Assembly (NCBI GenBank): GCA_024742275.1
Contig: JANSYS010000009.1
Coordinates: forward strand, 1 to 64,000
Direction of reading: 5' to 3'
DNA: 64,000 bases
Origin: Alphaproteobacteria bacterium
GTDB taxonomy: Bacteria > Pseudomonadota > Alphaproteobacteria > Thalassobaculales > Thalassobaculaceae
Made by a program: the position numbers and the translations under genes. Shown here one piece after another: positions 1-64,000 of this stretch. The first letter of the stretch is position 1. Every line of letters starts with the position of its first letter. Below the pieces are notes generated by a model that was given only the letters and a program-made list of their open reading frames with translations, ran no database searches and had not been told where the DNA came from.

Positions 1-39
1 ATTCCCCGCGCCCACGAGCGCGATCTTGTTGCGAGCCAT
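1..39 (-). CDS. mdh: malate dehydrogenase, N-terminal fragment (gene continues left of window)
   Basis: Only the first 13 codons lie in the window. They read MARNKIALVGAGN, the typical start of alphaproteobacterial lactate/malate-dehydrogenase-fold malate dehydrogenase, with the beginning of the NAD-binding GxGxxG Rossmann loop. An AGGGGAA ribosome binding site sits just upstream of the ATG at 39. The enzyme interconverts malate and oxaloacetate in the TCA cycle. In relatives mdh often lies beside sdh or sucCD; here sdhCDAB is about 33 kb away. The assignment rests on a short peptide, but that peptide is characteristic. Confidence 0.8.
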   Translation of the reverse strand, partial: MARNKIALVGAGN

Positions 40-377
40 GATTTCCCCTGTCGCAAGCGTTGGCCTGGACATCCCGCGCTGCCGGCGGCTGAGGCGGCCG
101 GCGACGGCCCGAGATATGTGCGATGCGGCATAGCGCGTTTCGCAGGCGCGGGCAACCGCGTGTGCAGGCGAATCGTGAATGGCGGCGGTTCGGCGTCGCT
201 TGAGACCCGAAGATTCCGGATTTTCGCGCCGTTTGACTCAGATCAACACGGATGAGGCGTATGGCCCTTAGTGTACGATCGGAAGGGTTCCGGGTACCCG
301 ATCGGGGCAGGCCACCGGTACGGGATCGTCGTCGCGGAATCCATCGCGGGGGGTGCGTAGTTTCACGGGAGAATACC
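40..377. other. intergenic region between divergent mdh and phasin-like genes
   Basis: There is no convincing open reading frame here. The stretch holds the mdh leader on the left and the phasin leader on the right. An FNR/FixK-type dyad at 233-246 is the only recognisable regulatory site. The region is GC-rich and I see no clear sigma-70 boxes. Confidence 0.6.
233..246. promoter_or_regulatory. FNR/FixK-type operator
   Basis: TTGAC-TCAG-ATCAA matches the FNR/FixK consensus TTGAY-N4-RTCAA at every constrained position. It lies about 130 bases upstream of the phasin-like ATG and about 190 bases upstream of mdh, in the divergent gap. Either gene could be the target. Oxygen-linked control of polyhydroxyalkanoate granule genes by FNR-family proteins is known in some proteobacteria, so the phasin side is the more attractive reading. 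Direct regulation is inferred. Confidence 0.5.
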
Positions 378-857
378 ATGACCAAGCAAACGAAACAGAC
401 CACCAAGCCGACAGGTACCGCCGATTCCATGCCGAAAGCCGCCGGCGAGCCGCTTTCGGCGGCCGAGAAAACGGCCGCTCAGGTCGTCCGACGGACGAAC
501 GAGACCGTTCGGCATCTGGCCGAGGCCAACGGCTGGACCGAGACTGCGGACAAGCAGGCGGCCACGCTCTCCGCGTTGCAGGGCCCCTTCGTTGAGGCGG
601 CGTCCCACGTCTTCGGCCGCTATGTGGAGGGCATGGCCGAGCTGAACCGGGAGATGACGCGGTTCGTCGCCGAGCGGCTTCGCTACGACGCCGAATTCGG
701 GCACGCCCTCACCGGCTGCCACAGCTTCGCGCAGGCGGCCGAGATGCAGCAGGAATGGGTGCGCAAGGCGACCGAGGATTACATGACGGAAGCCAAGAGG
801 CTCGGCGAGATCGGGCAGAAGGTCGTCGCCGAGACGACCCAGCGACCCTCCACCTGA
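378..857 (+). CDS. phasin-like protein
   Basis: This 159-aa protein has a Thr/Lys-rich N-terminus (residues 1-35) followed by a long, largely helical region without cysteine-rich or catalytic motifs, as in phasin-family proteins that coat polyhydroxyalkanoate granules. The phrase QQEWVRKATEDYMTEAKRL near residues 120-140 resembles the phasin pattern in which a Q/W/A-containing helix precedes a helix ending in a basic tail. The ATG at 378 was chosen because GGGAGAA precedes it; a longer frame from 252 has no good ribosome site and an implausible Arg-rich N-terminus. It stands alone, converges on pckA and follows an FNR-type box. The family call comes from composition and size more than from a diagnostic motif. 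Confidence 0.6.
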   Translation: MTKQTKQTTKPTGTADSMPKAAGEPLSAAEKTAAQVVRRTNETVRHLAEANGWTETADKQAATLSALQGPFVEAASHVFGRYVEGMAELNREMTRFVAERLRYDAEFGHALTGCHSFAQAAEMQQEWVRKATEDYMTEAKRLGEIGQKVVAETTQRPST

Positions 858-932
858 GCGCCCCCTGAAACGGAGAGGGCCGGCGCGCGGACAGCGGCAC
901 CGGCCCGGCAGGGCGACCGCTCGCGGGTTCCG

Positions 933-2537
<1,605 letters not shown>

Positions 2538-2682
2538 GTGTCCTCTCCAGGTGATGCTGAATTCCAGTTCACTTTTCGACCGGATGACGGTTGGATAGGC
2601 GAGTTGTGACAGAAACGCAACGCCCCCCGGCCGTGAGGCCCGGCGACACGGGCCGCTTGGCCGAATGCGGAGACCCGGCCCG

Positions 2683-3876
2683 TCAGCCTTTCAGTACCGC
2701 GACGCCCGGCAGATCCTTGCCCTCCAGCCACTCCAGGAACGCGCCGCCTGCCGTCGACACGTAGGAGAAGCGGTCGATCACACCGGCATGCGCCAAGGCC
2801 GCCACCGTATCGCCGCCGCCGGCCACGGACAGAATCTGCCCGCGATCGGTCAGGTCGGCTGCCGCTCTGGCCAGCGCGCTGGTCCCGGCGTCGAACGGCT
2901 CCGTCTCGAAGGCGCCCATCGGACCGTTCCAGACCAGGGTCTTGCAGCTCTCCAGCCGCTTGGCGATGGCGGCAACGGTCTTCGGTCCGACATCGAGGAT
3001 CATCCGGTCCGCGGGGACGTCGAGGATGTCGACCGTCTCGGTCGCTACGCCCGCGGCGAGCGTGTCGGCGACCACGGCATCGACTGCCAGCAGGATGTCA
3101 CAGCCGGCGCTGTCCGCTTTGGCTTGGATCTCCTTGACGGTTTCCGACAGATCGCGCTCTGCCAGGGATTTGCCGATCTCCACGCCGCCCGCGTGCAGGA
3201 AGGTGTTGGCCATGCCGCCGCCGATCGCCAGCACGTCGACCCGGCCGACGAGATTGCCCAGCAGGTCGAGCTTGGTGCTGACCTTGGCGCCGCCGACGAC
3301 CGCTGCGACCGGTCGCTCGGGATGCTCGAGCGCGCGGGTCAACGCGTCCAGTTCCGCCTGCATGAGGCGACCGGCCATGGCCGGCAGCTTCCGGGCGATG
3401 CCGTCGATCGAGGCGTGCGCCCGGTGGGCGGCGGAGAAGGCGTCGTTGACGTAAAGATCGCCCAGTTCGGCGAGCGCGGCGACGAAGTCCGGATCGTTGG
3501 CCTCCTCGCCTGGATGGAAGCGGAGGTTCTCCAGCAACGCCACGTCTCCGTCCGCCAGTCCGGCGACCACCCTTTCAGCGGCATCGCCGATACAGTCCTC
3601 CGCGAAGGCGACCGGACGGCCGACGGCCTTGGCCAACGGGTCGACGATTGGCCGGAGTGACATCTCGGCGTTCGGCTTGCCTTTCGGCCGGCCATAGTGG
3701 GAAACGATCACCACCTTCGCTCCCTTGTCGGCGAGTTCGGCGACGGTGGGGGCCGCCCGCTCGATCCGGGTGGCGTCGGTGACCGCGCCGTCCTTCATCG
3801 GCACGTTCAGGTCGAGCCGCAGGAGAACGCGTCTGCCGGAGATGTCGGCGCCGTCGAGGGTGCGATAGTCGGCCAT
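2683..3876 (-). CDS. pgk: phosphoglycerate kinase
   Basis: The 397-aa product catalyses the reversible transfer of phosphate between 1,3-bisphosphoglycerate and ADP in glycolysis and gluconeogenesis. Diagnostic stretches are [10 protein letters not shown] near residues 16-25 (substrate-binding Arg/Asp), a VSHYGRPKG-type motif near 58, WNGPMGAFE near 312 (nucleotide site) and [11 protein letters not shown] near 348. Length is standard. The ATG at 3876 follows GGGGGAGA. The usual gap and fba neighbours are absent; instead it is followed by pckA in the same direction. It is divergent from the methyltransferase at 4058. Confidence 0.96.
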
Positions 3877-3960
3877 GTCGGATGTCTCCCCCAGCTATGG
3901 AGTCGGCCCTCTTCTCGCGGTGGGCCGATCGAACCGCGCTGGGATGTGCCACAGCGGCGC

Positions 3961-4018
3961 CGGTGCGACAAGCCTCGCGGGGTGGGGCGTGGGGGATTCG
4001 CGAGAGGCTTGCGCACCG
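3961..4018. repeat. imperfect inverted repeat in the pgk/methyltransferase gap
   Basis: CGGTGCG at 3961-3967 pairs with CGCACCG at 4012-4018. Inside it, AAGCCTC and CGCG (3970-3979) pair with CGCG and GAGAGGCTT (3999-4010), leaving a G-rich loop. It sits between divergent pgk and the methyltransferase, within the likely leader of the latter. It could be a 5'-UTR hairpin or an operator. No T-run follows, so it is not a typical terminator. Confidence 0.4.
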
Positions 4019-4057
4019 ACGACTTGATTGACCGTCGTACCAGCCGATTTCTTCCCT

Positions 4058-5200
4058 ATGACCCGACAGACTCCCTCTTCCCCTCGCTCGGCCCTTGCCG
4101 GAGCCCGGTCCCCGAACGGCGCCGCCACGCTGGTCGGCTATGGCCTCGGCCAGGGAACCCGCGTGGCATGGTTTCTCGGCCACTACATGGCGACCCGCGT
4201 CTGGTTCGCCCGGATCGAGCCCGGCCCGAACCGGCGCCCCCCGCTGCGCGTCCGTCTGGCAGGAGCGCGCATCCAGGCCGCCCTCGGACAGGGCGCCCTG
4301 CGGCTCATGAACCGCGACGCGGCGAACGTCCGCGCCGGTCTGTACCCGTTGCCCGACGATCTGCGGCCGCGTGCCGGTGCCGTCGGCGAGATGGCCGCCT
4401 ACTGGCGCGATCTCCCCAAGGTGGCCTTGCGCCGCCGTCTCAAGCAGGGACAGGAAACCTTCGCCCGCTCCAAGGCGGCGCGGGGGCAGGACAACCGAGC
4501 AGCCGACGACGGCGATTATCCGCGCTACTACCTGCAGAACTTCCACTATCAGTCCGGCGGCTGGCTGACCGAGGAATCGGCCGAACTGTACGACACCCAG
4601 GTCGAAGTGCTGTTCGGCGGTCTTGGCCAGGCGATGCGGCGGCAGGGCGTCGTGCCGGTGGTCGATTGGCTGCGGGCGCGGGGGTCGCAGGATGGGACCG
4701 GCTTCACGCTGCTCGATCTGGCGACCGGCACCGGTGCGATGCTCGAGGCGGTCTCCCAGGCGGCACCGGGCTTGACGCTGCACGGTCTGGACCTGTCGCC
4801 GACCTACCTGGAGCGGGCGAAGCGGCGTCTGCCGGACCGCACCGTCACCTGGCACCGGGCCAAGGCCGAGGCGGTCCCGCTTGCCGACGACTCGGTCGAC
4901 CTGGTCACGGCGACCTATCTGTTCCACGAACTGCCGAAGAAGATCCGCGCCGAGGTTCTGGCCGAAATCCGCCGGGTGCTGAAGCCCGGTGGGCGGTTCG
5001 TGCTGACGGATTCCCTGCAACTCGGCGACACGCCGGCCCTGGACCCGGTGCTCCAAAGCTTCCCCGAGCAGTTCCACGAACCCTACTACGCCGACTGGAT
5101 CGCAAGTGACGTTCCGGCGCTGCTGGAGGCCGCGGGTCTGTCGGCGGCTGGGGAGCGCGAGGCTTATCTGTCGAAGGTGTTCATCGCCGACAAGCTCTAG
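4058..5200 (+). CDS. class I SAM-dependent methyltransferase
   Basis: This protein of about 380 aa has a C-terminal Rossmann methyltransferase domain. Motif I, LLDLATGTGAML, lies near residues 216-227, an acidic/LDLS motif follows about 25 residues later, and a post-motif VTATYLFHELP near 290 precedes VLKPGGRFVLTD, typical of UbiE-like small-molecule or lipid methyltransferases. The N-terminal 150 residues are Arg-rich and include a YYLQNFHYQSGGWL segment common to a family fused before the methyltransferase domain. The substrate is unknown. The start is uncertain: ATG 4058 lacks a strong ribosome site and TTG at 4028 is in frame. The gene is isolated, so context gives no pathway. Confidence 0.8.
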   Translation: MTRQTPSSPRSALAGARSPNGAATLVGYGLGQGTRVAWFLGHYMATRVWFARIEPGPNRRPPLRVRLAGARIQAALGQGALRLMNRDAANVRAGLYPLPDDLRPRAGAVGEMAAYWRDLPKVALRRRLKQGQETFARSKAARGQDNRAADDGDYPRYYLQNFHYQSGGWLTEESAELYDTQVEVLFGGLGQAMRRQGVVPVVDWLRARGSQDGTGFTLLDLATGTGAMLEAVSQAAPGLTLHGLDLSPTYLERAKRRLPDRTVTWHRAKAEAVPLADDSVDLVTATYLFHELPKKIRAEVLAEIRRVLKPGGRFVLTDSLQLGDTPALDPVLQSFPEQFHEPYYADWIASDVPALLEAAGLSAAGEREAYLSKVFIADKL

Positions 5201-5354
5201 CCCCTCTTCTCCAGCACGCTCCCCGGCCTCGGGCCGGGCCCCACCCGTCGGTCGGCAGGGTGATCGTCGAGAACGGGACCGGCTCGTTCCACGGCCTGCC
5301 GCCGGTCCCGGAACAGCCCGGGGAACGCGGGTCGAAAGGTGGTCGAAACACCCG

Positions 5355-6527
5355 CTACTTGTACGGGTCCGCCGCGTCCCGCAGGCCGTCGCCGAAGAAG
5401 TTGAAGCACAGGACCACCAGGATCACCGGGATCACCGGGGTCATGATCCAGGGGTAGAGTTCCACCGCGTTGATGTTCTGCGCTTCGGTCAGCAGGACGC
5501 CCCAGCTGGTGATCGGCGGTCGCAGCCCGAGGCCAAGGAAGGAGAGAGCCGTCTCGCCCAGGATCATGGTTGGGATCGACAGGGTGGCGGAGGCGATCAG
5601 GTGGCTCATGAAGCTGGGCAGCAGATGCCGGCCGATGATGCGCTTCGGCTTCGCCCCCATCAGTTCGGCGGCGACGCAGAAATCCTCCTCGCGCAGACTG
5701 AGCAGCTTGGACCGCACCGCGCGGGCGAGGCCGGTCCAATCTAGAAGCCCCAGGATCAGGGTTATGCCGAAATAGACCAGGATCGGAGACCAGGTCACGG
5801 GCAGGGCGGCCGACAGCGCCATCCAGAGCGGCAATTCCGGGAAGGACCGGATCACCTCGATGATCCGTTGGACAAAGGAGTCGACCCAGCCGCCGTAGTA
5901 GCCCGCCAACCCGCCGATCACGATGCCGAGGACGAAACTGACGGCGATGCCGATCAGGCCGACGGTCAGCGAGACGCGGGTACCGTAGACGATGCGCGAG
6001 AACACGTCGCGCCCCAGCCGATCGGTGCCGAGCAGGAACAGGGTGCCGCCCTCGGCGGGGCAGATCAGATGGAAGTCGGCGTCGATCATGCCCCAGAACT
6101 TGTAGGGGTCCCCGGAGCAAAAGAATCGGATCGGCTGAACCTTGTCCGGGTTCGGCGTGTACTCGCGTTTGAGAATCCGCAGGTCCAACTCGTAGTCGTA
6201 GCCCAGCACGTACGGACCGACGAAACGGCCGTCGCGGAACAGGTGGACGCTCTGCGGCGGAGCGTAGATGTGGTCGGTGTGCCGGGTCGTCAGCGCGTAG
6301 GGCGCGATCATCTCGGAGATCAGGACCGAGGCGTAGAGCGCCAGCAGGATCAGGCCGGAGACGACGGCGAGGCGGTGGCGCTTCAGCTTCCACCACATCA
6401 TCCGCCATTGGGACGCCATGTAGTAGCGTTCCTGCTCCGGCGTCAGCGCCTCGTCCCGGTTCGGGTCGAACGGGGCGGTGTCGACGAAATGGCGGGGCTT
6501 CGGCCGCGTCGGATCGGTCACGCTCAT
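5355..6527 (-). CDS. oligopeptide-type ABC transporter permease (OppC-like)
   Basis: This 390-aa inner-membrane permease is the last gene of a four-gene importer operon. The N-terminal cytoplasmic segment (about 50 residues) leads into a first membrane helix near 54-75, then a periplasmic loop of roughly 100 residues, longer than in many OppC proteins. The conserved DRLGRDVFSRIVYG start of the transport domain follows, and the ATPase-coupling loop AAELMGAKPKRIIGRHLLP lies near 281-300. The C-terminal GDGLRDAADP ending is typical of the family. It begins 10 bases after the stop of the OppB-like gene. The solute is probably a peptide or similar compound but cannot be named from the sequence. 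Confidence 0.9.
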   Translation of the reverse strand: MSVTDPTRPKPRHFVDTAPFDPNRDEALTPEQERYYMASQWRMMWWKLKRHRLAVVSGLILLALYASVLISEMIAPYALTTRHTDHIYAPPQSVHLFRDGRFVGPYVLGYDYELDLRILKREYTPNPDKVQPIRFFCSGDPYKFWGMIDADFHLICPAEGGTLFLLGTDRLGRDVFSRIVYGTRVSLTVGLIGIAVSFVLGIVIGGLAGYYGGWVDSFVQRIIEVIRSFPELPLWMALSAALPVTWSPILVYFGITLILGLLDWTGLARAVRSKLLSLREEDFCVAAELMGAKPKRIIGRHLLPSFMSHLIASATLSIPTMILGETALSFLGLGLRPPITSWGVLLTEAQNINAVELYPWIMTPVIPVILVVLCFNFFGDGLRDAADPYK

Positions 6528-6537
6528 GCTTCAGCCT

Positions 6538-7536
6538 TCATCTGGCAGTCCCCCCGCCGAGACGGATCCGCGGGTCGAGCCAGGCCAGTGCGAGATCGGA
6601 AACGAGCATGCCGATTACGGTCAGCAGGGCCAGGAACATCAGGAAGGAGCCGGCCAGGTACATGTCCTGGCTCTGCAGCGCGCCGATCAGCATCGGCCCG
6701 GTGGTCGGCAGCGACAGCACCATGGAGACCACCGCCGAGCCCGAGACCACCTGCGGCAGCATGTTGCCGATATCGGCGATGAACGGATTCATCGCCATGC
6801 GCAGCGGGTACTTCATCAGCGCGCGGAACGGAGGCAGGCCCTTGGCCCGGGCGGTGACGACATACTGCTTCTGCAACTCGTCCAGCAGGTTGGCGCGCAG
6901 GCGCCGGATCATCGCCGCGGTCCCGGCGGTGCCGATCACGACAACCGGCACCCACAGATGCTCCAGCACCGACAGGACCTTGGCGAGGCTCCACGGCTGG
7001 TCGATGTAGCTCGGGTCCATCAGCCCTCCGATCGAGGTGCCGAACCACACATTGGCGAAGTACAGCAGGATCAGGGCGAGCAGGAAGTTCGGCGTCGCCA
7101 GTCCGAGAAACCCGATGAAGGTGAGACCGTAGTCGCCGACGCTGTACTGATGGGTGGCGGAATAGATGCCGATCGGAAACGAGACGAGATAGATGAACAG
7201 GATTGTCGCGAAGTTCAGCACGATGGTCAGCAGAACCCGGTCCCCGACCACGTCGCTGACCGGAAGCTGGTACTCGAAGCTGTAGCCGAAATCGCCCTGA
7301 AGCAGGCCGGTGGCCCAACGCAGGTATTGGATCCACATCGGCTGGTCGAGGCCGTAATGGGCGCGGAGCGCTTCGATCTTGGCCGGATCGACAGCCTCGC
7401 CCTGACTCTCCATCTCCGCGATCATGGTCGACAGATAGTCGCCGGGCGGAAGCTGGATGATGATGAAGGTGATGACGCTGATCGCGATCAGCGTGGGGAC
7501 CATCATGAGGATCCGGCGGGCGAGATAGTCGAGCAC
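6538..7536 (-). CDS. oligopeptide-type ABC transporter permease (OppB-like)
   Basis: The product is 332 aa, the usual size of OppB/DppB permeases. It starts with the family's signature first helix (MLDYLARRILMMVPTL, then a hydrophobic segment and QLPPGDY) and has about six membrane spans. The coupling loop VTARAKGLPPFRALMKYPLR lies near residues 225-245. GTG at 7536 is the start, with an AGGGATAG site upstream. It lies 16 bases after the stop of the binding-protein gene and 10 bases before the OppC-like gene, so the two permeases would form the heterodimeric channel. Confidence 0.9.
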   Translation of the reverse strand: MLDYLARRILMMVPTLIAISVITFIIIQLPPGDYLSTMIAEMESQGEAVDPAKIEALRAHYGLDQPMWIQYLRWATGLLQGDFGYSFEYQLPVSDVVGDRVLLTIVLNFATILFIYLVSFPIGIYSATHQYSVGDYGLTFIGFLGLATPNFLLALILLYFANVWFGTSIGGLMDPSYIDQPWSLAKVLSVLEHLWVPVVVIGTAGTAAMIRRLRANLLDELQKQYVVTARAKGLPPFRALMKYPLRMAMNPFIADIGNMLPQVVSGSAVVSMVLSLPTTGPMLIGALQSQDMYLAGSFLMFLALLTVIGMLVSDLALAWLDPRIRLGGGTAR

Positions 7537-7552
7537 GGTCTATCCCTATCCC

Positions 7553-9493
7553 TTAGTGCCGCGCGCGGGCGGCGGCGGTAAGAACGCTGTCCGGCGTCCG
7601 CGGCCGTTCGGCGCCGAAGAAGAAGGTATCCGGCCGGTGCATGCCAAAATGCGCCCCCGGGTCCCAGTTGTAGATTGCCTGGACCGGCACGTTGTACAGC
7701 TTAAGGCTCACCACGACGGGTTGCAGCACGCCGGCGACCAGACCGATGGAGAACACCTCCTCGGTCCAGATTTCCAGCATCCGTTCCCAGATCGCCCGCC
7801 GCTCCGGCGCTGTGGCGGCCTTGCGCCACTCGTCGTACAGAACCAGCAGGCGCGCGGCTTCCGGGATATCCGGGGCGGTGCCCGCCTGGCCCTTGGTCTG
7901 ATAGTACTGGCCCCAACGCGGCCACATGTACTGGGTCTGTGCGGTCGGGGCGAATTCGGACGGGCTCGAGCCGTTGCTCGGAATGCCGTTCTCCAGGCCG
8001 AAGGAGATCGCCATCTGGGTCTGACCGGCGAAGATCCGGTTGCGGAAGACCGTACGCTCGGACGGGCGGGTATAGAGCTTGACGCCGATCTCCATCCAGG
8101 TGTCGTGGATCAACTCCAGCAGGTCGGTCTCCTCGGTGCTCTCCCCGGCGGTCTCGACGATGATCTCCATTGGTCGGCCGTCGGTCAGCAGTCGCACGCC
8201 GCGGTCGTCGCGCCCGGTCAGCCCCATCTCGTCGAGCAGGGCGTTCGCCCGTTTCGGATCGAACTCCGCCCACTTCTTCCGGTACTCCGGTCTGTAGAGC
8301 GGTGAGGCGGGCAGGATCGTGTTGTTTCCAGGCACCGCGAGGCCGAAATAGATCACCTCGTTCAGCTCGTGCCGGTTGATCGCGAGCGACAGGGCGCGCC
8401 GAAACCGGACGTCGCGCATGACCTCCTGCCAGACCGGATCGGCGATGTTCATATTCGGGAACAGCGCCAGATGCGACCCCTTGGCGGTGCGCCAGAGATA
8501 GGTCTCGTAATTGCCGCGGCTTTCACCCTGGCGCAGGAACGTGTAGTCGTCGAAGGACAGGTATCGCGCCTGCAGGTCGACCTCTCCGGCTCCGGTCTTG
8601 GCCGGAATGAGGCCGGAGGACGCGATCTGGAAGATCACCTTGTCGATATAGGGAAGCTGCCGGCCACGGGTATCGATCCGGTGATAGTAGGGGTTGCGCT
8701 CGAAGGTGTACCGGTTGGCGGGCGGCGCCGTTCGGACGGCCCAGGGCTGCAGGGTCGGCAGATCGGGATTGTCGAACTTGTAGAGGTTGTCCTCGCGATT
8801 GTGCAGCGCGGCCCAGTTCCGGGCCTGCGCCTCTTCGACCGCCTTCTCCAGTCGGTCGGGGTCGGCATAGGCGGCATGAAACCGCTTCAGGTAGTGCGAC
8901 GGCCGGTAGAGATACAGCGGCCGGGCGCCGGCGAGCTGAGGCAGAAAGTCCGGGTTTGGCTGCGACCAGGAATAGCGCACCCGGGTCGGCGACAGGATCT
9001 CGACCAGGGGCGGTTCGCCGTTGACCAGCAGCGCGATCGGAGGTCCGGTCGGCGAGATGTCCTGATTGTTCGCGACATCTTCCCAGAAATACCGGAAGTC
9101 CTCCGTCGTGAACGGGGCGCCGTCGGACCAGCGATGCCCCTCCCGCAGTACGAAGGTGAAGGAGCGGTTTTCCTCGACGATCACGTCGCTGGCGATGTCG
9201 GGGCGCAGCTCCATCGTCGCGGGATCGTATCCGAGCAGCCGGGCGTAGCCGTACACCACCATCTGGCGCGCGTCCTTGGCCCGCCCCATGACCATGTTGA
9301 GCGAGCCCCCGTACTCGCCGAGTTCGCGGCCCTGGGCCTTCAGGTCGACGATCATCGGGTCGACCGGCAAGCGCGCCGAGATCGGCGGCAGCGCGCCGGA
9401 GGCCACCCGTTCCGCCAGCAACGGAGGTTCGACCTGTGCCGATAGCGGTGTCGCTGTGGCAAGCAGGATGAGGACGGCGGCGAACGCTCTCAT
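7553..9493 (-). CDS. extracellular solute-binding protein, family 5 (peptide type)
   Basis: The product is 646 aa with a Sec signal peptide ([19 protein letters not shown], cleavage after residue 19). The body is a family 5 periplasmic binding protein: SDVIVEENRSFTFVLREGHRWSDGAPFTTEDF near 95-125 is the family's characteristic strand-loop, and DVRFRRALSLAINR near 365 is the second landmark. At about 650 residues it is larger than DppA and nearer the size of YejA-like proteins. The ATG at 9493 overlaps the ATPase stop by four bases (ATGA), showing translational coupling; the frame runs further upstream but that part belongs to the ATPase gene. It would deliver ligand to the two downstream permeases. 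Confidence 0.92.
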   Translation of the reverse strand: MRAFAAVLILLATATPLSAQVEPPLLAERVASGALPPISARLPVDPMIVDLKAQGRELGEYGGSLNMVMGRAKDARQMVVYGYARLLGYDPATMELRPDIASDVIVEENRSFTFVLREGHRWSDGAPFTTEDFRYFWEDVANNQDISPTGPPIALLVNGEPPLVEILSPTRVRYSWSQPNPDFLPQLAGARPLYLYRPSHYLKRFHAAYADPDRLEKAVEEAQARNWAALHNREDNLYKFDNPDLPTLQPWAVRTAPPANRYTFERNPYYHRIDTRGRQLPYIDKVIFQIASSGLIPAKTGAGEVDLQARYLSFDDYTFLRQGESRGNYETYLWRTAKGSHLALFPNMNIADPVWQEVMRDVRFRRALSLAINRHELNEVIYFGLAVPGNNTILPASPLYRPEYRKKWAEFDPKRANALLDEMGLTGRDDRGVRLLTDGRPMEIIVETAGESTEETDLLELIHDTWMEIGVKLYTRPSERTVFRNRIFAGQTQMAISFGLENGIPSNGSSPSEFAPTAQTQYMWPRWGQYYQTKGQAGTAPDIPEAARLLVLYDEWRKAATAPERRAIWERMLEIWTEEVFSIGLVAGVLQPVVVSLKLYNVPVQAIYNWDPGAHFGMHRPDTFFFGAERPRTPDSVLTAAARARH

Positions 9494-11385
9494 GACGCAA
9501 GTCTCACGGTCAGGATCGACGGGTCGGCCCGCACGAAATGCCCTTCTCCCAGATCCACGAAGTCGAGCTGGTCGGCCTCTGTCACGGTGAACGGTGCGGG
9601 CCAGGCGCTCGGGGTCGATGCCCTGCCGTCCATCACCGCGTCGAAATCCAACGGGTTGTCCAGGTCCGGCTCCGGCACCGCCGTCAGCAGCGCCTGCGTA
9701 TAGGGATGCACCGGGTCGCGGAACAGGGCCTCCCGCGGCGCAAGCTCCACGATACGGCCGGCGCACATCACGGCGATCCGATCGGCCACGTAGTCGACGA
9801 CCGCCAGATTGTGGCTGATGAACAGATAGGTGAGGCCGAGCTGCTCCTTGAGATCGGTCAGCAGGTTGAGCACCTGGGCCTGGATCGAGACGTCCAGGGC
9901 GGAAACCGGCTCGTCGCAGATCAGCATCTTCGGCTTCAGCGCCAGCGCCCTGGCGATCCCGATGCGCTGGCGTTGGCCGCCGGAGAAGCTGTGCGGATAG
10001 CGGTTCAGATGGCGGACGTCCAGGCCGACCAGACGCATCAGCTCGGCCACCATCTCGCGCCGCCACGCGGGCGTCCCGATGCCGTGGATCACCAGCGGTT
10101 CGGCGATGATGTCGAACACCGTCATCCGGGGATTGAGCGAGGAGAACGGATCCTGGAACACGAACTGAAGCTTCTGGCGGAACGAGGTCAGGCCATCGGC
10201 GGAAAGTGCCAGAACATCGGTCGGCCCGGTCTCGTCGGTGAACGTCACCTTGCCCGTATCGGGCGTCAGCGCCCGCATGATCACCTTCGACAGGGTCGTC
10301 TTGCCGCAGCCGGATTCACCGACCAACCCCAGGCATTCGCCGGGCTGGACGGTGAACGAAACGTCCTTCAGGGCATGGACGGTCTGCCGCGTGCTGGCGA
10401 GCCACCCGCCCTTGCGGATGGTGTAGGACTTCGACAGACCCTCGACCTTGAGCATCGGCGCGTTGTCCGCCGTCTCCACCTTGGGTCGGCCGGCCAGAAG
10501 GTGCCCGGTCACGGTTTCGATCTCGCGCAGCGGTTTCAGCCGCTCTCCAGGCTCCATGGCGAAGCGCGGCACCGCCCCCATGAGCGCCTTGAGGTAGGGA
10601 TGCTGCGGCCGGCGGAAGATGTCGTCGACGGCGCCGGACTCCATGATCCGACCGCGATACATGACGACCACCTCTTCCGCCACGTTGGCGACCACTCCGA
10701 GATCGTGGGTGATCATGAGCATCGCCATGTTGAGCTCAGACTGCAGGTCCTTCACCAGCTTCAGGATCTGCGCCTGGATGGTGACGTCGAGGGCGGTGGT
10801 CGGTTCGTCGGCGATCAGCAGGGCCGGACGGCAGACCAGCGCCATGGAGATCATCGCCCGCTGACGCAGCCCGCCCGAGAGCTCGAACGGGTACGTTCTG
10901 AGGGCACGGTCCGGATCGGGAAACCCGACCATGGCCAGCATGTCGCGGGTCAGTTCAGTCGCTTCGCGGGAGGATACGTTCCGGTGCAGCTCCAGTGCCT
11001 CCCGGATCTGGTTGCCGACGGTATGGAGCGGCGACAGCGAGGTCATCGGCTCCTGGAAGATGATGGAGATTCGTCCGCCACGGATGCTGCGCATCTCCCG
11101 GCCATCGACCTGCAGGCGCACGATATCCGTAATCGTGCCCGGCTTCTCAGGATCGGCGAACAGGATGGAACCGCCGAGAATCCGCGCCGGACCGGGCAGG
11201 AGACCCATGATCGCCTGACTGACGACGGACTTTCCGGAGCCGGACTCGCCCACCAGGGCGACTGTCGCGCCGCGGCGGATCTGAAACGATACCCCGTCCA
11301 CGGCGACAAGCCGACCTTCCGGCAGGTCGAAACCGATCCGCAGGTCGTTCACGCGCAGCAGCGGCGTCGAGCGATCCAAGGTCAC
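9490..11385 (-). CDS. ABC transporter ATP-binding protein with two fused ATPase domains (OppD-OppF type)
   Basis: This 631-aa protein joins two complete nucleotide-binding domains. Domain 1 has Walker A GESGSGKS at 46-53, an LSGGLRQR signature and [12 protein letters not shown]. Domain 2 has Walker A GESGCGKT near 355-362, the signature [15 protein letters not shown] and [11 protein letters not shown]. Each domain ends with the oligopeptide-type C-terminal segment [12 protein letters not shown] or [12 protein letters not shown]. The fusion is common for YejF/DdpDF-type importers. GTG at 11385 follows GGGGGAAG. It is the first gene of the operon and overlaps the binding-protein start by four bases. 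Confidence 0.94.
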
Positions 11386-11412
11386 CTTCCCCCTATCGGC
11401 CTTCGGTCCAGC

Positions 11413-12036
11413 CTAGCGGCCATCCCGGTCCGGTCCAACTCTCCACCGCAGGCCGCGCACGAGCTTCGGACCGTTGTCCAACTCGGGCGGCTGTTTCGGT
11501 CCTCCCGAGGACGGTCCGCCGGACGGCGGGCCGTCGCCGCCACCGGCATCGGAGATCGGCGGCAGAAGACCGAGCGCCCGGAGATTGTCCAGGGTGGTCT
11601 CGGACAGATCAAGCTCGTTGCGCCGGGCCACGAGCATGCAGTGCCGCACCACTGTCTCGAAATCGTCGATCGAGCTTTCCACCGCCACCTTGCGACCGCC
11701 GCCGGTGACCTTCATCTCCATCCAGCCGCCGGCCCTGTCGCGTCGGGTCGAGAAGTAACGGAGAGACAGGGAGTCGAGCTGTTCCCAGGCGATATCGACC
11801 GAGAGCGGCCCGCGCCGGCGGATTCCGTCGGCATCCACCTCAATCGCTTGCGCAGACCGGAGCCAGGTGCGGAAAACGTAGACCGCGAACAGGGTGGCAA
11901 GGCCGCCGAAGATGACGGTGATCGTCGTGGCGAGCGGCGTTGCGACCAGCGGCAGTCCGGTGACGGCGAGGCCAACCCCACCCCGCGCGTAGTCGGCAAT
12001 GAGGGCACTGCGCTCGTAGCGGTGTGTCGTCGTCAC
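11413..12036 (-). CDS. small membrane protein of the glycan locus, unknown function
   Basis: The 207-aa product has two adjacent hydrophobic segments at about residues 15-60 (a helical hairpin), then a soluble domain of mixed strands (an EVDADGIRRRGPLSVDIAWEQ segment reminiscent of a PH-like fold), and ends in a Pro/Gly-rich tail. I recognise no family with certainty. GTG at 12036 overlaps the stop of the deacetylase gene as GTGA and is preceded by GGAGG at ideal spacing, so the start is well supported. It is the last gene of the leftward glycosyltransferase operon, and its product is probably an inner-membrane accessory of that pathway. The link is by operon position only. Confidence 0.75.
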   Translation of the reverse strand: MTTTHRYERSALIADYARGGVGLAVTGLPLVATPLATTITVIFGGLATLFAVYVFRTWLRSAQAIEVDADGIRRRGPLSVDIAWEQLDSLSLRYFSTRRDRAGGWMEMKVTGGGRKVAVESSIDDFETVVRHCMLVARRNELDLSETTLDNLRALGLLPPISDAGGGDGPPSGGPSSGGPKQPPELDNGPKLVRGLRWRVGPDRDGR

Positions 12037-12800
12037 CCGATCCTCCGTTCCGTCTCTTCCATCCCCGCCCGGGCAAGCGCGTCGCCCGGGGTGAGCCACC
12101 GTACCGCCGGATGCGCGCCGAGCAACTGCAGGACGGGCCGCCATGCCGCCCAGGCATCCGGTCCGGTGACGCGGTGATGGGACAGGATTCCGACCGGTCC
12201 GTCCACCCCGTCGTGTTGAACAATGCGTGTGGCCAGGGTCTCGCCAGAGACCGGCGCCCCGGTCCCCCGCCAGTCAATGAGATCGATATGCGTGTCGAGC
12301 CTGGGAACGGCCGCCCTCGGCGCCCGCCGTTTGCTCGATGCGAAGGCGGAAAGGGCCGTGATCCCGGTGTCGGCGAGCGCCGGCAGGAGGTCGTCGCCGA
12401 TCCTGTTCCACGGCGGCACGAAGCACGGGATCGCCCGCGCGCCTCCGACTGCCCGCACTCGGTCCCAGCCACGAACGATCTCGGCGAGGCGGTCGGCGAG
12501 GGGACGATGGGGGCCGAACTCGCATTTCTTCTCGCCGGCCGCCGCATGGTTGGCATGGGCCCATCCGTGGACGAAGAGCACCGAGCGGCTACCGGCCAGC
12601 GCCTTGACGGCGGCCGCCGTCAGACCCGCCGGGATCGCCGCGAAGGCGGCGGCGACGCCCGCGTCTTCCAGTGCGCCGAGGCAGGTCGACAGTGCCTCCG
12701 ACGGCGTTTCCAAGTCGTCGTCGCGCCACCAGAGCGTAAGCGGCCGTCCGGCCTCGCTCCGAGCATCAAGATGAGCCGATAGGGATTTCACGGCGGTCAT
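12033..12800 (-). CDS. polysaccharide deacetylase family protein
   Basis: The 255-aa protein carries carbohydrate-esterase-4-like motifs in order: WWRDDD at about residues 24-29 (catalytic and metal Asp), HGWAHANH near 78-85 (metal-binding His pair), PPWNR near 130, and an SHH near 200. Spacing is compressed relative to classical NodB domains but matches the COG3233-like or uncharacterised deacetylases found in glycan loci. It has no signal peptide, so it would act in the cytoplasm on a nucleotide-sugar, lipid-linked or nascent glycan. It overlaps both neighbours by four bases (ATGA and GTGA), giving tight coupling with the upstream glycosyltransferase and downstream membrane protein. Confidence 0.8.
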   Translation of the reverse strand: MTAVKSLSAHLDARSEAGRPLTLWWRDDDLETPSEALSTCLGALEDAGVAAAFAAIPAGLTAAAVKALAGSRSVLFVHGWAHANHAAAGEKKCEFGPHRPLADRLAEIVRGWDRVRAVGGARAIPCFVPPWNRIGDDLLPALADTGITALSAFASSKRRAPRAAVPRLDTHIDLIDWRGTGAPVSGETLATRIVQHDGVDGPVGILSHHRVTGPDAWAAWRPVLQLLGAHPAVRWLTPGDALARAGMEETERRIG

Positions 12801-13954
12801 GCCGGGCGCAGCCGTGCCATAACATAGGCGGCGGTCTTGCGGGCGCCGTCCAGATCCACGGCCGGCACGGCGTCGCGGGACCGGCTCCGGGCACGCTCCA
12901 TCGCCGCTCCCAGGGTCTCGGCGGTGAGCGCGTCTTCCGGCACGACCTCAAGCGCGCCTGCGGCGGCCAGCAGGTCGGCGCGTAGCCGCTGCTCGGTCTC
13001 CACCCCGCCCTCGTACGGGACGACAACCGCGCGCGTCCGTGCCGCCAGCAGTTCCAGAAGGGTGTTGTACCCTGCCTGGGAGACCGATAGGGCGGCGCCG
13101 GCCATCAGGGCGGGTAGATTGGGAACGCTGCGCTCGACTACCGCGCCGGCCGGGACCGCAGCCGCGATCGCGTCGACCGCCGAGGCGGGCATGTGGTGGC
13201 CGGTGACCAGATGCCAGCGCCGGCCGGCCATCGGCAGGTCGGCGATCATACCCGCCACCGCCGGCATGAAGCGGTCGCCGACCGCCCCGCCGCCGGCGGA
13301 GACCAGGATCTCGCCGGTCGCCGCCGGATCCGCTACAGGCACCGCGATGTCGTCGGCGTTGACCACGTAGCCGGTGTAGTGCTGCTCGACCCGGATCTCC
13401 GCCGCCATCGGAAAGGTCCGATCCAGGCGGATCAGCGCCGGGTCGGCATGGATCAGGGCGGCGTCGTAGTAGGTGTTGAGGGTATCGACGATCTCCTGGT
13501 TGCGGTCGCGGCGCGGCTTGGTCACCAGGATGTCCCGCATAGAGGAGAGCACCACCGGCCGCCACGCCGCCGAACGCGCCCGTTCCAGAAGCGGGATCAG
13601 CTCGAAGCGCATTTGCCGGCGTCCGAACGGAAACAGTTCGGTGATCAGGGCCGCCGGACGCAGCTCCTCGAACAGCGCCAGCAGGCGATCGCGCCGGGCG
13701 TCGCGGAAGGCGTCGTCGATCGGCGTGTCGGTCTCGTCGATCAGGACCTTGAAGTTGCCGTCCTCGGTTCGAATCGGCGGCAACTGGACCATCCGCGCCC
13801 CGCCCAGCGGCAGATGCGGCACCGGCATGCCGCCGGAGACGAAAGCCACGTTCGCCCCGGCGCTCGCCAGCGCGCGCGCGACTGCCGCCGCCCGGCGAAG
13901 ATGGCCGATGCCGAGCAGGTTCTGCACGTAGAGCATGACGGTCGGTCGGGTCAT
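12797..13954 (-). CDS. predicted glycosyltransferase, MurG-like GT-B fold (COG4671 type)
   Basis: The 385-aa product begins VMLYVQNLLGIGHLRRAAAVARAL; the G-x-GHLRR motif near residues 15-20 is the N-terminal acceptor-domain landmark of this family. In the C-terminal half ILVSAGGGAVGDRF (about 210) and SQAGYNTLLELLA (about 300) mark the nucleotide-sugar domain, as in MurG. It resembles the 16963-18213 gene in both landmarks, so the operon encodes two paralogous enzymes of this type. ATG 13954 overlaps the phosphatase stop (ATGA) and defines the start. Donor and acceptor sugars are unknown. Confidence 0.82.
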   Translation of the reverse strand: MTRPTVMLYVQNLLGIGHLRRAAAVARALASAGANVAFVSGGMPVPHLPLGGARMVQLPPIRTEDGNFKVLIDETDTPIDDAFRDARRDRLLALFEELRPAALITELFPFGRRQMRFELIPLLERARSAAWRPVVLSSMRDILVTKPRRDRNQEIVDTLNTYYDAALIHADPALIRLDRTFPMAAEIRVEQHYTGYVVNADDIAVPVADPAATGEILVSAGGGAVGDRFMPAVAGMIADLPMAGRRWHLVTGHHMPASAVDAIAAAVPAGAVVERSVPNLPALMAGAALSVSQAGYNTLLELLAARTRAVVVPYEGGVETEQRLRADLLAAAGALEVVPEDALTAETLGAAMERARSRSRDAVPAVDLDGARKTAAYVMARLRPA

Positions 13955-14538
13955 TCGTCGGCCTTCAGGGTCAGGTTCGGCTGGACAAGACGGGGCGTGC
14001 CGTCGGGGTCGAGCGCGAAGAGATGCACCCGGTCCCAATACAGCTTCACCGGCGGCTTATCGACCATCGGCCAGCCGGTGGCCAGCGACAACAGCGCCCG
14101 AATCACGCCCTTGTGGGTCACGATGCCGGTGTCTCGATCGGCCGCCGCGAGCCGGGCCAGCAAGGGGCGGAGGCGCAGTTGGACGTCGCGTGGACTCTCG
14201 CCGCCGGGGGGCCGGAAGTCGAGGCCGCGCGACTCGTTCGCCGCGGTGCCGATCGGGTCTGCAGCCCGGATCTCGGCCAGGCGGCGACCTTCCCAGGCGC
14301 CGAAATCGAGCTCGATGGCCGCGGGCTCTATCTGCGCCGTCACACCGATCAGTTCGGCCGTCCGGCGCGCCCGCACGAGCGGGCTGCACCGCCACTGGAA
14401 CGCGGCGATCTCCGGCGGAAGCGTCCAGGACCGGACATCGGCCTCGCCCTCGGCCGACAGCGGCTGGTCGGCGCGGCCCTGCATCCGCTTCTCCGCGTTC
14501 CAGCCGGTCGGACCATGGCGCAGCAGGGCCAGTCTCAT
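13951..14538 (-). CDS. histidine phosphatase family protein
   Basis: The 195-aa product has the phosphohistidine motif LLRHGPTGWN at residues 5-14 (His8 nucleophile), the second arginine block CSPLVRARRTAELIG near 52-65, an acidic ELDFGAWEG, and THKGVIRAL near 138-146 with the second catalytic His. This is the phosphoglycerate-mutase-like branch that includes many sugar-phosphate and cofactor phosphatases. Flanked on both sides by glycosyltransferases with ATGA overlaps, it most likely dephosphorylates a sugar phosphate or lipid-linked intermediate of the glycan pathway rather than acting in glycolysis. The substrate is inferred from context. Confidence 0.85.
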   Translation of the reverse strand: MRLALLRHGPTGWNAEKRMQGRADQPLSAEGEADVRSWTLPPEIAAFQWRCSPLVRARRTAELIGVTAQIEPAAIELDFGAWEGRRLAEIRAADPIGTAANESRGLDFRPPGGESPRDVQLRLRPLLARLAAADRDTGIVTHKGVIRALLSLATGWPMVDKPPVKLYWDRVHLFALDPDGTPRLVQPNLTLKADE

Positions 14539-15635
14539 CTCCGATGCCCCCCGATCAGGGTCCCGAGCGCCGACTCGAGCCGGGCGGCGGCGGCCGGAAG
14601 ACCGTGGGCCGTGCGGACGACCTCCGCCGCGGCGGTCCCGAGCTTTCGGCGGCGTGCCGGGTTCGCGACAAGCTCCGCGACGGCGGCAGCGAAGGCGGCG
14701 ACATCTCCGACCGGCGTGAGCAGCCCCGTCTCGCCATGGCGGACGATCGCTGGGACCCCGCCCGCATCGCCGGCGACGATCGGCAGGCCCTCGGCCTGCG
14801 CTTCCAGAAGGGCCATGCCGAATGCCTCGTTCACGGCGGGCCAGACCAGCAGGTCGGCGGCGCGGTAGACCCGGACGAGGTCCGCGGCATCCAGGGCTCC
14901 GCGCCAGACGACGCGGTCCGCCAACGGGGCGAGGGCCGCTTCAACGTCGCCGCGGGCGGGACCGTCGCCGACCACCGTGAGACGCCAGTCGCCGGGGACG
15001 GTCGTCAGAGCCTGACCCAGGACCTGATAGGAGGCGAGCTTGTCGCCCGGGCGCATCATGCCGACCGCGAGCAGGTCCGCCGGCCGCGCCGGCCGCTGCG
15101 GCGGCGGGGCGGCTGCGACATCCAGGAACGGCGGCAGATCGAGATATCGGGCGCCATCCGACAGACAGGGTTCCACCAGCGTCCGGTCGCGCGGGTTGAG
15201 GCCGATGACCAGGCCGGCGCGGGCCAGAGCCGCGAGGGTCGCCCGGTGTCCCTGGTCCCACGGCCCGCCTGCGCGCTTATGGGCCACCGAGGCCTCTGCG
15301 ACCGCGTAGGGAATGCCCAGCGCCTCGACGACCAGAGGGCCGATCAGGTCCGGTGCCTTGTAGTAGAGATGGTAGGTGAACCAGACGTCGGGACGCGGCC
15401 GACGACCCTCGGTCACGGAGCGAACGTAGCGAGTGGCGAGCCGGGTGCCCAGCTCGGCGAGGCGGGCCTGACGGGTAACGTTTCCGGCGCCGTCGCGGCT
15501 GCGCAGGCGGGAAGCGACCTCGACCGTGTGCCCGCCGTATCCCAGCGCTTTGATGAACAGGCGAGCGACCTGCCGATCGCCGGAAGGCACGGGCGAGTCC
15601 GGTGCCTTCAGCGGAGCATGAAAGGCGATCCTCAC
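14535..15635 (-). CDS. family 4 type glycosyltransferase
   Basis: The 366-aa GT-B enzyme begins VRIAFHAPLKAPDSPVPSGD, the N-terminal glycine/serine loop of GT4 enzymes, and in its C-terminal domain has LTVVGDGPARGDVE (about 215) and the E-x7-E region NEAFGMALLEAQAEGLPIVAG near 280, followed by GETGLLTPVGD. These are the donor-phosphate and ribose contacts of GT4. GTG 15635 overlaps the previous stop as GTGA, so the longer in-frame extension to 15683 is not used. It is the third gene of the leftward glycan operon. Donor and acceptor are unknown. Confidence 0.86.
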   Translation of the reverse strand: MRIAFHAPLKAPDSPVPSGDRQVARLFIKALGYGGHTVEVASRLRSRDGAGNVTRQARLAELGTRLATRYVRSVTEGRRPRPDVWFTYHLYYKAPDLIGPLVVEALGIPYAVAEASVAHKRAGGPWDQGHRATLAALARAGLVIGLNPRDRTLVEPCLSDGARYLDLPPFLDVAAAPPPQRPARPADLLAVGMMRPGDKLASYQVLGQALTTVPGDWRLTVVGDGPARGDVEAALAPLADRVVWRGALDAADLVRVYRAADLLVWPAVNEAFGMALLEAQAEGLPIVAGDAGGVPAIVRHGETGLLTPVGDVAAFAAAVAELVANPARRRKLGTAAAEVVRTAHGLPAAAARLESALGTLIGGHRR

Positions 15636-16960
15636 GCCGCGTCCGGCCGGCCCTCGGCCCCGGAGCCGGCTGTCTTCGTGCAATCGATGCCGAACTTCGC
15701 CGCCAGCCGGTCGAGTCCGGCTTCGGCGGAGAACTCGCCGAGCACCCTTGCCCGACCCGCCGCCGCCAGCCGCAGGCGGGCCGAGGGGTCCCCGATCAGC
15801 TCTTCAAGCGCGGCGGCCAGCGCCGTGTAGTCGCCGGGCTTCACCAGTCGGCCGTTGACCCGGTCGTCGATCAGCTCGGGGATCGCGGAGACCGAGGTCG
15901 CGACAACCGGAAGGGTCATCACCTGAGCTTCCATAAGAACGTTCGGCAGCCCGTCCCTGTCCCCGTCCGGGGCGATCTTGCTGGCCAGCACGAAGATGTC
16001 GGCGTCCTGCAGCGCCGCGATCACTCCGGATCTCGGTAGCGCGCCGCGCCAGTCGATCCGATCGGACAGGCCCATGATGTCGGCCGCCTGTTTGAGCCGC
16101 GTCGCCAGCGCCCCGCCGCCGACGTGAACGAAACGCCAGTTCAGATCGAAAGGCAGCGCCCTGAGGGCGGCGAGTACGTCGTCGTAACCTTTTTTCTGCA
16201 CGGCGCGGCCGACGGAAACGATGGTCACCGGCGCATGCGGATCCCTGCCGTCGCGCTTTGATCGGGCCCCAGGCGGCGGGAAGTCCGACGTGTCCAGACC
16301 GTGATACAGCAACTCGACCCGTTCGGCGGTGGGCGCGAGGTCCTTGAGATGGCGGGCGCCGATGGCGGTGCAGGTCACGGCCCAGGCGGTGTCTGACAGC
16401 TTCTCCCGCTTTTCCCAGGCCGGCGTGGTCCAGATGTCCTTGGCATGGGCCGACACCGACCAGGAGATGCCCCGCATCATCGCCGCGTAGCGCGCGACCG
16501 AGGCCGGCGTGTGCAGGAAATGGGCATAGAGATGGGTGATCCCGGGGTCGAGTTCGGCCGCCAGCACGCAGGCCTGACCGAAGCGGCGTCCGCGGTTCGG
16601 TGTCGGGTCGCGCCGGAGATCGTTAAGCCAGGTGCGCAGCGCCCGACCGTATCCCGGAAGACGTCGGGCCGCCCGCCAGCCGCGCCACACCCGCCCCGCA
16701 TCCTCGTGCAGGTACTCCGGCAGGTAGTCGACCGGTGCGGTGATGGCCTCGTGGACAGGATGGGTGGCCGCGTCGGTGGGCCGGCGCAGGGAGATGATGC
16801 GGAAGCTGAGACCGCGGCGCTGCAATCCCAGCATTTCCTGGGCGATGAAGGTCTCCGACAGGCGCGGATACCCTTTGACGACGATTCCGACAGTGGCGCG
16901 ATCCACTGCGTCCGGTCCGCCCCGCATCGGGACGGTCCCGGCATCCTTGGTCCACCCCAT
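15632..16960 (-). CDS. family 4 type glycosyltransferase (colanic-acid/WcaL-like)
   Basis: The 442-aa GT-B enzyme starts VGIVVKGYPRLSETFIAQEM at about residues 24-43, the signature of glycosyltransferases that elongate exopolysaccharide or capsule repeats (SETF-I-E/Q motif). Later landmarks are HLYAHF near 140, VSVGRAVQKKGYDDVL near 240 and DGLPNVLMEAQVMTLPVVAT near 340 (E-x7-E-type site). It begins two bases after the stop of the 16963-18213 gene and overlaps the next gene by four bases (GTGA). Its likeness to capsule and exopolysaccharide enzymes is the best clue to the nature of the locus. Confidence 0.86.
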   Translation of the reverse strand: MGWTKDAGTVPMRGGPDAVDRATVGIVVKGYPRLSETFIAQEMLGLQRRGLSFRIISLRRPTDAATHPVHEAITAPVDYLPEYLHEDAGRVWRGWRAARRLPGYGRALRTWLNDLRRDPTPNRGRRFGQACVLAAELDPGITHLYAHFLHTPASVARYAAMMRGISWSVSAHAKDIWTTPAWEKREKLSDTAWAVTCTAIGARHLKDLAPTAERVELLYHGLDTSDFPPPGARSKRDGRDPHAPVTIVSVGRAVQKKGYDDVLAALRALPFDLNWRFVHVGGGALATRLKQAADIMGLSDRIDWRGALPRSGVIAALQDADIFVLASKIAPDGDRDGLPNVLMEAQVMTLPVVATSVSAIPELIDDRVNGRLVKPGDYTALAAALEELIGDPSARLRLAAAGRARVLGEFSAEAGLDRLAAKFGIDCTKTAGSGAEGRPDAA

Positions 16961-16962
16961 GA

Positions 16963-18213
16963 TCAGGCGGTCCGGCGTTCGGTCGACCGGTGGCGACCGC
17001 TGTCGATCCAGCGATGGGTCATCCGTCCAACCTGGTCGAGGCCGTTCAGCATGGCGACGGATTTCGCCTCGGACGGTATCTTCTGTCCCGGAAGTTTCCG
17101 CAGCGCGTCTGCCATGCGCTTCGGATCGCGGTCCCCGTCATCCACCAGCATCCGAAGCAAACCGAGCTCCTCGGCGCGGCGGGCGCGGATGAACTGTTCA
17201 AGGCGCGGTTCGGTCCGGGGGACGACGATCGACCGTTTGTCGAAGGACAGGATCTCGCAGAAGGTGTTGTAGCCGCCCATCGCGACGATGCCGGCGCAGC
17301 GCGCCATCAGCGTCTCGATCCGGCTGTCGAAAGTGATCGCCTCGACCCGGTCGAGTCTGTCCGCGCGTTCCATGAACTCGTGCTGCTGTTCCTGCGGCAT
17401 GAAAGGCCCGAGGACCAGCAGCGCGGGATAGGGGAGCTGCTGATCCTCCTCGTAGGCCCTGAGCACCCAGTCCATAACCGGCTCGCCGTCGCCGCCTCCG
17501 CCTGCGGTGACCAGAATGAACGGATCTTCGCCGAAGGGCAGGGCTGAGGACGGACTCGGCGCCCGCGAAACCGACCGGCGCAGATAGCCGGTGTAACGGG
17601 TCTTCAGCTTGATCTCGGCCGGAATGTCGAGGCCGTCGTAAGGATCGCAGACATCCTTGACGCCATAGACCCAGACCTCGTCGTAAAGATCCTGAAGCGC
17701 CGGCAGCACCTTCTTACGCTCCCATTCCTGCTCCAGAAGCTCCGGCTCGTCCATCACGTCGCGCATGCCGAGGATCAGCGGCGTCCCGCGCTGCTTCAGC
17801 AGTTCGAGAGTCTCCTTGACCTCGCCGCGTAGGCCAAGAGGTTCCTTGTCGACGATGAAGAGGTCCGGATCGAACACCTCGGCCGTATGGCGAATGATCG
17901 CGCTTCTAAGAGCCACCGTCTCCTCGATGTCGAGATGCAGGGAGAGCGAGGTATAGTCGCCGTTGCGCAGTTTGATGACGCCGGGGATTCGGACGAAATC
18001 GACCCGGGTTCGGAAGTCGAAGCTGCCGATGATCGGCGACCCCGACAGGATCAGGACGGACAGACCCGGATTGTCCTCGACAAGCGCATGGGCGATTGCC
18101 CGACAGCGGCGCAGATGCCCGAGTCCCATCGTATCGTGGCTGTACATCAGAACGCGGGCGGCCGGCGGATCCGTGCGGGCGAGAGGGGCCTTGGGGACCT
18201 TCTTGTTCGTCAT
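16963..18213 (-). CDS. predicted glycosyltransferase, MurG-like (COG4671 type), first gene of glycan operon
   Basis: The 416-aa product carries VLMYSHDTMGLGHLRRCRAI near residues 21-40 (the G-x-GHLRR landmark), a central ILVTAGGGGDGEPVMDW near 233, and VAMGGYNTFCEILSFDKRSIVVPR near 315, as in predicted glycosyltransferases related to MurG. It is a paralogue of the 12797-13954 gene but shares only the motifs by eye. ATG 18213 opens the leftward operon, 244 bases from the divergent ABC exporter gene. In relatives this family is often found beside a similar exporter, but I cannot verify that here. Confidence 0.82.
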   Translation of the reverse strand: MTNKKVPKAPLARTDPPAARVLMYSHDTMGLGHLRRCRAIAHALVEDNPGLSVLILSGSPIIGSFDFRTRVDFVRIPGVIKLRNGDYTSLSLHLDIEETVALRSAIIRHTAEVFDPDLFIVDKEPLGLRGEVKETLELLKQRGTPLILGMRDVMDEPELLEQEWERKKVLPALQDLYDEVWVYGVKDVCDPYDGLDIPAEIKLKTRYTGYLRRSVSRAPSPSSALPFGEDPFILVTAGGGGDGEPVMDWVLRAYEEDQQLPYPALLVLGPFMPQEQQHEFMERADRLDRVEAITFDSRIETLMARCAGIVAMGGYNTFCEILSFDKRSIVVPRTEPRLEQFIRARRAEELGLLRMLVDDGDRDPKRMADALRKLPGQKIPSEAKSVAMLNGLDQVGRMTHRWIDSGRHRSTERRTA

Positions 18214-18277
18214 TGTATCCCCGTCGCTCTCATCGCGGGCCGAATATCGCGCTGCTCATGCAGAGGCTGGTGTGCGC

Positions 18278-18296
18278 CGCACTATGGCACAGTGCG
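18278..18296. promoter_or_regulatory. inverted repeat in the divergent promoter region of the glycan locus
   Basis: CGCACT-N7-AGTGCG is a perfect 6-base dyad roughly midway between the divergent starts at 18213 and 18458. Its position suits an operator acting on both transcripts, but a dyad this short can arise by chance in GC-rich DNA. No clear sigma-70 boxes are visible around it. Confidence 0.25.
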
Positions 18297-18457
18297 CCTA
18301 GTGTCGAAATGGTAACCTTTTGGCGCAGCAAGGCGTTGCGCCGACGGACCATCCGCCGCAAGATCGCGGCGACCGGCTCTCCCAGACCGGGTCGCGGGCA
18401 GCCGCTGCGACGACACGGATCGGGCGACACAGATCGAGGAAACGGGTCAGCGCGACG

Positions 18458-21097
18458 ATGGAATCCACGATCTACCGCTTCATCCTGCGTTATTCGAAGC
18501 GCGAGCAGATTTTCCTGTTCATCATGACGGTGATCTCGTTCCCGTTCCTGTACTACTCGCTCGATCTCCCGAAACGGATCGTCAACGATGCGCTGGGGGC
18601 GAAGGGAGCGACCAGTTTCCCGGTCACCTTCCTCGGCATGGAGTTCCAGCAGCTCGAGTATCTGTGGACGCTGTCCGGGCTGTTCCTGGTTCTGGTCTTC
18701 ATCAACGGCGGATTCAAGTACTGGATCAACGTCTATCGCGGCCGGCTCGGGGAGCTGATGCTGCGGCGCCTGCGCTACGAGCTGTACGCCCGGATTCTGC
18801 GGTTTCCGATTCCGCATTTCCGACGGGTCAGCCAGGGCGAGATCATTCCGATGGTGACCCAGGAGGTCGAGCCGCTCGGCGGGTTCATCGGCGACGCGAT
18901 CTCGCTCCCGGCGTTCCAGGGCGGCACGCTGATCACCATTCTGTTCTTCATGTTCGTCCAGGATCCGGTGCTCGGCCTGGCCGCCATCGCCCTGTCGCCC
19001 CTTCAGGCGTACATCGTGCCGAAGATGCAGCGCAAAGTGAACGCGCTCGGCAAGGAGCGGGTGCGGGCCGTCCGGGTGATGTCGGACCGGATCGGCGAGA
19101 GCATCGCCGGCGTGCAGGAGATCCACGCCAACAATCTGGCGCGGTTGATGCTGGCACGCTTCAGCGCGCAACTCGGCCGAATCTACGACATCCGGTTCGA
19201 GATCTACCGCCGCAAGTTCGTCATCAAGTTCCTGAACAACTTCATCGCCCAGCTCACGCCGTTCTTCTTCTATGCGCTGGGCGGCTACCTGGTCATCGCG
19301 GGCGACCTGACGCTCGGGGCTCTGGTGGCCGTGCTTGCCGCCTACAAGGATCTGTCCGCGCCCTGGAAGGAACTGCTGGCCTACTACCAGCGCAAGGAGG
19401 ATGCGCGGATCAAGTACGAGCAGGTGATCGAGCAGTTCGACCTGCCCGAGATCATGGCGGAGGACACCCAGCTCACCGAGCCCGAGCGGCCGACGCCGCT
19501 CGACGGAGAGCTGCGGGCCAGCAACCTGAGCCAGGTGGACGATGACGGGGAGGTACAGTTCGAAGCGGTGTCGCTGACCTTGCCGCCGGGCAGTCACATG
19601 GCGCTGTTCAGCACCGGTGCGGGTGGCAGCGAGGCCCTCGCGATGACGCTCGCCCGTCTTACCTATCCCACCGGCGGGCGCGTGACGATCGGTCAGGCGG
19701 AACTGCACACGCTGCCGGAAGCGATCACCGGCCGACGCATGGGCTACGTCGGTCCGGCCACCTACGTCTTCAGCTCGACCATCCGCGAGAACCTTCTGCT
19801 TGGCGTGATGCACCGTCCGACAGGCCCCGCGCGCGACGATCCCGAGGCCCGGGCGGCGATCGAGAACGCCGGCAAGGCCGGCAATTCCGTCGACGACCCC
19901 GATGGACCGTGGATCGATCCGGCAACTGTCGGGGACGGCCCGGATCTGGTCGCCAGACTGATCGGCAGCCTTTCGCTGGTCGAACTAGACGACGACTGTT
20001 ACAGCCTCGGTCTGCGGGGCACGATCGATCCCGGCGCCCGTCCCGAGATCGCCGAGCGCGTGCTCGCCGCCCGCCGGTCCTTCGCCGAACGCCTGGCCGA
20101 CGATCCGCAACTGGTCGATCTGGTCGAGCCGTTCGCCGACGACGCCTACAACACCAACGCCTCGATGGCGGAGAACCTGCTGTTCGGCACGCCGGTCGGC
20201 CCCGCCTTCCAGCCGGATACCATCGCCGCTCATCCCTACGTCCGAAAGACCCTCGACCAGGTCGGCCTGACCGACGATCTGCTTCGGATCGGCCGCGACG
20301 TCGCCGCGACGATGGTGGAGCTGTTCGCCGACCTGCCGTCGGATCACGAGTTCTTCGGACAGTTCAGCTTCATCTCCCCGGACGACCTGCCGGAATTCCA
20401 GGCGCTTCTTACAAGGGTGGAGCGTGTCGGGGTCGACGGCGTGTCGGAGGAAGACAGGGCGAGGTTGCTGTCCCTACCCTTCAAGCTGATTCCGGCGCGC
20501 CACCGCCTCGGGATGCTCGACGCCGACATCCAGTCCCGGGTCCTGGAGGCCCGCGCCGCCTTCGCCCGCGACCTGCCGGAGGACTTGCAGGCGTCCGTCG
20601 CCTTCTTCAGCGCCGATGCCTACAACGCGGCGGCCTCCCTGCAGGACAACATCCTGTTCGGAAAAATCGCCTACGGCCAGGCCGACAGCGTTTCCCGGGT
20701 GGGAACCGTCATCGGCTCCGTGCTCGACGATCTCGACCTGCGGGCGTTGGTGATCGAGGTCGGCCTGGATTTCGAGGTCGGCATCGCCGGGGCGCGACTG
20801 TCCTCGGTCCAGCGTCAGAAGATCGGCATTGCCCGGGCGCTGCTGCGACGGCCGGACATCCTGATCCTGAACGACGCGGCCTCCACCTTCGACGCCTCGT
20901 CCCAGCGCCGTCTGGTGGAGAAGACACTAGAGGCCATGTCCGGGCGGACCGTGATCTGGACCACCCACCGCCCGGACGTGGCCCGACTCTTCCCGGAAAT
21001 CGCCGTGATGCGTGGTGGTCGGGTGGTGGAAACCGGGGCGCCCGAGGAATTGGACCGGGAGGGCCGCGTCTTTCACGAATTCGCCGCTCAGAGTTGA
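18458..21097 (+). CDS. ABC exporter-like fusion with degenerate, duplicated nucleotide-binding region
   Basis: The 879-aa protein has an N-terminal type-1 exporter membrane domain (residues about 10-320, six predicted spans, with the coupling phrase IGESIAGVQEIHANNLARLMLARF). The ATPase half is aberrant. The Walker A position near 384-394 reads STGAGGSEA and lacks the catalytic Lys. The C-terminal signature is LSSVQRQKIG (about 781), and Walker B reads ILILNDAASTFD, with Asn and Asp replacing the usual Asp-Glu. Between them, about 300 extra residues carry a duplicated unit near 530 and 690 (RVLxARxxFAxxL...DAYNxxAS...NxLFG) imitating the Q-loop segment FSSTIRENLLLG near 440. It may bind rather than hydrolyse ATP, or need a partner. 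ATG 18458 was chosen over a longer Arg-rich frame. It leads the rightward half of the glycan locus. Confidence 0.85.
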   Translation: MESTIYRFILRYSKREQIFLFIMTVISFPFLYYSLDLPKRIVNDALGAKGATSFPVTFLGMEFQQLEYLWTLSGLFLVLVFINGGFKYWINVYRGRLGELMLRRLRYELYARILRFPIPHFRRVSQGEIIPMVTQEVEPLGGFIGDAISLPAFQGGTLITILFFMFVQDPVLGLAAIALSPLQAYIVPKMQRKVNALGKERVRAVRVMSDRIGESIAGVQEIHANNLARLMLARFSAQLGRIYDIRFEIYRRKFVIKFLNNFIAQLTPFFFYALGGYLVIAGDLTLGALVAVLAAYKDLSAPWKELLAYYQRKEDARIKYEQVIEQFDLPEIMAEDTQLTEPERPTPLDGELRASNLSQVDDDGEVQFEAVSLTLPPGSHMALFSTGAGGSEALAMTLARLTYPTGGRVTIGQAELHTLPEAITGRRMGYVGPATYVFSSTIRENLLLGVMHRPTGPARDDPEARAAIENAGKAGNSVDDPDGPWIDPATVGDGPDLVARLIGSLSLVELDDDCYSLGLRGTIDPGARPEIAERVLAARRSFAERLADDPQLVDLVEPFADDAYNTNASMAENLLFGTPVGPAFQPDTIAAHPYVRKTLDQVGLTDDLLRIGRDVAATMVELFADLPSDHEFFGQFSFISPDDLPEFQALLTRVERVGVDGVSEEDRARLLSLPFKLIPARHRLGMLDADIQSRVLEARAAFARDLPEDLQASVAFFSADAYNAAASLQDNILFGKIAYGQADSVSRVGTVIGSVLDDLDLRALVIEVGLDFEVGIAGARLSSVQRQKIGIARALLRRPDILILNDAASTFDASSQRRLVEKTLEAMSGRTVIWTTHRPDVARLFPEIAVMRGGRVVETGAPEELDREGRVFHEFAAQS

Positions 21098-21165
21098 AGG
21101 GGTTTCACGATGCGCCGTTGCGATCCATTTCAAGCAGAGACGCCGGTCCAGGAAGGAATGACGTC

Positions 21166-21612
21166 ATGAGCCTCAACGAAGAGGTTGAACTGCTCCGCAA
21201 GATTCCGCTCTTCGCGAAGATCGAGCCGTCGAAGCTGAAGTTGCTCGCCTTCACCTCGGAGCGTCTGACCTACCAGGGCGGTCAACGGCTGTTCCAGCAG
21301 GGCGATGTCGGCGATGCCGCCTACATCATCATCGACGGCGCCGCCTCGGTCCGAATTCTCACCGACGGCGGCGAGATCCAGGTGGCCGAGCTCGGCAAGG
21401 GCGATGTGGTTGGCGAGATCGCCATCCTCTGCGACGTGCCTCGGACCGCGTCGGTCGAGGCCACCAGCAAGTTGATCGCCCTGCGGATCACCAAGGAACT
21501 GTTCTTTCGTCTCGTCAGCGAGTTTCCGCAGATTTCCATCGAGATCATGCGCGAACTCGCCGCCCGCCTCGAGCGGACGAACGTGCAGCTTCGCGAGGCG
21601 TTGAACCGGTAG
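21166..21612 (+). CDS. stand-alone cyclic nucleotide-binding domain protein
   Basis: The 148-aa product is a single CRP-like sensor domain: LRKIPLFAKIEPSKL near 10-24 is the entry helix, the beta roll contains LFQQGDVGDAAYIIIDGAASV, and the phosphate-binding cassette reads VVGEIAILCDVPRTASVEA near 82-100 with the conserved Glu and Arg. The last 35 residues form the C-helix and there is no DNA-binding HTH, so it is not a transcription factor. A good AGGAAGGA site precedes ATG 21166. It follows the ABC exporter gene by 68 bases and probably acts as a regulatory subunit of that exporter or of the glycan machinery. The ligand (cAMP, cGMP or c-di-GMP) cannot be told by eye. Confidence 0.88.
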   Translation: MSLNEEVELLRKIPLFAKIEPSKLKLLAFTSERLTYQGGQRLFQQGDVGDAAYIIIDGAASVRILTDGGEIQVAELGKGDVVGEIAILCDVPRTASVEATSKLIALRITKELFFRLVSEFPQISIEIMRELAARLERTNVQLREALNR

Positions 21613-21656
21613 ACCGGACCGTTGAACGGTCGACCTCCTAAAGACAGACTGGTTTC

Positions 21657-22148
21657 ATGAGCAGACTCGACAGCATGATCAGGCGCCTGGAAGCCCAGCG
21701 CGCAACTCTGAACGCCGCCGCCGAGCGGATCCGCGGTCGCGCCGGGGTCGTCCTGGAGTTCGGCCTCGGCAATGGGCGGACGTACGACCACCTGCGGGAA
21801 ATCCTGTCGGGACGCGACATCTACGTGTTCGACCGGCAGGTGGCCGCTCATCCCGACTGCGTTCCGCCGGACGATCGGCTCTATCTGGGCGATCTTTTCG
21901 AGACCCTGCCGCAGGCTGTCGCCGATCTAGGCGGTCGGGGGGCCCTGGCGCATCTCGATATCGGCACGGGCGACAAGCTGGAGAGCGTGGCCCTGTCGCA
22001 GCGCGCGGCGCCCATGGTGGCGGAACTGCTGGCCATCGGCGGCGTCGTGGTCAGCGATCAACCGCTCGACGGATTTACAGCCTTCGCGCCGTTGCCCCTG
22101 CCCGAGGGCGTGAAAGCGGGCCGGATCTTCCTCTACGAGCGCGTCTAG
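21657..22148 (+). CDS. small class I SAM methyltransferase (Methyltransf_17 type)
   Basis: The 163-aa protein carries VLEFGLGNGRTYDHLREIL at about residues 31-49, a SAM motif I variant typical of the small Methyltransf_17 family, followed by RDIYVFDR (acidic end of strand 2) and ALAHLDIGTGD near 100. It ends in GGVVVSDQPL and GRIFLYERV strands. The family's substrate is undescribed to my knowledge. It starts 44 bases after the cyclic-nucleotide-binding gene and is the last gene of the rightward transcript, so it may modify the exported product or its carrier. Confidence 0.78.
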   Translation: MSRLDSMIRRLEAQRATLNAAAERIRGRAGVVLEFGLGNGRTYDHLREILSGRDIYVFDRQVAAHPDCVPPDDRLYLGDLFETLPQAVADLGGRGALAHLDIGTGDKLESVALSQRAAPMVAELLAIGGVVVSDQPLDGFTAFAPLPLPEGVKAGRIFLYERV

Positions 22149-22294
22149 CGACAGTCCCTGCCTTGTTGACTCACGCCATGATCCAAGGGAGTCGGTGGGT
22201 CTGTCTCCAGCACAGCGAAATAGAGCAGGGTCACCGGGTTCGATGCGAACGCGACGTGATCCCGTCACGACACGATCCGCTCAATCCGGCGCGC

Positions 22295-23086
22295 TCACAA
22301 CTCCAGATCGACGACCACCGGTGCGTGATCTGAGGCTTTCTCCCAGCCTCGGGCGTCGCGGACAACCTCGGCATGCCTGATGGCGCCGTCGAGCGGCGGC
22401 GTGACCCATACATGGTCAAGACGGCGACCCTTGTCCGCCGCCGACCAGTCCTTCGCCCTGTAGCTCCACCAAGTATACAAACGTTCCTCTGGCGGAACGA
22501 TCTTGCGAACCGCGTCTATCCAACCCGCGGACTTCCGAACCTGTTCCAGCGCCTCGACTTCGACCGGGGTATGGCTGACGACATTCAGCAGTTGCTTGTG
22601 CGACCAGACGTCGGTCTCCAGCGGCGCGATGTTAAGATCGCCGACCAGGATCATCGGCATTTTCGGACTGCGGTCGGTCTCCATCCACCGTGTCATCTCC
22701 GCCAGGAAATCAAGCTTGTGGGCGAACTTGTCGTTGGCCGCGGGATCCGGCACGTCGCCGCCGGCGGGAACGTAGAAATTATGGATCTCGGGGCCGCCGT
22801 CGATCGTCGCCGCGACATGCCGTGCGTCGGTACGGCCGCAGAACTCCCGCGCCTCCGTCGACGCTATGGGCAGGCGGGAGACGATGGCGACGCCATTATA
22901 GCCCTTCATGCCGGCGACCATCTGGTGCGACCAGCCGGCTTCGGCGATGGGGCCTTTCGGGAAGACGTCGACGATCGCCTTCGTCTCTTGCAGGCAGAGA
23001 ACGTCCGGTTGCAGTTCTTCGAGCAGGCGCAGCACCAGCGGCAACCGCAACCGGACGGAGTTGATGTTCCAGGTTACGACCCGCAC
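22295..23086 (-). CDS. xthA: exodeoxyribonuclease III
   Basis: The 263-aa member of the exonuclease-endonuclease-phosphatase superfamily incises DNA 5' to abasic sites and removes 3' blocks in base excision repair. Motifs: TWNINSVR at 5-12, LCLQETK near 33-39 (metal Glu), GYNGVAIVS, the Tyr of NFYVPAGG, VGDLNIAP near 147-154 (Asp/Asn) and the catalytic SDHAPVV near 253-259. Length fits XthA. It starts three bases after the stop of the upstream FAH-family gene, so the two are probably co-transcribed although functionally unrelated. Confidence 0.94.
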   Translation of the reverse strand: MRVVTWNINSVRLRLPLVLRLLEELQPDVLCLQETKAIVDVFPKGPIAEAGWSHQMVAGMKGYNGVAIVSRLPIASTEAREFCGRTDARHVAATIDGGPEIHNFYVPAGGDVPDPAANDKFAHKLDFLAEMTRWMETDRSPKMPMILVGDLNIAPLETDVWSHKQLLNVVSHTPVEVEALEQVRKSAGWIDAVRKIVPPEERLYTWWSYRAKDWSAADKGRRLDHVWVTPPLDGAIRHAEVVRDARGWEKASDHAPVVVDLEL

Positions 23087-23089
23087 CGC

Positions 23090-23776
23090 TCAGACGACCT
23101 TCACATGCAGATCGGTCAGGCCGTCGACATGGCCGTGCAGCTCGTCGCCGCGCTGTACCGCGTTCACCCCTTCGGGGGTGCCCGAGAAGATCAGGTCGCC
23201 CGGCGCGAGCATAACCAGGCCGGACAGATAGCTGATCGTCTCGGGAATCGACCAGATCAGCGCCTTGAGCGTGGACTCCTGGCGGCGCGTACCGTTCACG
23301 TCGAGCCAGATGGCGGCGTCGTCGATGATGCCTGTTTCGGTCACCGGGTGCAGGTCCGCGATCGGGGCGGAATGATCGAACCCCTTCGCCATGTCCCACG
23401 GCCGACCCATTTTCTTCGCGTCGGCCTGGATGTCCCGGCGGGTCATGTCGAGACCGACGCCGTAGCCCCAGATCAGGCTGTTCGCTTCCTCGACGGGAAT
23501 GTCCCGTCCGCCACCAGACAGGGCGACGACAAGCTCGATCTCATGGTGAACGTCGGACGTCATGGTCGGATACGGCATCGCCGCCCCGCCGGTCACCAGC
23601 GCGTCCGAGGGTTTCATGAAAAAAAATGGCGGCTCTCGGTCCGGATCGTGACCCATCTCGCGGGCATGCGCCGCGTAGTTCCGGCCCACGCAGAAGATGC
23701 GGCGCACCGGAAAACCCTGGTCGCTGCCGGCAACCGGCACGGCGACGGTGCGCGGCGGAGAAATCACATATTCCAT
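23090..23776 (-). CDS. fumarylacetoacetate hydrolase family protein (fumarylpyruvate hydrolase-like)
   Basis: The 228-aa single-domain FAH protein contains FCVGRNYAAHAREMG near 28-42, PPFFFMKPSDAL, the metal-binding HHEIELVVAL (E-x-E) near 77-86, YGVGLDMTRRDIQ with the third metal Asp near 103-115, KGFDHSAP, and the C-terminal FSGTPEGVNAV. Substrates in this family are 2,4-diketo acids or 2-hydroxy-dienoates from aromatic-ring degradation, or oxaloacetate. The size fits fumarylpyruvate hydrolases. The ATG at 23776 begins the conserved MEYV-type start; an extension to 23893 is implausible. No aromatic-degradation genes are nearby. Confidence 0.9.
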   Translation of the reverse strand: MEYVISPPRTVAVPVAGSDQGFPVRRIFCVGRNYAAHAREMGHDPDREPPFFFMKPSDALVTGGAAMPYPTMTSDVHHEIELVVALSGGGRDIPVEEANSLIWGYGVGLDMTRRDIQADAKKMGRPWDMAKGFDHSAPIADLHPVTETGIIDDAAIWLDVNGTRRQESTLKALIWSIPETISYLSGLVMLAPGDLIFSGTPEGVNAVQRGDELHGHVDGLTDLHVKVV

Positions 23777-23998
23777 TGAGCGGAAACCTTTTTTCGTCTT
23801 GTCGTTTTGGGCGCGGCGCCCGGCCGGCAGACTATGGCGGCCATTCGCCCTTCGGGTCCAGCCCCGATCGCACCGGAGATGAGTGGCCGACATATCATTA
23901 TTGTTTCGTAATGAATTGATCGTGTTTCGGGTGGGCTCTCACCCGGATCGTCACCGGCAACAGATCTTGGCGAGGGCATTTGCGGCGGTCCGCCGCGA

Positions 23999-24796
23999 TC
24001 ACTCTGCCGCCGCCTCCACCCCGGTTCGGCCGAGGAGACTCTGGGTTCTGGTCGCATGGGCACGGGCCGCGCCGCCGAACGCTTCGAAGATGGCCCGATT
24101 GATGCCCTCGACCGGTCTCGGCCATTCCGGATGCCACTGCACGGCGAGCGCGAAGGCCGGTGCGTCGGCGATCGAGATCGCCTCGATCACCCCGTCCGGA
24201 GCGCGTCCCTCGACGACGACGCGGTCGCCGGTCCGATCGATCGCCTGGCCATGCAGGGAATTGACCAAATGCGGGCCGGGTCCGGCGATGGCGGCGAGCC
24301 TGCCGTCCGCCGTCAGGTCCAGCGGATGGGCGGGGCGATACTTCCAGTCGTAGGGCACGTCCCGCCGCATCCGATGGTCGAGCCCGCCGGTACGGGTGTG
24401 GACCTCCTGGTGCAGGGTCCCGCCGAACGCCACGTTGATTTCCTGGGCGCCGCGGCAGACTCCGAGAAGCGGAACGCCGCGCTCGACCGCGGCCCTCGCC
24501 AGCGCCAGGGTGACACCGTCCCGCGCCAAGTCGTGCTCGTCCGGCGTGACGCTGTCGCCGCCGCCGTAGTGTGAGGGGTCGACATTCGACGGACTACCGG
24601 TGAGGAACACGCCGTCGAGACGGTCGAGCAGGCTGTCGATTTCCATGCCGTCCGGCAGCGCGGGGATGATCACCGGACAGACACCCGCCACCTCCGACAT
24701 TGCGGTCACGTATTTCTCGCCGACGCGGTGGCTTGCGTTGCTCTCGCCCATGAGGCGGCAGGCGGTTACTCCGACGAGGGGGAGACGGCTGGGCAC
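23999..24796 (-). CDS. class I glutamine amidotransferase, gamma-glutamyl-GABA hydrolase (PuuD) type
   Basis: The 265-aa hydrolase has nucleophile Cys114 in LLGVCRGAQE and His222/Glu224 in QWHPEW, the complete catalytic triad. The HLVNSLHGQAI segment near 177-187 is typical of the peptidase C26/PuuD group, which releases GABA or another amine from a gamma-glutamyl conjugate. GTG 24796 was chosen because AGGAGA precedes it at good spacing and the product then starts PSRLPLVGVTACR like its relatives. The longer frame to 25084 would run through the divergent hydroxylase gene. No other putrescine-utilisation genes are present. Confidence 0.88.
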   Translation of the reverse strand: MPSRLPLVGVTACRLMGESNASHRVGEKYVTAMSEVAGVCPVIIPALPDGMEIDSLLDRLDGVFLTGSPSNVDPSHYGGGDSVTPDEHDLARDGVTLALARAAVERGVPLLGVCRGAQEINVAFGGTLHQEVHTRTGGLDHRMRRDVPYDWKYRPAHPLDLTADGRLAAIAGPGPHLVNSLHGQAIDRTGDRVVVEGRAPDGVIEAISIADAPAFALAVQWHPEWPRPVEGINRAIFEAFGGAARAHATRTQSLLGRTGVEAAAE

Positions 24797-24869
24797 GGCG
24801 ATTCTCCTGACGGTCACGATTGCGTTCCGGGCGCTTGGTCCGGTCCGTCCACCATGCCATATCTGGATC

Positions 24870-25661
24870 ATGTTGGACATCTCCGACCCCCAGAGTTTGG
24901 CGATCGCCAAGGCCGTGGCGGTAAGCGCTTGGATCGTGCTGATCTTGGCGGCCGAGCGGGCCGTGCCCGCTGTCTCCCGCCGCGGCGGCTGGCCTCGGAT
25001 CTTCCGTAACGCCGGGTTGTTCGCGGTGAATATCGGTCTGTCGCGCCTTGCCGTCATCCCGATTACCGTGCTGGCGGCCGGCATGACGCTGGACTGGCGG
25101 CCGACGTGGCTCGACGGTGGCTGGGCGCTCTTGCTCGATCTGCTGGTCCTGGACCTGTGGATCTACTTCTGGCACCGGGCCAACCACGCCATCCCGTTCC
25201 TCTGGCGGTTTCACGAGATCCATCATTTGGACGAGTTTCTCGATGCCAGCTCAGCGGTTCGCTTCCATGCCGGAGAAGTTCTGCTGTCAGCGGCTGTGCG
25301 GGCTGCGGTGATCATCCTGCTCGACATTCCTCTGGCCTCGGTCCTCGCCTTCGAGACCTTGGTGCTGGTGTCGGCGGTCTTCCAGCATTCCAATGTGCGT
25401 CTTCCCGCCAGGTTGGAAAGAGCGCTATCGCGGGTGATCGTTACGCCATCGATTCATTGGGTGCATCACCATGCGGTTCGGCACGATACGGATTCCAACT
25501 ACGGAAACACCCTGTCGATCTGGGATCGGATCTTCGCCACCCTCAGTCCGACCCCGCGCACGCCGGAAATGGCGATTGGAGTGGAGCGTGCCCATGACGA
25601 CGGGTTCTGGCTCCTTCTGATCCGGCCGTTCCGGCCTCGGGGGGACGGTGGTCGGGATTGA
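24870..25661 (+). CDS. fatty acid hydroxylase / sterol desaturase superfamily membrane protein
   Basis: The 263-aa membrane protein shows the di-iron histidine clusters of the superfamily: H102-x3-H106 (HRANH), H115-x2-H118-H119 (HEIHH), H173 (FQHSN), then H196 to H205 (HWVHHHAVRH), between four or so hydrophobic segments at about 14-30, 50-70, 84-100 and 140-170. All expected iron ligands are present, so it should be active. Substrates may be lipids, carotenoids or hopanoid-like compounds; none is indicated. The start ATG 24870 has no strong ribosome site. It is divergent from the amidotransferase gene with a 73-base gap. Confidence 0.9.
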   Translation: MLDISDPQSLAIAKAVAVSAWIVLILAAERAVPAVSRRGGWPRIFRNAGLFAVNIGLSRLAVIPITVLAAGMTLDWRPTWLDGGWALLLDLLVLDLWIYFWHRANHAIPFLWRFHEIHHLDEFLDASSAVRFHAGEVLLSAAVRAAVIILLDIPLASVLAFETLVLVSAVFQHSNVRLPARLERALSRVIVTPSIHWVHHHAVRHDTDSNYGNTLSIWDRIFATLSPTPRTPEMAIGVERAHDDGFWLLLIRPFRPRGDGGRD

Positions 25662-25797
25662 GGGGCCGGTTTGAAGGCGACCAGGGGGATTGAGCCTGAC
25701 CCGCCGACGACCCCGCCCGCCGTCCCAATATCCATATCCCGGCGATCCATCCTCCTGTACGGTCGCCGGGGGAGTGCTTTCTGAAACGGAGAACCCC

Positions 25798-26469
25798 ATG
25801 ACCCGCTGGTTCCGCACCGGAACGCTCGCGCTGGCGATCGCGGTACCGGTCTTTCTGGTGCAGCCGAACCCGGCGACCGCCCAGACGCCATCGATCCAGA
25901 CGTCACCGATCCAGACGTCCCCGATCCAGACGGCAACGGTCCTGAAGACGGCCGGTACGGGATCCGCCGACTCGAACGCCTCGGGCGAGACCTTCGACGA
26001 GTCCGAGGTCGCTGCGGCGGCCGAGAACCTGTTCGGCGAGACGACGGAAGGGCTGGCGAAGGTCATCGAGAAGGTTTTCAGCGAGATGGGCGCGCCGAAT
26101 GCCTATATCGCCGGGAGCGAATACTCGGGCGCGATCGGCGTCGGTCTGCGGTACGGCGACGGGATGCTGACCATGGCCGGCGGCGGCGGGACCAAGGTCT
26201 ATTGGCAAGGGCCGTCCATCGGCTTCGACCTGGGCGGCAATGCGTCTAAGGTTTTCGTGCTGGTCTATAACTTGAGATCGCCGGATCAGATCTTCCGCCG
26301 GATTCCCGGAATCGATGGATCCTACTACTTTGTGGCCGGGGTCGGGGTGAACTATCAGGGGGACGGCGAAATCACCCTGGCACCGATCCGAACCGGCGTC
26401 GGCCTGCGGTCCGGCGTCAATATCGGCTATCTTCACTACAGCCGGACTTTCTCCTGGCTCCCCTTCTGA
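25798..26469 (+). CDS. DUF1134 family secreted protein
   Basis: The 223-aa protein has a signal peptide ending ATAQ (residues 1-29), then a short Q-T-S-P-I repeat linker (about 30-47) and a single DUF1134 domain. The domain is recognisable by DESEVAAAAENLFGETTEGLAKVIEKVF, AYIAGSEYSGAIGVGLRYGDG and VYWQGPSIGFDLGGNASKVF. The domain is nearly confined to alphaproteobacteria and has no established function. Export to the periplasm is expected. The gene is monocistronic and converges on tyrC with a 35-base gap. Confidence 0.9.
   Translation: MTRWFRTGTLALAIAVPVFLVQPNPATAQTPSIQTSPIQTSPIQTATVLKTAGTGSADSNASGETFDESEVAAAAENLFGETTEGLAKVIEKVFSEMGAPNAYIAGSEYSGAIGVGLRYGDGMLTMAGGGGTKVYWQGPSIGFDLGGNASKVFVLVYNLRSPDQIFRRIPGIDGSYYFVAGVGVNYQGDGEITLAPIRTGVGLRSGVNIGYLHYSRTFSWLPF
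25893..25937 (+). repeat. 15-base tandem repeat inside the DUF1134 gene
   Basis: Three consecutive units beginning GATCCAGACG (25893, 25908, 25923) encode the IQTSP repeats right after the signal peptide. The first two units differ at one base; the third diverges at its 3' end. Such in-frame repeats can change copy number by slippage without breaking the protein. Confidence 0.7.
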
Positions 26470-26504
26470 GGGCGAGCGCAGCCATGTGCCGTCGCCGCTG
26501 ACCG

Positions 26505-27437
26505 CTACTTGCCGTTTCCGCCTTCCGGAAACGGCTTGTCCTGCTTCGCCTCTATGACGCTGTGCCGTACTTCCCGGGTGCGGGTGAACAGTTCTTGCAA
26601 CTTGTCGCCCTCGCCCCAGCGGATCGCGCGCTGCAGGTAGGTCAGGTCCTCGCTGAACCGTTGCAGCATTTCCAGAACCGCCTCCCGGTTGTTCAGGAAG
26701 ATGTCGCGCCACATGATCGGGCTCGACCCGGCGATGCGGGTGAAGTCGCGGAACCCGCCGGCGGAGAACCGGATCACGTCCTGCTGCTCCTGGCCCTCAA
26801 GGTCGAAGGCGGTGCCGACGATGGTGTAGGCAATCAGGTGCGGCAGGTGCGAGGTCACGGCCAGCACCTTGTCGTGATAGTCGGCCTTCATCTCCTCGAC
26901 CAGGGCGCCGCAGCGGGTCCAAAGCGCCGTCACCTTCTCCACGGCGGCGCGGTCGGTGGTCTCGTCCGGCGTTAGAATCCAGTAGCGGCCGACGAACAGG
27001 TCGGACGATCCGGCATCCGGACCGGACTTCTCGGTACCGGCGATCGGGTGTCCCGGTACGAAGGCGACACCGGCGGGAATGTGAGGTCCGGCGGCGGCGA
27101 TCACCGCTCCCTTGACCGACCCGACGTCGGTGATCACCGCGCCCGGCTTCAGATGCGGTGCCATGGCCTGGGCGATCGCCCCGAACGCTCCCAGTGGCGT
27201 GCAGAGCACGACAATGTCGGCCTCCGCCACGGCCTTGGACGGCTGTTCGACATAGGCGTCGGCCAACCGTAGTTCCCGGGCCCGGTTCAGCGCATCGGCG
27301 GAGAGGTCGGCCGCGATCACCCGTTTTACCGCGCCGTATTTGCGGACGGCGCGAGCGACCGAGGAGCCGAGATTGCCGATCCCGATGACCGCGAGGGTCC
27401 CGAAGATCGGCTCTCCCGTATCGGACGATGCGGTCAC
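26505..27437 (-). CDS. tyrC: prephenate/arogenate dehydrogenase family protein
   Basis: The 310-aa product oxidises prephenate or arogenate in tyrosine synthesis. The N-terminal NAD(P)-binding loop is AVIGIGNLGSSVARAV near 16-31, and GHPIAGTEKSGPDAG near 129-143 is the conserved substrate-side motif of TyrA proteins. HLPHLIAYTIV and FSAGGFRDFTRIA mark the helical C-terminal dimerisation and active-site domain. There is no ACT domain. The GTG start at 27437 overlaps the hisC stop (GTGA), giving a chorismate mutase-aminotransferase-dehydrogenase operon. Prephenate versus arogenate specificity cannot be read by eye. Confidence 0.92.
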   Translation of the reverse strand: MTASSDTGEPIFGTLAVIGIGNLGSSVARAVRKYGAVKRVIAADLSADALNRARELRLADAYVEQPSKAVAEADIVVLCTPLGAFGAIAQAMAPHLKPGAVITDVGSVKGAVIAAAGPHIPAGVAFVPGHPIAGTEKSGPDAGSSDLFVGRYWILTPDETTDRAAVEKVTALWTRCGALVEEMKADYHDKVLAVTSHLPHLIAYTIVGTAFDLEGQEQQDVIRFSAGGFRDFTRIAGSSPIMWRDIFLNNREAVLEMLQRFSEDLTYLQRAIRWGEGDKLQELFTRTREVRHSVIEAKQDKPFPEGGNGK

Positions 27438-28531
27438 GCCGCCGCCCCGTTGAAGAAGTCGGTCAGTCCCTGGACGACCGCCCGGTTTTCGTCCTCCTGG
27501 CCAACGGAGATGCGGATGAAGTCATGCTCGCCGTAGTCGGCCATGTTGCGCACCATGATGCCGCGCTTGGCCAGGAACTCCCGCGCCTCTCCTGCCGTCC
27601 GGCCCGGCTCCGAGGGAAAGCGGGTGATGAAGAAGTTCGCGACCGAGGGGTAGGGTTCCAGCCCCAACTTGCGGAACTCGTCCTGCAGCCAGGGCAGCCA
27701 GGCGCTGTTGTGGGCGACCGACTTTTCCTGGAAGTCCAGATCCTTCACGGCGGCGATGCCGGCGACCAGGGCCGGCGTGTTCACGCCGTAGGGCGGCTTC
27801 ACCGTGTAGAGCAGGTTGGCGATGTCCGCCGGGCAATAGGCCCAGCCGAGGCGCAGTCCGGCCATGCCGTACATCTTGGAGAAGGTCCGGAGCATGACCG
27901 TGTTGTCGGTCTCCTCCACCAGCTCGATTCCGGCGGTGTAGTCGTTGCGCTGGACGTACTCGGCGTAGGCGGCGTCCAGCACCAGCAGCACATGGTCCGG
28001 CAGTCCTGCGCGCAGGCGACGCACCTCGTCGGCGGGCACGTGGGTCCCGGTGGGATTGTTCGGGTTGGCCAGGAACACGACCTTCGTGCGCGGCGTCACC
28101 CGCTCCAGAATCGAGTCGACGCTGGCGGTGAAACCGTCGTCGGGCGCGGAGACCGGTACTCCGCCTGCGATCTTCGTCGCCATCGGGAATAGCAGGAAGC
28201 CGTATTGGGTGTGGATGACCTCGTCGCCCGGCTCCAGATAGGCTTGGGTTATGACCTGGATCAGTTCGTCTGATCCGCAGCCGAGCACGATGCGCGACGG
28301 ATCGATGCCGTGGCGCTCTCCGATCGCTTCGGCCAGACCGGAGGCGGCGACGGCGGGATAGGTGTGAATCTTCGACGCGATGCCGGCCAGGGCCTCCATC
28401 GCCTTGGGCGAGGGACCGAGCGCGCCCTCGTTCAGGTTCAGGCGGATGATCCGCTGAAGGCTCTTCGGGTAGCTGGTCGGCTTGTAAGGGGTGAGATCGG
28501 AAATCGACGATTTGGGAGCGACGCTGGGCAT
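27434..28531 (-). CDS. hisC: histidinol-phosphate aminotransferase family, probably aromatic aminotransferase
   Basis: The 365-aa PLP enzyme of fold type I shows LNLNEGALGPSP near 31-42, NPNNPTGTHVP near 160-170, DAAYAEY near 190, the PLP-lysine phrase TFSKMYGMAGLRLGWAY near 223-239 and FIRISVG at the end. It sits between chorismate mutase and TyrC, without other his genes, so its main task is likely transamination in Phe/Tyr synthesis; many alphaproteobacterial HisC paralogues in this place do that. A 27-base gap separates it from the mutase gene. Confidence 0.9.
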   Translation of the reverse strand: MPSVAPKSSISDLTPYKPTSYPKSLQRIIRLNLNEGALGPSPKAMEALAGIASKIHTYPAVAASGLAEAIGERHGIDPSRIVLGCGSDELIQVITQAYLEPGDEVIHTQYGFLLFPMATKIAGGVPVSAPDDGFTASVDSILERVTPRTKVVFLANPNNPTGTHVPADEVRRLRAGLPDHVLLVLDAAYAEYVQRNDYTAGIELVEETDNTVMLRTFSKMYGMAGLRLGWAYCPADIANLLYTVKPPYGVNTPALVAGIAAVKDLDFQEKSVAHNSAWLPWLQDEFRKLGLEPYPSVANFFITRFPSEPGRTAGEAREFLAKRGIMVRNMADYGEHDFIRISVGQEDENRAVVQGLTDFFNGAAA

Positions 28532-28558
28532 CGGGGTGTCCTCGGACGAATTATGAAG

Positions 28559-29317
28559 TCAGGTCTTAAGGGTTTTGGGCCGGGCGTAGGCGCCGATGAG
28601 CGCCGCGCCGGCCGGCATATGCCCGACCTCGAGATACCCATCGGCCGCGATCAGCGACCAGCGGGTCCCTTCGATCTCGGCGGTATCGAGCGCGCCGTCG
28701 ACCGCTCCCTCGAGCGCATACAGGGTGACGTCGTCGCCCGACGGATCGGGATCCTGCGGCGCCACCCCGTAGGCCGGCAACGCGTCGTCTCCGAAAAGCG
28801 GAAGCCGCGCGATTACGCGCGGCTTCGGTTCGGTACGGCGGGACTCCGGAAGCAGTCGCGGCCACCAACGCCAGCGGGAGTCGGCGATGTCCGGCAGCAC
28901 GGCAAGGGTGGCGCGGCCGTCGACCGCGGCCTCGATCGCCGCCTCGGCTGTGTCCACCCGCTCGAGGCGGGTCGCGGCGCCGCCCCGGTCGCGGGCCAGA
29001 TCGAGAACGGCCCCCGCGCCGTCCGGCGCATAGACCGCGGTGAGCGGGTCGACCTGACGGGCTAGATTGGCGCCGAGGATCTCCCGCCAGATCCGTTCCA
29101 GGGTGGCGGTCGGCAGATCCGCGCTGGCGGCGGAGCACAGCCGGCGCAGGATCGCCGCCTCTCGGCCGGGCCGGAGATAGGGGCCCGACGCATCGCCTTT
29201 CGCCGCGGCCACGCGCCGCCCGATCGCGACCCGATGTTCGAGCAGGCTCAGCAGCTCGTCATCGATGCGATCGATCTCGGCCCGGAGCTGGGCCAGCGAG
29301 GGCGCGACGTCCGCCAT
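28559..29317 (-). CDS. chorismate mutase with a degenerate prephenate-dehydratase-like tail
   Basis: The 252-aa protein has an AroQ-type helical domain at residues 1-95: LRAEIDRIDDELLSLLEHR and AAILRRL supply the Arg/Lys ligands, and ERIWREILGANL closes the domain. The remaining 150 residues (VYAPDGAGAVLDLA, then VDGRATLAVLPDIADSRWRWW) follow the layout of a prephenate-dehydratase or periplasmic-binding-like fold but lack the catalytic Thr-Arg-Phe motif. A regulatory or vestigial role is likely. The ATG at 29317 follows AGGGAA. It opens the operon continuing with hisC and tyrC and supplies prephenate. Confidence 0.82.
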   Translation of the reverse strand: MADVAPSLAQLRAEIDRIDDELLSLLEHRVAIGRRVAAAKGDASGPYLRPGREAAILRRLCSAASADLPTATLERIWREILGANLARQVDPLTAVYAPDGAGAVLDLARDRGGAATRLERVDTAEAAIEAAVDGRATLAVLPDIADSRWRWWPRLLPESRRTEPKPRVIARLPLFGDDALPAYGVAPQDPDPSGDDVTLYALEGAVDGALDTAEIEGTRWSLIAADGYLEVGHMPAGAALIGAYARPKTLKT

Positions 29318-29526
29318 GCGGAATTCCCTGGAGAAGTCGGTCACGAGAAAACCGGCAAGACCTATCGGAGCGCACCGATTAAGGCAAGCCGCCAAGGGGC
29401 GTCGCGGGCATGTCGCTGAACGAATGGCTAACGACCCGGCGGCGCACGCCCCCACCCGGATCTTGGATAGGCAACGCTGCCGATGGTTCCTAGACTGTCG
29501 ATCCCCTCGCCACGCGGAGCATCGCC

Positions 29527-30252
29527 ATGGCCGTCTCGATCGAGCAGGATCTCTCCCGCCCCGGTGTGCTTCGCGCCGGGATAAACCTCGGCAACATCCT
29601 GCTGGTGACCGGCAAGGCGGCCAACGGCGATCCCGAGGGGGTGGCGCCGAGCCTGGCGGGCCTGATCGCGGACCATCTCGGCGTCGCGGTCGAGCTGGTG
29701 CCCTTCGCTTCGCCGGGCGCGGTGGCCGACGCCCTGGCAGACGACGCCTGGGATATCGCCCTGATCGCCGAGGAGCCGGAGCGGGCGAAGACCATCGCCT
29801 TCGTCGACGCCTATGTGGAGATCGAGGCGACCTACATGGTGCCGGCGGACTCCCCGCTGAAGACGATTGCCGACGTGGATGCCGAGGGTGTTCGGATCGC
29901 CGTGTCGGACCGCTCCGCCTACGATCTCTATCTTTCCCGCACCCTGGCGCGGGCCCAGTTGTGCCGCGCCGAGGGGCTGCAGGGCGCGCTGGACCTGTAT
30001 GTCGAGGGAAAGCTGGACGCGCTGGCGGGCCTGCGTCCGGCGCTGAAGGACAACGCGGCCGAGCTCGGCGGCCAGCGGATCCTCGACGGACGCTATACCG
30101 CCGTGCGCCAGGCGGTCGGCACCAAGCCGCAGAACGCGGCACTGCGGCCCGCCATTGCCGACTATCTCAAGACCGCCAAGGCCGACGGCACGATCGCCGG
30201 CCTTCTGGAGCGGTTCGGAGTGCAGGAGAAGCTGAGCGTCGCCAAGGACTGA
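29527..30252 (+). CDS. solute-binding protein family 3-like protein lacking a signal peptide
   Basis: The 241-aa protein has the bilobed layout of amino-acid-type binding proteins: GVLRAGINLGNILL at the start, GVAPSLAGLIADHLGVAVELVPF near 37-59, DIALIAEEPERAKTIAFVDAYVEI near 75-98, then IADVDAEGVRIAVSDRSAYDLYL. The mature fold starts at residue 12 and no signal peptide can be added, because an in-frame stop lies at 29491-29493 with no start codon between it and 29527. It is therefore probably cytoplasmic, or exported by an unusual route. No transporter genes adjoin. It converges on the monooxygenase-like gene with 6 bases between. Confidence 0.82.
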   Translation: MAVSIEQDLSRPGVLRAGINLGNILLVTGKAANGDPEGVAPSLAGLIADHLGVAVELVPFASPGAVADALADDAWDIALIAEEPERAKTIAFVDAYVEIEATYMVPADSPLKTIADVDAEGVRIAVSDRSAYDLYLSRTLARAQLCRAEGLQGALDLYVEGKLDALAGLRPALKDNAAELGGQRILDGRYTAVRQAVGTKPQNAALRPAIADYLKTAKADGTIAGLLERFGVQEKLSVAKD

Positions 30253-30258
30253 CTGGCG

Positions 30259-30543
30259 TCACGCGATCTGGTCGCCTGTCGCGAGCACGCGATTCTTGAT
30301 CAGCGGGGCCGAGAAGTCGCGGAAGTCGGCCATGAAGTCGGCGTTCTTGTGCTCCTCGAACGCGGCGGCGTCCTTGTAGACCTCCCAGAGGTGGAAGGAG
30401 CCCGGCGCGTCGTGGTCGGCGCTGACCGAGAAACCGAGGCAGCCGGACTGGGTGAGGCTGTTCTTGGCGTGCTGCTTCAGGCGCTCGGCGAAGGCGGCTG
30501 CGTCCTTGGCGTCGACGACGAGGTTCACGGCGACAACGTACAT
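30259..30543 (-). CDS. antibiotic biosynthesis monooxygenase (ABM) domain protein
   Basis: The 94-aa protein is a single ferredoxin-like ABM domain: MYVVAVNLVVDAKDAAAFAERL, the NSLTQSGCLGFSV strand, and FHLWEVYKDAAAFEEHKNADFMADF near 52-75 are typical. Family members include LsrG-like isomerases and quinol monooxygenases; many act as dimers without a cofactor. GGAGGAG precedes ATG 30543. It overlaps the 3' end of the upstream methyltransferase gene by 19 bases, so the two are probably co-expressed. Confidence 0.88.
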   Translation of the reverse strand: MYVVAVNLVVDAKDAAAFAERLKQHAKNSLTQSGCLGFSVSADHDAPGSFHLWEVYKDAAAFEEHKNADFMADFRDFSAPLIKNRVLATGDQIA

Positions 30544-31343
30544 GCGGGGTCTCCTCCGGAGGGTTGCTTGCTTCTTGTGTCGGTTTCCGCCACGCGGTCG
30601 AGAGTCAGGGCGGTCGGGGCTGGAACCGGTCGGCGGGCGGAAATCAGGTCGCGGGCACGGGCCAGCACGCGTTTGCGGTCGCGCCGGACGGCGTAGACCT
30701 GCTTCTGCGCCTCGATCATGACGACTCCGCCGAACGTCGTGAACCACCGTTCTCCGATCCGCTCCACCGCCGGCGCGGATCGGATCAGGAGCGCGCTCGT
30801 ATAGGGCGGCGTATAGACGGACGTCACGGTACGGGTGGGCGTGAAGCGGCTGTCCTTGAGCAGGCGGGAGAGCTGGCCGACGGTATACGGTTGGCCGTGG
30901 CCGAAAGGGGTATGGTCGAACCGGGCCCAAAGGCCCCGGCGGTTCGGGGCGACGAACAGAATCCGACCGTTGGCTGCCAGAACGCGCCAGAGTTCGCCCA
31001 TCATCGCCGCCCGCTGTTCGGTCCCCTCCAGCGCATGCACGACGATGATGCGGTCGATCGAGGAATCCTCCAGCGGCAATTCGCCCTCGTCGACCAGGGC
31101 GCTCAGGTTCGGTCCGTCCGGCGGCCAGTGGAGGACGCCCTGCTGGGCCGGCATGAAGGCCAGCAGCCGTTCGGCCTCGCCGCGAAAGGGCCGTAGATAG
31201 GGGGTGGGAAAACCGAGACCGAGCAGCGTTTGGCCGCGCAGGTCGGGCCAAAGATCCCGGATCTGGCGGCGGACCATGCGTCGCGCCAGATGGCCAAGGG
31301 GAGACTCGTAGAAATCCCGCAGATCGACGGCATCGCTGAACAT
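30525..31343 (-). CDS. SAM-dependent methyltransferase
   Basis: The 272-aa protein begins VDLRDFYESPLGHLARRMVRRQI, the conserved entry of a methyltransferase family that in many alphaproteobacteria adjoins the glyoxalase II gene gloB. A Rossmann-like core follows: LLGLGFPTPYLRPF near 42 (motif I variant), then SSIDRIIVVHALEG near 95 and LWRVLAANGRILFVAPNR near 118. The Arg-rich C-terminal extension has no recognised domain. Motif I lacks the usual GxGxG, so SAM binding should be verified. Here gloB lies 6.6 kb away. Confidence 0.75.
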   Translation of the reverse strand: MFSDAVDLRDFYESPLGHLARRMVRRQIRDLWPDLRGQTLLGLGFPTPYLRPFRGEAERLLAFMPAQQGVLHWPPDGPNLSALVDEGELPLEDSSIDRIIVVHALEGTEQRAAMMGELWRVLAANGRILFVAPNRRGLWARFDHTPFGHGQPYTVGQLSRLLKDSRFTPTRTVTSVYTPPYTSALLIRSAPAVERIGERWFTTFGGVVMIEAQKQVYAVRRDRKRVLARARDLISARRPVPAPTALTLDRVAETDTRSKQPSGGDPACTLSP

Positions 31344-31393
31344 GGCGCGAGACTAGTGCATTTCAGTGCCGATTGGCATCCATCGGCGGCCGC

Positions 31394-31909
31394 CTAGCGG
31401 CAGAAGGTGATCGAGCCCTCGGCGCAGATCCGATCGCCGTCGATCCAGGTCGCGCCCGACAGGTCGGCCCGGTAGAAATCGACGTCGCGCACCCGAGCGC
31501 CGGTCAGATCGGCGCCGCGCAGGTTGGCGGAGACGAAGCGCGCGTCCACAAGATCGGCGCCGGCGAACGACGCCCCTTCGAGATCGGCCTGACTGAAGTC
31601 GGAGAATTTCAGACTAGCACCCTCGAACCGCGCGCTTCTGAGATCCGTTCCGATGAAACGGGCGCGGCCGCCCTGGACGCCGTTGAAGACCGACTCGGCC
31701 AGCTTGGCGCGGTTGAAGCTGGCATCGTCCAGGCGTCCGCCGCTGAGGTCGATGCGCTCCAGGTCCACCCGGTCGAAGCTGCATCGGCGCCAGTCCACGC
31801 CGGGTGCCGGGGGATCGGAGCACGCCGCCTCGGCCCGGACCGGGAGCAGGCAAGCCGCGGCGAAGATCGCCAACAAGGCCGGAAGGAGGAAGCCTGAAAG
31901 GCGCGACAT
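31394..31909 (-). CDS. secreted pentapeptide repeat protein
   Basis: The 171-aa protein has a signal peptide (residues 1-28, ending RAEAA) and then about 20 pentapeptide repeats of the A(D/N)LxX kind, for example SGGRLDDASFNRAKLAESVF and ADLEGASFAGADLVDARF, which form a right-handed beta helix. The C-terminus (CAEGSITFC) and the CSDPP...RRC stretch after the signal carry cysteines that could form periplasmic disulfides. Function unknown. It lies at the end of the leftward block next to the largest gene-free gap in the window. Confidence 0.85.
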   Translation of the reverse strand: MSRLSGFLLPALLAIFAAACLLPVRAEAACSDPPAPGVDWRRCSFDRVDLERIDLSGGRLDDASFNRAKLAESVFNGVQGGRARFIGTDLRSARFEGASLKFSDFSQADLEGASFAGADLVDARFVSANLRGADLTGARVRDVDFYRADLSGATWIDGDRICAEGSITFCR

Positions 31910-32544
31910 GCAAACCTCGAATCGCGGTGAGAAGGGGCTGCGCGGTCTTATCGGGCGGCTCTGCCGACGGGCAGCGCCGTCCACGCACAGGAGACTATCA
32001 CGGCGACACGGACCGGAAAGGGGCATGCGACCACGCGTCCTGCGGACAGGGCCTATCCCGGCTCTTGAAAGAAATTGTCGCGCGGGGGCCGGAGGTCGCC
32101 GGCAGTGCCATGAGCGATTGTCTTGGCACGGACTCCGCCGGCACAGGTCCGACGATTCCTCCCGCCACCGGCCCGCTCCGTTGGGAAAGTCGCATCCGGG
32201 GGCGGCGCGCCGCCGATCTTCCGCTTGGCCCGGAGAGACCGGCATCGCAGGGCGGAGAACCCCGCGGCGGCAGCGTCCCGAAGGACGGCCGCGCGCACCG
32301 CGCGGAAGCGGCAACGGCGGCCGACATGTCCCAGGAGAGACGCTACCGGCCCGGACCGGGCCCTTTCGCCGCCATCCAGAAGGCCGATCCGGAGGACCGG
32401 AACACCTCGGTGGGAAGCATTGGGGCCCCGCGCGATGAGAGAAGCGTGACACTTGGTGCGAAGGCGGGCAAGAAAAAAGTTAGTTATGCCATGAGTTTTT
32501 GGAATGAATAGAGGGGATATAACTTATTCTATTCTATTAATATA

Positions 32545-32652
32545 TTTTCCACTAATTTATCCACAGACCCAAACAGCTGAACCCAACGGCGACTCTATCT
32601 AAATCAATAGCTTGCCAGTCGCCATCGTAGCGGGCGAGCAGGTTGTGGAAAA
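32545..32652. other. AT-rich segment with DnaA-box-like sites (origin-like or regulatory)
   Basis: TTATCCACA at 32557-32565 (+) and TTTTCCACA read on the minus strand at 32644-32652 both match the DnaA-box consensus TTWTNCACA; TTTTCCACT at 32545-32553 misses by one base. They adjoin an AT-rich tract (about 32515-32560) that could unwind easily. No dnaA, hemE, parAB or gidAB gene lies nearby, so origin function is a hypothesis only; DnaA-linked control of sdh is an alternative. Confidence 0.3.
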
Positions 32653-32708
32653 CAGAACGGCGTTTTAGAGAGAACGAGACTTTTGCGACATGCGACCGTA
32701 CGCCGGGT

Positions 32709-32736
32709 TTGAGGCGGCCAGATGATGGTCTATAAG
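32709..32736 (+). promoter_or_regulatory. candidate sigma-70 promoter of sdhCDAB
   Basis: TTGAGG (32709-32714), 16 bases, then TATAAG (32731-32736) fit the housekeeping consensus with a slightly short spacer. Transcription would start near 32743 and give a leader of about 130 bases before the sdhC ATG. No attenuator or riboswitch is evident in that leader. Confidence 0.4.
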
Positions 32737-32870
32737 GCGTGTCGAGTTTGTCAGGGGCACGGCGTCCGGACTCCGGTGATGTCGGGTTCGGGGTCGTGCC
32801 GCCGTTCGGGCGAACCGGCGTCGCAGAGAGCAATGCCGGCCAGCATGAGGCCCGCCAGTATGAGGGAAGT

Positions 32871-33254
32871 ATGAGCGCTCACAATCGGCCGCTGTCACCA
32901 CACCTTCAGGTCTACAAGCCCCAGCTTACAAGCGTGCTGTCGATCTCCCACCGCGCGACCGGAATCGCGCTGGCGGTCGGCACCCTGCTTCTGGTCTGGT
33001 GGCTGGTCGCCGCCGCTGCCGGGGGCGAGGCCTTCGACACCGCCCAGGGCTTTTTCGGCTCCTGGTTCGGGATCCTTGTTCTGTTCGGCTTCAGCTACGC
33101 GCTGATGTATCACCTGTGCAACGGGATCCGGCACCTGTTCTGGGACGCTGGCTACGGGTTCGAGCTGGAAACGGCGTATAGGTCGGGCTGGCTGACGGTC
33201 GGCGCCTCGGTGGCGCTGACGCTCGTCGCCTGGATCATCGCCGCGGCGAGCTGA
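32871..33254 (+). CDS. sdhC: succinate dehydrogenase cytochrome b556 subunit
   Basis: The 127-aa membrane anchor has three spans. RPLSPHLQVYKPQLTSVLSISHRATGIAL at residues 6-34 is the family's quinone-site and N-terminal signature, and YHLCNGIRHLFWD near 79-91 carries the axial haem-ligand His. GAGGGAAG precedes ATG 32871; the frame extends upstream but without a site or family likeness. First gene of sdhCDAB; it anchors the catalytic subunits to the inner membrane and takes part in ubiquinone reduction. Confidence 0.95.
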   Translation: MSAHNRPLSPHLQVYKPQLTSVLSISHRATGIALAVGTLLLVWWLVAAAAGGEAFDTAQGFFGSWFGILVLFGFSYALMYHLCNGIRHLFWDAGYGFELETAYRSGWLTVGASVALTLVAWIIAAAS

Positions 33255-33268
33255 GGAGGGCGACGGAG

Positions 33269-33673
33269 ATGATTGGAAATTCTGCGCGCAGCACGTCGAT
33301 GCGGACCGCTTTGGGGCGCGTTCGCCATCTCGGCTCGGCCAAGGAAGGCGTGCATCACTGGTGGATGCAACGGCTGACCGCGCTCGCCCTGGTGCCGCTG
33401 GTGCTATGGTTCGTGGTGTCGCTGGCCGGCATGTCCGGCATGGATCACGCGGCGGCAACCGCTTGGATCGGCTCGCCGTCCGTCGCCATCACCCTGGTCC
33501 TTCTGATCGGTGCGACCTTCTACCACGCCCAGCTCGGCGTCCAGGTCGTCCTTGAGGACTACATTCACAACGAAGGTCTGAAGCTCGCGGCCCTGGTCCT
33601 GGTGAAATTCGCCTCGATCGTTCTGTCGGTCGCCGCGATCTTCGCCGTGCTGAAAATCGCCTTCGGAGGCTGA
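33269..33673 (+). CDS. sdhD: succinate dehydrogenase hydrophobic membrane anchor subunit
   Basis: The 134-aa protein has three membrane spans (about 33-53, 68-87, 106-130). [19 protein letters not shown] near 21-39 is the typical entry, and [15 protein letters not shown] near 86-100 holds the haem and quinone-side His, Asp and Tyr. The start lies 14 bases after sdhC, with GGAGGG in the gap, and the stop 4 bases before sdhA. It forms the quinone-reducing membrane domain with SdhC. Confidence 0.94.
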
Positions 33674-33677
33674 GATC

Positions 33678-35468
33678 ATGGACTCCTACCCCATCATCGA
33701 ACACGAGTACGACGTCGTCGTGGTCGGCGCCGGCGGTGCCGGACTGCGCGCCACCCTGGGCATGTCGCTCGAAGGCCTCAAGACGGCCTGCATCACCAAG
33801 GTCTTCCCGACCCGCAGTCACACCGTCGCCGCTCAGGGCGGAATCGGTGCCGCCCTCGACAACATGGGCGAGGGCGACAACTGGAAGTTCCACATGTACG
33901 ACACGGTCAAGGGCTCCGACTGGCTCGGCGACCAGGACGCGATCGAGTACATGTGCCGCAACGCCATCCCGGCGGTCATCGAGCTCGAGCATTTCGGCGT
34001 GCCGTTCTCCCGTACCGAGGAAGGCAAGATCTATCAGCGGCCGTTCGGCGGCCATACGCTGAACCACGGCAAGTCGATGGCCAAGCGTGCCTGCGCGGCT
34101 GCCGACAGAACCGGGCACGCCATTCTGCACACGCTGTATCAGCAGTCGCTGCGGAACAACGCCGAGTTCTTCATCGAGTATTTCGCCCTTGATCTCATCA
34201 TGAGCGAGGAAGGCGAGTGCGTCGGCGTCATGGCGTTGTGCCTGGAGGACGGCACGATCCATCGGTTCCGGGCGCATCAGACCGTGCTGGCGACCGGCGG
34301 CTACGGCCGCGCCTATTTCTCCTGCACCTCCGCCCACACCTGCACCGGCGACGGCAATGCCATGGTGCTGCGGGCCGGCCTGCCGCTTCAGGACATGGAG
34401 TTCGTGCAGTTCCACCCGACCGGCATCTACGGCGCGGGCTGCCTGATCACCGAGGGCGCACGCGGCGAAGGCGGATACCTGACCAATTCCGAGGGCGAGC
34501 GCTTCATGGAGCGCTACGCGCCGACCGCCAAGGACCTGGCCTCGCGCGACGTGGTGAGCCGGGCGATGACCATCGAGATCAACGAAGGCCGCGGGGTGGG
34601 TCCGAACAAGGACCACATCATGCTGCACCTGGAGCACCTGGACCCCGACGTCCTGCACCAGCGCCTGCCGGGCATTTCGGAGACGGCGAAGATCTTCGCC
34701 GGGTCCGACGTGACCAAGGAGCCGATCCCGGTGCTGCCGACCGTCCACTACAATATGGGCGGCATTCCGACCAACTATCATGGCGAGGTCATCTCTCCGA
34801 CCGCCGACGATCCTAATCGGGTGGTCCCCGGCCTGATGGCGATCGGCGAGGCGGCCTGCGTATCGGTCCATGGCGCGAACCGCCTGGGTACGAACTCGCT
34901 GCTGGATATCGTCGTGTTCGGCCGGGCCGCCGCCCATCGGGCCGCCGAGACGGTCAAGCCGGGCGAGGGCCACAAGCCGATCACCAAGGACTCGTCCGAG
35001 AAGGCGATCGCCCGTCTCGACCGCGTCCGCAACGCCAAGGGCGATCTGCGTTCCGGCGAGGTCCGTCTCGACATGCAGCGCGCCATGCAGACCCATGCGG
35101 CCGTGTTCCGCACGACCGAGCTGATGGACGACGGGCTCAAGAAGATCCACGACGTCGCCAAGTCGATGCCGAATGTGGGCGTGAACGACAAGTCGCTGAT
35201 CTGGAATACCGATCTGGTCGAGACTCTCGAGCTCGACAACCTGATGGGTCAGGCGATCGTCACGCTGGCCTCGGCGTCCCTGCGCCAGGAGAGCCGAGGC
35301 GCCCACGCCCATGAGGACTTCCCGGACCGGGACGACGAGAATTGGATGAAGCACACGGTCATGTGGCTGAACGAGAAGAACGAGACCACAGTTTCGTATC
35401 GCGACGTTCACATGAACACGCTTTCGAACGAGGTCGAGGTGATCCCGCCGGTGGCGCGCGTCTACTGA
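33678..35468 (+). CDS. sdhA: succinate dehydrogenase flavoprotein subunit
   Basis: The 596-aa catalytic subunit oxidises succinate to fumarate. [17 protein letters not shown] near 14-30 binds FAD, and [15 protein letters not shown] near 49-63 contains the His that carries covalent FAD. Substrate-side motifs are [43 protein letters not shown] (catalytic Arg) and [16 protein letters not shown]; the C-terminal domain ends [20 protein letters not shown]. Full length with no missing key residue. GGAGG precedes the ATG. Third gene of sdhCDAB, on the cytoplasmic face of the inner membrane. Confidence 0.98.
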
Positions 35469-35515
35469 GCCGCGCCCGCCTCCACGGATAGCCAGATAGC
35501 GAAGGAAAGACACCG

Positions 35516-36295
35516 ATGGCCGAGTTCACTCTGCCCGCGAATTCGAAGGTCAAGATCGGCGACACCTACAAGGCGCCGGACGGGGCCAAGCGGGTGAAGA
35601 AGTTCAAGATCTACCGCTACGACCCGGACAAGGGCGCCAATCCCCGTCTCGATACCTACGAGATCGACATGGACGATTGCGCGCCGATGGTCCTGGACGC
35701 GCTGATCAAGATCAAGAATGAGATCGACACGACCCTGACCTTCCGCCGGTCCTGCCGCGAGGGTATCTGCGGGTCGTGCTCGATGAACATCGACGGCACG
35801 AACACGCTGGCCTGCCTGAAGCCGATCGAAGACGTGAAGGGCGACGTCCACATCTACCCGCTGCCGCACATGCCGGTGATCAAGGACCTGGTTCCGGATC
35901 TCTCGGTGCCCTACGCGCAGCTCGCCTCGGTGGAGCCCTGGTTGCAGGCGGACACCCCGCCGTCGCCGACCGAGGAGCGCCGGCAGTCGCCGGAGGAACG
36001 CGAGAAGCTCGACGGTCTGTGGGAGTGCGTCCTGTGCTTCTGCTGCTCGACCTCGTGCCCGAGCTACTGGTGGAACGGCGATCGGTACCTGGGTCCGGCC
36101 GTGCTCCTGCAGGCGTATCGTTGGATTGCCGACAGCCGCGACGAGCGGACCGGGGACCGTCTGGACGCTCTGGAGGATCCGTTCCGGCTCTATCGCTGCC
36201 ACACGATCATGAACTGCACCAAGACCTGCCCGAAGGGCTTGAACCCGGCGAAGGCGATCGCCGAGATCAAGAAGCTCATGGTCCTGCGCCAGTAG
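35516..36295 (+). CDS. sdhB: succinate dehydrogenase iron-sulfur subunit
   Basis: The 259-aa protein passes electrons from FAD to ubiquinone. All three cluster motifs are intact: [15 protein letters not shown] near 80-95 for [2Fe-2S], [16 protein letters not shown] near 172-187 for [4Fe-4S], and [20 protein letters not shown] near 228-247 for [3Fe-4S] and the [4Fe-4S] final ligand. AAGGAAAG lies 8 bases upstream of the ATG. Last gene of the operon, followed by a strong intrinsic terminator at 36338-36370. Confidence 0.98.
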
Positions 36296-36337
36296 CGGAT
36301 CGGGCGCTACAGAGCCGGTCGTTCCGGACCGACATCG

Positions 36338-36370
36338 AACCCGGCGTCGCCATGACGCCGGGTTTTTGTT
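36338..36370 (+). terminator. intrinsic terminator of sdhCDAB
   Basis: An 11-base perfect stem, AACCCGGCGTC (36338-36348) with GACGCCGGGTT (36354-36364), closes a 5-base loop GCCAT and runs into TTTTTGTTT. It lies about 40 bases after the sdhB stop. This is the clearest rho-independent terminator in the window. Confidence 0.9.
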
Positions 36371-36387
36371 TGGATCTCTAACCTGAC

Positions 36388-36483
36388 ACTCCCCGGACTT
36401 GTTCCGGGGCAAGGCTTGAGCTTGCGTGGAGGCCCCAAGTAATCGAGGCTCCATGGATCGCCCCGGAATAAATCCGGGGAGTG
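36388..36483. repeat. REP-like palindromic element pair
   Basis: Two hairpins, CCCCGGA-CTTGT-TCCGGGG (36391-36409) and CCCCGGA-ATAAA-TCCGGGG (36461-36479), are arranged head to head; their outer arms CACTCCCCGGA and TCCGGGGAGTG also form an 11-base inverted repeat. The layout matches intergenic palindromic repeats that are abundant in alphaproteobacterial genomes. It lies between the sdh terminator and the end of the convergent enolase-superfamily gene. Confidence 0.65.
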
Positions 36484-36518
36484 CGTTAGGGGAAGGGGTA
36501 CTGAGACGCGAGCGCCCG

Positions 36519-37613
36519 TCACCGCACGCGATAGTCCTTGATCACATCCGCATCCGGCTCGGGTCCGAGGCCGGGCATGTCGGGGACCGCGAAGAACCCG
36601 TCCACCGGATCGAGCCAGCGCTGGTACAGCATCGCTTCCGGACGGATGTAGAAGCGCTCGATCAACCCGGGATTGGCCAATCCAGCCGCCAAGTGCAGGG
36701 TCGCCAGGAAGCCCGGACCGAAATACGGCGAGTGCGGCATGACCTGGACCCCCGCCGCTTCGCAGATCGCGGCGGTCTTGCGGAACTCGGTGATGCCGCC
36801 GATCTTGGTCACGCTCGGCTGCGCGTAGTCGACCGCGCCCGCCTGGACCGCCTGACCGAACATCATCGCCGTACACCAGTTTTCCCCGGCGGCGATGGGC
36901 ACGCCGGTTTCGCGGCGCAGATGGGCGAGGCTGGCGAAGTCTTCCGGCGGGAAAATCGGTTCTTCCAGCCAGTGCAGGTCGAACTCGTCCAGGGCGACCG
37001 CCATGCGCCGAGCCTGGTCCGGGGTCCAGGGGCAGTTGGTATCGACCATGATCGGAACGTCGTCTCCGGCCGCCTCGCGCGCCGCGCCCACCTCCTCGGC
37101 GGCAATCTCGTGCAGCTTGATGTATCTGTAGCCCTCCTCCAGGGATTGTTTCACATCCTTAACGACCGCTTCCGGATCGCGCAGGATGAACAGCGAGGAA
37201 TAGGCCGGCAGCGGCGTCGAGGACGAGCCGCCGAAGAGCTGGCACAGCGGCATGCCGGCCGCCTTGGCGGCGATATCCCACAGCGCCAGATCGAGGCCGG
37301 AGATGGCGAAAATCGTGATCCCGTGACGACCGAACAGGTGCATTTTCTGCTGCAGACGGTGGTTCAGACCCGCGATATCGCGGGCGTCCTCGCCGATCGC
37401 GGCGGGTGCGATCATGTGCTCCACCGCGGCGGTCACCGCCTCCAGGCAGTGATAGGCGAAGGCATCGCCCCAGCCGACCAGCCCGGTATCGGTCGTCACC
37501 TTGACCAGGCAGGTATCGAGCATGGCCCACTTGCCGGTGGCGAAGGCCTTGGTCTCGCCGCTATGGCTGAAGGGGATGCGCAGAGGAATGGCCTCGACGG
37601 CGGCGATCTTCAT
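36519..37613 (-). CDS. mandelate racemase / muconate lactonizing enzyme family protein (enolase superfamily)
   Basis: The 364-aa protein has an N-terminal capping domain (1-125) and a TIM-barrel. Barrel residues follow the superfamily order: YIKLHE near 162-167 (K-x-H at the position where mandelate racemase has K-x-K), metal ligands Asp in MVDTNCPW near 190, Glu in WLEEPIFP near 216 and Glu in IAAGENW near 242, then QPSVTKIGGITE and MPHSPYFGPG near 292 with a further His. The reaction would start by abstracting a proton alpha to a carboxylate, for example an acid-sugar dehydration. GGGAGGA precedes ATG 37613. Substrate not identifiable; no sugar genes adjoin. Confidence 0.88.
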   Translation of the reverse strand: MKIAAVEAIPLRIPFSHSGETKAFATGKWAMLDTCLVKVTTDTGLVGWGDAFAYHCLEAVTAAVEHMIAPAAIGEDARDIAGLNHRLQQKMHLFGRHGITIFAISGLDLALWDIAAKAAGMPLCQLFGGSSSTPLPAYSSLFILRDPEAVVKDVKQSLEEGYRYIKLHEIAAEEVGAAREAAGDDVPIMVDTNCPWTPDQARRMAVALDEFDLHWLEEPIFPPEDFASLAHLRRETGVPIAAGENWCTAMMFGQAVQAGAVDYAQPSVTKIGGITEFRKTAAICEAAGVQVMPHSPYFGPGFLATLHLAAGLANPGLIERFYIRPEAMLYQRWLDPVDGFFAVPDMPGLGPEPDADVIKDYRVR

Positions 37614-37970
37614 GAATGTCCTCCCAGGAACCGGCGGTCTCGTTTTTTATCCGTCATCTTAGGCCGCGCGCGGCGCATTCTGTCGAGCCCATCTCTCGGC
37701 CTCCGAGCCGCTGCCTCTCCGTACCCCATCCTCCTCCGCACTCCCCGTCCATCTGCCGGCGCGCTGGGGAGGGGAATAGAAGTAGCCGGCGCCGACAGGC
37801 GCGACGCTGGGCCGGGGCGCGGCTGGTTTTGACCGATTGGCCGGTTCCCGGTCACGGTGGTAGGGTGCCGACCGCCCGCCGCGCCGGCCGGAGCCTATCG
37901 ACACCGGAGCCGGAGACCCCATCTCAGCGTGCAGCATCGAACTGCCACAAGAACGCGAGGAAGACCGCCC
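37614..37970. other. 357-base gap between the divergent enolase-superfamily gene and gloB
   Basis: GC-rich with several C-rich tracts. An in-frame extension of gloB back to 37857 exists but is Arg/Pro-rich without a ribosome site, so I regard it as non-coding. I see no clear promoter boxes, operator or RNA. Confidence 0.5.
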
Positions 37971-38741
37971 ATGCCCGCTCTCGACATCGTTCTCGTCCCG
38001 GCCCTGTCGGACAACTACGTCTACCTGCTGCACGACGCGGCTTCGGGGGCGACCGCCGTCGTCGACCCGGGCGAAGCGGCACCGGTCGAGGCCGCCCTGG
38101 CCGAGCGCGGCTGGACGCTGACCCACATCCTCAATACCCATCACCACGCCGACCATATCGACGGCAACGAGGCGCTGAAGACGAAGTACGGCGCTATCCT
38201 CGTCGGTCCCAAAGCCGAGACCGCCCGGATCCCCGATATGGACGTCACACTGTCCGAAGGCGATACCTACGACTTCGCCGGTCACGCCGCCCAAGTGTTC
38301 GAGACGCCGGGCCATACGACCGGCCATATCTCCATCTACTTCGCCGACAGCGACGCCCTGTTCCCGGGTGACACCCTGTTCTCGCTCGGTTGCGGCCGCA
38401 TGTTCGAGGGCACCCCGGCCCAGTTCTGGGACTCGCTCTCCAAGCTCCGCGGCCTACCGGACAGCACCCGCATCTACTGCGGGCACGAATACACGGCCTC
38501 GAACGCGAAATTCGCGTTGTCCATCGACGGCGACAACGGTGCGCTGCAGGCCAGGGCGGCTGAGATCGAAACGCTACGGGCCGCCGGGAAGCCGACCATC
38601 CCCTCCCTGCTCGGCCAGGAGAAGGCGATCAATCCGTTCCTGCGAGCCGACGATCCGGCCATCGCCGCCGCCGTCGGCAAGTCCGGCGCCGATCCGGTCG
38701 AGGTTTTCGCCGCCGTGCGCAAGGGCAAGGACACCTTCTGA
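37971..38741 (+). CDS. gloB: hydroxyacylglutathione hydrolase (glyoxalase II)
   Basis: The 256-aa metallo-beta-lactamase-fold enzyme hydrolyses S-D-lactoylglutathione. NTHHHADH at 55-62 supplies the two-metal site; other ligands lie in TPGHTTGH near 109, FPGDTLFSLGCGR near 128-140 and YCGHEYT near 167. The C-terminal glutathione-binding region includes the family's SLLGQEKAINPFLR. GAGGAAG precedes ATG 37971. It is followed by a glutathione S-transferase gene, which fits a glutathione-dependent detoxification group. Confidence 0.95.
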   Translation: MPALDIVLVPALSDNYVYLLHDAASGATAVVDPGEAAPVEAALAERGWTLTHILNTHHHADHIDGNEALKTKYGAILVGPKAETARIPDMDVTLSEGDTYDFAGHAAQVFETPGHTTGHISIYFADSDALFPGDTLFSLGCGRMFEGTPAQFWDSLSKLRGLPDSTRIYCGHEYTASNAKFALSIDGDNGALQARAAEIETLRAAGKPTIPSLLGQEKAINPFLRADDPAIAAAVGKSGADPVEVFAAVRKGKDTF

Positions 38742-38796
38742 TCCGGCCCGCCCGTCCACCATACGGCCCGTTCCGGGCATTCACGAGGAAACGCAG

Positions 38797-39408
38797 ATGA
38801 AGCTCTACCACGCCCCCGCCTCCCCCTACGTCCGCAAGGTCATGGTTCTGGCCCACGAGACGGGCCTTCTCGACTCGATCGACGTGGAGACGGTGAGTAC
38901 CTCTCCGGCGGCCCCGGACGCGGCGGTCGCCAAGGCCAATCCGGTCAAGAAGATCCCGGCGCTGGTGACCGACGACGGAATGGCCCTGTTCGACTCGCCG
39001 GTGATCTGCGAGTACCTGGACAGCCAGCACGACGGGCCGAAGATGTTTCCGGCGCCGGGCGAGGCCCGCTGGCGCGCCCTGCAGCTCCAGGCGGCCGCCG
39101 ACGGACTCCTCGATGCTGCGATTCTGATCGTTTACGAAGGCCGGATCCGGCCCGAGGAGCTGCGGTTCCAGCCCTGGGTGGACGCCCAGAGGAGCAAGAT
39201 CGACGGCGCCCTGGCGGCGCTGAACACCTGGTCGGAAGACTTCGGAGACAGGATCGATATCGGAACGATCTCCGCCGCCTGTGCTTGCGGCTATCTCGAT
39301 CTCCGCTTCCCCGACATTGACTGGCGGGGCGCCAACCGGGCGCTGGCGGCCTGGTACGAGCGGTTCTCCGCCCGCCCGTCCATGCAGGCCACCAAGCCCG
39401 CGGGCTGA
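38797..39408 (+). CDS. glutathione S-transferase family protein
   Basis: The 203-aa protein has a thioredoxin-like N-terminal domain (MKLYHAPASPYVRKVMVLAHE; Ser9 is the likely thiol-activating residue; VKKIPALVTDDG carries the cis-Pro; DSPVICEYLD binds glutathione) and an all-helical C-terminal domain ending WYERFSARPSMQATKP. GAGGAAA lies 6 bases upstream of ATG 38797. It follows gloB by 55 bases and ends 2 bases before the cupin gene, so all three are likely co-transcribed. Confidence 0.92.
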   Translation: MKLYHAPASPYVRKVMVLAHETGLLDSIDVETVSTSPAAPDAAVAKANPVKKIPALVTDDGMALFDSPVICEYLDSQHDGPKMFPAPGEARWRALQLQAAADGLLDAAILIVYEGRIRPEELRFQPWVDAQRSKIDGALAALNTWSEDFGDRIDIGTISAACACGYLDLRFPDIDWRGANRALAAWYERFSARPSMQATKPAG

Positions 39409-39410
39409 GG

Positions 39411-39866
39411 GTGTCGGGCGAGGACGTTCGCCGGCTGATCGACCGGATGGGTCTGCAGGCCCATCCGGAAGGCGGCTGGTACAAGGAGACCTACCGGGAC
39501 GTGCCCGAGGGCGGCGGCCGTGGGGCGGTGACCCAGATCTACTACCTCCTGGCGGCGGGCGAGCTCTCCGCCTGGCACCGGGTCACCGACGCCACCGAGA
39601 TCTGGCATCACTATGCCGGCGCGCCTCTGGTGCTCACCCTGTCGCCGAACGGTCACGACGCCGAGGCGCATACGCTTGGCGCCGACGTGCTGGGCGGGCA
39701 GAGGCCGCAGGTCGTGGTGCCGCCGGGCTGGTGGCAGACGGCCGAGAGCCTCGGCCAGTGGACCCTGTGTGGCTGCACCGTGGCCCCGGCCTTCGAGTTC
39801 TCGGGCTTCGAAATGGCCCCGCCGGACTGGCGCCCCGTCCCGAGGCCGCCGTCGGGGGGCGGCTAG
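39411..39866 (+). CDS. cupin protein of the DUF985 (cupin_5) family
   Basis: The 151-aa single cupin shows LQAHPEGGWYKETYRD near 15-30, IYYLLAAGELSAWHRVTDATEIWHHYAG near 43-70 and VVVPPGWWQTAESLG near 102-116, the standard landmarks of DUF985. His and Glu residues at the metal positions are kept. Function is unknown; relatives are linked with sugar-like ligands. GTG 39411 lies 2 bases past the GST stop, so translation is probably coupled. Confidence 0.87.
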   Translation: MSGEDVRRLIDRMGLQAHPEGGWYKETYRDVPEGGGRGAVTQIYYLLAAGELSAWHRVTDATEIWHHYAGAPLVLTLSPNGHDAEAHTLGADVLGGQRPQVVVPPGWWQTAESLGQWTLCGCTVAPAFEFSGFEMAPPDWRPVPRPPSGGG

Positions 39867-39968
39867 AGCGTTTTCCGACCATCTGTGATCGAAAGATGCC
39901 CGCAATGCATTGACGATTGAGCAGCTTGGCGCGGGCAGAAGAGTCCATCTGATCGCGTTCTGCTCTGG
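39864..39968. repeat. possible dispersed palindromic element, copy 1
   Basis: The stretch begins TAGAGCG at the cupin stop codon and ends GATCGCGTTCTGCTCTGG. AGAGC and GCTCT at the two ends are complementary, and the start and end resemble those of the stretch at 51309-51373. The interior is not conserved between the two, so the relation is uncertain. Confidence 0.25.
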
Positions 39969-39978
39969 CCCCGTTCCG

Positions 39979-41583
39979 CTACCGCGGCGGTATATGGTCG
40001 ACCAGGATCTGGAAGCGGTCTATCGCGGCTGGCTGGGACAGGGTCAGCAGGTCGCCGGGCGTATCGGCGTCGATTTTTTGTGTCTGATCGCTTGCCGCCT
40101 TGAGGCTGCCTCCGTCGTTGACGAAGGATCTTACCGCCTGAAGTGCCAAGGCCGTGAGCGGCGCTCTGAGCGGATCGATGGTCTGACTCTTGCTGTAGAG
40201 GATCGTCAGAAAGTCGAGTTTTATGTCGGCGGCGGTTTTCTTCTCTTCCGATAGGGCTGCAAGGCTCTCGAAGGCGACCTGTCGAAATCCGAGATCGGTG
40301 ACCATCAAACCCCAGTCATCGAGGACCACGGGCGGCTGTTGTTTGGGACTATCGTTTTCGGGGGACAGATCGCTCAGGGCGACCTTCGGAATCCGGCTAA
40401 GGGAGACGTTCCCACTGAGGTCGATCAACTGGTCGAAGGCCTGTCGCATTTCGAGCGCCAGAACACGGCGGGTCGGCTCGAAGTCCAACGTGCCGGTCGT
40501 CGCGGAAAGCAGGCCCCCCTCCGGGCTGAACTGACTCTCGAAGAACGGCCGCAGGGGATTGGCATCGGTCGGCGTAAGGGTCGAGCGGTCGCTGCCGAAG
40601 CGATAGCGGCCCCCGCCTTCCGGCTTCGCTTCGTAGCGGACCCATTGGTGCTCGGACGTGAAGTCAAACCAGTCGCCGGTCTGCACGAAGTCGCGCATTT
40701 CGACTTCGTGGACCAATGGGAAAAACGCCATCTCCAGGATGTCGGACTTGGCCAGGAACGCAGGGTCTGAGAAGTCAACGATAGTGAAGCGAAACGACCC
40801 GATCTGCGTTATTTGCTGTTCCACCTTGCCGGGAAGCTCGTCCGACCGCGTCTCCGTCCGCCCGTCCATGCCTCTCGCCTCGATCTCGTAAAACCCGGCC
40901 TGCTGGGCCGGTCCCACGGACATCTCATCGGCCCAAGTGGAGGTCTTGGCGGTTACCGTCGAAGTCTTCTTGAGCGGCGACTCTCGCGACTCTACGGTTA
41001 CGGTGAAGACATCGTTCACGGAAACGCCGCGGGCGCGCAGGGGACTCTTACCGGCGCCGGGAAAAATCTGGAGACGGGCCGGATCGACGGAAAGTTCATC
41101 GATCATCCGCTGAAATGTGGGCCCGTCTACCTGCTCCAGTTCGATCTCTTCCACCCGCATATCGCAGACGACGGTGGCCTCGATCGCGGTCGCGGCCTTG
41201 GGGAAGATCCCGAGAGCCTTTTGTAGGAGGCCGCTCAAATCCATCCCGTCTATCTGGGTGCCGGTTATCCGAAGAACCTCGATCCGCTCGATCCGACCCG
41301 TGTCATCGAGCGAAACGTCGGTGAGGTCGATGCCATCGATCCGCACGGCAAGCGGAAGGGTGCGGTGGGTCACCGCCAGATCGGAGATCGAGATATCGGT
41401 GGTGAACACTCCCCCGCCGGTCTCTATGCCGCCCCAGCGCAGATCCCGATCCGACGCCTGAAACCGGTCGGCGAGCTCTTCCAGCGCCCGGACGACCGCC
41501 TCCCGCTCTCCGGCCGCGATTACTCCGTTACCGCCTGCGAGCAGGACGATCAGCGCGGCGGCGGTCAGCAGCAGGCGTTTCAT
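39979..41583 (-). CDS. secreted protein of unknown function
   Basis: The 534-aa product has a signal peptide (about residues 1-24: basic start, hydrophobic core, cleavage near VIAAG). The remainder is mostly beta-strand by composition, with repeated I/L-D-G-I/M-D-L phrases (IDGIDLTDVSLDD near 82, IDGMDLSG near 117) in the N-terminal third, suggesting an AsmA- or repeat-like beta fold. One Cys lies in CDMRVEEIELEQ. I recognise no family. The start at 41583 was chosen for the signal peptide; the frame continues to 41685 into the transporter gene, which it would overlap. Confidence 0.7.
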   Translation of the reverse strand: MKRLLLTAAALIVLLAGGNGVIAAGEREAVVRALEELADRFQASDRDLRWGGIETGGGVFTTDISISDLAVTHRTLPLAVRIDGIDLTDVSLDDTGRIERIEVLRITGTQIDGMDLSGLLQKALGIFPKAATAIEATVVCDMRVEEIELEQVDGPTFQRMIDELSVDPARLQIFPGAGKSPLRARGVSVNDVFTVTVESRESPLKKTSTVTAKTSTWADEMSVGPAQQAGFYEIEARGMDGRTETRSDELPGKVEQQITQIGSFRFTIVDFSDPAFLAKSDILEMAFFPLVHEVEMRDFVQTGDWFDFTSEHQWVRYEAKPEGGGRYRFGSDRSTLTPTDANPLRPFFESQFSPEGGLLSATTGTLDFEPTRRVLALEMRQAFDQLIDLSGNVSLSRIPKVALSDLSPENDSPKQQPPVVLDDWGLMVTDLGFRQVAFESLAALSEEKKTAADIKLDFLTILYSKSQTIDPLRAPLTALALQAVRSFVNDGGSLKAASDQTQKIDADTPGDLLTLSQPAAIDRFQILVDHIPPR

Positions 41584-41650
41584 CGGCGGTCCCCATGGTG
41601 TGTCTCGACTGCGCGCTGCAACGGCGGCAAGCAAATACACCAATAAGATG

Positions 41651-42526
41651 CTACGTTCGCCGCCGCAACATGCGGTGTGCGGCAAGGACCGCGCCGCCGA
41701 CGATCAGAACGCAGGCGAGGACTACCTCCAGGGTGAGCGGTGCCAGGCCGACGGCGATGAGCACAAGCGTCGACAGCAGCGGCGCGGCATAGGAGGAGGC
41801 GCCGAGCACCTGGATGTCGCCCTTCTTGACCCCGATGTCCCAGGTGAAGAACGCGCCGCCGACCGGGCCGAGGCCGAGGGCGAGGACTGCCAGCCACTCC
41901 ACAGTATCTTGCGGCCAGACGGTGGTCTCGAAGATCAGGTGACACGGCACTGCCAAGATCGCCGCCGCGGCGCAGAATCCGCCGACCGCGTCGGTCGGTA
42001 CGTGTCCGAAACGACGTGAGGCGACGGAATAGCTCGACCAGGTGAGCGCACAGACACAGGCCGCCATGTATCCGAGCGTGTAGCGCGGGTCGATCTCCAG
42101 GCTCTGACCCTTGGTGACCAGCAGGGCCGCACCCGCGAGCCCCAGGAGCGCGCCGCCGACGTGGAACCAGCGCAACCGCTCGCCCGGCAGCAGGGCCGAG
42201 AACACCACGATCAGCAGCGGCCAGAGATAGGCGATCAGGCTGGCCTCGACCGCCGGGGCGTTGCGCAAGGCCACGAAGTAGAAAAAGTGATAGCCGAACA
42301 GCCCGCCGACGCCGAGCAGCCAGACGGGGACCGGTTGGCGCAGATGGGCCAGCGGCGACGTCCGTCTGGCGAGCGAGGCCACGACGCCGATCACCGTGGC
42401 GATGCCGAAGGTCATGGCCAGGAGCTGGAACGGGGGGACCTGCCCGGACAGGGCGGTGAAGAGGGCGAGCAGCGCCCAGCTCAGGACGGCGGTGAAGCCG
42501 ATCAGGGTCGCGCGGCCCCGGGTCAT
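41651..42526 (-). CDS. EamA/DMT superfamily transporter
   Basis: The 291-aa inner-membrane protein has ten predicted spans from two EamA repeats: AVLSWALLALFTALSG at the start and an internal repeat beginning near AACVCALTWSSYSVASRRFG (about 155). ALRNAPAVEASLIAYLWPLLIVVFSAL near 85-112 resembles aromatic-amino-acid exporters of the YddG type. The substrate is not certain. The next gene downstream on the same strand (39979-41583) begins 67 bases after its stop and may share its transcript. Confidence 0.88.
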   Translation of the reverse strand: MTRGRATLIGFTAVLSWALLALFTALSGQVPPFQLLAMTFGIATVIGVVASLARRTSPLAHLRQPVPVWLLGVGGLFGYHFFYFVALRNAPAVEASLIAYLWPLLIVVFSALLPGERLRWFHVGGALLGLAGAALLVTKGQSLEIDPRYTLGYMAACVCALTWSSYSVASRRFGHVPTDAVGGFCAAAAILAVPCHLIFETTVWPQDTVEWLAVLALGLGPVGGAFFTWDIGVKKGDIQVLGASSYAAPLLSTLVLIAVGLAPLTLEVVLACVLIVGGAVLAAHRMLRRRT

Positions 42527-42726
42527 GAGTCTTTCCTTCCCGGCTCGTCGGAGGTGGCGGTCGTCGTGGCGCGAGCCGCGGGTCGAGCTTTACCCCGGAA
42601 GATCGAAAGCGCACCAGACCAAAGCGACCGGCCGTTCGCGCGGTCCCGTCGCTATCCGTCTCCACGGCCGCCCCGAAGCTGCGATAGAGTCGGCGATCGC
42701 AGACCTTCGACAGACGGTGAACCGGC

Positions 42727-43140
42727 ATGACCCATACCCGACTCCGCAAGTTCAATACCCGCGACACCTACCCCGACCAGTCCCTCGACAACGACCTCTG
42801 CCAGGCGGTGGTCGCCAACGGCACGGTCTATCTGCGCGGCCAGGTCGGCACCGATTTCGACGGCAATCTGGTGGGGGAGGGCGATCCGGCGGCCCAGGCC
42901 GATCAGGCCATGCGCAACGTGGAGACCCTGCTGACGGAAGCGGGCGCGCGGCTGGAGCATATCGTCAAGATCACGATCTACATCACCCGGCGCGAGGACC
43001 GCGAGCCGGTGTATCGGACGGTCGGGCGCTGGCTGAAGGGCGTGTACCCGGTCTCCACCGGCCTGATGGTCGCCGGGCTGGCGAAGCCGGAATGGCTTAT
43101 GGAGATCGACGTCATCGCCGTGGTTCCTGACGGACCGTAA
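42727..43140 (+). CDS. RidA/YER057c/UK114 family protein
   Basis: The 137-aa protein follows the RidA pattern: CQAVVANGTVYLRGQVGTDFDGNLVG near 26-51, DPAAQADQAMRNVETLLTEAGARLEHIVKITIYI near 53-86, and a C-terminal EIDVIAVV strand. RidA proteins deaminate reactive imines and enamines made by PLP enzymes; many subfamilies have other roles. The key Arg of canonical RidA (in a V-A-R-pattern near 104) is not clear here, where the segment reads VYPVSTGLMVAGL. It is likely of a non-archetypal Rid subfamily. It is followed by an AT-rich gap. Confidence 0.85.
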   Translation: MTHTRLRKFNTRDTYPDQSLDNDLCQAVVANGTVYLRGQVGTDFDGNLVGEGDPAAQADQAMRNVETLLTEAGARLEHIVKITIYITRREDREPVYRTVGRWLKGVYPVSTGLMVAGLAKPEWLMEIDVIAVVPDGP

Positions 43141-43576
43141 GGCGATATGTACCTAGCACGGTAGAGCTGTTTCAAAATGAAAAAGGATCGACATTGAAGA
43201 ATAAAAGTAAAATATGACCAACGTAGACGGTATTTATTCAATTCCTCCAGCTATTTGAATTTTAAGAACGCTTTGAATGGAAAAAATGATTAAGACTCTG
43301 AAGTTAGACAAAATTTAGATTGATAAATAATATACTAGGAAGACTTAAAGAAATAAACAGTTACCCATTTTATGATCAAATTGTTATTGTTCGAATTCAT
43401 GAATCAATAAAATGGTTAATCTAAATTAATGTAATTTGTTTCGTAATTTTAATTTACTGTTAACCATAGATAACGATAAGAATAGTTTACTTTGCCTATC
43501 TATTTTTCAACGCCGAGTTTGTTCTAATCTCCGAAATAAAAAATTACATTAAGACTCTCTTTTTGGGCGACATAGC
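43141..43576. other. AT-rich intergenic island
   Basis: This 436-base stretch is strikingly AT-rich within a high-GC chromosome and holds no credible gene. It contains the 11-base direct repeat ATTAAGACTCT (43289-43299 and 43548-43558) and an imperfect inverted repeat around 43361-43418. It ends right at the SpoIIAA-like gene. Origin by transfer, or a silenced, nucleoid-protein-bound promoter region, are both possible. Confidence 0.6.
43361..43418. repeat. imperfect inverted repeat in the AT-rich island
   Basis: CCATTTTAT (43365-43373) pairs perfectly with ATAAAATGG (43407-43415), and flanking TTA and GAT bases extend the match with small bulges. The loop is about 33 bases. It is not followed by a T-run, so a terminator role is unlikely. 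Confidence 0.45.
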
Positions 43577-43975
43577 ATGATTCTCTTAAAAACAGTTGCG
43601 GACCGTAGGTCGACTGAAGTCGTCGACTGCGGAGCCCATTTCAGAGTGAACTTTCATGACCGGTTCGTGAAAGATAACATCATACCGATCACGCTCTCGA
43701 TCCGCGGACACCACCGGTTCTCTGAAATCAAAGGTGTTCTATGGGATCTGAGAACCGCTGATCTGTCTGAACTTACTCTCGAACAGCTCGTCGACGTCTT
43801 CAAATCGCAGCACGCGACGGCAGGGCGGGAGCCGCTTCGCGTCGCCCTGGTTATTGAGTCCGTCTACGACGTTTGCATCATCAAGCTCTGGGAACACGTC
43901 GGCGAGGACAGCACGCCCAACATTCGACGCTGGTTTACGGACGAGACCAAGGCGCTCGAGTGGATCACCGAATAA
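43577..43975 (+). CDS. small SpoIIAA/STAS-like protein, unknown function
   Basis: The 132-aa protein is a mixed alpha/beta domain. The pattern GVLWDLRTADLSELTLEQLVDVF near 54-76, then LRVALVIESVYDVCIIKLWEHV and the ending FTDETKALEWI, fits SpoIIAA-like proteins, where a final strand is followed by D/E-x-A-L-x-W-L. The 62596-63012 gene has the same ending pattern. Base composition at its 5' end is less GC-rich than the neighbours, merging with the AT-rich island. The ATG at 43577 has no strong ribosome site. Assignment is by pattern, not by a catalytic motif. Confidence 0.65.
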   Translation: MILLKTVADRRSTEVVDCGAHFRVNFHDRFVKDNIIPITLSIRGHHRFSEIKGVLWDLRTADLSELTLEQLVDVFKSQHATAGREPLRVALVIESVYDVCIIKLWEHVGEDSTPNIRRWFTDETKALEWITE

Positions 43976-44049
43976 CTGTCGCTCCCAAACTGCGGCATCG
44001 ACGGACCGGACGCCTGATGGCAGCATTCGATCCTCTTACGGAGGACGCC

Positions 44050-44421
44050 ATGACAGCTGTTACCCCAAAGGCCGCCAATCACACAGGACTGGATCCGCTG
44101 GCCTCCCGGTATGTCGACGTGGCAGGCCTGGATTGGGAGGCAACGCCCTATCCCGGTATCGAGTGGAAGATCCTGTTGAAGGATGAAGAGAGCGGCTTGC
44201 TCACCGCGCTGTTCAAATGGGCGCCGGGGTCGGAACTGCCCCTGCACGAACACACGCGGATCGAGCAGACCTTCGTGCTGGAAGGCTCGATCGAAGACGA
44301 GGAGGGTGAGGTCACCGCCGGAAACTTCGTGTGGCGTCCGTCCGGCTCTCGGCATGTCGCCAGATCGCGCAACGGCGCGCTGCTACTGGGCACGTTCCTG
44401 CAGCCGAACAAGTTTCTGTAG
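44050..44421 (+). CDS. ChrR-like cupin domain protein
   Basis: The 123-aa cupin has the metal-site motifs APGSELPLHEHTRIEQTFVLEGSIEDEEG (about 56-84; His-x-His and Glu) and FVWRPSGSRHVARS near 93-106 (third His). It resembles the cupin half of ChrR anti-sigma factors but lacks the zinc-binding N-terminal domain. ATG 44050 follows GGAGG at ideal spacing; an in-frame ATG at 44017 has no such site. It converges on lolA with 6 bases between the stops. Confidence 0.85.
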   Translation: MTAVTPKAANHTGLDPLASRYVDVAGLDWEATPYPGIEWKILLKDEESGLLTALFKWAPGSELPLHEHTRIEQTFVLEGSIEDEEGEVTAGNFVWRPSGSRHVARSRNGALLLGTFLQPNKFL

Positions 44422-44427
44422 CCGTGA

Positions 44428-45108
44428 TCAGCGGCCCACGTCGTCGGATTTGCGGCCGAAGTCGTTGGGCCGCCAGAGATCGGCGGGAAGATCCAGGCCG
44501 AACACCGGATCCAGCAGGGCGACCTTGACCTCCACGCCCTGGGCGTCGGTGATGATCCACTGCTTCAGGGACAGCGGCTTGTCCTGGAAGGTCAGCACCA
44601 CGTCGCCCTGATCCGGGTCGTCGCGTTGGCTCAACCGTACGCGCAGCACGTTGGCGCCCTTCTCCACCGCTTCGACGATCAGGTCTCCCGTCAGATCCAC
44701 CTCGTCCGAGACGAGGACGGAAAGCGGCGAGGTTATGAGGGGAATCTGGGTCGTCTGTTCCAGTTCATTGTCCTGATAGGTCAGCCAAATGCCGTCGGCG
44801 GTGATCAGAACCGGAGACGGCGGTGCGTACTCGAACCGCATCCGTCCCGGCCGCTGGAGCCAGACAACGCCGCGTGCGACCAGCCCCGTCGAACTGGCCT
44901 GCAGGAAGGTCGACCTCATGGTGGTCAGGCTGTTGAAGTAGGTCTCCACCCGCTCGACATCGGCCTTCTGATCGGCCGTGAGCCCCTGGGCAGCGGCCGG
45001 AGACGCGGCGCCGAGCGCCAGCGCTCCAACCGCCAGCGCTCCAACGAGCGGGGCGGCGAAAATCAGGGCAAGAAAGACGACGGCCGGCAGTCTGCGAAAA
45101 CTGGTCAT
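44428..45108 (-). CDS. lolA: outer-membrane lipoprotein carrier LolA
   Basis: The 226-aa periplasmic chaperone ferries lipoproteins from LolCDE to the outer membrane. A signal peptide ends AAAQ near residue 42. The body matches LolA: VETYFNSLTTMRSTFLQ, ARGVVWLQRPGRMRFEYAPPSPVLITADG and LKQWIITDAQGVEVKVAL. The signal region is long (42 residues); ATG 45108 is the most likely start, with GTG 45117 and ATG 45189 also in frame. It directly follows ftsK, an arrangement shared by many alphaproteobacteria. Confidence 0.92.
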   Translation of the reverse strand: MTSFRRLPAVVFLALIFAAPLVGALAVGALALGAASPAAAQGLTADQKADVERVETYFNSLTTMRSTFLQASSTGLVARGVVWLQRPGRMRFEYAPPSPVLITADGIWLTYQDNELEQTTQIPLITSPLSVLVSDEVDLTGDLIVEAVEKGANVLRVRLSQRDDPDQGDVVLTFQDKPLSLKQWIITDAQGVEVKVALLDPVFGLDLPADLWRPNDFGRKSDDVGR

Positions 45109-45230
45109 GGTCGTGACTTGGCGTGTCCGGCGGCGGTTGGCAAGCGGCAAATCGGCGGCGTCGACGCCATGATCCCGCCACGACGTCATGTCAGCGGCCC
45201 CGCGGGAGCGGAGCGCTGCGGTTGCGGCGG

Positions 45231-47690
45231 TCAGGCGGCGGAGTGGTCGCCGACCAGGACCTCGCGCTTGCCCACATGGTTGGCCTGGCTGACCACGCCC
45301 TCGGATTCCATGCGTTCGATCAGCGTCGCCGCCCGGTTGTAGCCGATCTTCAGATGGCGCTGGATGAAGCTCGTCGAGGCCTTGCCCTCGCGGGCGACGA
45401 TGGCGACCGCCTGATCGTAGAGGTCGTCGCCGGAGCCGCCGCCTTCACCGGCGCCGGAGAAGCCGAGCGGATCCGGCGCGCTCTCGTCGTCCTCGGTGAT
45501 CGTCTCGTCATATTCCGGTTCGCCCTGGGTCTTCAGATGGCGGACTACGTCCTCGACCTCCTCGTCGGAGCAGAACGGGCCGTGGACGCGGGTGATGCGC
45601 CCGCCGCCGGCCATGTAGAGCATGTCGCCCATGCCGAGAAGCTGCTCGGCGCCCTGCTCGCCCAGGATGGTTCGGCTGTCGATCTTGGAGGTGACCTGGA
45701 ACGAGATCCGGGTCGGGAAGTTGGCCTTGATCGTGCCGGTGATGACGTCGACCGAGGGGCGCTGGGTCGCCATGATGACGTGGATGCCGGCGGCGCGGGC
45801 CATTTGTGCCAGGCGTTGCACGGCGCCCTCGATATCCTTGCCGGCGACCAGCATGAGGTCCGCGACTTCGTCGATCACCACCACGATATAGGGGAGCGGC
45901 ACCAGATCGAGCGGCTCTTCCTCGAAGACCGGTTTGCCGCTATCGGCGTCGAAGCCGGTCTGCACCCGGCGTTTCAGCACCTCGCCCTTCTTGATCGCGT
46001 CGGCGATGCGGGCGTTGTAGCCGTCGATGTTTCGCACCCCCAGCTTCGACATGGCGCGGTAGCGGCTCTCCATCTCCCGTACCGTCCACTTCAGCGCGAC
46101 GACGGCTTTTTTCGGATCCGTAACGACCGGGGAGAGCAGATGCGGGATTCCGTCGTAGACCGACAGTTCCAGCATCTTCGGATCGATCATGATGAAACGG
46201 CAGCGTTCCGGCGGCAGGCGGTACAGGAGCGACAGGATCATCGTGTTCACCGCCACCGACTTGCCCGAGCCGGTGGTTCCGGCGATCAGCAGGTGAGGCA
46301 TCCGCGCCAGGTCGACGGCGACGGGCGTGCCGCCGATGTCCTTGCCGAGTGCGATCGCCAGTTTCTGCGAGCCGTTGTTGATCGGATCGGACTCCAGCAC
46401 CTCTCGGAAATACACCGTCTCCCGGCGTGCGTTCGGCAGCTCGATACCGATCACGTTCCGGCCTGGGACAACGGCGACGCGCACCGAGACCGCGCTCATC
46501 GAGCGGGCGATGTCGTCGGACAGTCCGATGACCCGCGACGACTTGGTGCCGGGGGCCGGTTCGAGTTCGTACAGCGTCACCACGGGACCGTAACGGACCT
46601 TGCCGATGGTTCCCTTGACCCCGAAATCGGCCAGAACGCTCTCCAGCATCCGGGCGTTCTGCTCCAGCGCGTCCTCGTCCGGGCCGCTGGCAGCGGCCGG
46701 CGGGTCGGTGAGCAGGTCCAGTTCGGGATAGGCGTAGCCGCCGTCGTTGGTGCCGAGATCGAGTTGGCGCTGGGTGGCGGCCCGTTTCCTGACCGTCGCC
46801 GCCGGCTTCTCGACCCGACCCGGACCCGGCTCTGCCGGACGTCCGGCGGCGGCCTTGGCAGCGCGCACCACCTGCCTGGGGGCTGGCTGCGCCTCGCTTC
46901 CGGCGGTGTCCCAGGGGATCGTGTCGTCCTGATCGTCGTCCGTGTCCGCCGGGGCCCTCAGCCGCGGCTCCCGGCGCAGAACGCCCGACCCGAGGCCGGA
47001 ACCCAGACGCGCGCCAAGGCGGACCCCGGCGCCGGCGCCGCGGGCACCGAACCGGGCACCGGCGGCGGCACCGCTCGCCGCATGGCCGGCCAGCGAAAAC
47101 AGACCTTTCGCCGAAGCGACCAGGCCCATCCCGGCGGACCATAGAGCGGCGACGACCGCCAGGACGCCGGAGAGCGCGGCAACCGGCAGGAGCCCGCCGA
47201 TCGGCGCCAGTTGCGGCGCGAAGGCACCGGCGGGCGACAGGACGATGGGACCGAGGAAGCCGCCGAGACCGGCTCTGAGCGGCCAGGCGGCGGGTGGCGT
47301 GATCAGGGCGAGCGCGGCCGAGGCCAGAACCAGGGACGCGGGCAGCAGGGCGATTCGAAGGGGCCAGCGGCCGACCTTTTCATGGCGCAGGATGCGCCAC
47401 CCCCAGACTGCCGGCACCAGTACCAGAAGCGCGCTGGCGGCGCCGAGCGACTGCAGGAGCAAGTCGGCAAGAATGGCGCCGAACCGCCCGAAGGGATGGG
47501 CAATCGTGGCGGAGCCTGCCGCATTGAGCGACGGGTCGCCCGGATCGTAGGCGCCGATGGTCACGGCCAGCGCACCCGCAGCGGCGATCAGAACCAGCCC
47601 GCCTGCCTCCTCGCCACGGCGCTGCAGGTACCGGGTCGCCTCGACCGGCAGAAAGGTTCGATTGTCGTTGCCGCCGGACGCCCGTGCCAT
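45231..47690 (-). CDS. ftsK: DNA translocase FtsK
   Basis: The protein of about 819 aa has an N-terminal membrane domain (about four spans within residues 20-200), a Gly/Ala/Arg-rich linker (about 200-320) shorter than in E. coli, and the RecA-like motor. Walker A is [15 protein letters not shown] near 460, and Walker B is [13 protein letters not shown] near 610, followed by [22 protein letters not shown]. The C-terminal gamma winged helix ([19 protein letters not shown]...[13 protein letters not shown]) recognises KOPS sites. It resolves chromosomes at the septum with XerCD. I start at ATG 47690, after a GGGAGGG-containing leader; ATG 47729 is in frame. lolA follows. Confidence 0.95.
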
Positions 47691-47849
47691 GCGCCTCAGC
47701 CCTCCCAGGTCTCGGAGACGCGCCGTCATCCGAAGGGCCAGCTCCGGGCGTACAGCGCGTATCGGGTTTGTTCCAAACGCTGAACAACTCTATACGACAG
47801 GGAGTTAGCGGGCAACCTTCAGAGAAAACATCAGAAAAAGTGGAGTCCC

Positions 47850-47889
47850 CTCAAATAGAAAGCGGGCCCGATGACCAGCATCGAGCCCG
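47850..47889 (-). terminator. intrinsic terminator of glnK-amtB
   Basis: Read on the minus strand, CGGGCTCGATG and CATCGGGCCCG form an 11-base stem with one G-T pair around the loop CTGGT, followed by CTTTCTATTT. It lies about 110 bases past the amtB stop and ahead of the ftsK promoter. Confidence 0.75.
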
Positions 47890-47934
47890 AGTCGAGGGAG
47901 AGTTGCAGCGTCGGAAGAACCCTGCCGCCTGGGG

Positions 47935-47965
47935 AGCGGGACCGCCGGAGCGGTCCCGCTTTCTT
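47935..47965 (+). terminator. perfect hairpin with plus-strand T tail
   Basis: AGCGGGACCGC (47935-47945) and GCGGTCCCGCT (47950-47960) form an 11-base stem with loop CGGA, followed by TTCTT on the plus strand. No plus-strand gene lies before it. For leftward amtB transcripts it is a stem without a U tail, so it may instead protect the mRNA 3' end or stop antisense transcription. Confidence 0.5.
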
Positions 47966-47999
47966 GGGTGGTCGATCGGTTCCGATCAAATGGCGTGCA

Positions 48000-49331
48000 T
48001 CAGATCGTCTGCGAACCGCGACCGAACTCGGGGTAGGCCTCCATACCGTTCTCGGCACGGTCGAGACCCAGGGCTTCGTCCTCTTCGCTCGGGCGCAGGC
48101 CGAAGATCAGCTTGAGCACGAACCAGACGATGGCCGAGGTGATGATCATGAAGACCGCCACGCCGACGATGCCGGTCAGCTGACCGCCGATGGTGGCGTC
48201 AGCGTTGGAGAACACGACCGCGATCGTGCCCCAGATACCCGCCACAAGGTGGACCGAGATAGCGCCGACAACGTCGTCGATCTTCAGCTTGTCCAGCAGC
48301 GGCACCGCGAAGACCACCAACGCGCCGCCGATGGCGCCGATGAAGATGGACAGCAGCGGCGACGGGGCCAGGGGCTCGGCCGTGATCGCGACCAGACCGC
48401 CCAGCGCACCGTTCAGCAGCATGGTGAGGTCGACCTTCTTGTACATGACGCCCGTCAGGATCAGGGCGGCCACGACACCGGCCGCGGCGGCCAGGTTCGT
48501 GTTCATGTAGATGGTCGCGATGGCGACCACGTCTGCGGCCGAACCCATGGCGAGCTGCGAGCCGCCGTTGAAGCCGAACCAGCCCATCCACAGGATGAAC
48601 GTGCCCAGCGCGGCGAGCGGCAGATTGCTGCCCGGCATCGGGTTGATCGACCCGTCGGCGTTGTACTTGCCCTTCCGTGCGCCGAGGATGATGGCACCGG
48701 TGAGAGCCGCCCAGCCGCCGACCGAGTGAACGATGGTCGAACCGGCGAAGTCGAGGAAGCCGGCCTCGGAGAGCCAGCCGCCGCCCCAGCTCCAGGAGCC
48801 CTGGATCGGGTACAGGATGCCGGTCAGGATCACGACGAACACCAGGAACGGCACGAGCTTGATGCGCTCGGCCATGGTGCCCGAGACGATCGACGCCGCG
48901 GTTGCGACGAACACCATCTGGAAGAACCAGTCGGAAGCCGCGCCGTAACCGGCGGCATCGTCACCGATGAACATGCCTTCGGCGTCGAACGGATCGGCGG
49001 CCGACCACGGGCCCGGCGTGCCGAAGAAGCCGGAAACGTCGGCGTACATCAGGTTGTAGCCGATGACCCAGTACATCAGACCCGCAATCGAGTAGAGGGC
49101 GATGTTCTTGGTCAACTGCATGGTCGTGTTCTTGGTGCGGACGAGCCCGGCTTCGAGCATCGCGAAACCGGCGGCCATCCACATGACCAGCGCGCCATGG
49201 AAGGCGAACGAGAAGGTGTTGAAAATGAACGCGGTTTCGATCGACACATCGGCCGACGCGCTCTTGGTGAAGCCGACCGTCGCGATAGACGCCGCGAGGG
49301 CCAGCAAGCTGAAGGACATGAATTTCTTCAT
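48000..49331 (-). CDS. amtB: ammonium transporter AmtB
   Basis: The 443-aa protein has a cleavable signal peptide (to about residue 28, TKSASA) and eleven spans. Channel motifs are present: the phenylalanine gate region FAFHGALVMWMAAGFAMLEAGLVR near 42-65, FAGSTIVHSVGGWAALTGA near 198 with the first pore His, and SVHLVAGIWGTIAVVF near 347 with the second. GGGGAGC precedes ATG 49331; the frame extends to a TTG but the signal peptide fits this start. It lies 23 bases after glnK, the classic PII-transporter pair, so GlnK would block it when nitrogen is plentiful. Confidence 0.97.
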   Translation of the reverse strand: MKKFMSFSLLALAASIATVGFTKSASADVSIETAFIFNTFSFAFHGALVMWMAAGFAMLEAGLVRTKNTTMQLTKNIALYSIAGLMYWVIGYNLMYADVSGFFGTPGPWSAADPFDAEGMFIGDDAAGYGAASDWFFQMVFVATAASIVSGTMAERIKLVPFLVFVVILTGILYPIQGSWSWGGGWLSEAGFLDFAGSTIVHSVGGWAALTGAIILGARKGKYNADGSINPMPGSNLPLAALGTFILWMGWFGFNGGSQLAMGSAADVVAIATIYMNTNLAAAAGVVAALILTGVMYKKVDLTMLLNGALGGLVAITAEPLAPSPLLSIFIGAIGGALVVFAVPLLDKLKIDDVVGAISVHLVAGIWGTIAVVFSNADATIGGQLTGIVGVAVFMIITSAIVWFVLKLIFGLRPSEEDEALGLDRAENGMEAYPEFGRGSQTI

Positions 49332-49354
49332 CGATATGTGCTCCCCGCCGCTAC

Positions 49355-50066
<712 letters not shown>

Positions 50067-51311
50067 ATGGCAGCAGTATCTTCCTCGAAGCCGCGACCGA
50101 CCGCCGGCGCCGACGCGGTGATCGTCGGCGCCGGGCTGTCCGGCTTGACCGTTGCGTTGGCGCTCGCGGAAGCGGGTCTGTCGTGCATTGTCGTCGACCG
50201 GATGGATCCGCGCGACGCCCGCGTGTACCGCAACGACATCCGCACCACCGCGATCTCCCTGTCGTCACGGCGCATGCTGACCGCGCTCGGGGCTTGGCAG
50301 GCGGTGGCGGACGAAGCCGAGCCCATCCTCGATATCCGGGTCTCCGACGCGGGGTCGCGGCGCGATCTGCACTACGACCATGCGACGGTAGGCGACGAGC
50401 CGATGGGCCACATCGTCGACAACGGGGCGTTGAAAGCTTCGCTCCTCGCATGCATCGCCCGGCACGGGGACCGCATCGCCTTCGCCGATCCGGGATCCGC
50501 GTCGGCGCTGTCGGTGACCGCCTCGCGGGCGTCTCTGACGCTGGAGGACGGCCGCGTCCTGTCGGCTCCCCTGGTGATCGCCGCCGACGGACGACTGTCG
50601 CGGGTTCGGGCGCTGGCCGGCATCCGACACACCACGACCGACTACGGCCAGACGGCCATCGTCGATACCATCTCCCATACCGAGAGCCACTTGAACACCG
50701 CGCATGAGCGGTTCCAACCGGGCGGACCGCTGGCCTTGCTGCCGCTGTCAGGAAACCGCTCCGCCCTTGTCTGGAGCGAGCGCTCCGCGGTCGCCGAGAG
50801 GATCGCCCGTCTCGACGACGCCGCGTTTTCGGCAGCGCTGGAGGAGCGCTTCGGCGACTCGCTCGGGACGTTGACCCCGGTCGGGCCGCGCCGGACCTAT
50901 CCGCTTTCGCTGGTGGTGGCCGAATCCAGCATCGCCGATCGCGTCGCGCTCGTCGGGGACGCTGCCCACGCCATCCACCCTATCGCCGGGCAGGGCTTCA
51001 ATCTCGGCCTGCGCGATGTGGCGGCTCTGGCCGAGGTACTCGCGGATTCGGCGCGGCTCGGTCTCGATATCGGGGCTGCCACGGTGCTGCGCGACTACCA
51101 GCGCCGCCGGCGTTTCGACGTGATGACGCTTGTGGCGTCGACGGACGGTCTGAACCGGCTGTTCTCGAACGATATCGGGCCGATCAAGGCGGTGCGGCGG
51201 CTGGGTCTCTCGGTCGTCGAGCGGGTGCCGCCGCTGAAGCGGGCGGCTATTCGCCACGCGATGGGCACCCTTGGCACTCTGCCGCGGTTGTTGCGCGGCG
51301 AGCCTGTCTAG
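50067..51311 (+). CDS. UbiH/UbiF/VisC family FAD-dependent monooxygenase
   Basis: The 414-aa flavoprotein hydroxylates the ring of ubiquinone precursors in most of its family. AVIVGAGLSGLTVALALAEAG near 17-37 binds FAD; the middle PLVIAADGRLSRVRALAGI (about 170-188) is the DG motif; and RVALVGDAAHAIHPIAGQGF near 291-310 with NLGLRD is the GD motif with the UbiH signature. AAGGAGA lies upstream of ATG 50067. The exact ring position (C5, C6 or a broader UbiL-like role) cannot be assigned by eye. Monocistronic. Confidence 0.92.
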   Translation: MAAVSSSKPRPTAGADAVIVGAGLSGLTVALALAEAGLSCIVVDRMDPRDARVYRNDIRTTAISLSSRRMLTALGAWQAVADEAEPILDIRVSDAGSRRDLHYDHATVGDEPMGHIVDNGALKASLLACIARHGDRIAFADPGSASALSVTASRASLTLEDGRVLSAPLVIAADGRLSRVRALAGIRHTTTDYGQTAIVDTISHTESHLNTAHERFQPGGPLALLPLSGNRSALVWSERSAVAERIARLDDAAFSAALEERFGDSLGTLTPVGPRRTYPLSLVVAESSIADRVALVGDAAHAIHPIAGQGFNLGLRDVAALAEVLADSARLGLDIGAATVLRDYQRRRRFDVMTLVASTDGLNRLFSNDIGPIKAVRRLGLSVVERVPPLKRAAIRHAMGTLGTLPRLLRGEPV

Positions 51312-51373
51312 AGCGGATCGTCTGGCGCCGGGAACACTTCGTGATCGCGTCAGCATGCGTGAATCTGCTCTGA
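51309..51373. repeat. possible dispersed palindromic element, copy 2
   Basis: It starts TAGAGCGGAT at the stop of the monooxygenase gene and ends ATCTGCTCTGA; AGAGCGGAT and ATCTGCTCT are complementary but for one base. GATCGCGT inside is shared with the stretch at 39864-39968. It may be a copy of a genome-wide intergenic repeat. Confidence 0.3.
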
Positions 51374-51499
51374 CTCACCGTTCTAGAGACAAACTCACCG
51401 ACCAGTTGAGTGACGCACTGACTGAATAGGGTCGGATTTGGCTCTCGTCTTCGGCGCCGTCGGTGCCGGCCACTGCGGCAGTATCGCCGGGTTCGAGGA

Positions 51500-51895
51500 T
51501 CAGTCGCGCGACAGGCCGGCCTTCGCCAACGCGGCCTGGTAGGCGGCCATCTTGTCGCTACCGGTCTCGGCAAGTTCGCGCAGGTATCGCCAGGTGAAGA
51601 GACCGGTATCGTGTCCGTCGCTGAAGGTCAGCCGGACGGCATAATTGCCGACGGGTTCGGCCCCGATGATCGTCACCCGGCGCTTGCCGGCGACCAGCTT
51701 TTTGCCGGCCGCGCTGTGTCCCTGTACCTCGGCCGACGGGCTTTCGACCCGCATCAGCTCGGCGGGTATGCTCGCGGAGAGACCGCTCTCGAAAGTCACC
51801 GCGAGCGCGCTGCGGTCTTTGGTGACGCGCAACTCGCTAGGCCAGTCGGAGGTCAGATCGTTGCTCGACTCCCCGGCGCCGCCCGAAGACGTCAT
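51500..51895 (-). CDS. DUF971 domain protein (gamma-butyrobetaine hydroxylase-like N-terminal domain)
   Basis: The 131-aa protein shows [21 protein letters not shown] near 18-38, then [36 protein letters not shown] near 73-108, the DUF971 core. The domain occurs in Fe-S cluster carriers and as a stand-alone protein; function here is unknown. ATG 51895 overlaps the Trm112 stop (ATGA). It closes the CnoX-like/LON/Trm112/DUF971 operon that is conserved in alphaproteobacteria. Confidence 0.9.
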
Positions 51896-52176
51896 CCGCC
51901 TGAACTCTCGGGCCCGGTGTCCGCCGCGGAGGCGAACGGCGCCTCGTCGATCCGCCGCGCCTCTTCGACCAGCATGATCGGCACGCCGCCGCGGATCGGA
52001 AAGGCGAGACCCGCCTTGTCGCTGATCAGTTCCTGGGCCTCCCGATCATAGGACAATGCCTGCTTCGTGACCGGACAGACCAGGATCTCAAGCAGCTTCG
52101 GATCGACGCCGGCAGGGTCGTTTCCCCCGGTGGTACGCGCGGCCGACGTCCGGTCCGGGGTGTCAGTGGCGGGCAT
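51892..52176 (-). CDS. Trm112 family protein
   Basis: The 94-aa protein has a disordered 25-residue start followed by a Trm112/YcaR fold: [52 protein letters not shown]. Only one Cys of the zinc pair is kept, as in many bacterial YcaR proteins. Such proteins may stabilise methyltransferases. ATG 52176 follows GGAGG at good spacing. It overlaps the LON-domain gene by 14 bases and DUF971 by 4. Confidence 0.9.
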
Positions 52177-52831
52177 GATCACCTCCGCTCGTTCCGGCGA
52201 CCGCCATGTCGAGAAGGGCGAGCATCATGCTCGCCCGGTCCTTGAGGGAGCCGCACTCCAGCAGCGCCTGCTTCTCGCTGCTCTCGAAAGGGCAGACCAT
52301 GGCGAGCGTCGTCACCAGACGGTCGTCCGGCGTTTCCTCAATCACGTCCCAGTCGGCGGTGATGCCCTGAACGTCAAAATAACGCTTCAGGCGAGAGACC
52401 AGAAGGCCGCGATCGAGGTCGGCCTCGCAGTCTGCGGCGAGGTCGTCCTTGAACGAGCTCCAATCCGCGATCACCCTGCGATAGCCGCGCATCGACGCGA
52501 TCTCCTGATCCACGGCGAAGCGGCAAACGCCGCTCAACGTGATCAGGAAGCGGCCGTCGTCGGTCTCGGCGAACTGGGTGATCCGGCCGGCGCAACCGAC
52601 CCGGTACAGCGAGCGCGACCCGGCCTCGGTGCCTCCGGTGGCGGCCATCGGCTGGATCATGCCGATCAGCCGGTCGGTCGCCAGGGCGTCGCGCGTCATG
52701 TTCAGATAGCGCGGCTCGAAGATGTTCAGAGGCAGCTTCCCCCGGGGCAGCAGCAGCACGCCCGGCAGGGGGAATACCGGCAACGTGGCCGGCAGATCGT
52801 CGAAGCTCGGGTCGAACGGGCTTTGACTCAT
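52163..52831 (-). CDS. LON peptidase substrate-binding domain protein
   Basis: The 222-aa protein consists of the LON N-terminal domain alone: [29 protein letters not shown] near 17-45 and [30 protein letters not shown] near 77-106. It lacks the AAA and protease domains, so it is a stand-alone adaptor-like protein of unknown role. It starts 28 bases after the thioredoxin-type gene in a conserved operon, suggesting a proteostasis link. Confidence 0.92.
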
Positions 52832-52859
52832 GACATCGCCGCCTTCCAGCCTCCGGGGC

Positions 52860-53777
52860 CTAAGAGAACAGGATCGAGGACAGCCGACGTCGGGCGTCGG
52901 CGGTGATCGGATCCGTCGGACCCATCGCCTCGAAGTACTTGAGCAACTGCTTGCGGGCCGCCTCGTCCTCCCACTTCCGATCTAGCCGAATGCTTTCCAG
53001 AAGCTGGTCGACCGCGCCGCCGCGGTCGCCGGTGGCGTAGAGGGCTGCCGCGAGGTCGATGCGCGAGCGATGGTCTTTCGGGTTTGCCTCAACCTTGGCG
53101 CGGAGCCCGTCGAGTTCGGCACTGGCCTTGGCGCCCTCGACTGCCAGCTCGAGCTGGGCGATCGCCGCGTGGACGGCCTTGTCGGCTTTGAGCTCTTCCG
53201 GAACCTGCGCCAGCATCTGCTCGGCTTGGTCGGCACGGCCATCTGCGATCAGGCATTTCAGAAGACCCGCGATCGCCGCCGCGTTGTCCTGTTCGTGCTG
53301 CAGCACCTGCTGATAGATCGCACCCGCCTGCTGGTGGTCGCCTGCCTCGAGGAGTTCGTCCGCCTGCTCCAGAGCCTGTTCGAGCGGCGACGGTCCGGAG
53401 GCACCGCCCAGACGCTCGATCAACGCCGTGATTTCGCTCTCCGGGACAGCTCCCTGAAAGCCGTCGACCGGTTGGCCGTTCTTGAAGGCGTAGACGGTCG
53501 GAATCGACTGGATGCGGAGCTGTTGAGCGATCTCCGGGCTCTCGTCGATGTTGATCTTGACCAGCTTCACCGAGCCGCCGGCTTTGCGCACGGCGGATTC
53601 GAGAGCCGGGGTGAGCTGCTTGCAGGGTCCGCACCATGGGGCCCAGAAGTCGACCAGCACCGGCATCTGCATCGACGCGTCGACCACCTCGGACATGAAG
53701 GTCGCCGTCGTGGCGTCGACGATGGCGGCGTTCCCGGTTTCTCCGCCGGATTGTGCCGCGCCCAGGATCGGTTCCAT
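52860..53777 (-). CDS. thioredoxin-TPR co-chaperone (CnoX/YbbN type)
   Basis: The 305-aa protein fuses a thioredoxin domain (about 20-125) with a helical TPR-like tail (130-305). The active site reads FWAPWCGPCKQL with Cys49 and Cys52, a redox-active CGPC rather than the SXXC of E. coli CnoX, as in alphaproteobacterial members. IQSIPTVYAFKNGQPVDGFQG carries the cis-Pro. The tail includes LEQALEQADELLEAGDHQQAGAIYQQVL. It likely protects folding clients with GroEL during oxidative stress. First gene of a four-gene operon. Confidence 0.93.
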   Translation of the reverse strand: MEPILGAAQSGGETGNAAIVDATTATFMSEVVDASMQMPVLVDFWAPWCGPCKQLTPALESAVRKAGGSVKLVKINIDESPEIAQQLRIQSIPTVYAFKNGQPVDGFQGAVPESEITALIERLGGASGPSPLEQALEQADELLEAGDHQQAGAIYQQVLQHEQDNAAAIAGLLKCLIADGRADQAEQMLAQVPEELKADKAVHAAIAQLELAVEGAKASAELDGLRAKVEANPKDHRSRIDLAAALYATGDRGGAVDQLLESIRLDRKWEDEAARKQLLKYFEAMGPTDPITADARRRLSSILFS

Positions 53778-53885
53778 CTTCTGCGTTCCTCTGTATCTGG
53801 GAATGACTATCTAAAGTGCGGCGGGGCCGCGACAAGGGCGGGATGCCCGGTTTTCTTACCCTTCTGACCGCCGAGGCGGTCTCGG

Positions 53886-54416
53886 TCAATCGCCCGCCGC
53901 GGCTGACAGATCGATAACCTGCGGAGTATGGCCGCAGGCCTCGATGAACCGGGTCAGGGCGTCCGGCGTGACCGCCACGGTCATTTCGTTCGACAGCGGG
54001 TGATAGTTCAGCGGCGACATGCCCATCATCTCGGCGTCCAGGATGACCGTGACCGCGGCCCCCGAGTCGTTGATCAGCGCGAAGGGCGACACCGCGCCCG
54101 GCAGGACGCCGAGGGTCCGTATCAGCCGGTCCCGACTGCCGAAGGACAGCCGCACGCCCCCGAGGACGGCTCCCAGCGCTTTCAGGTCTATCTTGCGATC
54201 TTCGAGGCAGACCACCAGCCACATGGCCCCCTTGCGATCCCGAAGGAACAGATTCTTGCAGTGACCGCCCGGCAGGTCGCCGCGAAGCGCCTTGGAGTCG
54301 TCCACCGTGAAGAGCGGCGGGTGGGTATGCAGCTCGTACTCGATGCCCAGCGCGCCGAGGCGTGCGAGCAGCGCATCGGAAGAGGTCGGAAGGGTTGCGG
54401 TCTCGCTGTCAGCCAT
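53886..54416 (-). CDS. prolyl-tRNA editing protein (ProXp/YbaK family)
   Basis: The 176-aa single-domain protein has HTHPPLFTVDDSKALRGDLPGGHCKNLFLRDRKGAMWLVV near 29-68, where the central GGHCKNLFL motif with catalytic Lys is diagnostic, then SFGSRDRLIRTLGVLPGAVSPFALIND near 92-118. It clears mischarged Ala- or Cys-tRNA(Pro) in trans. Sequence features fit ProXp-ala/PrdX-type proteins. The start is ATG 54416; a longer frame lacks a site. It stands alone. Confidence 0.9.
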   Translation of the reverse strand: MADSETATLPTSSDALLARLGALGIEYELHTHPPLFTVDDSKALRGDLPGGHCKNLFLRDRKGAMWLVVCLEDRKIDLKALGAVLGGVRLSFGSRDRLIRTLGVLPGAVSPFALINDSGAAVTVILDAEMMGMSPLNYHPLSNEMTVAVTPDALTRFIEACGHTPQVIDLSAAAGD

Positions 54417-54746
54417 CGGTCGGGCTCCGCTATGCGGTCTTGGATCGGTGTGAGGCGCCCTCTCTAGCGCATTTCCCTCGACAAATGCAGTCCCCGCGGA
54501 CATGCGGAAGCCGTCCTCGGAGGATTGCCCGCCGGCGTCCGTGCCGTCGGCCGGCGCGGGCGAGATCGGTTTTCCACTCCGAAATGTCGGACGGAATTGG
54601 AAGAGGGTTCGGGTAAAGACGAATAACTATCGGAATTAAATAGTTTTTTTTCCTTCGCGCCCGCCGCGGAAATTTCCTGCGGGAACGGCGTTAATCGCTC
54701 TTGCAATCGTGTGATCCACGGGTATTATCCGCGGCCTCGAAGGAGC
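54417..54746. other. 330-base region upstream of tRNA-Gly
   Basis: It contains a GCATTT/AAATGC stem near 54470-54490, an AT-rich tract at about 54620-54655 with an eight-T run, and the tRNA promoter at the right end. No gene is evident. Confidence 0.55.
54701..54728 (+). promoter_or_regulatory. sigma-70 promoter of tRNA-Gly
   Basis: TTGCAA (54701-54706), a 16-base spacer and TATTAT (54723-54728) lie 18 bases before the mature tRNA 5' end. Position and match suit a stable-RNA promoter. Confidence 0.7.
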
Positions 54747-54821
54747 GCGGGCGTAGCTCAGGGGTAGAGCACAACCTTGCCAAGGTTGGGGTCGTGAGTT
54801 CGAATCTCATCGCCCGCTCCA
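54747..54821 (+). tRNA. tRNA-Gly (anticodon GCC)
   Basis: A 75-base cloverleaf: acceptor GCGGGCG pairs with CGCCCGC, the D-arm is GCTC-AGGGGTA-GAGC, the anticodon arm ACCTT-GCC-AAGGT presents GCC, the T-arm is built on GTTCGAATC, and the encoded CCA ends at 54821. It decodes GGC/GGT. No second tRNA follows and no attachment-site duplication of its 3' end is visible nearby. Confidence 0.96.
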
Positions 54822-54914
54822 ATTTTCCTGCACATCGACCATCTCACCCGACCGAGCATTGTTCGGGATGGGCGGGTCTATTTGGCGTTTTTCCCGCTGG
54901 GCCGCGTCGTCCGG

Positions 54915-55748
54915 TCAGCGGCGCAACCGCAGAAGCAGGCCCTGGGCGACGTTTCCGACCGCGTTGGCGGCCGCCGCGCCCATCTGGTCGGATACCTCAT
55001 CCGCCAGATCGATAAGAAGTTCCGCCTGTCGGCGAAGGACGGCTTCCCGACCGTCGGCGATCGCGAGAATCGCTTCCTCAGCAGCGAAATACCGATCGAC
55101 TTCCGGCCGGACCTCGGAGGTTTCCGCGCAGTCCGGCAAGGCGTGCCACGACTCCCGCGCCATATCGAATTCGACGAAAGCCGCTTCAAGCTCGCTGTCG
55201 ACGTCCTCGGGCGCGGGCGCCTGAACGAGCGCGGAGATAGGGACGCTCAGACCGGCTGATCCGGCGATGGAGATCAGGGCATCGGCAATCAGTCTGCGGG
55301 CTTCCGCCACGTCGTCGTCGCGGTGGCCGGGCCGGTTCTGGAACGCGCCCGGTCCCGCCGGTTCGCCCGTCGCCCTGTTGGGCGCGCTGTCGCGATCGCC
55401 CGCACATTCATCCGGCCGGTTGCGGTCCGGCCGCCGATCGCGGTCCGCGTCGTCCGCCGCTACCGAGCGGCGTGGGCCGCTCAACAATTCCAGAGCATGC
55501 GCCAATTGGATGGTCAGGGCCGCGTGTCCTCCAGGAACGGCACCGCCGGCCAGGCTGACCGGAAGCATGGGCACGCCTCCCGGCGCCCGGTAGCCGGCGC
55601 CACCGCGTCTGCCGGTGCCGGGCGACCAGAAGGGCCCGGATTCCGGAGGCCGATTCCACTGCGTCATCGTGTCGGCCAAATTGCGGAGGCCGGCATCCGA
55701 TTGGCGGTCCGGCGGCCCGCCGGCTGAAATATCGTCATTGGGACACAT
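54915..55748 (-). CDS. hypothetical protein, helical C-terminus
   Basis: The 277-aa frame from ATG 55748 has a low-complexity Pro/Gly/Arg/Asp-rich first half (to about residue 140) with no recognisable fold, then an acidic, helical second half (EARRLIADALISIAG, EAAFVEFDMARESWHAL, AELLIDLADEVSDQMG). I recognise no family. The C-terminal half looks protein-like; the N-terminal half could be non-coding, with a later start. No strong ribosome site. It faces left toward tRNA-Gly and is divergent from the HTH regulator. Confidence 0.5.
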   Translation of the reverse strand: MCPNDDISAGGPPDRQSDAGLRNLADTMTQWNRPPESGPFWSPGTGRRGGAGYRAPGGVPMLPVSLAGGAVPGGHAALTIQLAHALELLSGPRRSVAADDADRDRRPDRNRPDECAGDRDSAPNRATGEPAGPGAFQNRPGHRDDDVAEARRLIADALISIAGSAGLSVPISALVQAPAPEDVDSELEAAFVEFDMARESWHALPDCAETSEVRPEVDRYFAAEEAILAIADGREAVLRRQAELLIDLADEVSDQMGAAAANAVGNVAQGLLLRLRR

Positions 55749-55821
55749 GCTTCGGATCCGTCCGCTTGTTCTGTCATGCGTGAGTATACGGACGCAGACT
55801 AGCGACATAATTGCAGACTGA

Positions 55822-55838
55822 CTATCGAAAATTGATAG
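55822..55838. promoter_or_regulatory. palindromic operator upstream of the HTH regulator gene
   Basis: CTATCGA-AAA-TTGATAG is a 17-base dyad with one mismatch, about 90 bases before the regulator's ATG at 55929. The same palindrome, without mismatch, occurs at 57412-57428 in front of the convergent GNAT-like gene. Autoregulation is the simplest reading. Confidence 0.6.
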
Positions 55839-55928
55839 AATTTCGATCTAAATCGAGAGTAAAGCCGATCAAACCGATCGCGCGTCTATCATATTTTATT
55901 TTTCGTCTGGCGGATGTAGTGTCCGGTT

Positions 55929-56594
55929 ATGAAGCAGGAGTTGACCGGGGAGGCCCTGCGCAGCGCGCTCGGCCGGTTGAACTGGACCCGAGAGCGGCTC
56001 GCCAGGGCGGCGGGTCTCGGCGAGGCGACGGTCTATCGCATGCTGGCCCAGAACGGCGCCATCCAGGCACGGCGCAGCTCCATGGAGAAGGTCGCGCAGG
56101 CTCTAGAGGCCGAGGGCGTGCTTGATCCCGCGGGGTTGGTGCATCGCGAGGAGCCCCTGGTTACCGTGAGCCTGCCCGGAGACTTGATCCGGCGGATGCC
56201 CGGTCGGTTCGCCAACCTGTCTCGGCTTTGGGCGCAATCCATGGAAGCCACCGATCTGGACGATCTGCTGGCGCGGTTGGGTGGCGTGACCGAGCGTGTA
56301 TCGAGCGCGTATGTGTGCGAGTCCGGCGGGCTCACCATCGGTATGCTCGGACATGGGCTTCGATGGGCGTCCAACAACATGATCGGACGCCCCTTGATGG
56401 AGCTGGCGGACAAGGACGTGGCCGTCTCCGCCTCAGAACGGTATTGGCGCTCGATCATCTCCCATGAACCGACCCTCGCCTATTGTCGGCGCGGCGACCT
56501 GGACTTCACGGTGCTTACCGTACCAGTGCTGCATCACGACCGGCAGGCTGTCGTGTCCTGGTCGGAACTAGGACGTCCGGACCTTTGGAGATGA
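55929..56594 (+). CDS. HTH transcriptional regulator with a C-terminal PAS-like sensor domain
   Basis: The 221-aa protein has an XRE-type helix-turn-helix at about residues 6-60 (TRERLARAAGLGEATVYRMLAQNG, then a second pair of helices SSMEKVAQALEAEGV). The rest, from about 80, has a PAS-like layout: MPGRFANLSRLWAQSMEATDLDDLLARL, MIGRPLMELADKDVAVSASERYWRSII and LDFTVLTVPVLHHDRQAVVSWSEL. The input is unknown. The 5' flank is AT-rich with a palindrome shared with the neighbouring gene's promoter. Its 3' end overlaps that gene by 80 bases on the opposite strand. It is probably the local regulator of the pair. Confidence 0.8.
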   Translation: MKQELTGEALRSALGRLNWTRERLARAAGLGEATVYRMLAQNGAIQARRSSMEKVAQALEAEGVLDPAGLVHREEPLVTVSLPGDLIRRMPGRFANLSRLWAQSMEATDLDDLLARLGGVTERVSSAYVCESGGLTIGMLGHGLRWASNNMIGRPLMELADKDVAVSASERYWRSIISHEPTLAYCRRGDLDFTVLTVPVLHHDRQAVVSWSELGRPDLWR

Positions 56595-57261
56595 AGTCCA
56601 GGGCATCCTTGATGATCTGCACCGGGGCGGCGTAGCCGAACCAGAGCGGGGTCGGCGGCGTCGTGTAGTGCCAGGTCGCGCCGGGCTCCAGGAATAGGGG
56701 ACGGTACCGCTCGGCGATCCCCTTCTTCATGACGATTTCCGGAACCATGAAGAAGACATGCTTTGCATCCCAGACCTCGACGGCGAAGCTCCGGCCGATC
56801 ACGGGCAGGAACGGCACCAGGAAGTGGGAGAGGTCCGTACCGCGCAGATCCGGGCGGACCCAGATTCCGCCAGAGAACGCGGACGCGCCCTCCATTGCTT
56901 CGAACCATTCCCGGACCGTGCCGTGGATCTCGATGTCCGGCGACGGGCAGGCACGGTGCAGGCCGATCTCGTCCATGTATTCGGCCATCGTGTCGGCCGG
57001 CAGGTAGAGGCCGCAGGCATAGGTGCCGACCACCTTGCCGTCCTTGTGTATCAGCACGCACATGCCCCGGTCGGCGTTCGTCGTCTCGTTCCAGTAACCG
57101 GGAAACACGATACCGCCGTTCCTGTCGACTTTCTCGAACGCGGAAAAGTCTCCGTGAATCGTCAATTCAGCGCCGAACCGGGCGAGGCTGCGTTGTCCTG
57201 CGGCGATGAGGTCGCCCATGATCGTTCCGGCCAGTGCTTGCGGCAGTCTTGTTCGTTGCAT
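56515..57261 (-). CDS. GNAT-like protein of unknown function, probable target of the adjacent regulator
   Basis: The 248-aa protein is a mixed alpha/beta domain. GMCVLIHKDGKVVGTYACGLYLP near 66-88 and SGGIWVRPDLRGTDLSHFLVPFLPVIGRSFAV near 129-160 are laid out like the acetyl-CoA-binding strand and R-G-x-x-L loop of GNAT acyltransferases, though the loop is not canonical. ATG 57261 follows GGAGG at good spacing. Two copies of a TTGAT palindrome lie 120-170 bases upstream. Relation to autoinducer synthases is conceivable from fold alone, but no diagnostic residues are seen. Confidence 0.7.
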   Translation of the reverse strand: MQRTRLPQALAGTIMGDLIAAGQRSLARFGAELTIHGDFSAFEKVDRNGGIVFPGYWNETTNADRGMCVLIHKDGKVVGTYACGLYLPADTMAEYMDEIGLHRACPSPDIEIHGTVREWFEAMEGASAFSGGIWVRPDLRGTDLSHFLVPFLPVIGRSFAVEVWDAKHVFFMVPEIVMKKGIAERYRPLFLEPGATWHYTTPPTPLWFGYAAPVQIIKDALDFISKGPDVLVPTRTRQPAGRDAALVR

Positions 57262-57382
57262 CTCGTCCTCCATTGGTGAACCGACATTCGGGTCCCTGGC
57301 CGTCCAAGAAAAACAGACAACCGTACAGTGAAATGACCCAAAAGCAGCGAGCAGGAAACTTTATCTTAAGTAACGGAAACCA

Positions 57383-57395
57383 ATCAATATTTGAT
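57383..57395. promoter_or_regulatory. palindromic operator, distal-spaced copy (ATCAA-TAT-TTGAT)
   Basis: A perfect 13-base dyad ATCAA-TAT-TTGAT with the same half-site and 3-base spacer as the elements at 55822-55838 and 57412-57428. Its centre is 31 bases from that of 57412-57428, about three helical turns, so two dimers could bind on the same face. Confidence 0.55.
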
Positions 57396-57411
57396 CAGTT
57401 TTCTATCTATT

Positions 57412-57428
57412 CTATCAATTTTTGATAG
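57412..57428. promoter_or_regulatory. palindromic operator (CTATCAA-TTT-TTGATAG)
   Basis: A perfect 17-base dyad about 150 bases upstream of the GNAT-like ATG at 57261 (minus strand). It differs from the element before the HTH gene at one half-site base and in the spacer. Confidence 0.65.
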
Positions 57429-57650
57429 TTTCATGGAATCTCCCCCCTCGTATCGACTTTGCACGGAGGCTTAAGAGGCGGGTCGAGAACCAGATCGCGG
57501 ACGAACGCGTGCCAGACGGCTCTCCCGACGGTCCCACCGATCGGTAAAGTGCGAACTGTTTCCGCAGGTTCCGCGCTTCTGATACGCTCGAACTAGACGC
57601 CCGAGTCGCCGAGAGTGCGGCAGGACGGAAACTGCCAGGGGGGCATGAAC

Positions 57651-60600
57651 ATGCGCAGCCGCACCGAGACCCTGAAGGTCGAGAAGGTCGAAGCCGTCTG
57701 CGCCCTGGTTCTCGAGCGACTGCAGGGAACCAGAGCGGAAACGGCGGGCGCCTTCGTCAAACAGTTCTTCGACAATGTTGCGCCTCAGGATCTTGTGGAC
57801 GAGGAAGTCGAGGATCTTTTCGGGGCGGCCATCTCCATCTGGACTCTCGGGCGCGACCGCAAGGCCGGGCAGCCTCGGATCCGCGCCTACAATCCCCGGT
57901 TCGAGGAAGTCGGTTGGCAGTCGACCCACACGGTCATCGAGATCGTGAACGACGATATGCCGTTCCTCGTCGATTCGGTGACGGCGGCGCTCAACCGGCT
58001 CGACCTGACGGTTCATATCGTCATTCACCCGATCCTCCGGGTGACGCGGGACGCCAAGGGGCAGGTCACTTCGCTGCTGAACGAGGAGGACACGTCCGAC
58101 GGCGCCGTCAGCGAGTCCTACATGCATCTCCAGATCTCCGAGCAGACCTCGGCAGAGGCCTTGGCGAAGATCGAGGAGTCGCTGGCCCAGGTACTGGCAG
58201 ACGTCCGAGCGGCGGTCGAAGACTGGCGGACCATGCGGAAGACCATGGTCGACGTGATCGAGGAACTGGAGAACGCGCCGCCAAAGGGCCAGACGAAGCC
58301 GGATCTGGACGAAGTCTGCGCGTTTCTGCGCTGGATCGAGGACAATCACTTCACCTTCCTCGGCTACCGCCAATACGACTACACCGGCAGCGGCGCGAAG
58401 CTACGCATGGAGGTGGTGAAGGGTAGCGGGCTCGGGATCATCCGCTCTCCAGACGTGAGCGTGTTCGACGGCCTGCGCGACATCGGTACGCTTCCGAAAC
58501 AAGTTCAAGGATTTCTGCTCGATCCGACGCCGTTGCTGGTCATGAAGGCCAACAAGGTGTCCACCGTCCATCGGCCGGTCCCGTTGGACTCGATCAGCGT
58601 CAAGCGCATCGACAAGTTGGGCAAGGTGGTGGGCGAGCACAGATTCATCGGCCTCTTTACTTCCGTGGCCTACAATCAGAGTCCCAAGGAGATACCGCTG
58701 CTCCGCCGCAGGGTGGACAAGATCGTCAGCCGAGCGGGCTTCCGCCCGACGAGCCACGACGGCAAGGCGCTGGTCAACATCCTCGAGACGTATCCACGCG
58801 ACGAACTGTTCCAAGCCAGCGAGGACGAACTCTTCGAAATCTCGATCGGTATCCTCCACCTGCAGGAGCGCCAGAAGACGGCGGTCTTCGTCCGGCGCGA
58901 CGCCTTCGAGCGGTTCGTCTCGATCCTCGTCTACGTCCCGCGCGATCACTACAACACGCAGCTTCGCGAGCGTTTCCAGGCCATTCTCTCCGCCGCCTTC
59001 AACGGCGAGGTGACGTCCTTCTACACGCAGATGTCGGAAAGCATACTGGCCCGGCTGCATTGCATCCTCTCGACGACCCGTGGCGAGATTCCGGATGTCG
59101 ACACCGATGAACTCAATCAGCGCCTGATCGATGCGGGGCGGAGCTGGTCTGACAAGCTCCACGACGCCCTGGTCGAGGACAAGGGAGAGGAGGCGGCGCA
59201 GAAGCTGCTCCGGCGCTACGGTCCGGCGTTCCCGACCAGCTATAGAGAAGCGTACTCCGCCCATGCGGCGATCTTCGATATGGAGCGCATGGAGGAGATC
59301 CACGGCGAGTTCCAACTCGGCATGAATCTGTTCCGTCCGATCGGCGTGGACGATGACGTCCTGCATCTGAAGCTGTTCCATTGCGGCGAGCCGGTACCGC
59401 TCAGCGACGTGATGCCGATGCTGGAGAACATGGGCGTTCGCGTGCTCTCCGAGGTTCCCTTTGAGATCGCCGGCGGCGGGATGCGGCAGCCGATCTGGCT
59501 TCACGATTTTGAGATGCGGCTGCGTGCCGAGACCGAGTGCGACCTTGCGACGATCAAGCTCCCTTTCCAGGAGGCGTTCGGTGCGGTCTGGGACCGGCGG
59601 ATGGAGAACGACGGCTTCAACGGGTTGGTGCTCAATGCCGGCCTGACGTGGCGCGAGGTCACCGTGATCCGCGCCTATGCGAAGTACTTGCGCCAGGCGG
59701 CTTTCACCTTCTCCCAGGACTACATGGAGGAGACCCTGCTCGCCTACGCGCCGATCGCCCGGTTGCTGGTCGAACTGTTCGCCGCCCGCTTCGACCCAGC
59801 CGGAGAGGCCGGCCGCGACAAGGCGGTCGATAGCCTTGAGCAGCGCATCCAGGACGCCCTAGACGGTGTGGCGAACCTTGATCAGGATCGGATTCTGCGC
59901 CGCTTCCTGAACCTGATTCAGTCGACCCTGAGGACCAACTTCTATCAGCCCGACGAGCAGGGGCAGCCCAAGAGCTACGTCTCGTTCAAGCTGGACAGCC
60001 AGTCGATCGAGGAACTGCCGCTACCGCGACCGCTGGTCGAGATCTGGGTGTACAGCCCGCGGGTGGAAGCGGTGCATCTGCGCGGCGGCAAAGTCGCCCG
60101 GGGGGGAATTCGGTGGTCGGATCGGCGCGAGGACTTCCGCACCGAGATCCTCGGTCTCATGAAGGCCCAACAGGTGAAGAATGCCGTGATCGTGCCCGTC
60201 GGCTCCAAAGGCGGGTTCGTGGTCAAGCGTCCGCCGGTCGGCGGCAGCCGCGAGGAAGTCCAGGCGGAGGCTATCGAGTGCTACAAGACACTGATGCGCG
60301 GGATGCTGGACATCACCGACAACATCTCCGGCGCCGACGTCATCGCGCCTGCGGAGGTTGTCCGCTACGACGCTGACGATCCCTATCTCGTGGTCGCGGC
60401 GGACAAAGGGACCGCGACCTTCTCCGACATCGCCAACGGGGTGTCCCAGGACTACGGCTTCTGGCTCGACGACGCTTTCGCCTCGGGCGGGTCGGCCGGG
60501 TACGATCACAAGAAAATGGGCATCACCGCCCGCGGCGCCTGGGAGAGCGTGAAGCGTCATTTCCGAGAGCTCGGACACAATACCCAGAGCGAGGATTTCA

Positions 60601-62576
60601 CGGTCGCCGGCTGCGGTGACATGTCCGGCGACGTCTTCGGCAACGGCATGCTCCTGTCCGAGCACATCCGTCTGATCGGCGCGTTCAACCACCTGCACAT
60701 TTTCATCGACCCGGATCCCGACCCCGCAAAGGGCTTCAAGGAGCGCAAGCGCCTGTTCGACATGCCGCGGTCGAGTTGGAGCGACTACGACACCAAGCTG
60801 ATCTCCAAGGGAGGCGGCGTGTTCGAGCGCACCGCCAAATCGATCAAGCTGACCGCCGAGATCAAGAAGACCTTCGGCATCGCCGAGGACACGGTGACGC
60901 CGAACGAGCTGATCCGCGCCATTCTGATGGCCGAGGTCGACCTACTCTGGTTCGGCGGCATCGGGACCTATGTGAAGTCCGAACGCGAGAGCAATCCGGA
61001 CGCCGGCGATCGCGCGAACGATCCGGTCCGGATCGACGGTCGGGAGATCCGAGCCAAGGTCGTCGGCGAAGGGGCGAATCTCGGTGTTACCCAGCGCGGC
61101 CGGATCGAGGCGGCGCTGAACGGGGTGAAGCTGAATACCGACGCCATCGACAATTCCGCCGGCGTCGACTGCTCTGACCACGAAGTCAACATCAAGGTTC
61201 TGCTCGGCGCGATCCTGGCCGACGGCGACATGACCCTGAAACAGCGCGACAAGCTGCTGGAGGCGATGACCGACGAGGTCGCGGAACTGGTCCTGGCCGA
61301 CAATTACGACCAGACCCTCGCTCTCTCGCTTGCCGCGCATCGGGGCCTCGACCTGATCGACGCCCAAAGCCGGCTGATGCGCCAGCTCGAACGCGGGCAT
61401 CTCAAGCTGAACCGGCGCATCGAATTCCTGCCGGACGACGAGGCGATCGCCGATCGGGTTTCAGACGGCAACGGCCTGACCCGCCCAGAACTCGCCGTCC
61501 TCCTGGCCTACGCCAAGATGTCCCTGTACGACGACCTGCTGGAGAGCGACCTGCCGGATGATCCGGCCCTGTCCGACGATCTGGAGCTGTATTTCCCGGA
61601 ACGGCTCCGCGCCAAGCACGGCAAGTCGATCATGGAGCATCGCCTGCGCCGCGAGATCATCGCCACCACCGTCACCAACTCGATGATCAACCGGGTCGGG
61701 GCGACCTTCCTCAACACGCTGGCCGAGCAGACCGGCGCGAAACCGGCGGAGATCGCTCGGGCCTACACCATCGTCCGCGACGTCTTCGGACTGCGCGGGC
61801 TGTGGGACGCCATCGAGGCCTTGGACAACGCGGTGCCGGCTGCCCTGCAGACCCGGATGCTGCTCGATATCCAGAGGCTGGTCGAGCGCGAAACCCTCTG
61901 GTTCCTGCGCAACGGCCGCCGACCCCTGGATATCGCGAGTCATGTCAATGAGTTCGAGCCTGGAATCAGCGCCCTCAAGGGCTGCCTCGCCGAGGTGATC
62001 GGCGATGCCGAACGCACCGATATGGACAGGGTGTGCGCGGAGCTGCGGGAGCAAGGAGTTCCGAAGGATCTCGCGCTTGAAATCGCCTCTCTCGAGGTGC
62101 TCACCGCCGCCTGCGACATCGTCCGCCTCGCCGCCGGATCCAACGCTCAGGTCCGAACGGTCGCGGTCGTCTATTTCAAGGTCGGCGGACGGTTCTCCAT
62201 GGATTGGCTGCGGGACGGCGCGCTGGCGCTGACCACGGACACCTACTGGCAAAAGCTCGCGGTCAACGCCCTGGTGGATGATTTCTATCAGCATCAGAGC
62301 CAGCTCACCCAAAACGTCCTCGGCCAGATCGACGCGACCGGCGGTCCGTCGAAGGCGAAGAAGCCGGCGTCGAAGAAGGCCGCTGACCGGAAGAGCCGGT
62401 CGGTAAACGGCGATGCGGCGGCGGCTGATGCGGCGATCCGGACATGGACCTCGGATCGGACCGACGACGTGGAACGCACGGACCGGTTGATCGACGATAT
62501 CCGCTCGGCCGATCATTTGGATCTCGCCATGCTGGCCGTCGCCAACGGCCAGATGCGAGCGCTCCTTTCCAGATGA
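57651..62576 (+). CDS. NAD-specific glutamate dehydrogenase, large (about 180 kDa) type
   Basis: The 1641-aa product deaminates glutamate to 2-oxoglutarate and ammonium with NAD. The N-terminal half holds the regulatory and ACT-like regions (for example QSTHTVIEIVNDDMPFLVDSVTAALNRL near 88-115 and YVPRDHYNTQLRERFQ near 425-440). The catalytic core begins at ARGGIRWSDRREDFRTEILGLMKAQ near 813-837 with VPVGSKGGFV. VAADKGTATFSDIAN near 914 and GYDHKKMGITARGAWESVKRH near 945 precede the NAD domain. The C-terminal tail is Lys-rich near 1565-1580. ATG 57651 was chosen because AGGGGG lies 8 bases before it; ATG 57645 is too close and GTG 57615 lacks a site. The full length is intact. Confidence 0.96.
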   Translation: MRSRTETLKVEKVEAVCALVLERLQGTRAETAGAFVKQFFDNVAPQDLVDEEVEDLFGAAISIWTLGRDRKAGQPRIRAYNPRFEEVGWQSTHTVIEIVNDDMPFLVDSVTAALNRLDLTVHIVIHPILRVTRDAKGQVTSLLNEEDTSDGAVSESYMHLQISEQTSAEALAKIEESLAQVLADVRAAVEDWRTMRKTMVDVIEELENAPPKGQTKPDLDEVCAFLRWIEDNHFTFLGYRQYDYTGSGAKLRMEVVKGSGLGIIRSPDVSVFDGLRDIGTLPKQVQGFLLDPTPLLVMKANKVSTVHRPVPLDSISVKRIDKLGKVVGEHRFIGLFTSVAYNQSPKEIPLLRRRVDKIVSRAGFRPTSHDGKALVNILETYPRDELFQASEDELFEISIGILHLQERQKTAVFVRRDAFERFVSILVYVPRDHYNTQLRERFQAILSAAFNGEVTSFYTQMSESILARLHCILSTTRGEIPDVDTDELNQRLIDAGRSWSDKLHDALVEDKGEEAAQKLLRRYGPAFPTSYREAYSAHAAIFDMERMEEIHGEFQLGMNLFRPIGVDDDVLHLKLFHCGEPVPLSDVMPMLENMGVRVLSEVPFEIAGGGMRQPIWLHDFEMRLRAETECDLATIKLPFQEAFGAVWDRRMENDGFNGLVLNAGLTWREVTVIRAYAKYLRQAAFTFSQDYMEETLLAYAPIARLLVELFAARFDPAGEAGRDKAVDSLEQRIQDALDGVANLDQDRILRRFLNLIQSTLRTNFYQPDEQGQPKSYVSFKLDSQSIEELPLPRPLVEIWVYSPRVEAVHLRGGKVARGGIRWSDRREDFRTEILGLMKAQQVKNAVIVPVGSKGGFVVKRPPVGGSREEVQAEAIECYKTLMRGMLDITDNISGADVIAPAEVVRYDADDPYLVVAADKGTATFSDIANGVSQDYGFWLDDAFASGGSAGYDHKKMGITARGAWESVKRHFRELGHNTQSEDFTVAGCGDMSGDVFGNGMLLSEHIRLIGAFNHLHIFIDPDPDPAKGFKERKRLFDMPRSSWSDYDTKLISKGGGVFERTAKSIKLTAEIKKTFGIAEDTVTPNELIRAILMAEVDLLWFGGIGTYVKSERESNPDAGDRANDPVRIDGREIRAKVVGEGANLGVTQRGRIEAALNGVKLNTDAIDNSAGVDCSDHEVNIKVLLGAILADGDMTLKQRDKLLEAMTDEVAELVLADNYDQTLALSLAAHRGLDLIDAQSRLMRQLERGHLKLNRRIEFLPDDEAIADRVSDGNGLTRPELAVLLAYAKMSLYDDLLESDLPDDPALSDDLELYFPERLRAKHGKSIMEHRLRREIIATTVTNSMINRVGATFLNTLAEQTGAKPAEIARAYTIVRDVFGLRGLWDAIEALDNAVPAALQTRMLLDIQRLVERETLWFLRNGRRPLDIASHVNEFEPGISALKGCLAEVIGDAERTDMDRVCAELREQGVPKDLALEIASLEVLTAACDIVRLAAGSNAQVRTVAVVYFKVGGRFSMDWLRDGALALTTDTYWQKLAVNALVDDFYQHQSQLTQNVLGQIDATGGPSKAKKPASKKAADRKSRSVNGDAAAADAAIRTWTSDRTDDVERTDRLIDDIRSADHLDLAMLAVANGQMRALLSR

Positions 62577-62595
62577 CAGGGACGGTGCGGGGGCG

Positions 62596-63012
62596 ATGAG
62601 GCCGCAATGGGACGCTATCGGTGAGTACGGCAGCGGGCGCGTATCCTGGGTGGTCGACTTCCGTCAGTCCTTGCTGACGATCCGACTTCAGGGCGGCGTG
62701 ACCGATGACGACCTGTCAACGGGGATACCTCGGATCTGGGGGGGCCACCCCGACGTGCTGGAATTCGATACGATTGTCGATGCGCGCCACCTGACCGGCG
62801 AGGGCAAATACGGTTGGCGCGGCTTACGGGACGTGGCGCGAGACTGGAGACACTTCGCCAAAGGCCGGGACGCGGGGACCAAGGCGGCGATCGTATTGGG
62901 TGATACCTTGCTGACAAAGCTGGTCCGGGCGATCGCCTTCGACTATCCGGGAACGGTCTTCCGCATCTTTCTCGACATCGACGAGGCCAAGGCGTGGCTG
63001 GGCGTGGAATGA
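62596..63012 (+). CDS. small SpoIIAA/STAS-like protein
   Basis: The 138-aa protein follows the SpoIIAA-like layout: VVDFRQSLLTIRLQGGVTDDDL near 19-40, a central helix-rich stretch RGLRDVARDWRHFAKGRD near 76-93, AAIVLGDTLLTKLVRAIAF, and the ending VFRIFLDIDEAKAWL. It parallels the 43577-43975 protein. It lies 19 bases after the glutamate dehydrogenase gene and overlaps the transporter start (ATGA), so the three are probably co-transcribed. Function unknown. Confidence 0.7.
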   Translation: MRPQWDAIGEYGSGRVSWVVDFRQSLLTIRLQGGVTDDDLSTGIPRIWGGHPDVLEFDTIVDARHLTGEGKYGWRGLRDVARDWRHFAKGRDAGTKAAIVLGDTLLTKLVRAIAFDYPGTVFRIFLDIDEAKAWLGVE

Positions 63013-64000
63013 ACGCCTCGTCGCGCGGCCCGGTCGTTGGATGGTGCCTCTACGACTGGGCGAACTCCGCCTTTCCGACGGTGATCTCCACCTTCGTTTT
63101 CGCGGCCTATTTCACCAAGGGCGTGGCGCCGGACGAGACCACGGGGACGTTTCTGTGGGGCAATGCCACGGCGATCGCCGCGGTCTGCATCGCCGTCCTC
63201 AGCCCGATCCTGGGAGCCGTGGCCGACCGGACCGGCCGGCGAAAGCCGTGGCTTCTCGGGTTCACATGGCTCTGTATTCTGGCCACGGCGTGTCTGTGGA
63301 CGGTGGAACCGGATCCGAGCTTCGTCACCCGCGCGTTGGCGCTGGTGATCGTCGCCACCATCGGCTTCGAGTTCGCCACCGTCTTCTACAACGCCATGTT
63401 GCCGGAGGTTGCCGCTCCGGAGCGGCTCGGCCGGGTGAGCGGCCTCGGCTGGGGGCTCGGCTATCTCGGCGGGCTCTCCTGCCTCGTGGTGGCGCTGTTC
63501 GCGCTGATCCAGACCGACACACCGCCCTTCGGGTTCGACCCGGACATGGCGGAGCCGGTGCGGGCGACTGCGTTGCTCGTGGCGGTTTGGTTCGCGCTGT
63601 TCTCGCTACCGACTTTCCTGATGGTACCGGAATCGCGGCAGGGTGAGCGCGAACCCCTTGGAGAGGCGGTGAAAGACGGCTTGAAGCGGATCTGGGCGAC
63701 GCTGCGTCGGCTCCGCTGGTCGCAGCCGGTGACCCGTTTCCTGGTGGCGCGCATGTTCTACGCCGACGGGCTGACCACATTGTTCACTTTCGGCGGGATC
63801 TATGCCGCCGGCACGTTCGGCATGGATTTCGACGAGATCATCCTGTTCGGCATCGCGCTCAACGTGACGGCAGGCCTGGGCGCTGTCGCGTTCGGTTGGA
63901 TCGACGACCGGATCGGTTCGAAACGCACGATCCTCTTGGCGCTGGTCGGTCTCGTGACCTTCGGCACCGCGGCGCTCCTGGCGCCGGACAAGACCTGGTT
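63009..64000 (+). CDS. Atg22/UMF1-like MFS transporter, N-terminal part (runs off window)
   Basis: 330 codons are visible with no stop. The start WCLYDWANSAFPTVISTFVFAAYF near 12-35 is the hallmark of the Atg22-like (UMF1) branch of the major facilitator superfamily. The A-loop reads ADRTGRRKPWLL near 75-86. About eight spans are present, with a cytoplasmic loop near 210-235 (ESRQGEREPLGEAVKDGLKR). The ATG at 63009 overlaps the previous stop by 4 bases. Fungal Atg22 effluxes vacuolar amino acids; bacterial substrates are unknown. Linkage to glutamate dehydrogenase hints at amino-acid export but this is inference. Confidence 0.88.
   Translation, partial: MNASSRGPVVGWCLYDWANSAFPTVISTFVFAAYFTKGVAPDETTGTFLWGNATAIAAVCIAVLSPILGAVADRTGRRKPWLLGFTWLCILATACLWTVEPDPSFVTRALALVIVATIGFEFATVFYNAMLPEVAAPERLGRVSGLGWGLGYLGGLSCLVVALFALIQTDTPPFGFDPDMAEPVRATALLVAVWFALFSLPTFLMVPESRQGEREPLGEAVKDGLKRIWATLRRLRWSQPVTRFLVARMFYADGLTTLFTFGGIYAAGTFGMDFDEIILFGIALNVTAGLGAVAFGWIDDRIGSKRTILLALVGLVTFGTAALLAPDKTW

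Follow-up and report, generated by a model that had tools for sequence, protein, structure and literature searches.

In the 4.69-Mb genome of a marine alphaproteobacterium, a gene encoding a predicted XRE-type HTH regulator with a C-terminal PAS domain lies tail to tail with a gene encoding a GNAT-like enzyme, and candidate palindromic operators of one kind precede both genes. The best explanation, and a probable one, is that the regulator acts as a one-component system on both its own gene and the GNAT gene, with feedback through a PAS ligand. In addition, tail-to-tail GNAT-PAS pairs form a wider set in Alphaproteobacteria, to which the present pair belongs as a version whose PAS protein has an HTH and candidate operators of its own. 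The whole stretch of DNA that was analysed, 64,000 nucleotides in length, is referred to here as the window, and genome-wide counts come from pattern searches.

Gene Arrangement and Candidate Operators

The HTH-PAS regulator gene (55929-56594, forward strand, 221 aa) and the GNAT-like gene (56515-57273, reverse strand, 252 aa), both taken from the ORF list, are convergent. According to their coordinates, the 3' ends overlap antiparallel by 80 nt (56515-56594), which was not recorded in the initial annotation. The two genes also overlap in the orthologs from the genus, and by 83 nt at a locus from another genus (L055). Next to the GNAT gene and divergent from it lies the gene for the large NAD-glutamate dehydrogenase (GDH; 57648-62576, forward strand). 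On the other side, an ORF without a Pfam family (54915-55808, reverse strand) is divergent from the HTH gene, with an upstream region common to both. A search for RNA elements at the locus returned a tRNA (54747-54818) alone. Three further genomes assigned to the same genus share this gene order; one is that of Thalassobaculum litoreum DSM 18839 and another is a Thalassobaculaceae MAG. Two single-contig genomes of 1.5 Mb listed under this genus (G023 and G024) have neither gene and far more numerous dyad matches, and their genus placement looks odd.

Three dyads reported in the initial annotation were confirmed by pattern match. The dyad before the HTH gene, CTATCGA-AAA-TTGATAG (55822-55838), has one arm mismatch and lies between this gene and the divergent ORF, which it could also serve since the upstream region is common to both. 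Before the GNAT gene, a perfect dyad with 7-bp arms, CTATCAA-TTT-TTGATAG (57412-57428), is followed towards the gene by ATCAA-TAT-TTGAT (57383-57395), and both are identical in four species. Their centres, at 57420 and 57389, are 31 bp apart, in agreement with the spacing given earlier. Within the window, WTCRA-N3-TTGAT has five strand matches, all confined to the three dyad places, and dinucleotide shuffles gave a mean of 0.21 and never reached five. The dyad of a single promoter is weak, as shuffling of the GNAT upstream region reached its dyad score in 5 of 60 cases; the strength of the dyad evidence comes from recurrence and conservation, not from single promoters.

The initial annotation had described the motif as confined to these two promoters. 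This holds within the 64-kb window. The whole-genome scan that it proposed found nine further places with degenerate WTCRA-N3-TTGAT matches, namely two each on contigs C8, C17 and C31 and one each on C46, C48 and C70. A site on C28 lies inside a long open frame. The fuller motif TATCR-N5-YGATA occurs at five places in total, two at the present locus and one each on C8, C31 and C59, and the full motif is almost absent from the genome outside the locus. Contig C8 (G000:C8, 76.6 kb) carries genes read by eye as cytochrome f, DnaK and others of plastid type, which indicates an algal plastid contaminant in the assembly and suggests an alga-associated source. The matches on C8 were rejected as extra regulon sites because they lie in plastid DNA. 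Loci on this contig are L004, L005, L059, L060 and L142. Also rejected as an extra regulon site was a TATCGATAATCGATA dyad found at G025:C17:178505 and G027:C1:296416 (L140, L141). Conserved in two species, this dyad separates a HAD-like gene from the gene of a regulator assigned by eye to the GntR type. It is probably the operator of that regulator, since it is not among the sites of the window genome.

Conservation of the Operators and the Candidate Promoter

Orthologous loci had been suggested earlier as a check on the dyads, and the dyads are present at these loci in the four species compared. The four-species alignment delimits a conserved block of 49 bp (57380-57428) that contains both GNAT-side dyads and an extra CTATC half-site, and 46 of its 49 columns are invariant, against 35% for the aligned intergenic stretch as a whole. 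All four species retain the HTH-side dyad as CTATCGRAAATYGAT, with CTATCGAAAATTGAT, CTATCGGAAATTGAT or CTATCGAAAATCGAT as the site variants in the genus, and a T-to-C change at this site results in a more symmetric dyad.

The alignment also points to a candidate GNAT promoter on the reverse strand (57360-57387), consisting of TTGATT (57387-57382), a 16-nt spacer and GATAAA (57365-57360). The candidate -35 TTGATT overlaps the second GNAT-side dyad, which is centred near -36 from the inferred start, and the spacing between this dyad and the candidate -10 GATAAA is fixed in the four species. The distance from the operators to GDH varies by tens of bases, with an insertion of about 40 bases in the window. 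As the spacing is fixed to the GNAT candidate -10 and variable to GDH, the GNAT gene is likely to be the target of the operators. A consensus sigma-70 promoter scan reported nothing at the locus, the candidate GNAT promoter included, and the promoter assigned from the alignment is therefore putative.

The HTH-PAS Regulator

Orthologs of the regulator in three genus members are 76-77% identical. In the AlphaFold model (pLDDT 86.5), an XRE-type HTH occupies the N-terminus and a PAS fold the C-terminus, supporting the earlier proposal of a PAS-like sensor, here predicted to be joined to an XRE HTH. The HTH fold matches C.Kpn2I (4yba, Z 9.6) and HipB (4pu7, Z 8.9), and the PAS region, approximately residues 120-216, matches 3fc7_B (Z 9.7, rmsd 2.7 over 93 residues); the best Foldseek E for the PAS was only 0.001. 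At the sequence level, the protein matches the XRE model PF13443 marginally (22.1 bits, with a cut-off of 22), and weak HipB-like antitoxin matches were also obtained. Apart from the marginal XRE match, neither the regulator nor the enzyme belongs to a named family, and neither has an NCBIfam family. The symmetry of the dyads fits binding of the palindrome by a dimer of the regulator.

The predicted recognition helix covers approximately residues 32-39 (EATVYRML). In genus g8, an ortholog of the regulator (44-45% identity) directly precedes the GDH gene, in the same direction and without a GNAT gene. Upstream of this ortholog lies CTATCATTTTCTGATAA (G014) or CTATCATTTTTTGACAA (G015), both of the form CTATCA-N5-TGAYA, and exact matches to this form number two in the whole genome of G014 and one in that of G015, the regulator site being counted in each. 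The recognition helix ATVYRMLAQ is identical in g1 and g8. It differs (TINRVFNS and others) in g11, g7 and the G025:C11 paralog, and the motif was not found at these loci. This joint change of operator and recognition helix is the best evidence here that the regulator reads the site, as far as can be judged from sequence comparison. As the g8 regulator has an operator without an adjacent GNAT gene, GNAT may not be the sole target. No such operator was found between the HTH and GDH genes of g8. This interval contains a conserved TTGAAA-N8-TTTCAA dyad (L056 4470-4690; L057 6250-6480), which is unlike the operator. The operators in four species, the near uniqueness of the motif in the genome and the g8 site provide good comparative support for the earlier suggestion that the regulator would control both itself and its neighbour.

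The GNAT-like Enzyme

Orthologs of the enzyme in three genus members are 86% identical to it. The model of the enzyme (pLDDT 90.3) has a GNAT fold and supports its initial description as acyltransferase-like. Comparison with GNAT structures gave Z scores of 10-11.5, with 4xpd_B as the top match (Z 11.5, rmsd 3.0 over 152 residues) and N-terminal acetyltransferases, SpeG, FeeM and others as tied matches. The AHL synthases EsaI and MesI are also among the structural matches, as is KacT. A Pfam or NCBIfam family of its own was not found for the enzyme. The window protein does not match a GNAT sequence model either, and 7 of 52 relatives match Acetyltransf_1, the best with an E of 0.0005. In place of the canonical pyrophosphate loop R/Q-x-x-G-x-G/A, the window protein has the degenerate R144-G-T-D-L-S, in which R144 is kept in 50 of the 52 relatives and the loop glycines are not. 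Since this loop varies within the GNAT fold, its degeneration lowers the confidence in the acyl donor and not in the fold.

Membership of the LuxI/AHL synthase family and of the FeeM family was rejected, as profile comparisons with hhalign were negative: the probability was 5% against 29 AHL synthases (0.1% for the close subfamily) and 2% against 28 FeeM sequences (PF21926), for which one of the 52 relatives reached an E of 0.058. The positive control, AHL synthases against FeeM, gave 95%. In addition, PF00765 has no match in the window protein and none in the genome. The place judged by eye to be equivalent to the E-x-x-R motif (WEGSRF) reads SGGIWV, in a region where the profiles are unaligned.

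GNAT-PAS Pairs in Alphaproteobacteria

GNAT relatives were gathered by sequence alone, after which all ORFs in their loci were scanned with the regulator profile. HTH-PAS partners were found beside distant GNAT paralogs, including one on contig C61 of the window genome and one in another family, and most of the remaining GNATs have a convergent neighbour that ends in the same PAS pattern. A PAS-profile match adjoins the GNAT gene in 49 of 57 GNAT loci and in none of 88 control loci; these 57 loci come from many alphaproteobacterial families but include near relatives, a few representing the same place, and are not all independent. Part of the training set of the PAS profile came from neighbours of GNAT genes; held-out halves of this set gave 50 of 57 loci and no controls. 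The paired loci are convergent in 46 of the 49 cases, and about 30 of these overlap. The window pair, a GNAT of the family beside a PAS-domain ORF and tail to tail with it, falls within this definition. Genome-wide searches in the genus placed a PAS match no more than about 2 kb from 20 of the 21 GNAT paralogs, although each genome has only 9-17 such matches, and four genus members have 3 to 7 GNAT paralogs each. In the class, a narrow profile detected GNAT relatives in 24 of 385 sampled genomes.

GNAT and HTH-PAS genes occur together in g1, g7 and g11, at a second locus in both G025 and the window genome, and in another family. In g11 and at G025:C11, the GNAT gene is divergent, and a small ORF named by eye as a DMT/EamA-type membrane protein overlaps or abuts the HTH gene. 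At L052, L053 and L054, a second type of locus, a DMT/EamA-type ORF accompanies the HTH-PAS gene, divergent from GNAT; L052 and L053 carry in addition a neighbouring PAS-like ORF whose N-terminus is long. The simplest PAS partners consist of the domain alone (about 170-190 aa, in some cases matching MopJ), and at the other extreme the PAS follows a long unassigned N-terminus. A recognisable HTH is present in only a minority of partners, so DNA binding is a derived or optional feature; likewise, transcriptional control cannot be the common denominator, since most PAS partners are without a recognisable DNA-binding domain. Among the GNAT relatives, those at L028 (604-2199) and L023 (1438-2994) have N-terminal extensions of about 200-300 residues, in ORFs of more than 500 aa.

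The other XRE-PAS/GNAT loci were also searched for dyads, and g7 alone gave a clearly significant one, TTCCTTCGA-CT-TCGAAGGAA, with 0 of 60 shuffles. GTCGCT-N11-AGCGAC, common to the C61 and C63 paralogs, and CACTC-N7-GAGTG, from one g11 locus, are singly within chance by shuffles. A dyad common to all XRE-PAS/GNAT promoters was rejected on these results, and the window motif is absent from the other loci. The GNAT-PAS pair is undescribed in the literature searched (PAS/GNAT, XRE/PAS and MopJ/acetyltransferase), a body that leaves most subscription journals and preprints outside it.

Comparison with Known Systems

For LuxR/LuxI genes that are convergent and overlapping (R2), DNA binding by the ligand-free regulator, with the ligand acting as an antagonist, has been reported (PMC3658600). 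As in the window, the genes of a sensor-regulator and of a GNAT-fold enzyme converge and overlap at their 3' ends, and dyad operators precede the enzyme gene. In contrast, the window regulator is of the XRE-PAS type and the window enzyme is not detectably a LuxI relative, and by analogy only might the window arrangement work like the overlapping LuxR/LuxI genes. VqmA of Vibrio cholerae, the PAS-HTH receptor of the autoinducer DPO (6ide, 6kju, 6ugl), is likewise a one-component regulator with a ligand-sensing PAS. The PAS of the window regulator matches that of VqmA with a Z of 8.7, whereas the domain order and HTH type differ and VqmA has no linked GNAT. The HTH of VqmA is LuxR-type and C-terminal.

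Some of the GNAT partner ORFs resemble the MopJ-type PAS_5 single-domain proteins (PMC4432633; NF051868). Of 51 scanned members of the partner set, three match MopJ, and three match PAS_5 (L084 confirmed), indicating that at least part of the partner PAS family is of the MopJ/PAS_5 type. The window regulator, unlike these, matches neither model, and a link between MopJ and GNAT was not found in the papers searched. On the enzyme side, FeeM and NatA/NatE/NatF share the GNAT fold with the window enzyme, all tied at Z 10-11.5, but FeeM has no profile-level relation to it (2%).

Proposed Circuit and Alternative Explanations

Four elements of the proposed circuit are predictions, namely binding of the dyads by the regulator, the direction of control, the PAS ligand and the enzymatic reaction. 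In this circuit, the regulator, a dimer of the XRE type whose C-terminus carries a PAS sensor, would bind sites of the form CTATCA-N5-TGATAG. From one site upstream of the regulator gene and two phased sites upstream of the GNAT gene, it would regulate both itself and the acyltransferase. A small PAS ligand would relieve (or alter) repression, and the substrate or product of the acyltransferase would be the most likely ligand, resulting in a small feedback circuit. The position of the second GNAT-side site near -36 favours repression over activation, and repression is the more likely sign because this site overlaps the likely -35. The operators themselves are of an ordinary kind, a one-component regulator with palindromic sites, and it is the class-wide pairing that raises the interest.

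The operator logic would be the same in substrate-inducible detoxification or metabolite modification, in which the PAS senses an external compound that the GNAT acetylates, without a feedback role or intercellular signalling. Many GNAT structures that acetylate small molecules or peptides match the enzyme equally well, and at three loci the DMT/EamA-like ORF (by eye) abuts or overlaps the HTH gene, divergent from GNAT. A PAS partner kept tail to tail throughout the class, together with as many as seven diverged paralogs in one genome, exceeds what a simple resistance gene would need. This opposes the explanation weakly, and detoxification or modification is a genuine, if less likely, alternative to the feedback reading. 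The double operator lies between GNAT and GDH, and the HTH gene of g8 directly precedes GDH, in the same direction and without GNAT, as would be expected if GDH were the main target, GNAT a later insertion, and the double operator a control of GDH or of both. However, the operator spacing is variable to GDH and fixed to the GNAT candidate promoter, GNAT-PAS pairs exist without GDH in g7, g11, G025:C11 and the C61 paralog, and the g8 operator precedes the HTH gene with none found between HTH and GDH, so that GDH is improbable as the main target. Another quite improbable reading is that the PAS partner, or a protein which it binds, is what the GNAT modifies, the pair then being an enzyme with its protein substrate or adaptor and the HTH version a special case. 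PAS partners often lack a recognised DNA-binding domain and N-terminal acetyltransferases rank among the top structural matches, but the ranks among GNATs are tied and indicate no substrate, and the operators are left unexplained by this reading alone.

A true LuxI/LuxR-type acyl-homoserine-lactone system in disguise would account for the GNAT fold, for EsaI, MesI and FeeM among the matches, and for convergent overlapping R/I genes, a known quorum-sensing topology (PMC3658600). The profile comparison with 29 AHL synthases (5%, with a control at 95%), the absence of PF00765 from both protein and genome, and a regulator that is XRE-PAS and not LuxR make it very improbable. A pair of a GNAT toxin and an XRE antitoxin is scarcely credible either, despite the structural matches to KacT and HipB and the weak HipB-like antitoxin matches. 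The genes are convergent with separate promoters and not an antitoxin-first operon, and PAS partners without an HTH are common. Moreover, known GNAT toxins are, to our knowledge, paired with ribbon-helix-helix proteins. A defence-library scan found no system, and toxin-antitoxin function and phage defence were both rejected on this empty scan and on the gene arrangement. Plasmid spread was also rejected, with no plasmid match or copies.

Autoregulated control of the GNAT gene with PAS-ligand feedback is thus retained as the best explanation. The initial annotation had further suggested a signal-synthesis/response or modification module. The class-wide GNAT-PAS pairing argues for this suggestion, while the family membership does not, the enzyme being not detectably LuxI or FeeM. 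In the boldest form, the GNAT would make a dedicated acylated signal with its PAS partner as the receptor, a new class of small-molecule signalling systems with several parallel pairs per genome, of which the HTH-PAS version would be directly transcriptional; such a class is an unlikely, tentative prospect.

If the proposed circuit is correct, a family of sensor-enzyme pairs that appears to be undescribed would become accessible to genetic readout through this locus, a DNA-binding version whose operator sequence could serve as a reporter in the search for the PAS ligand and the GNAT product.
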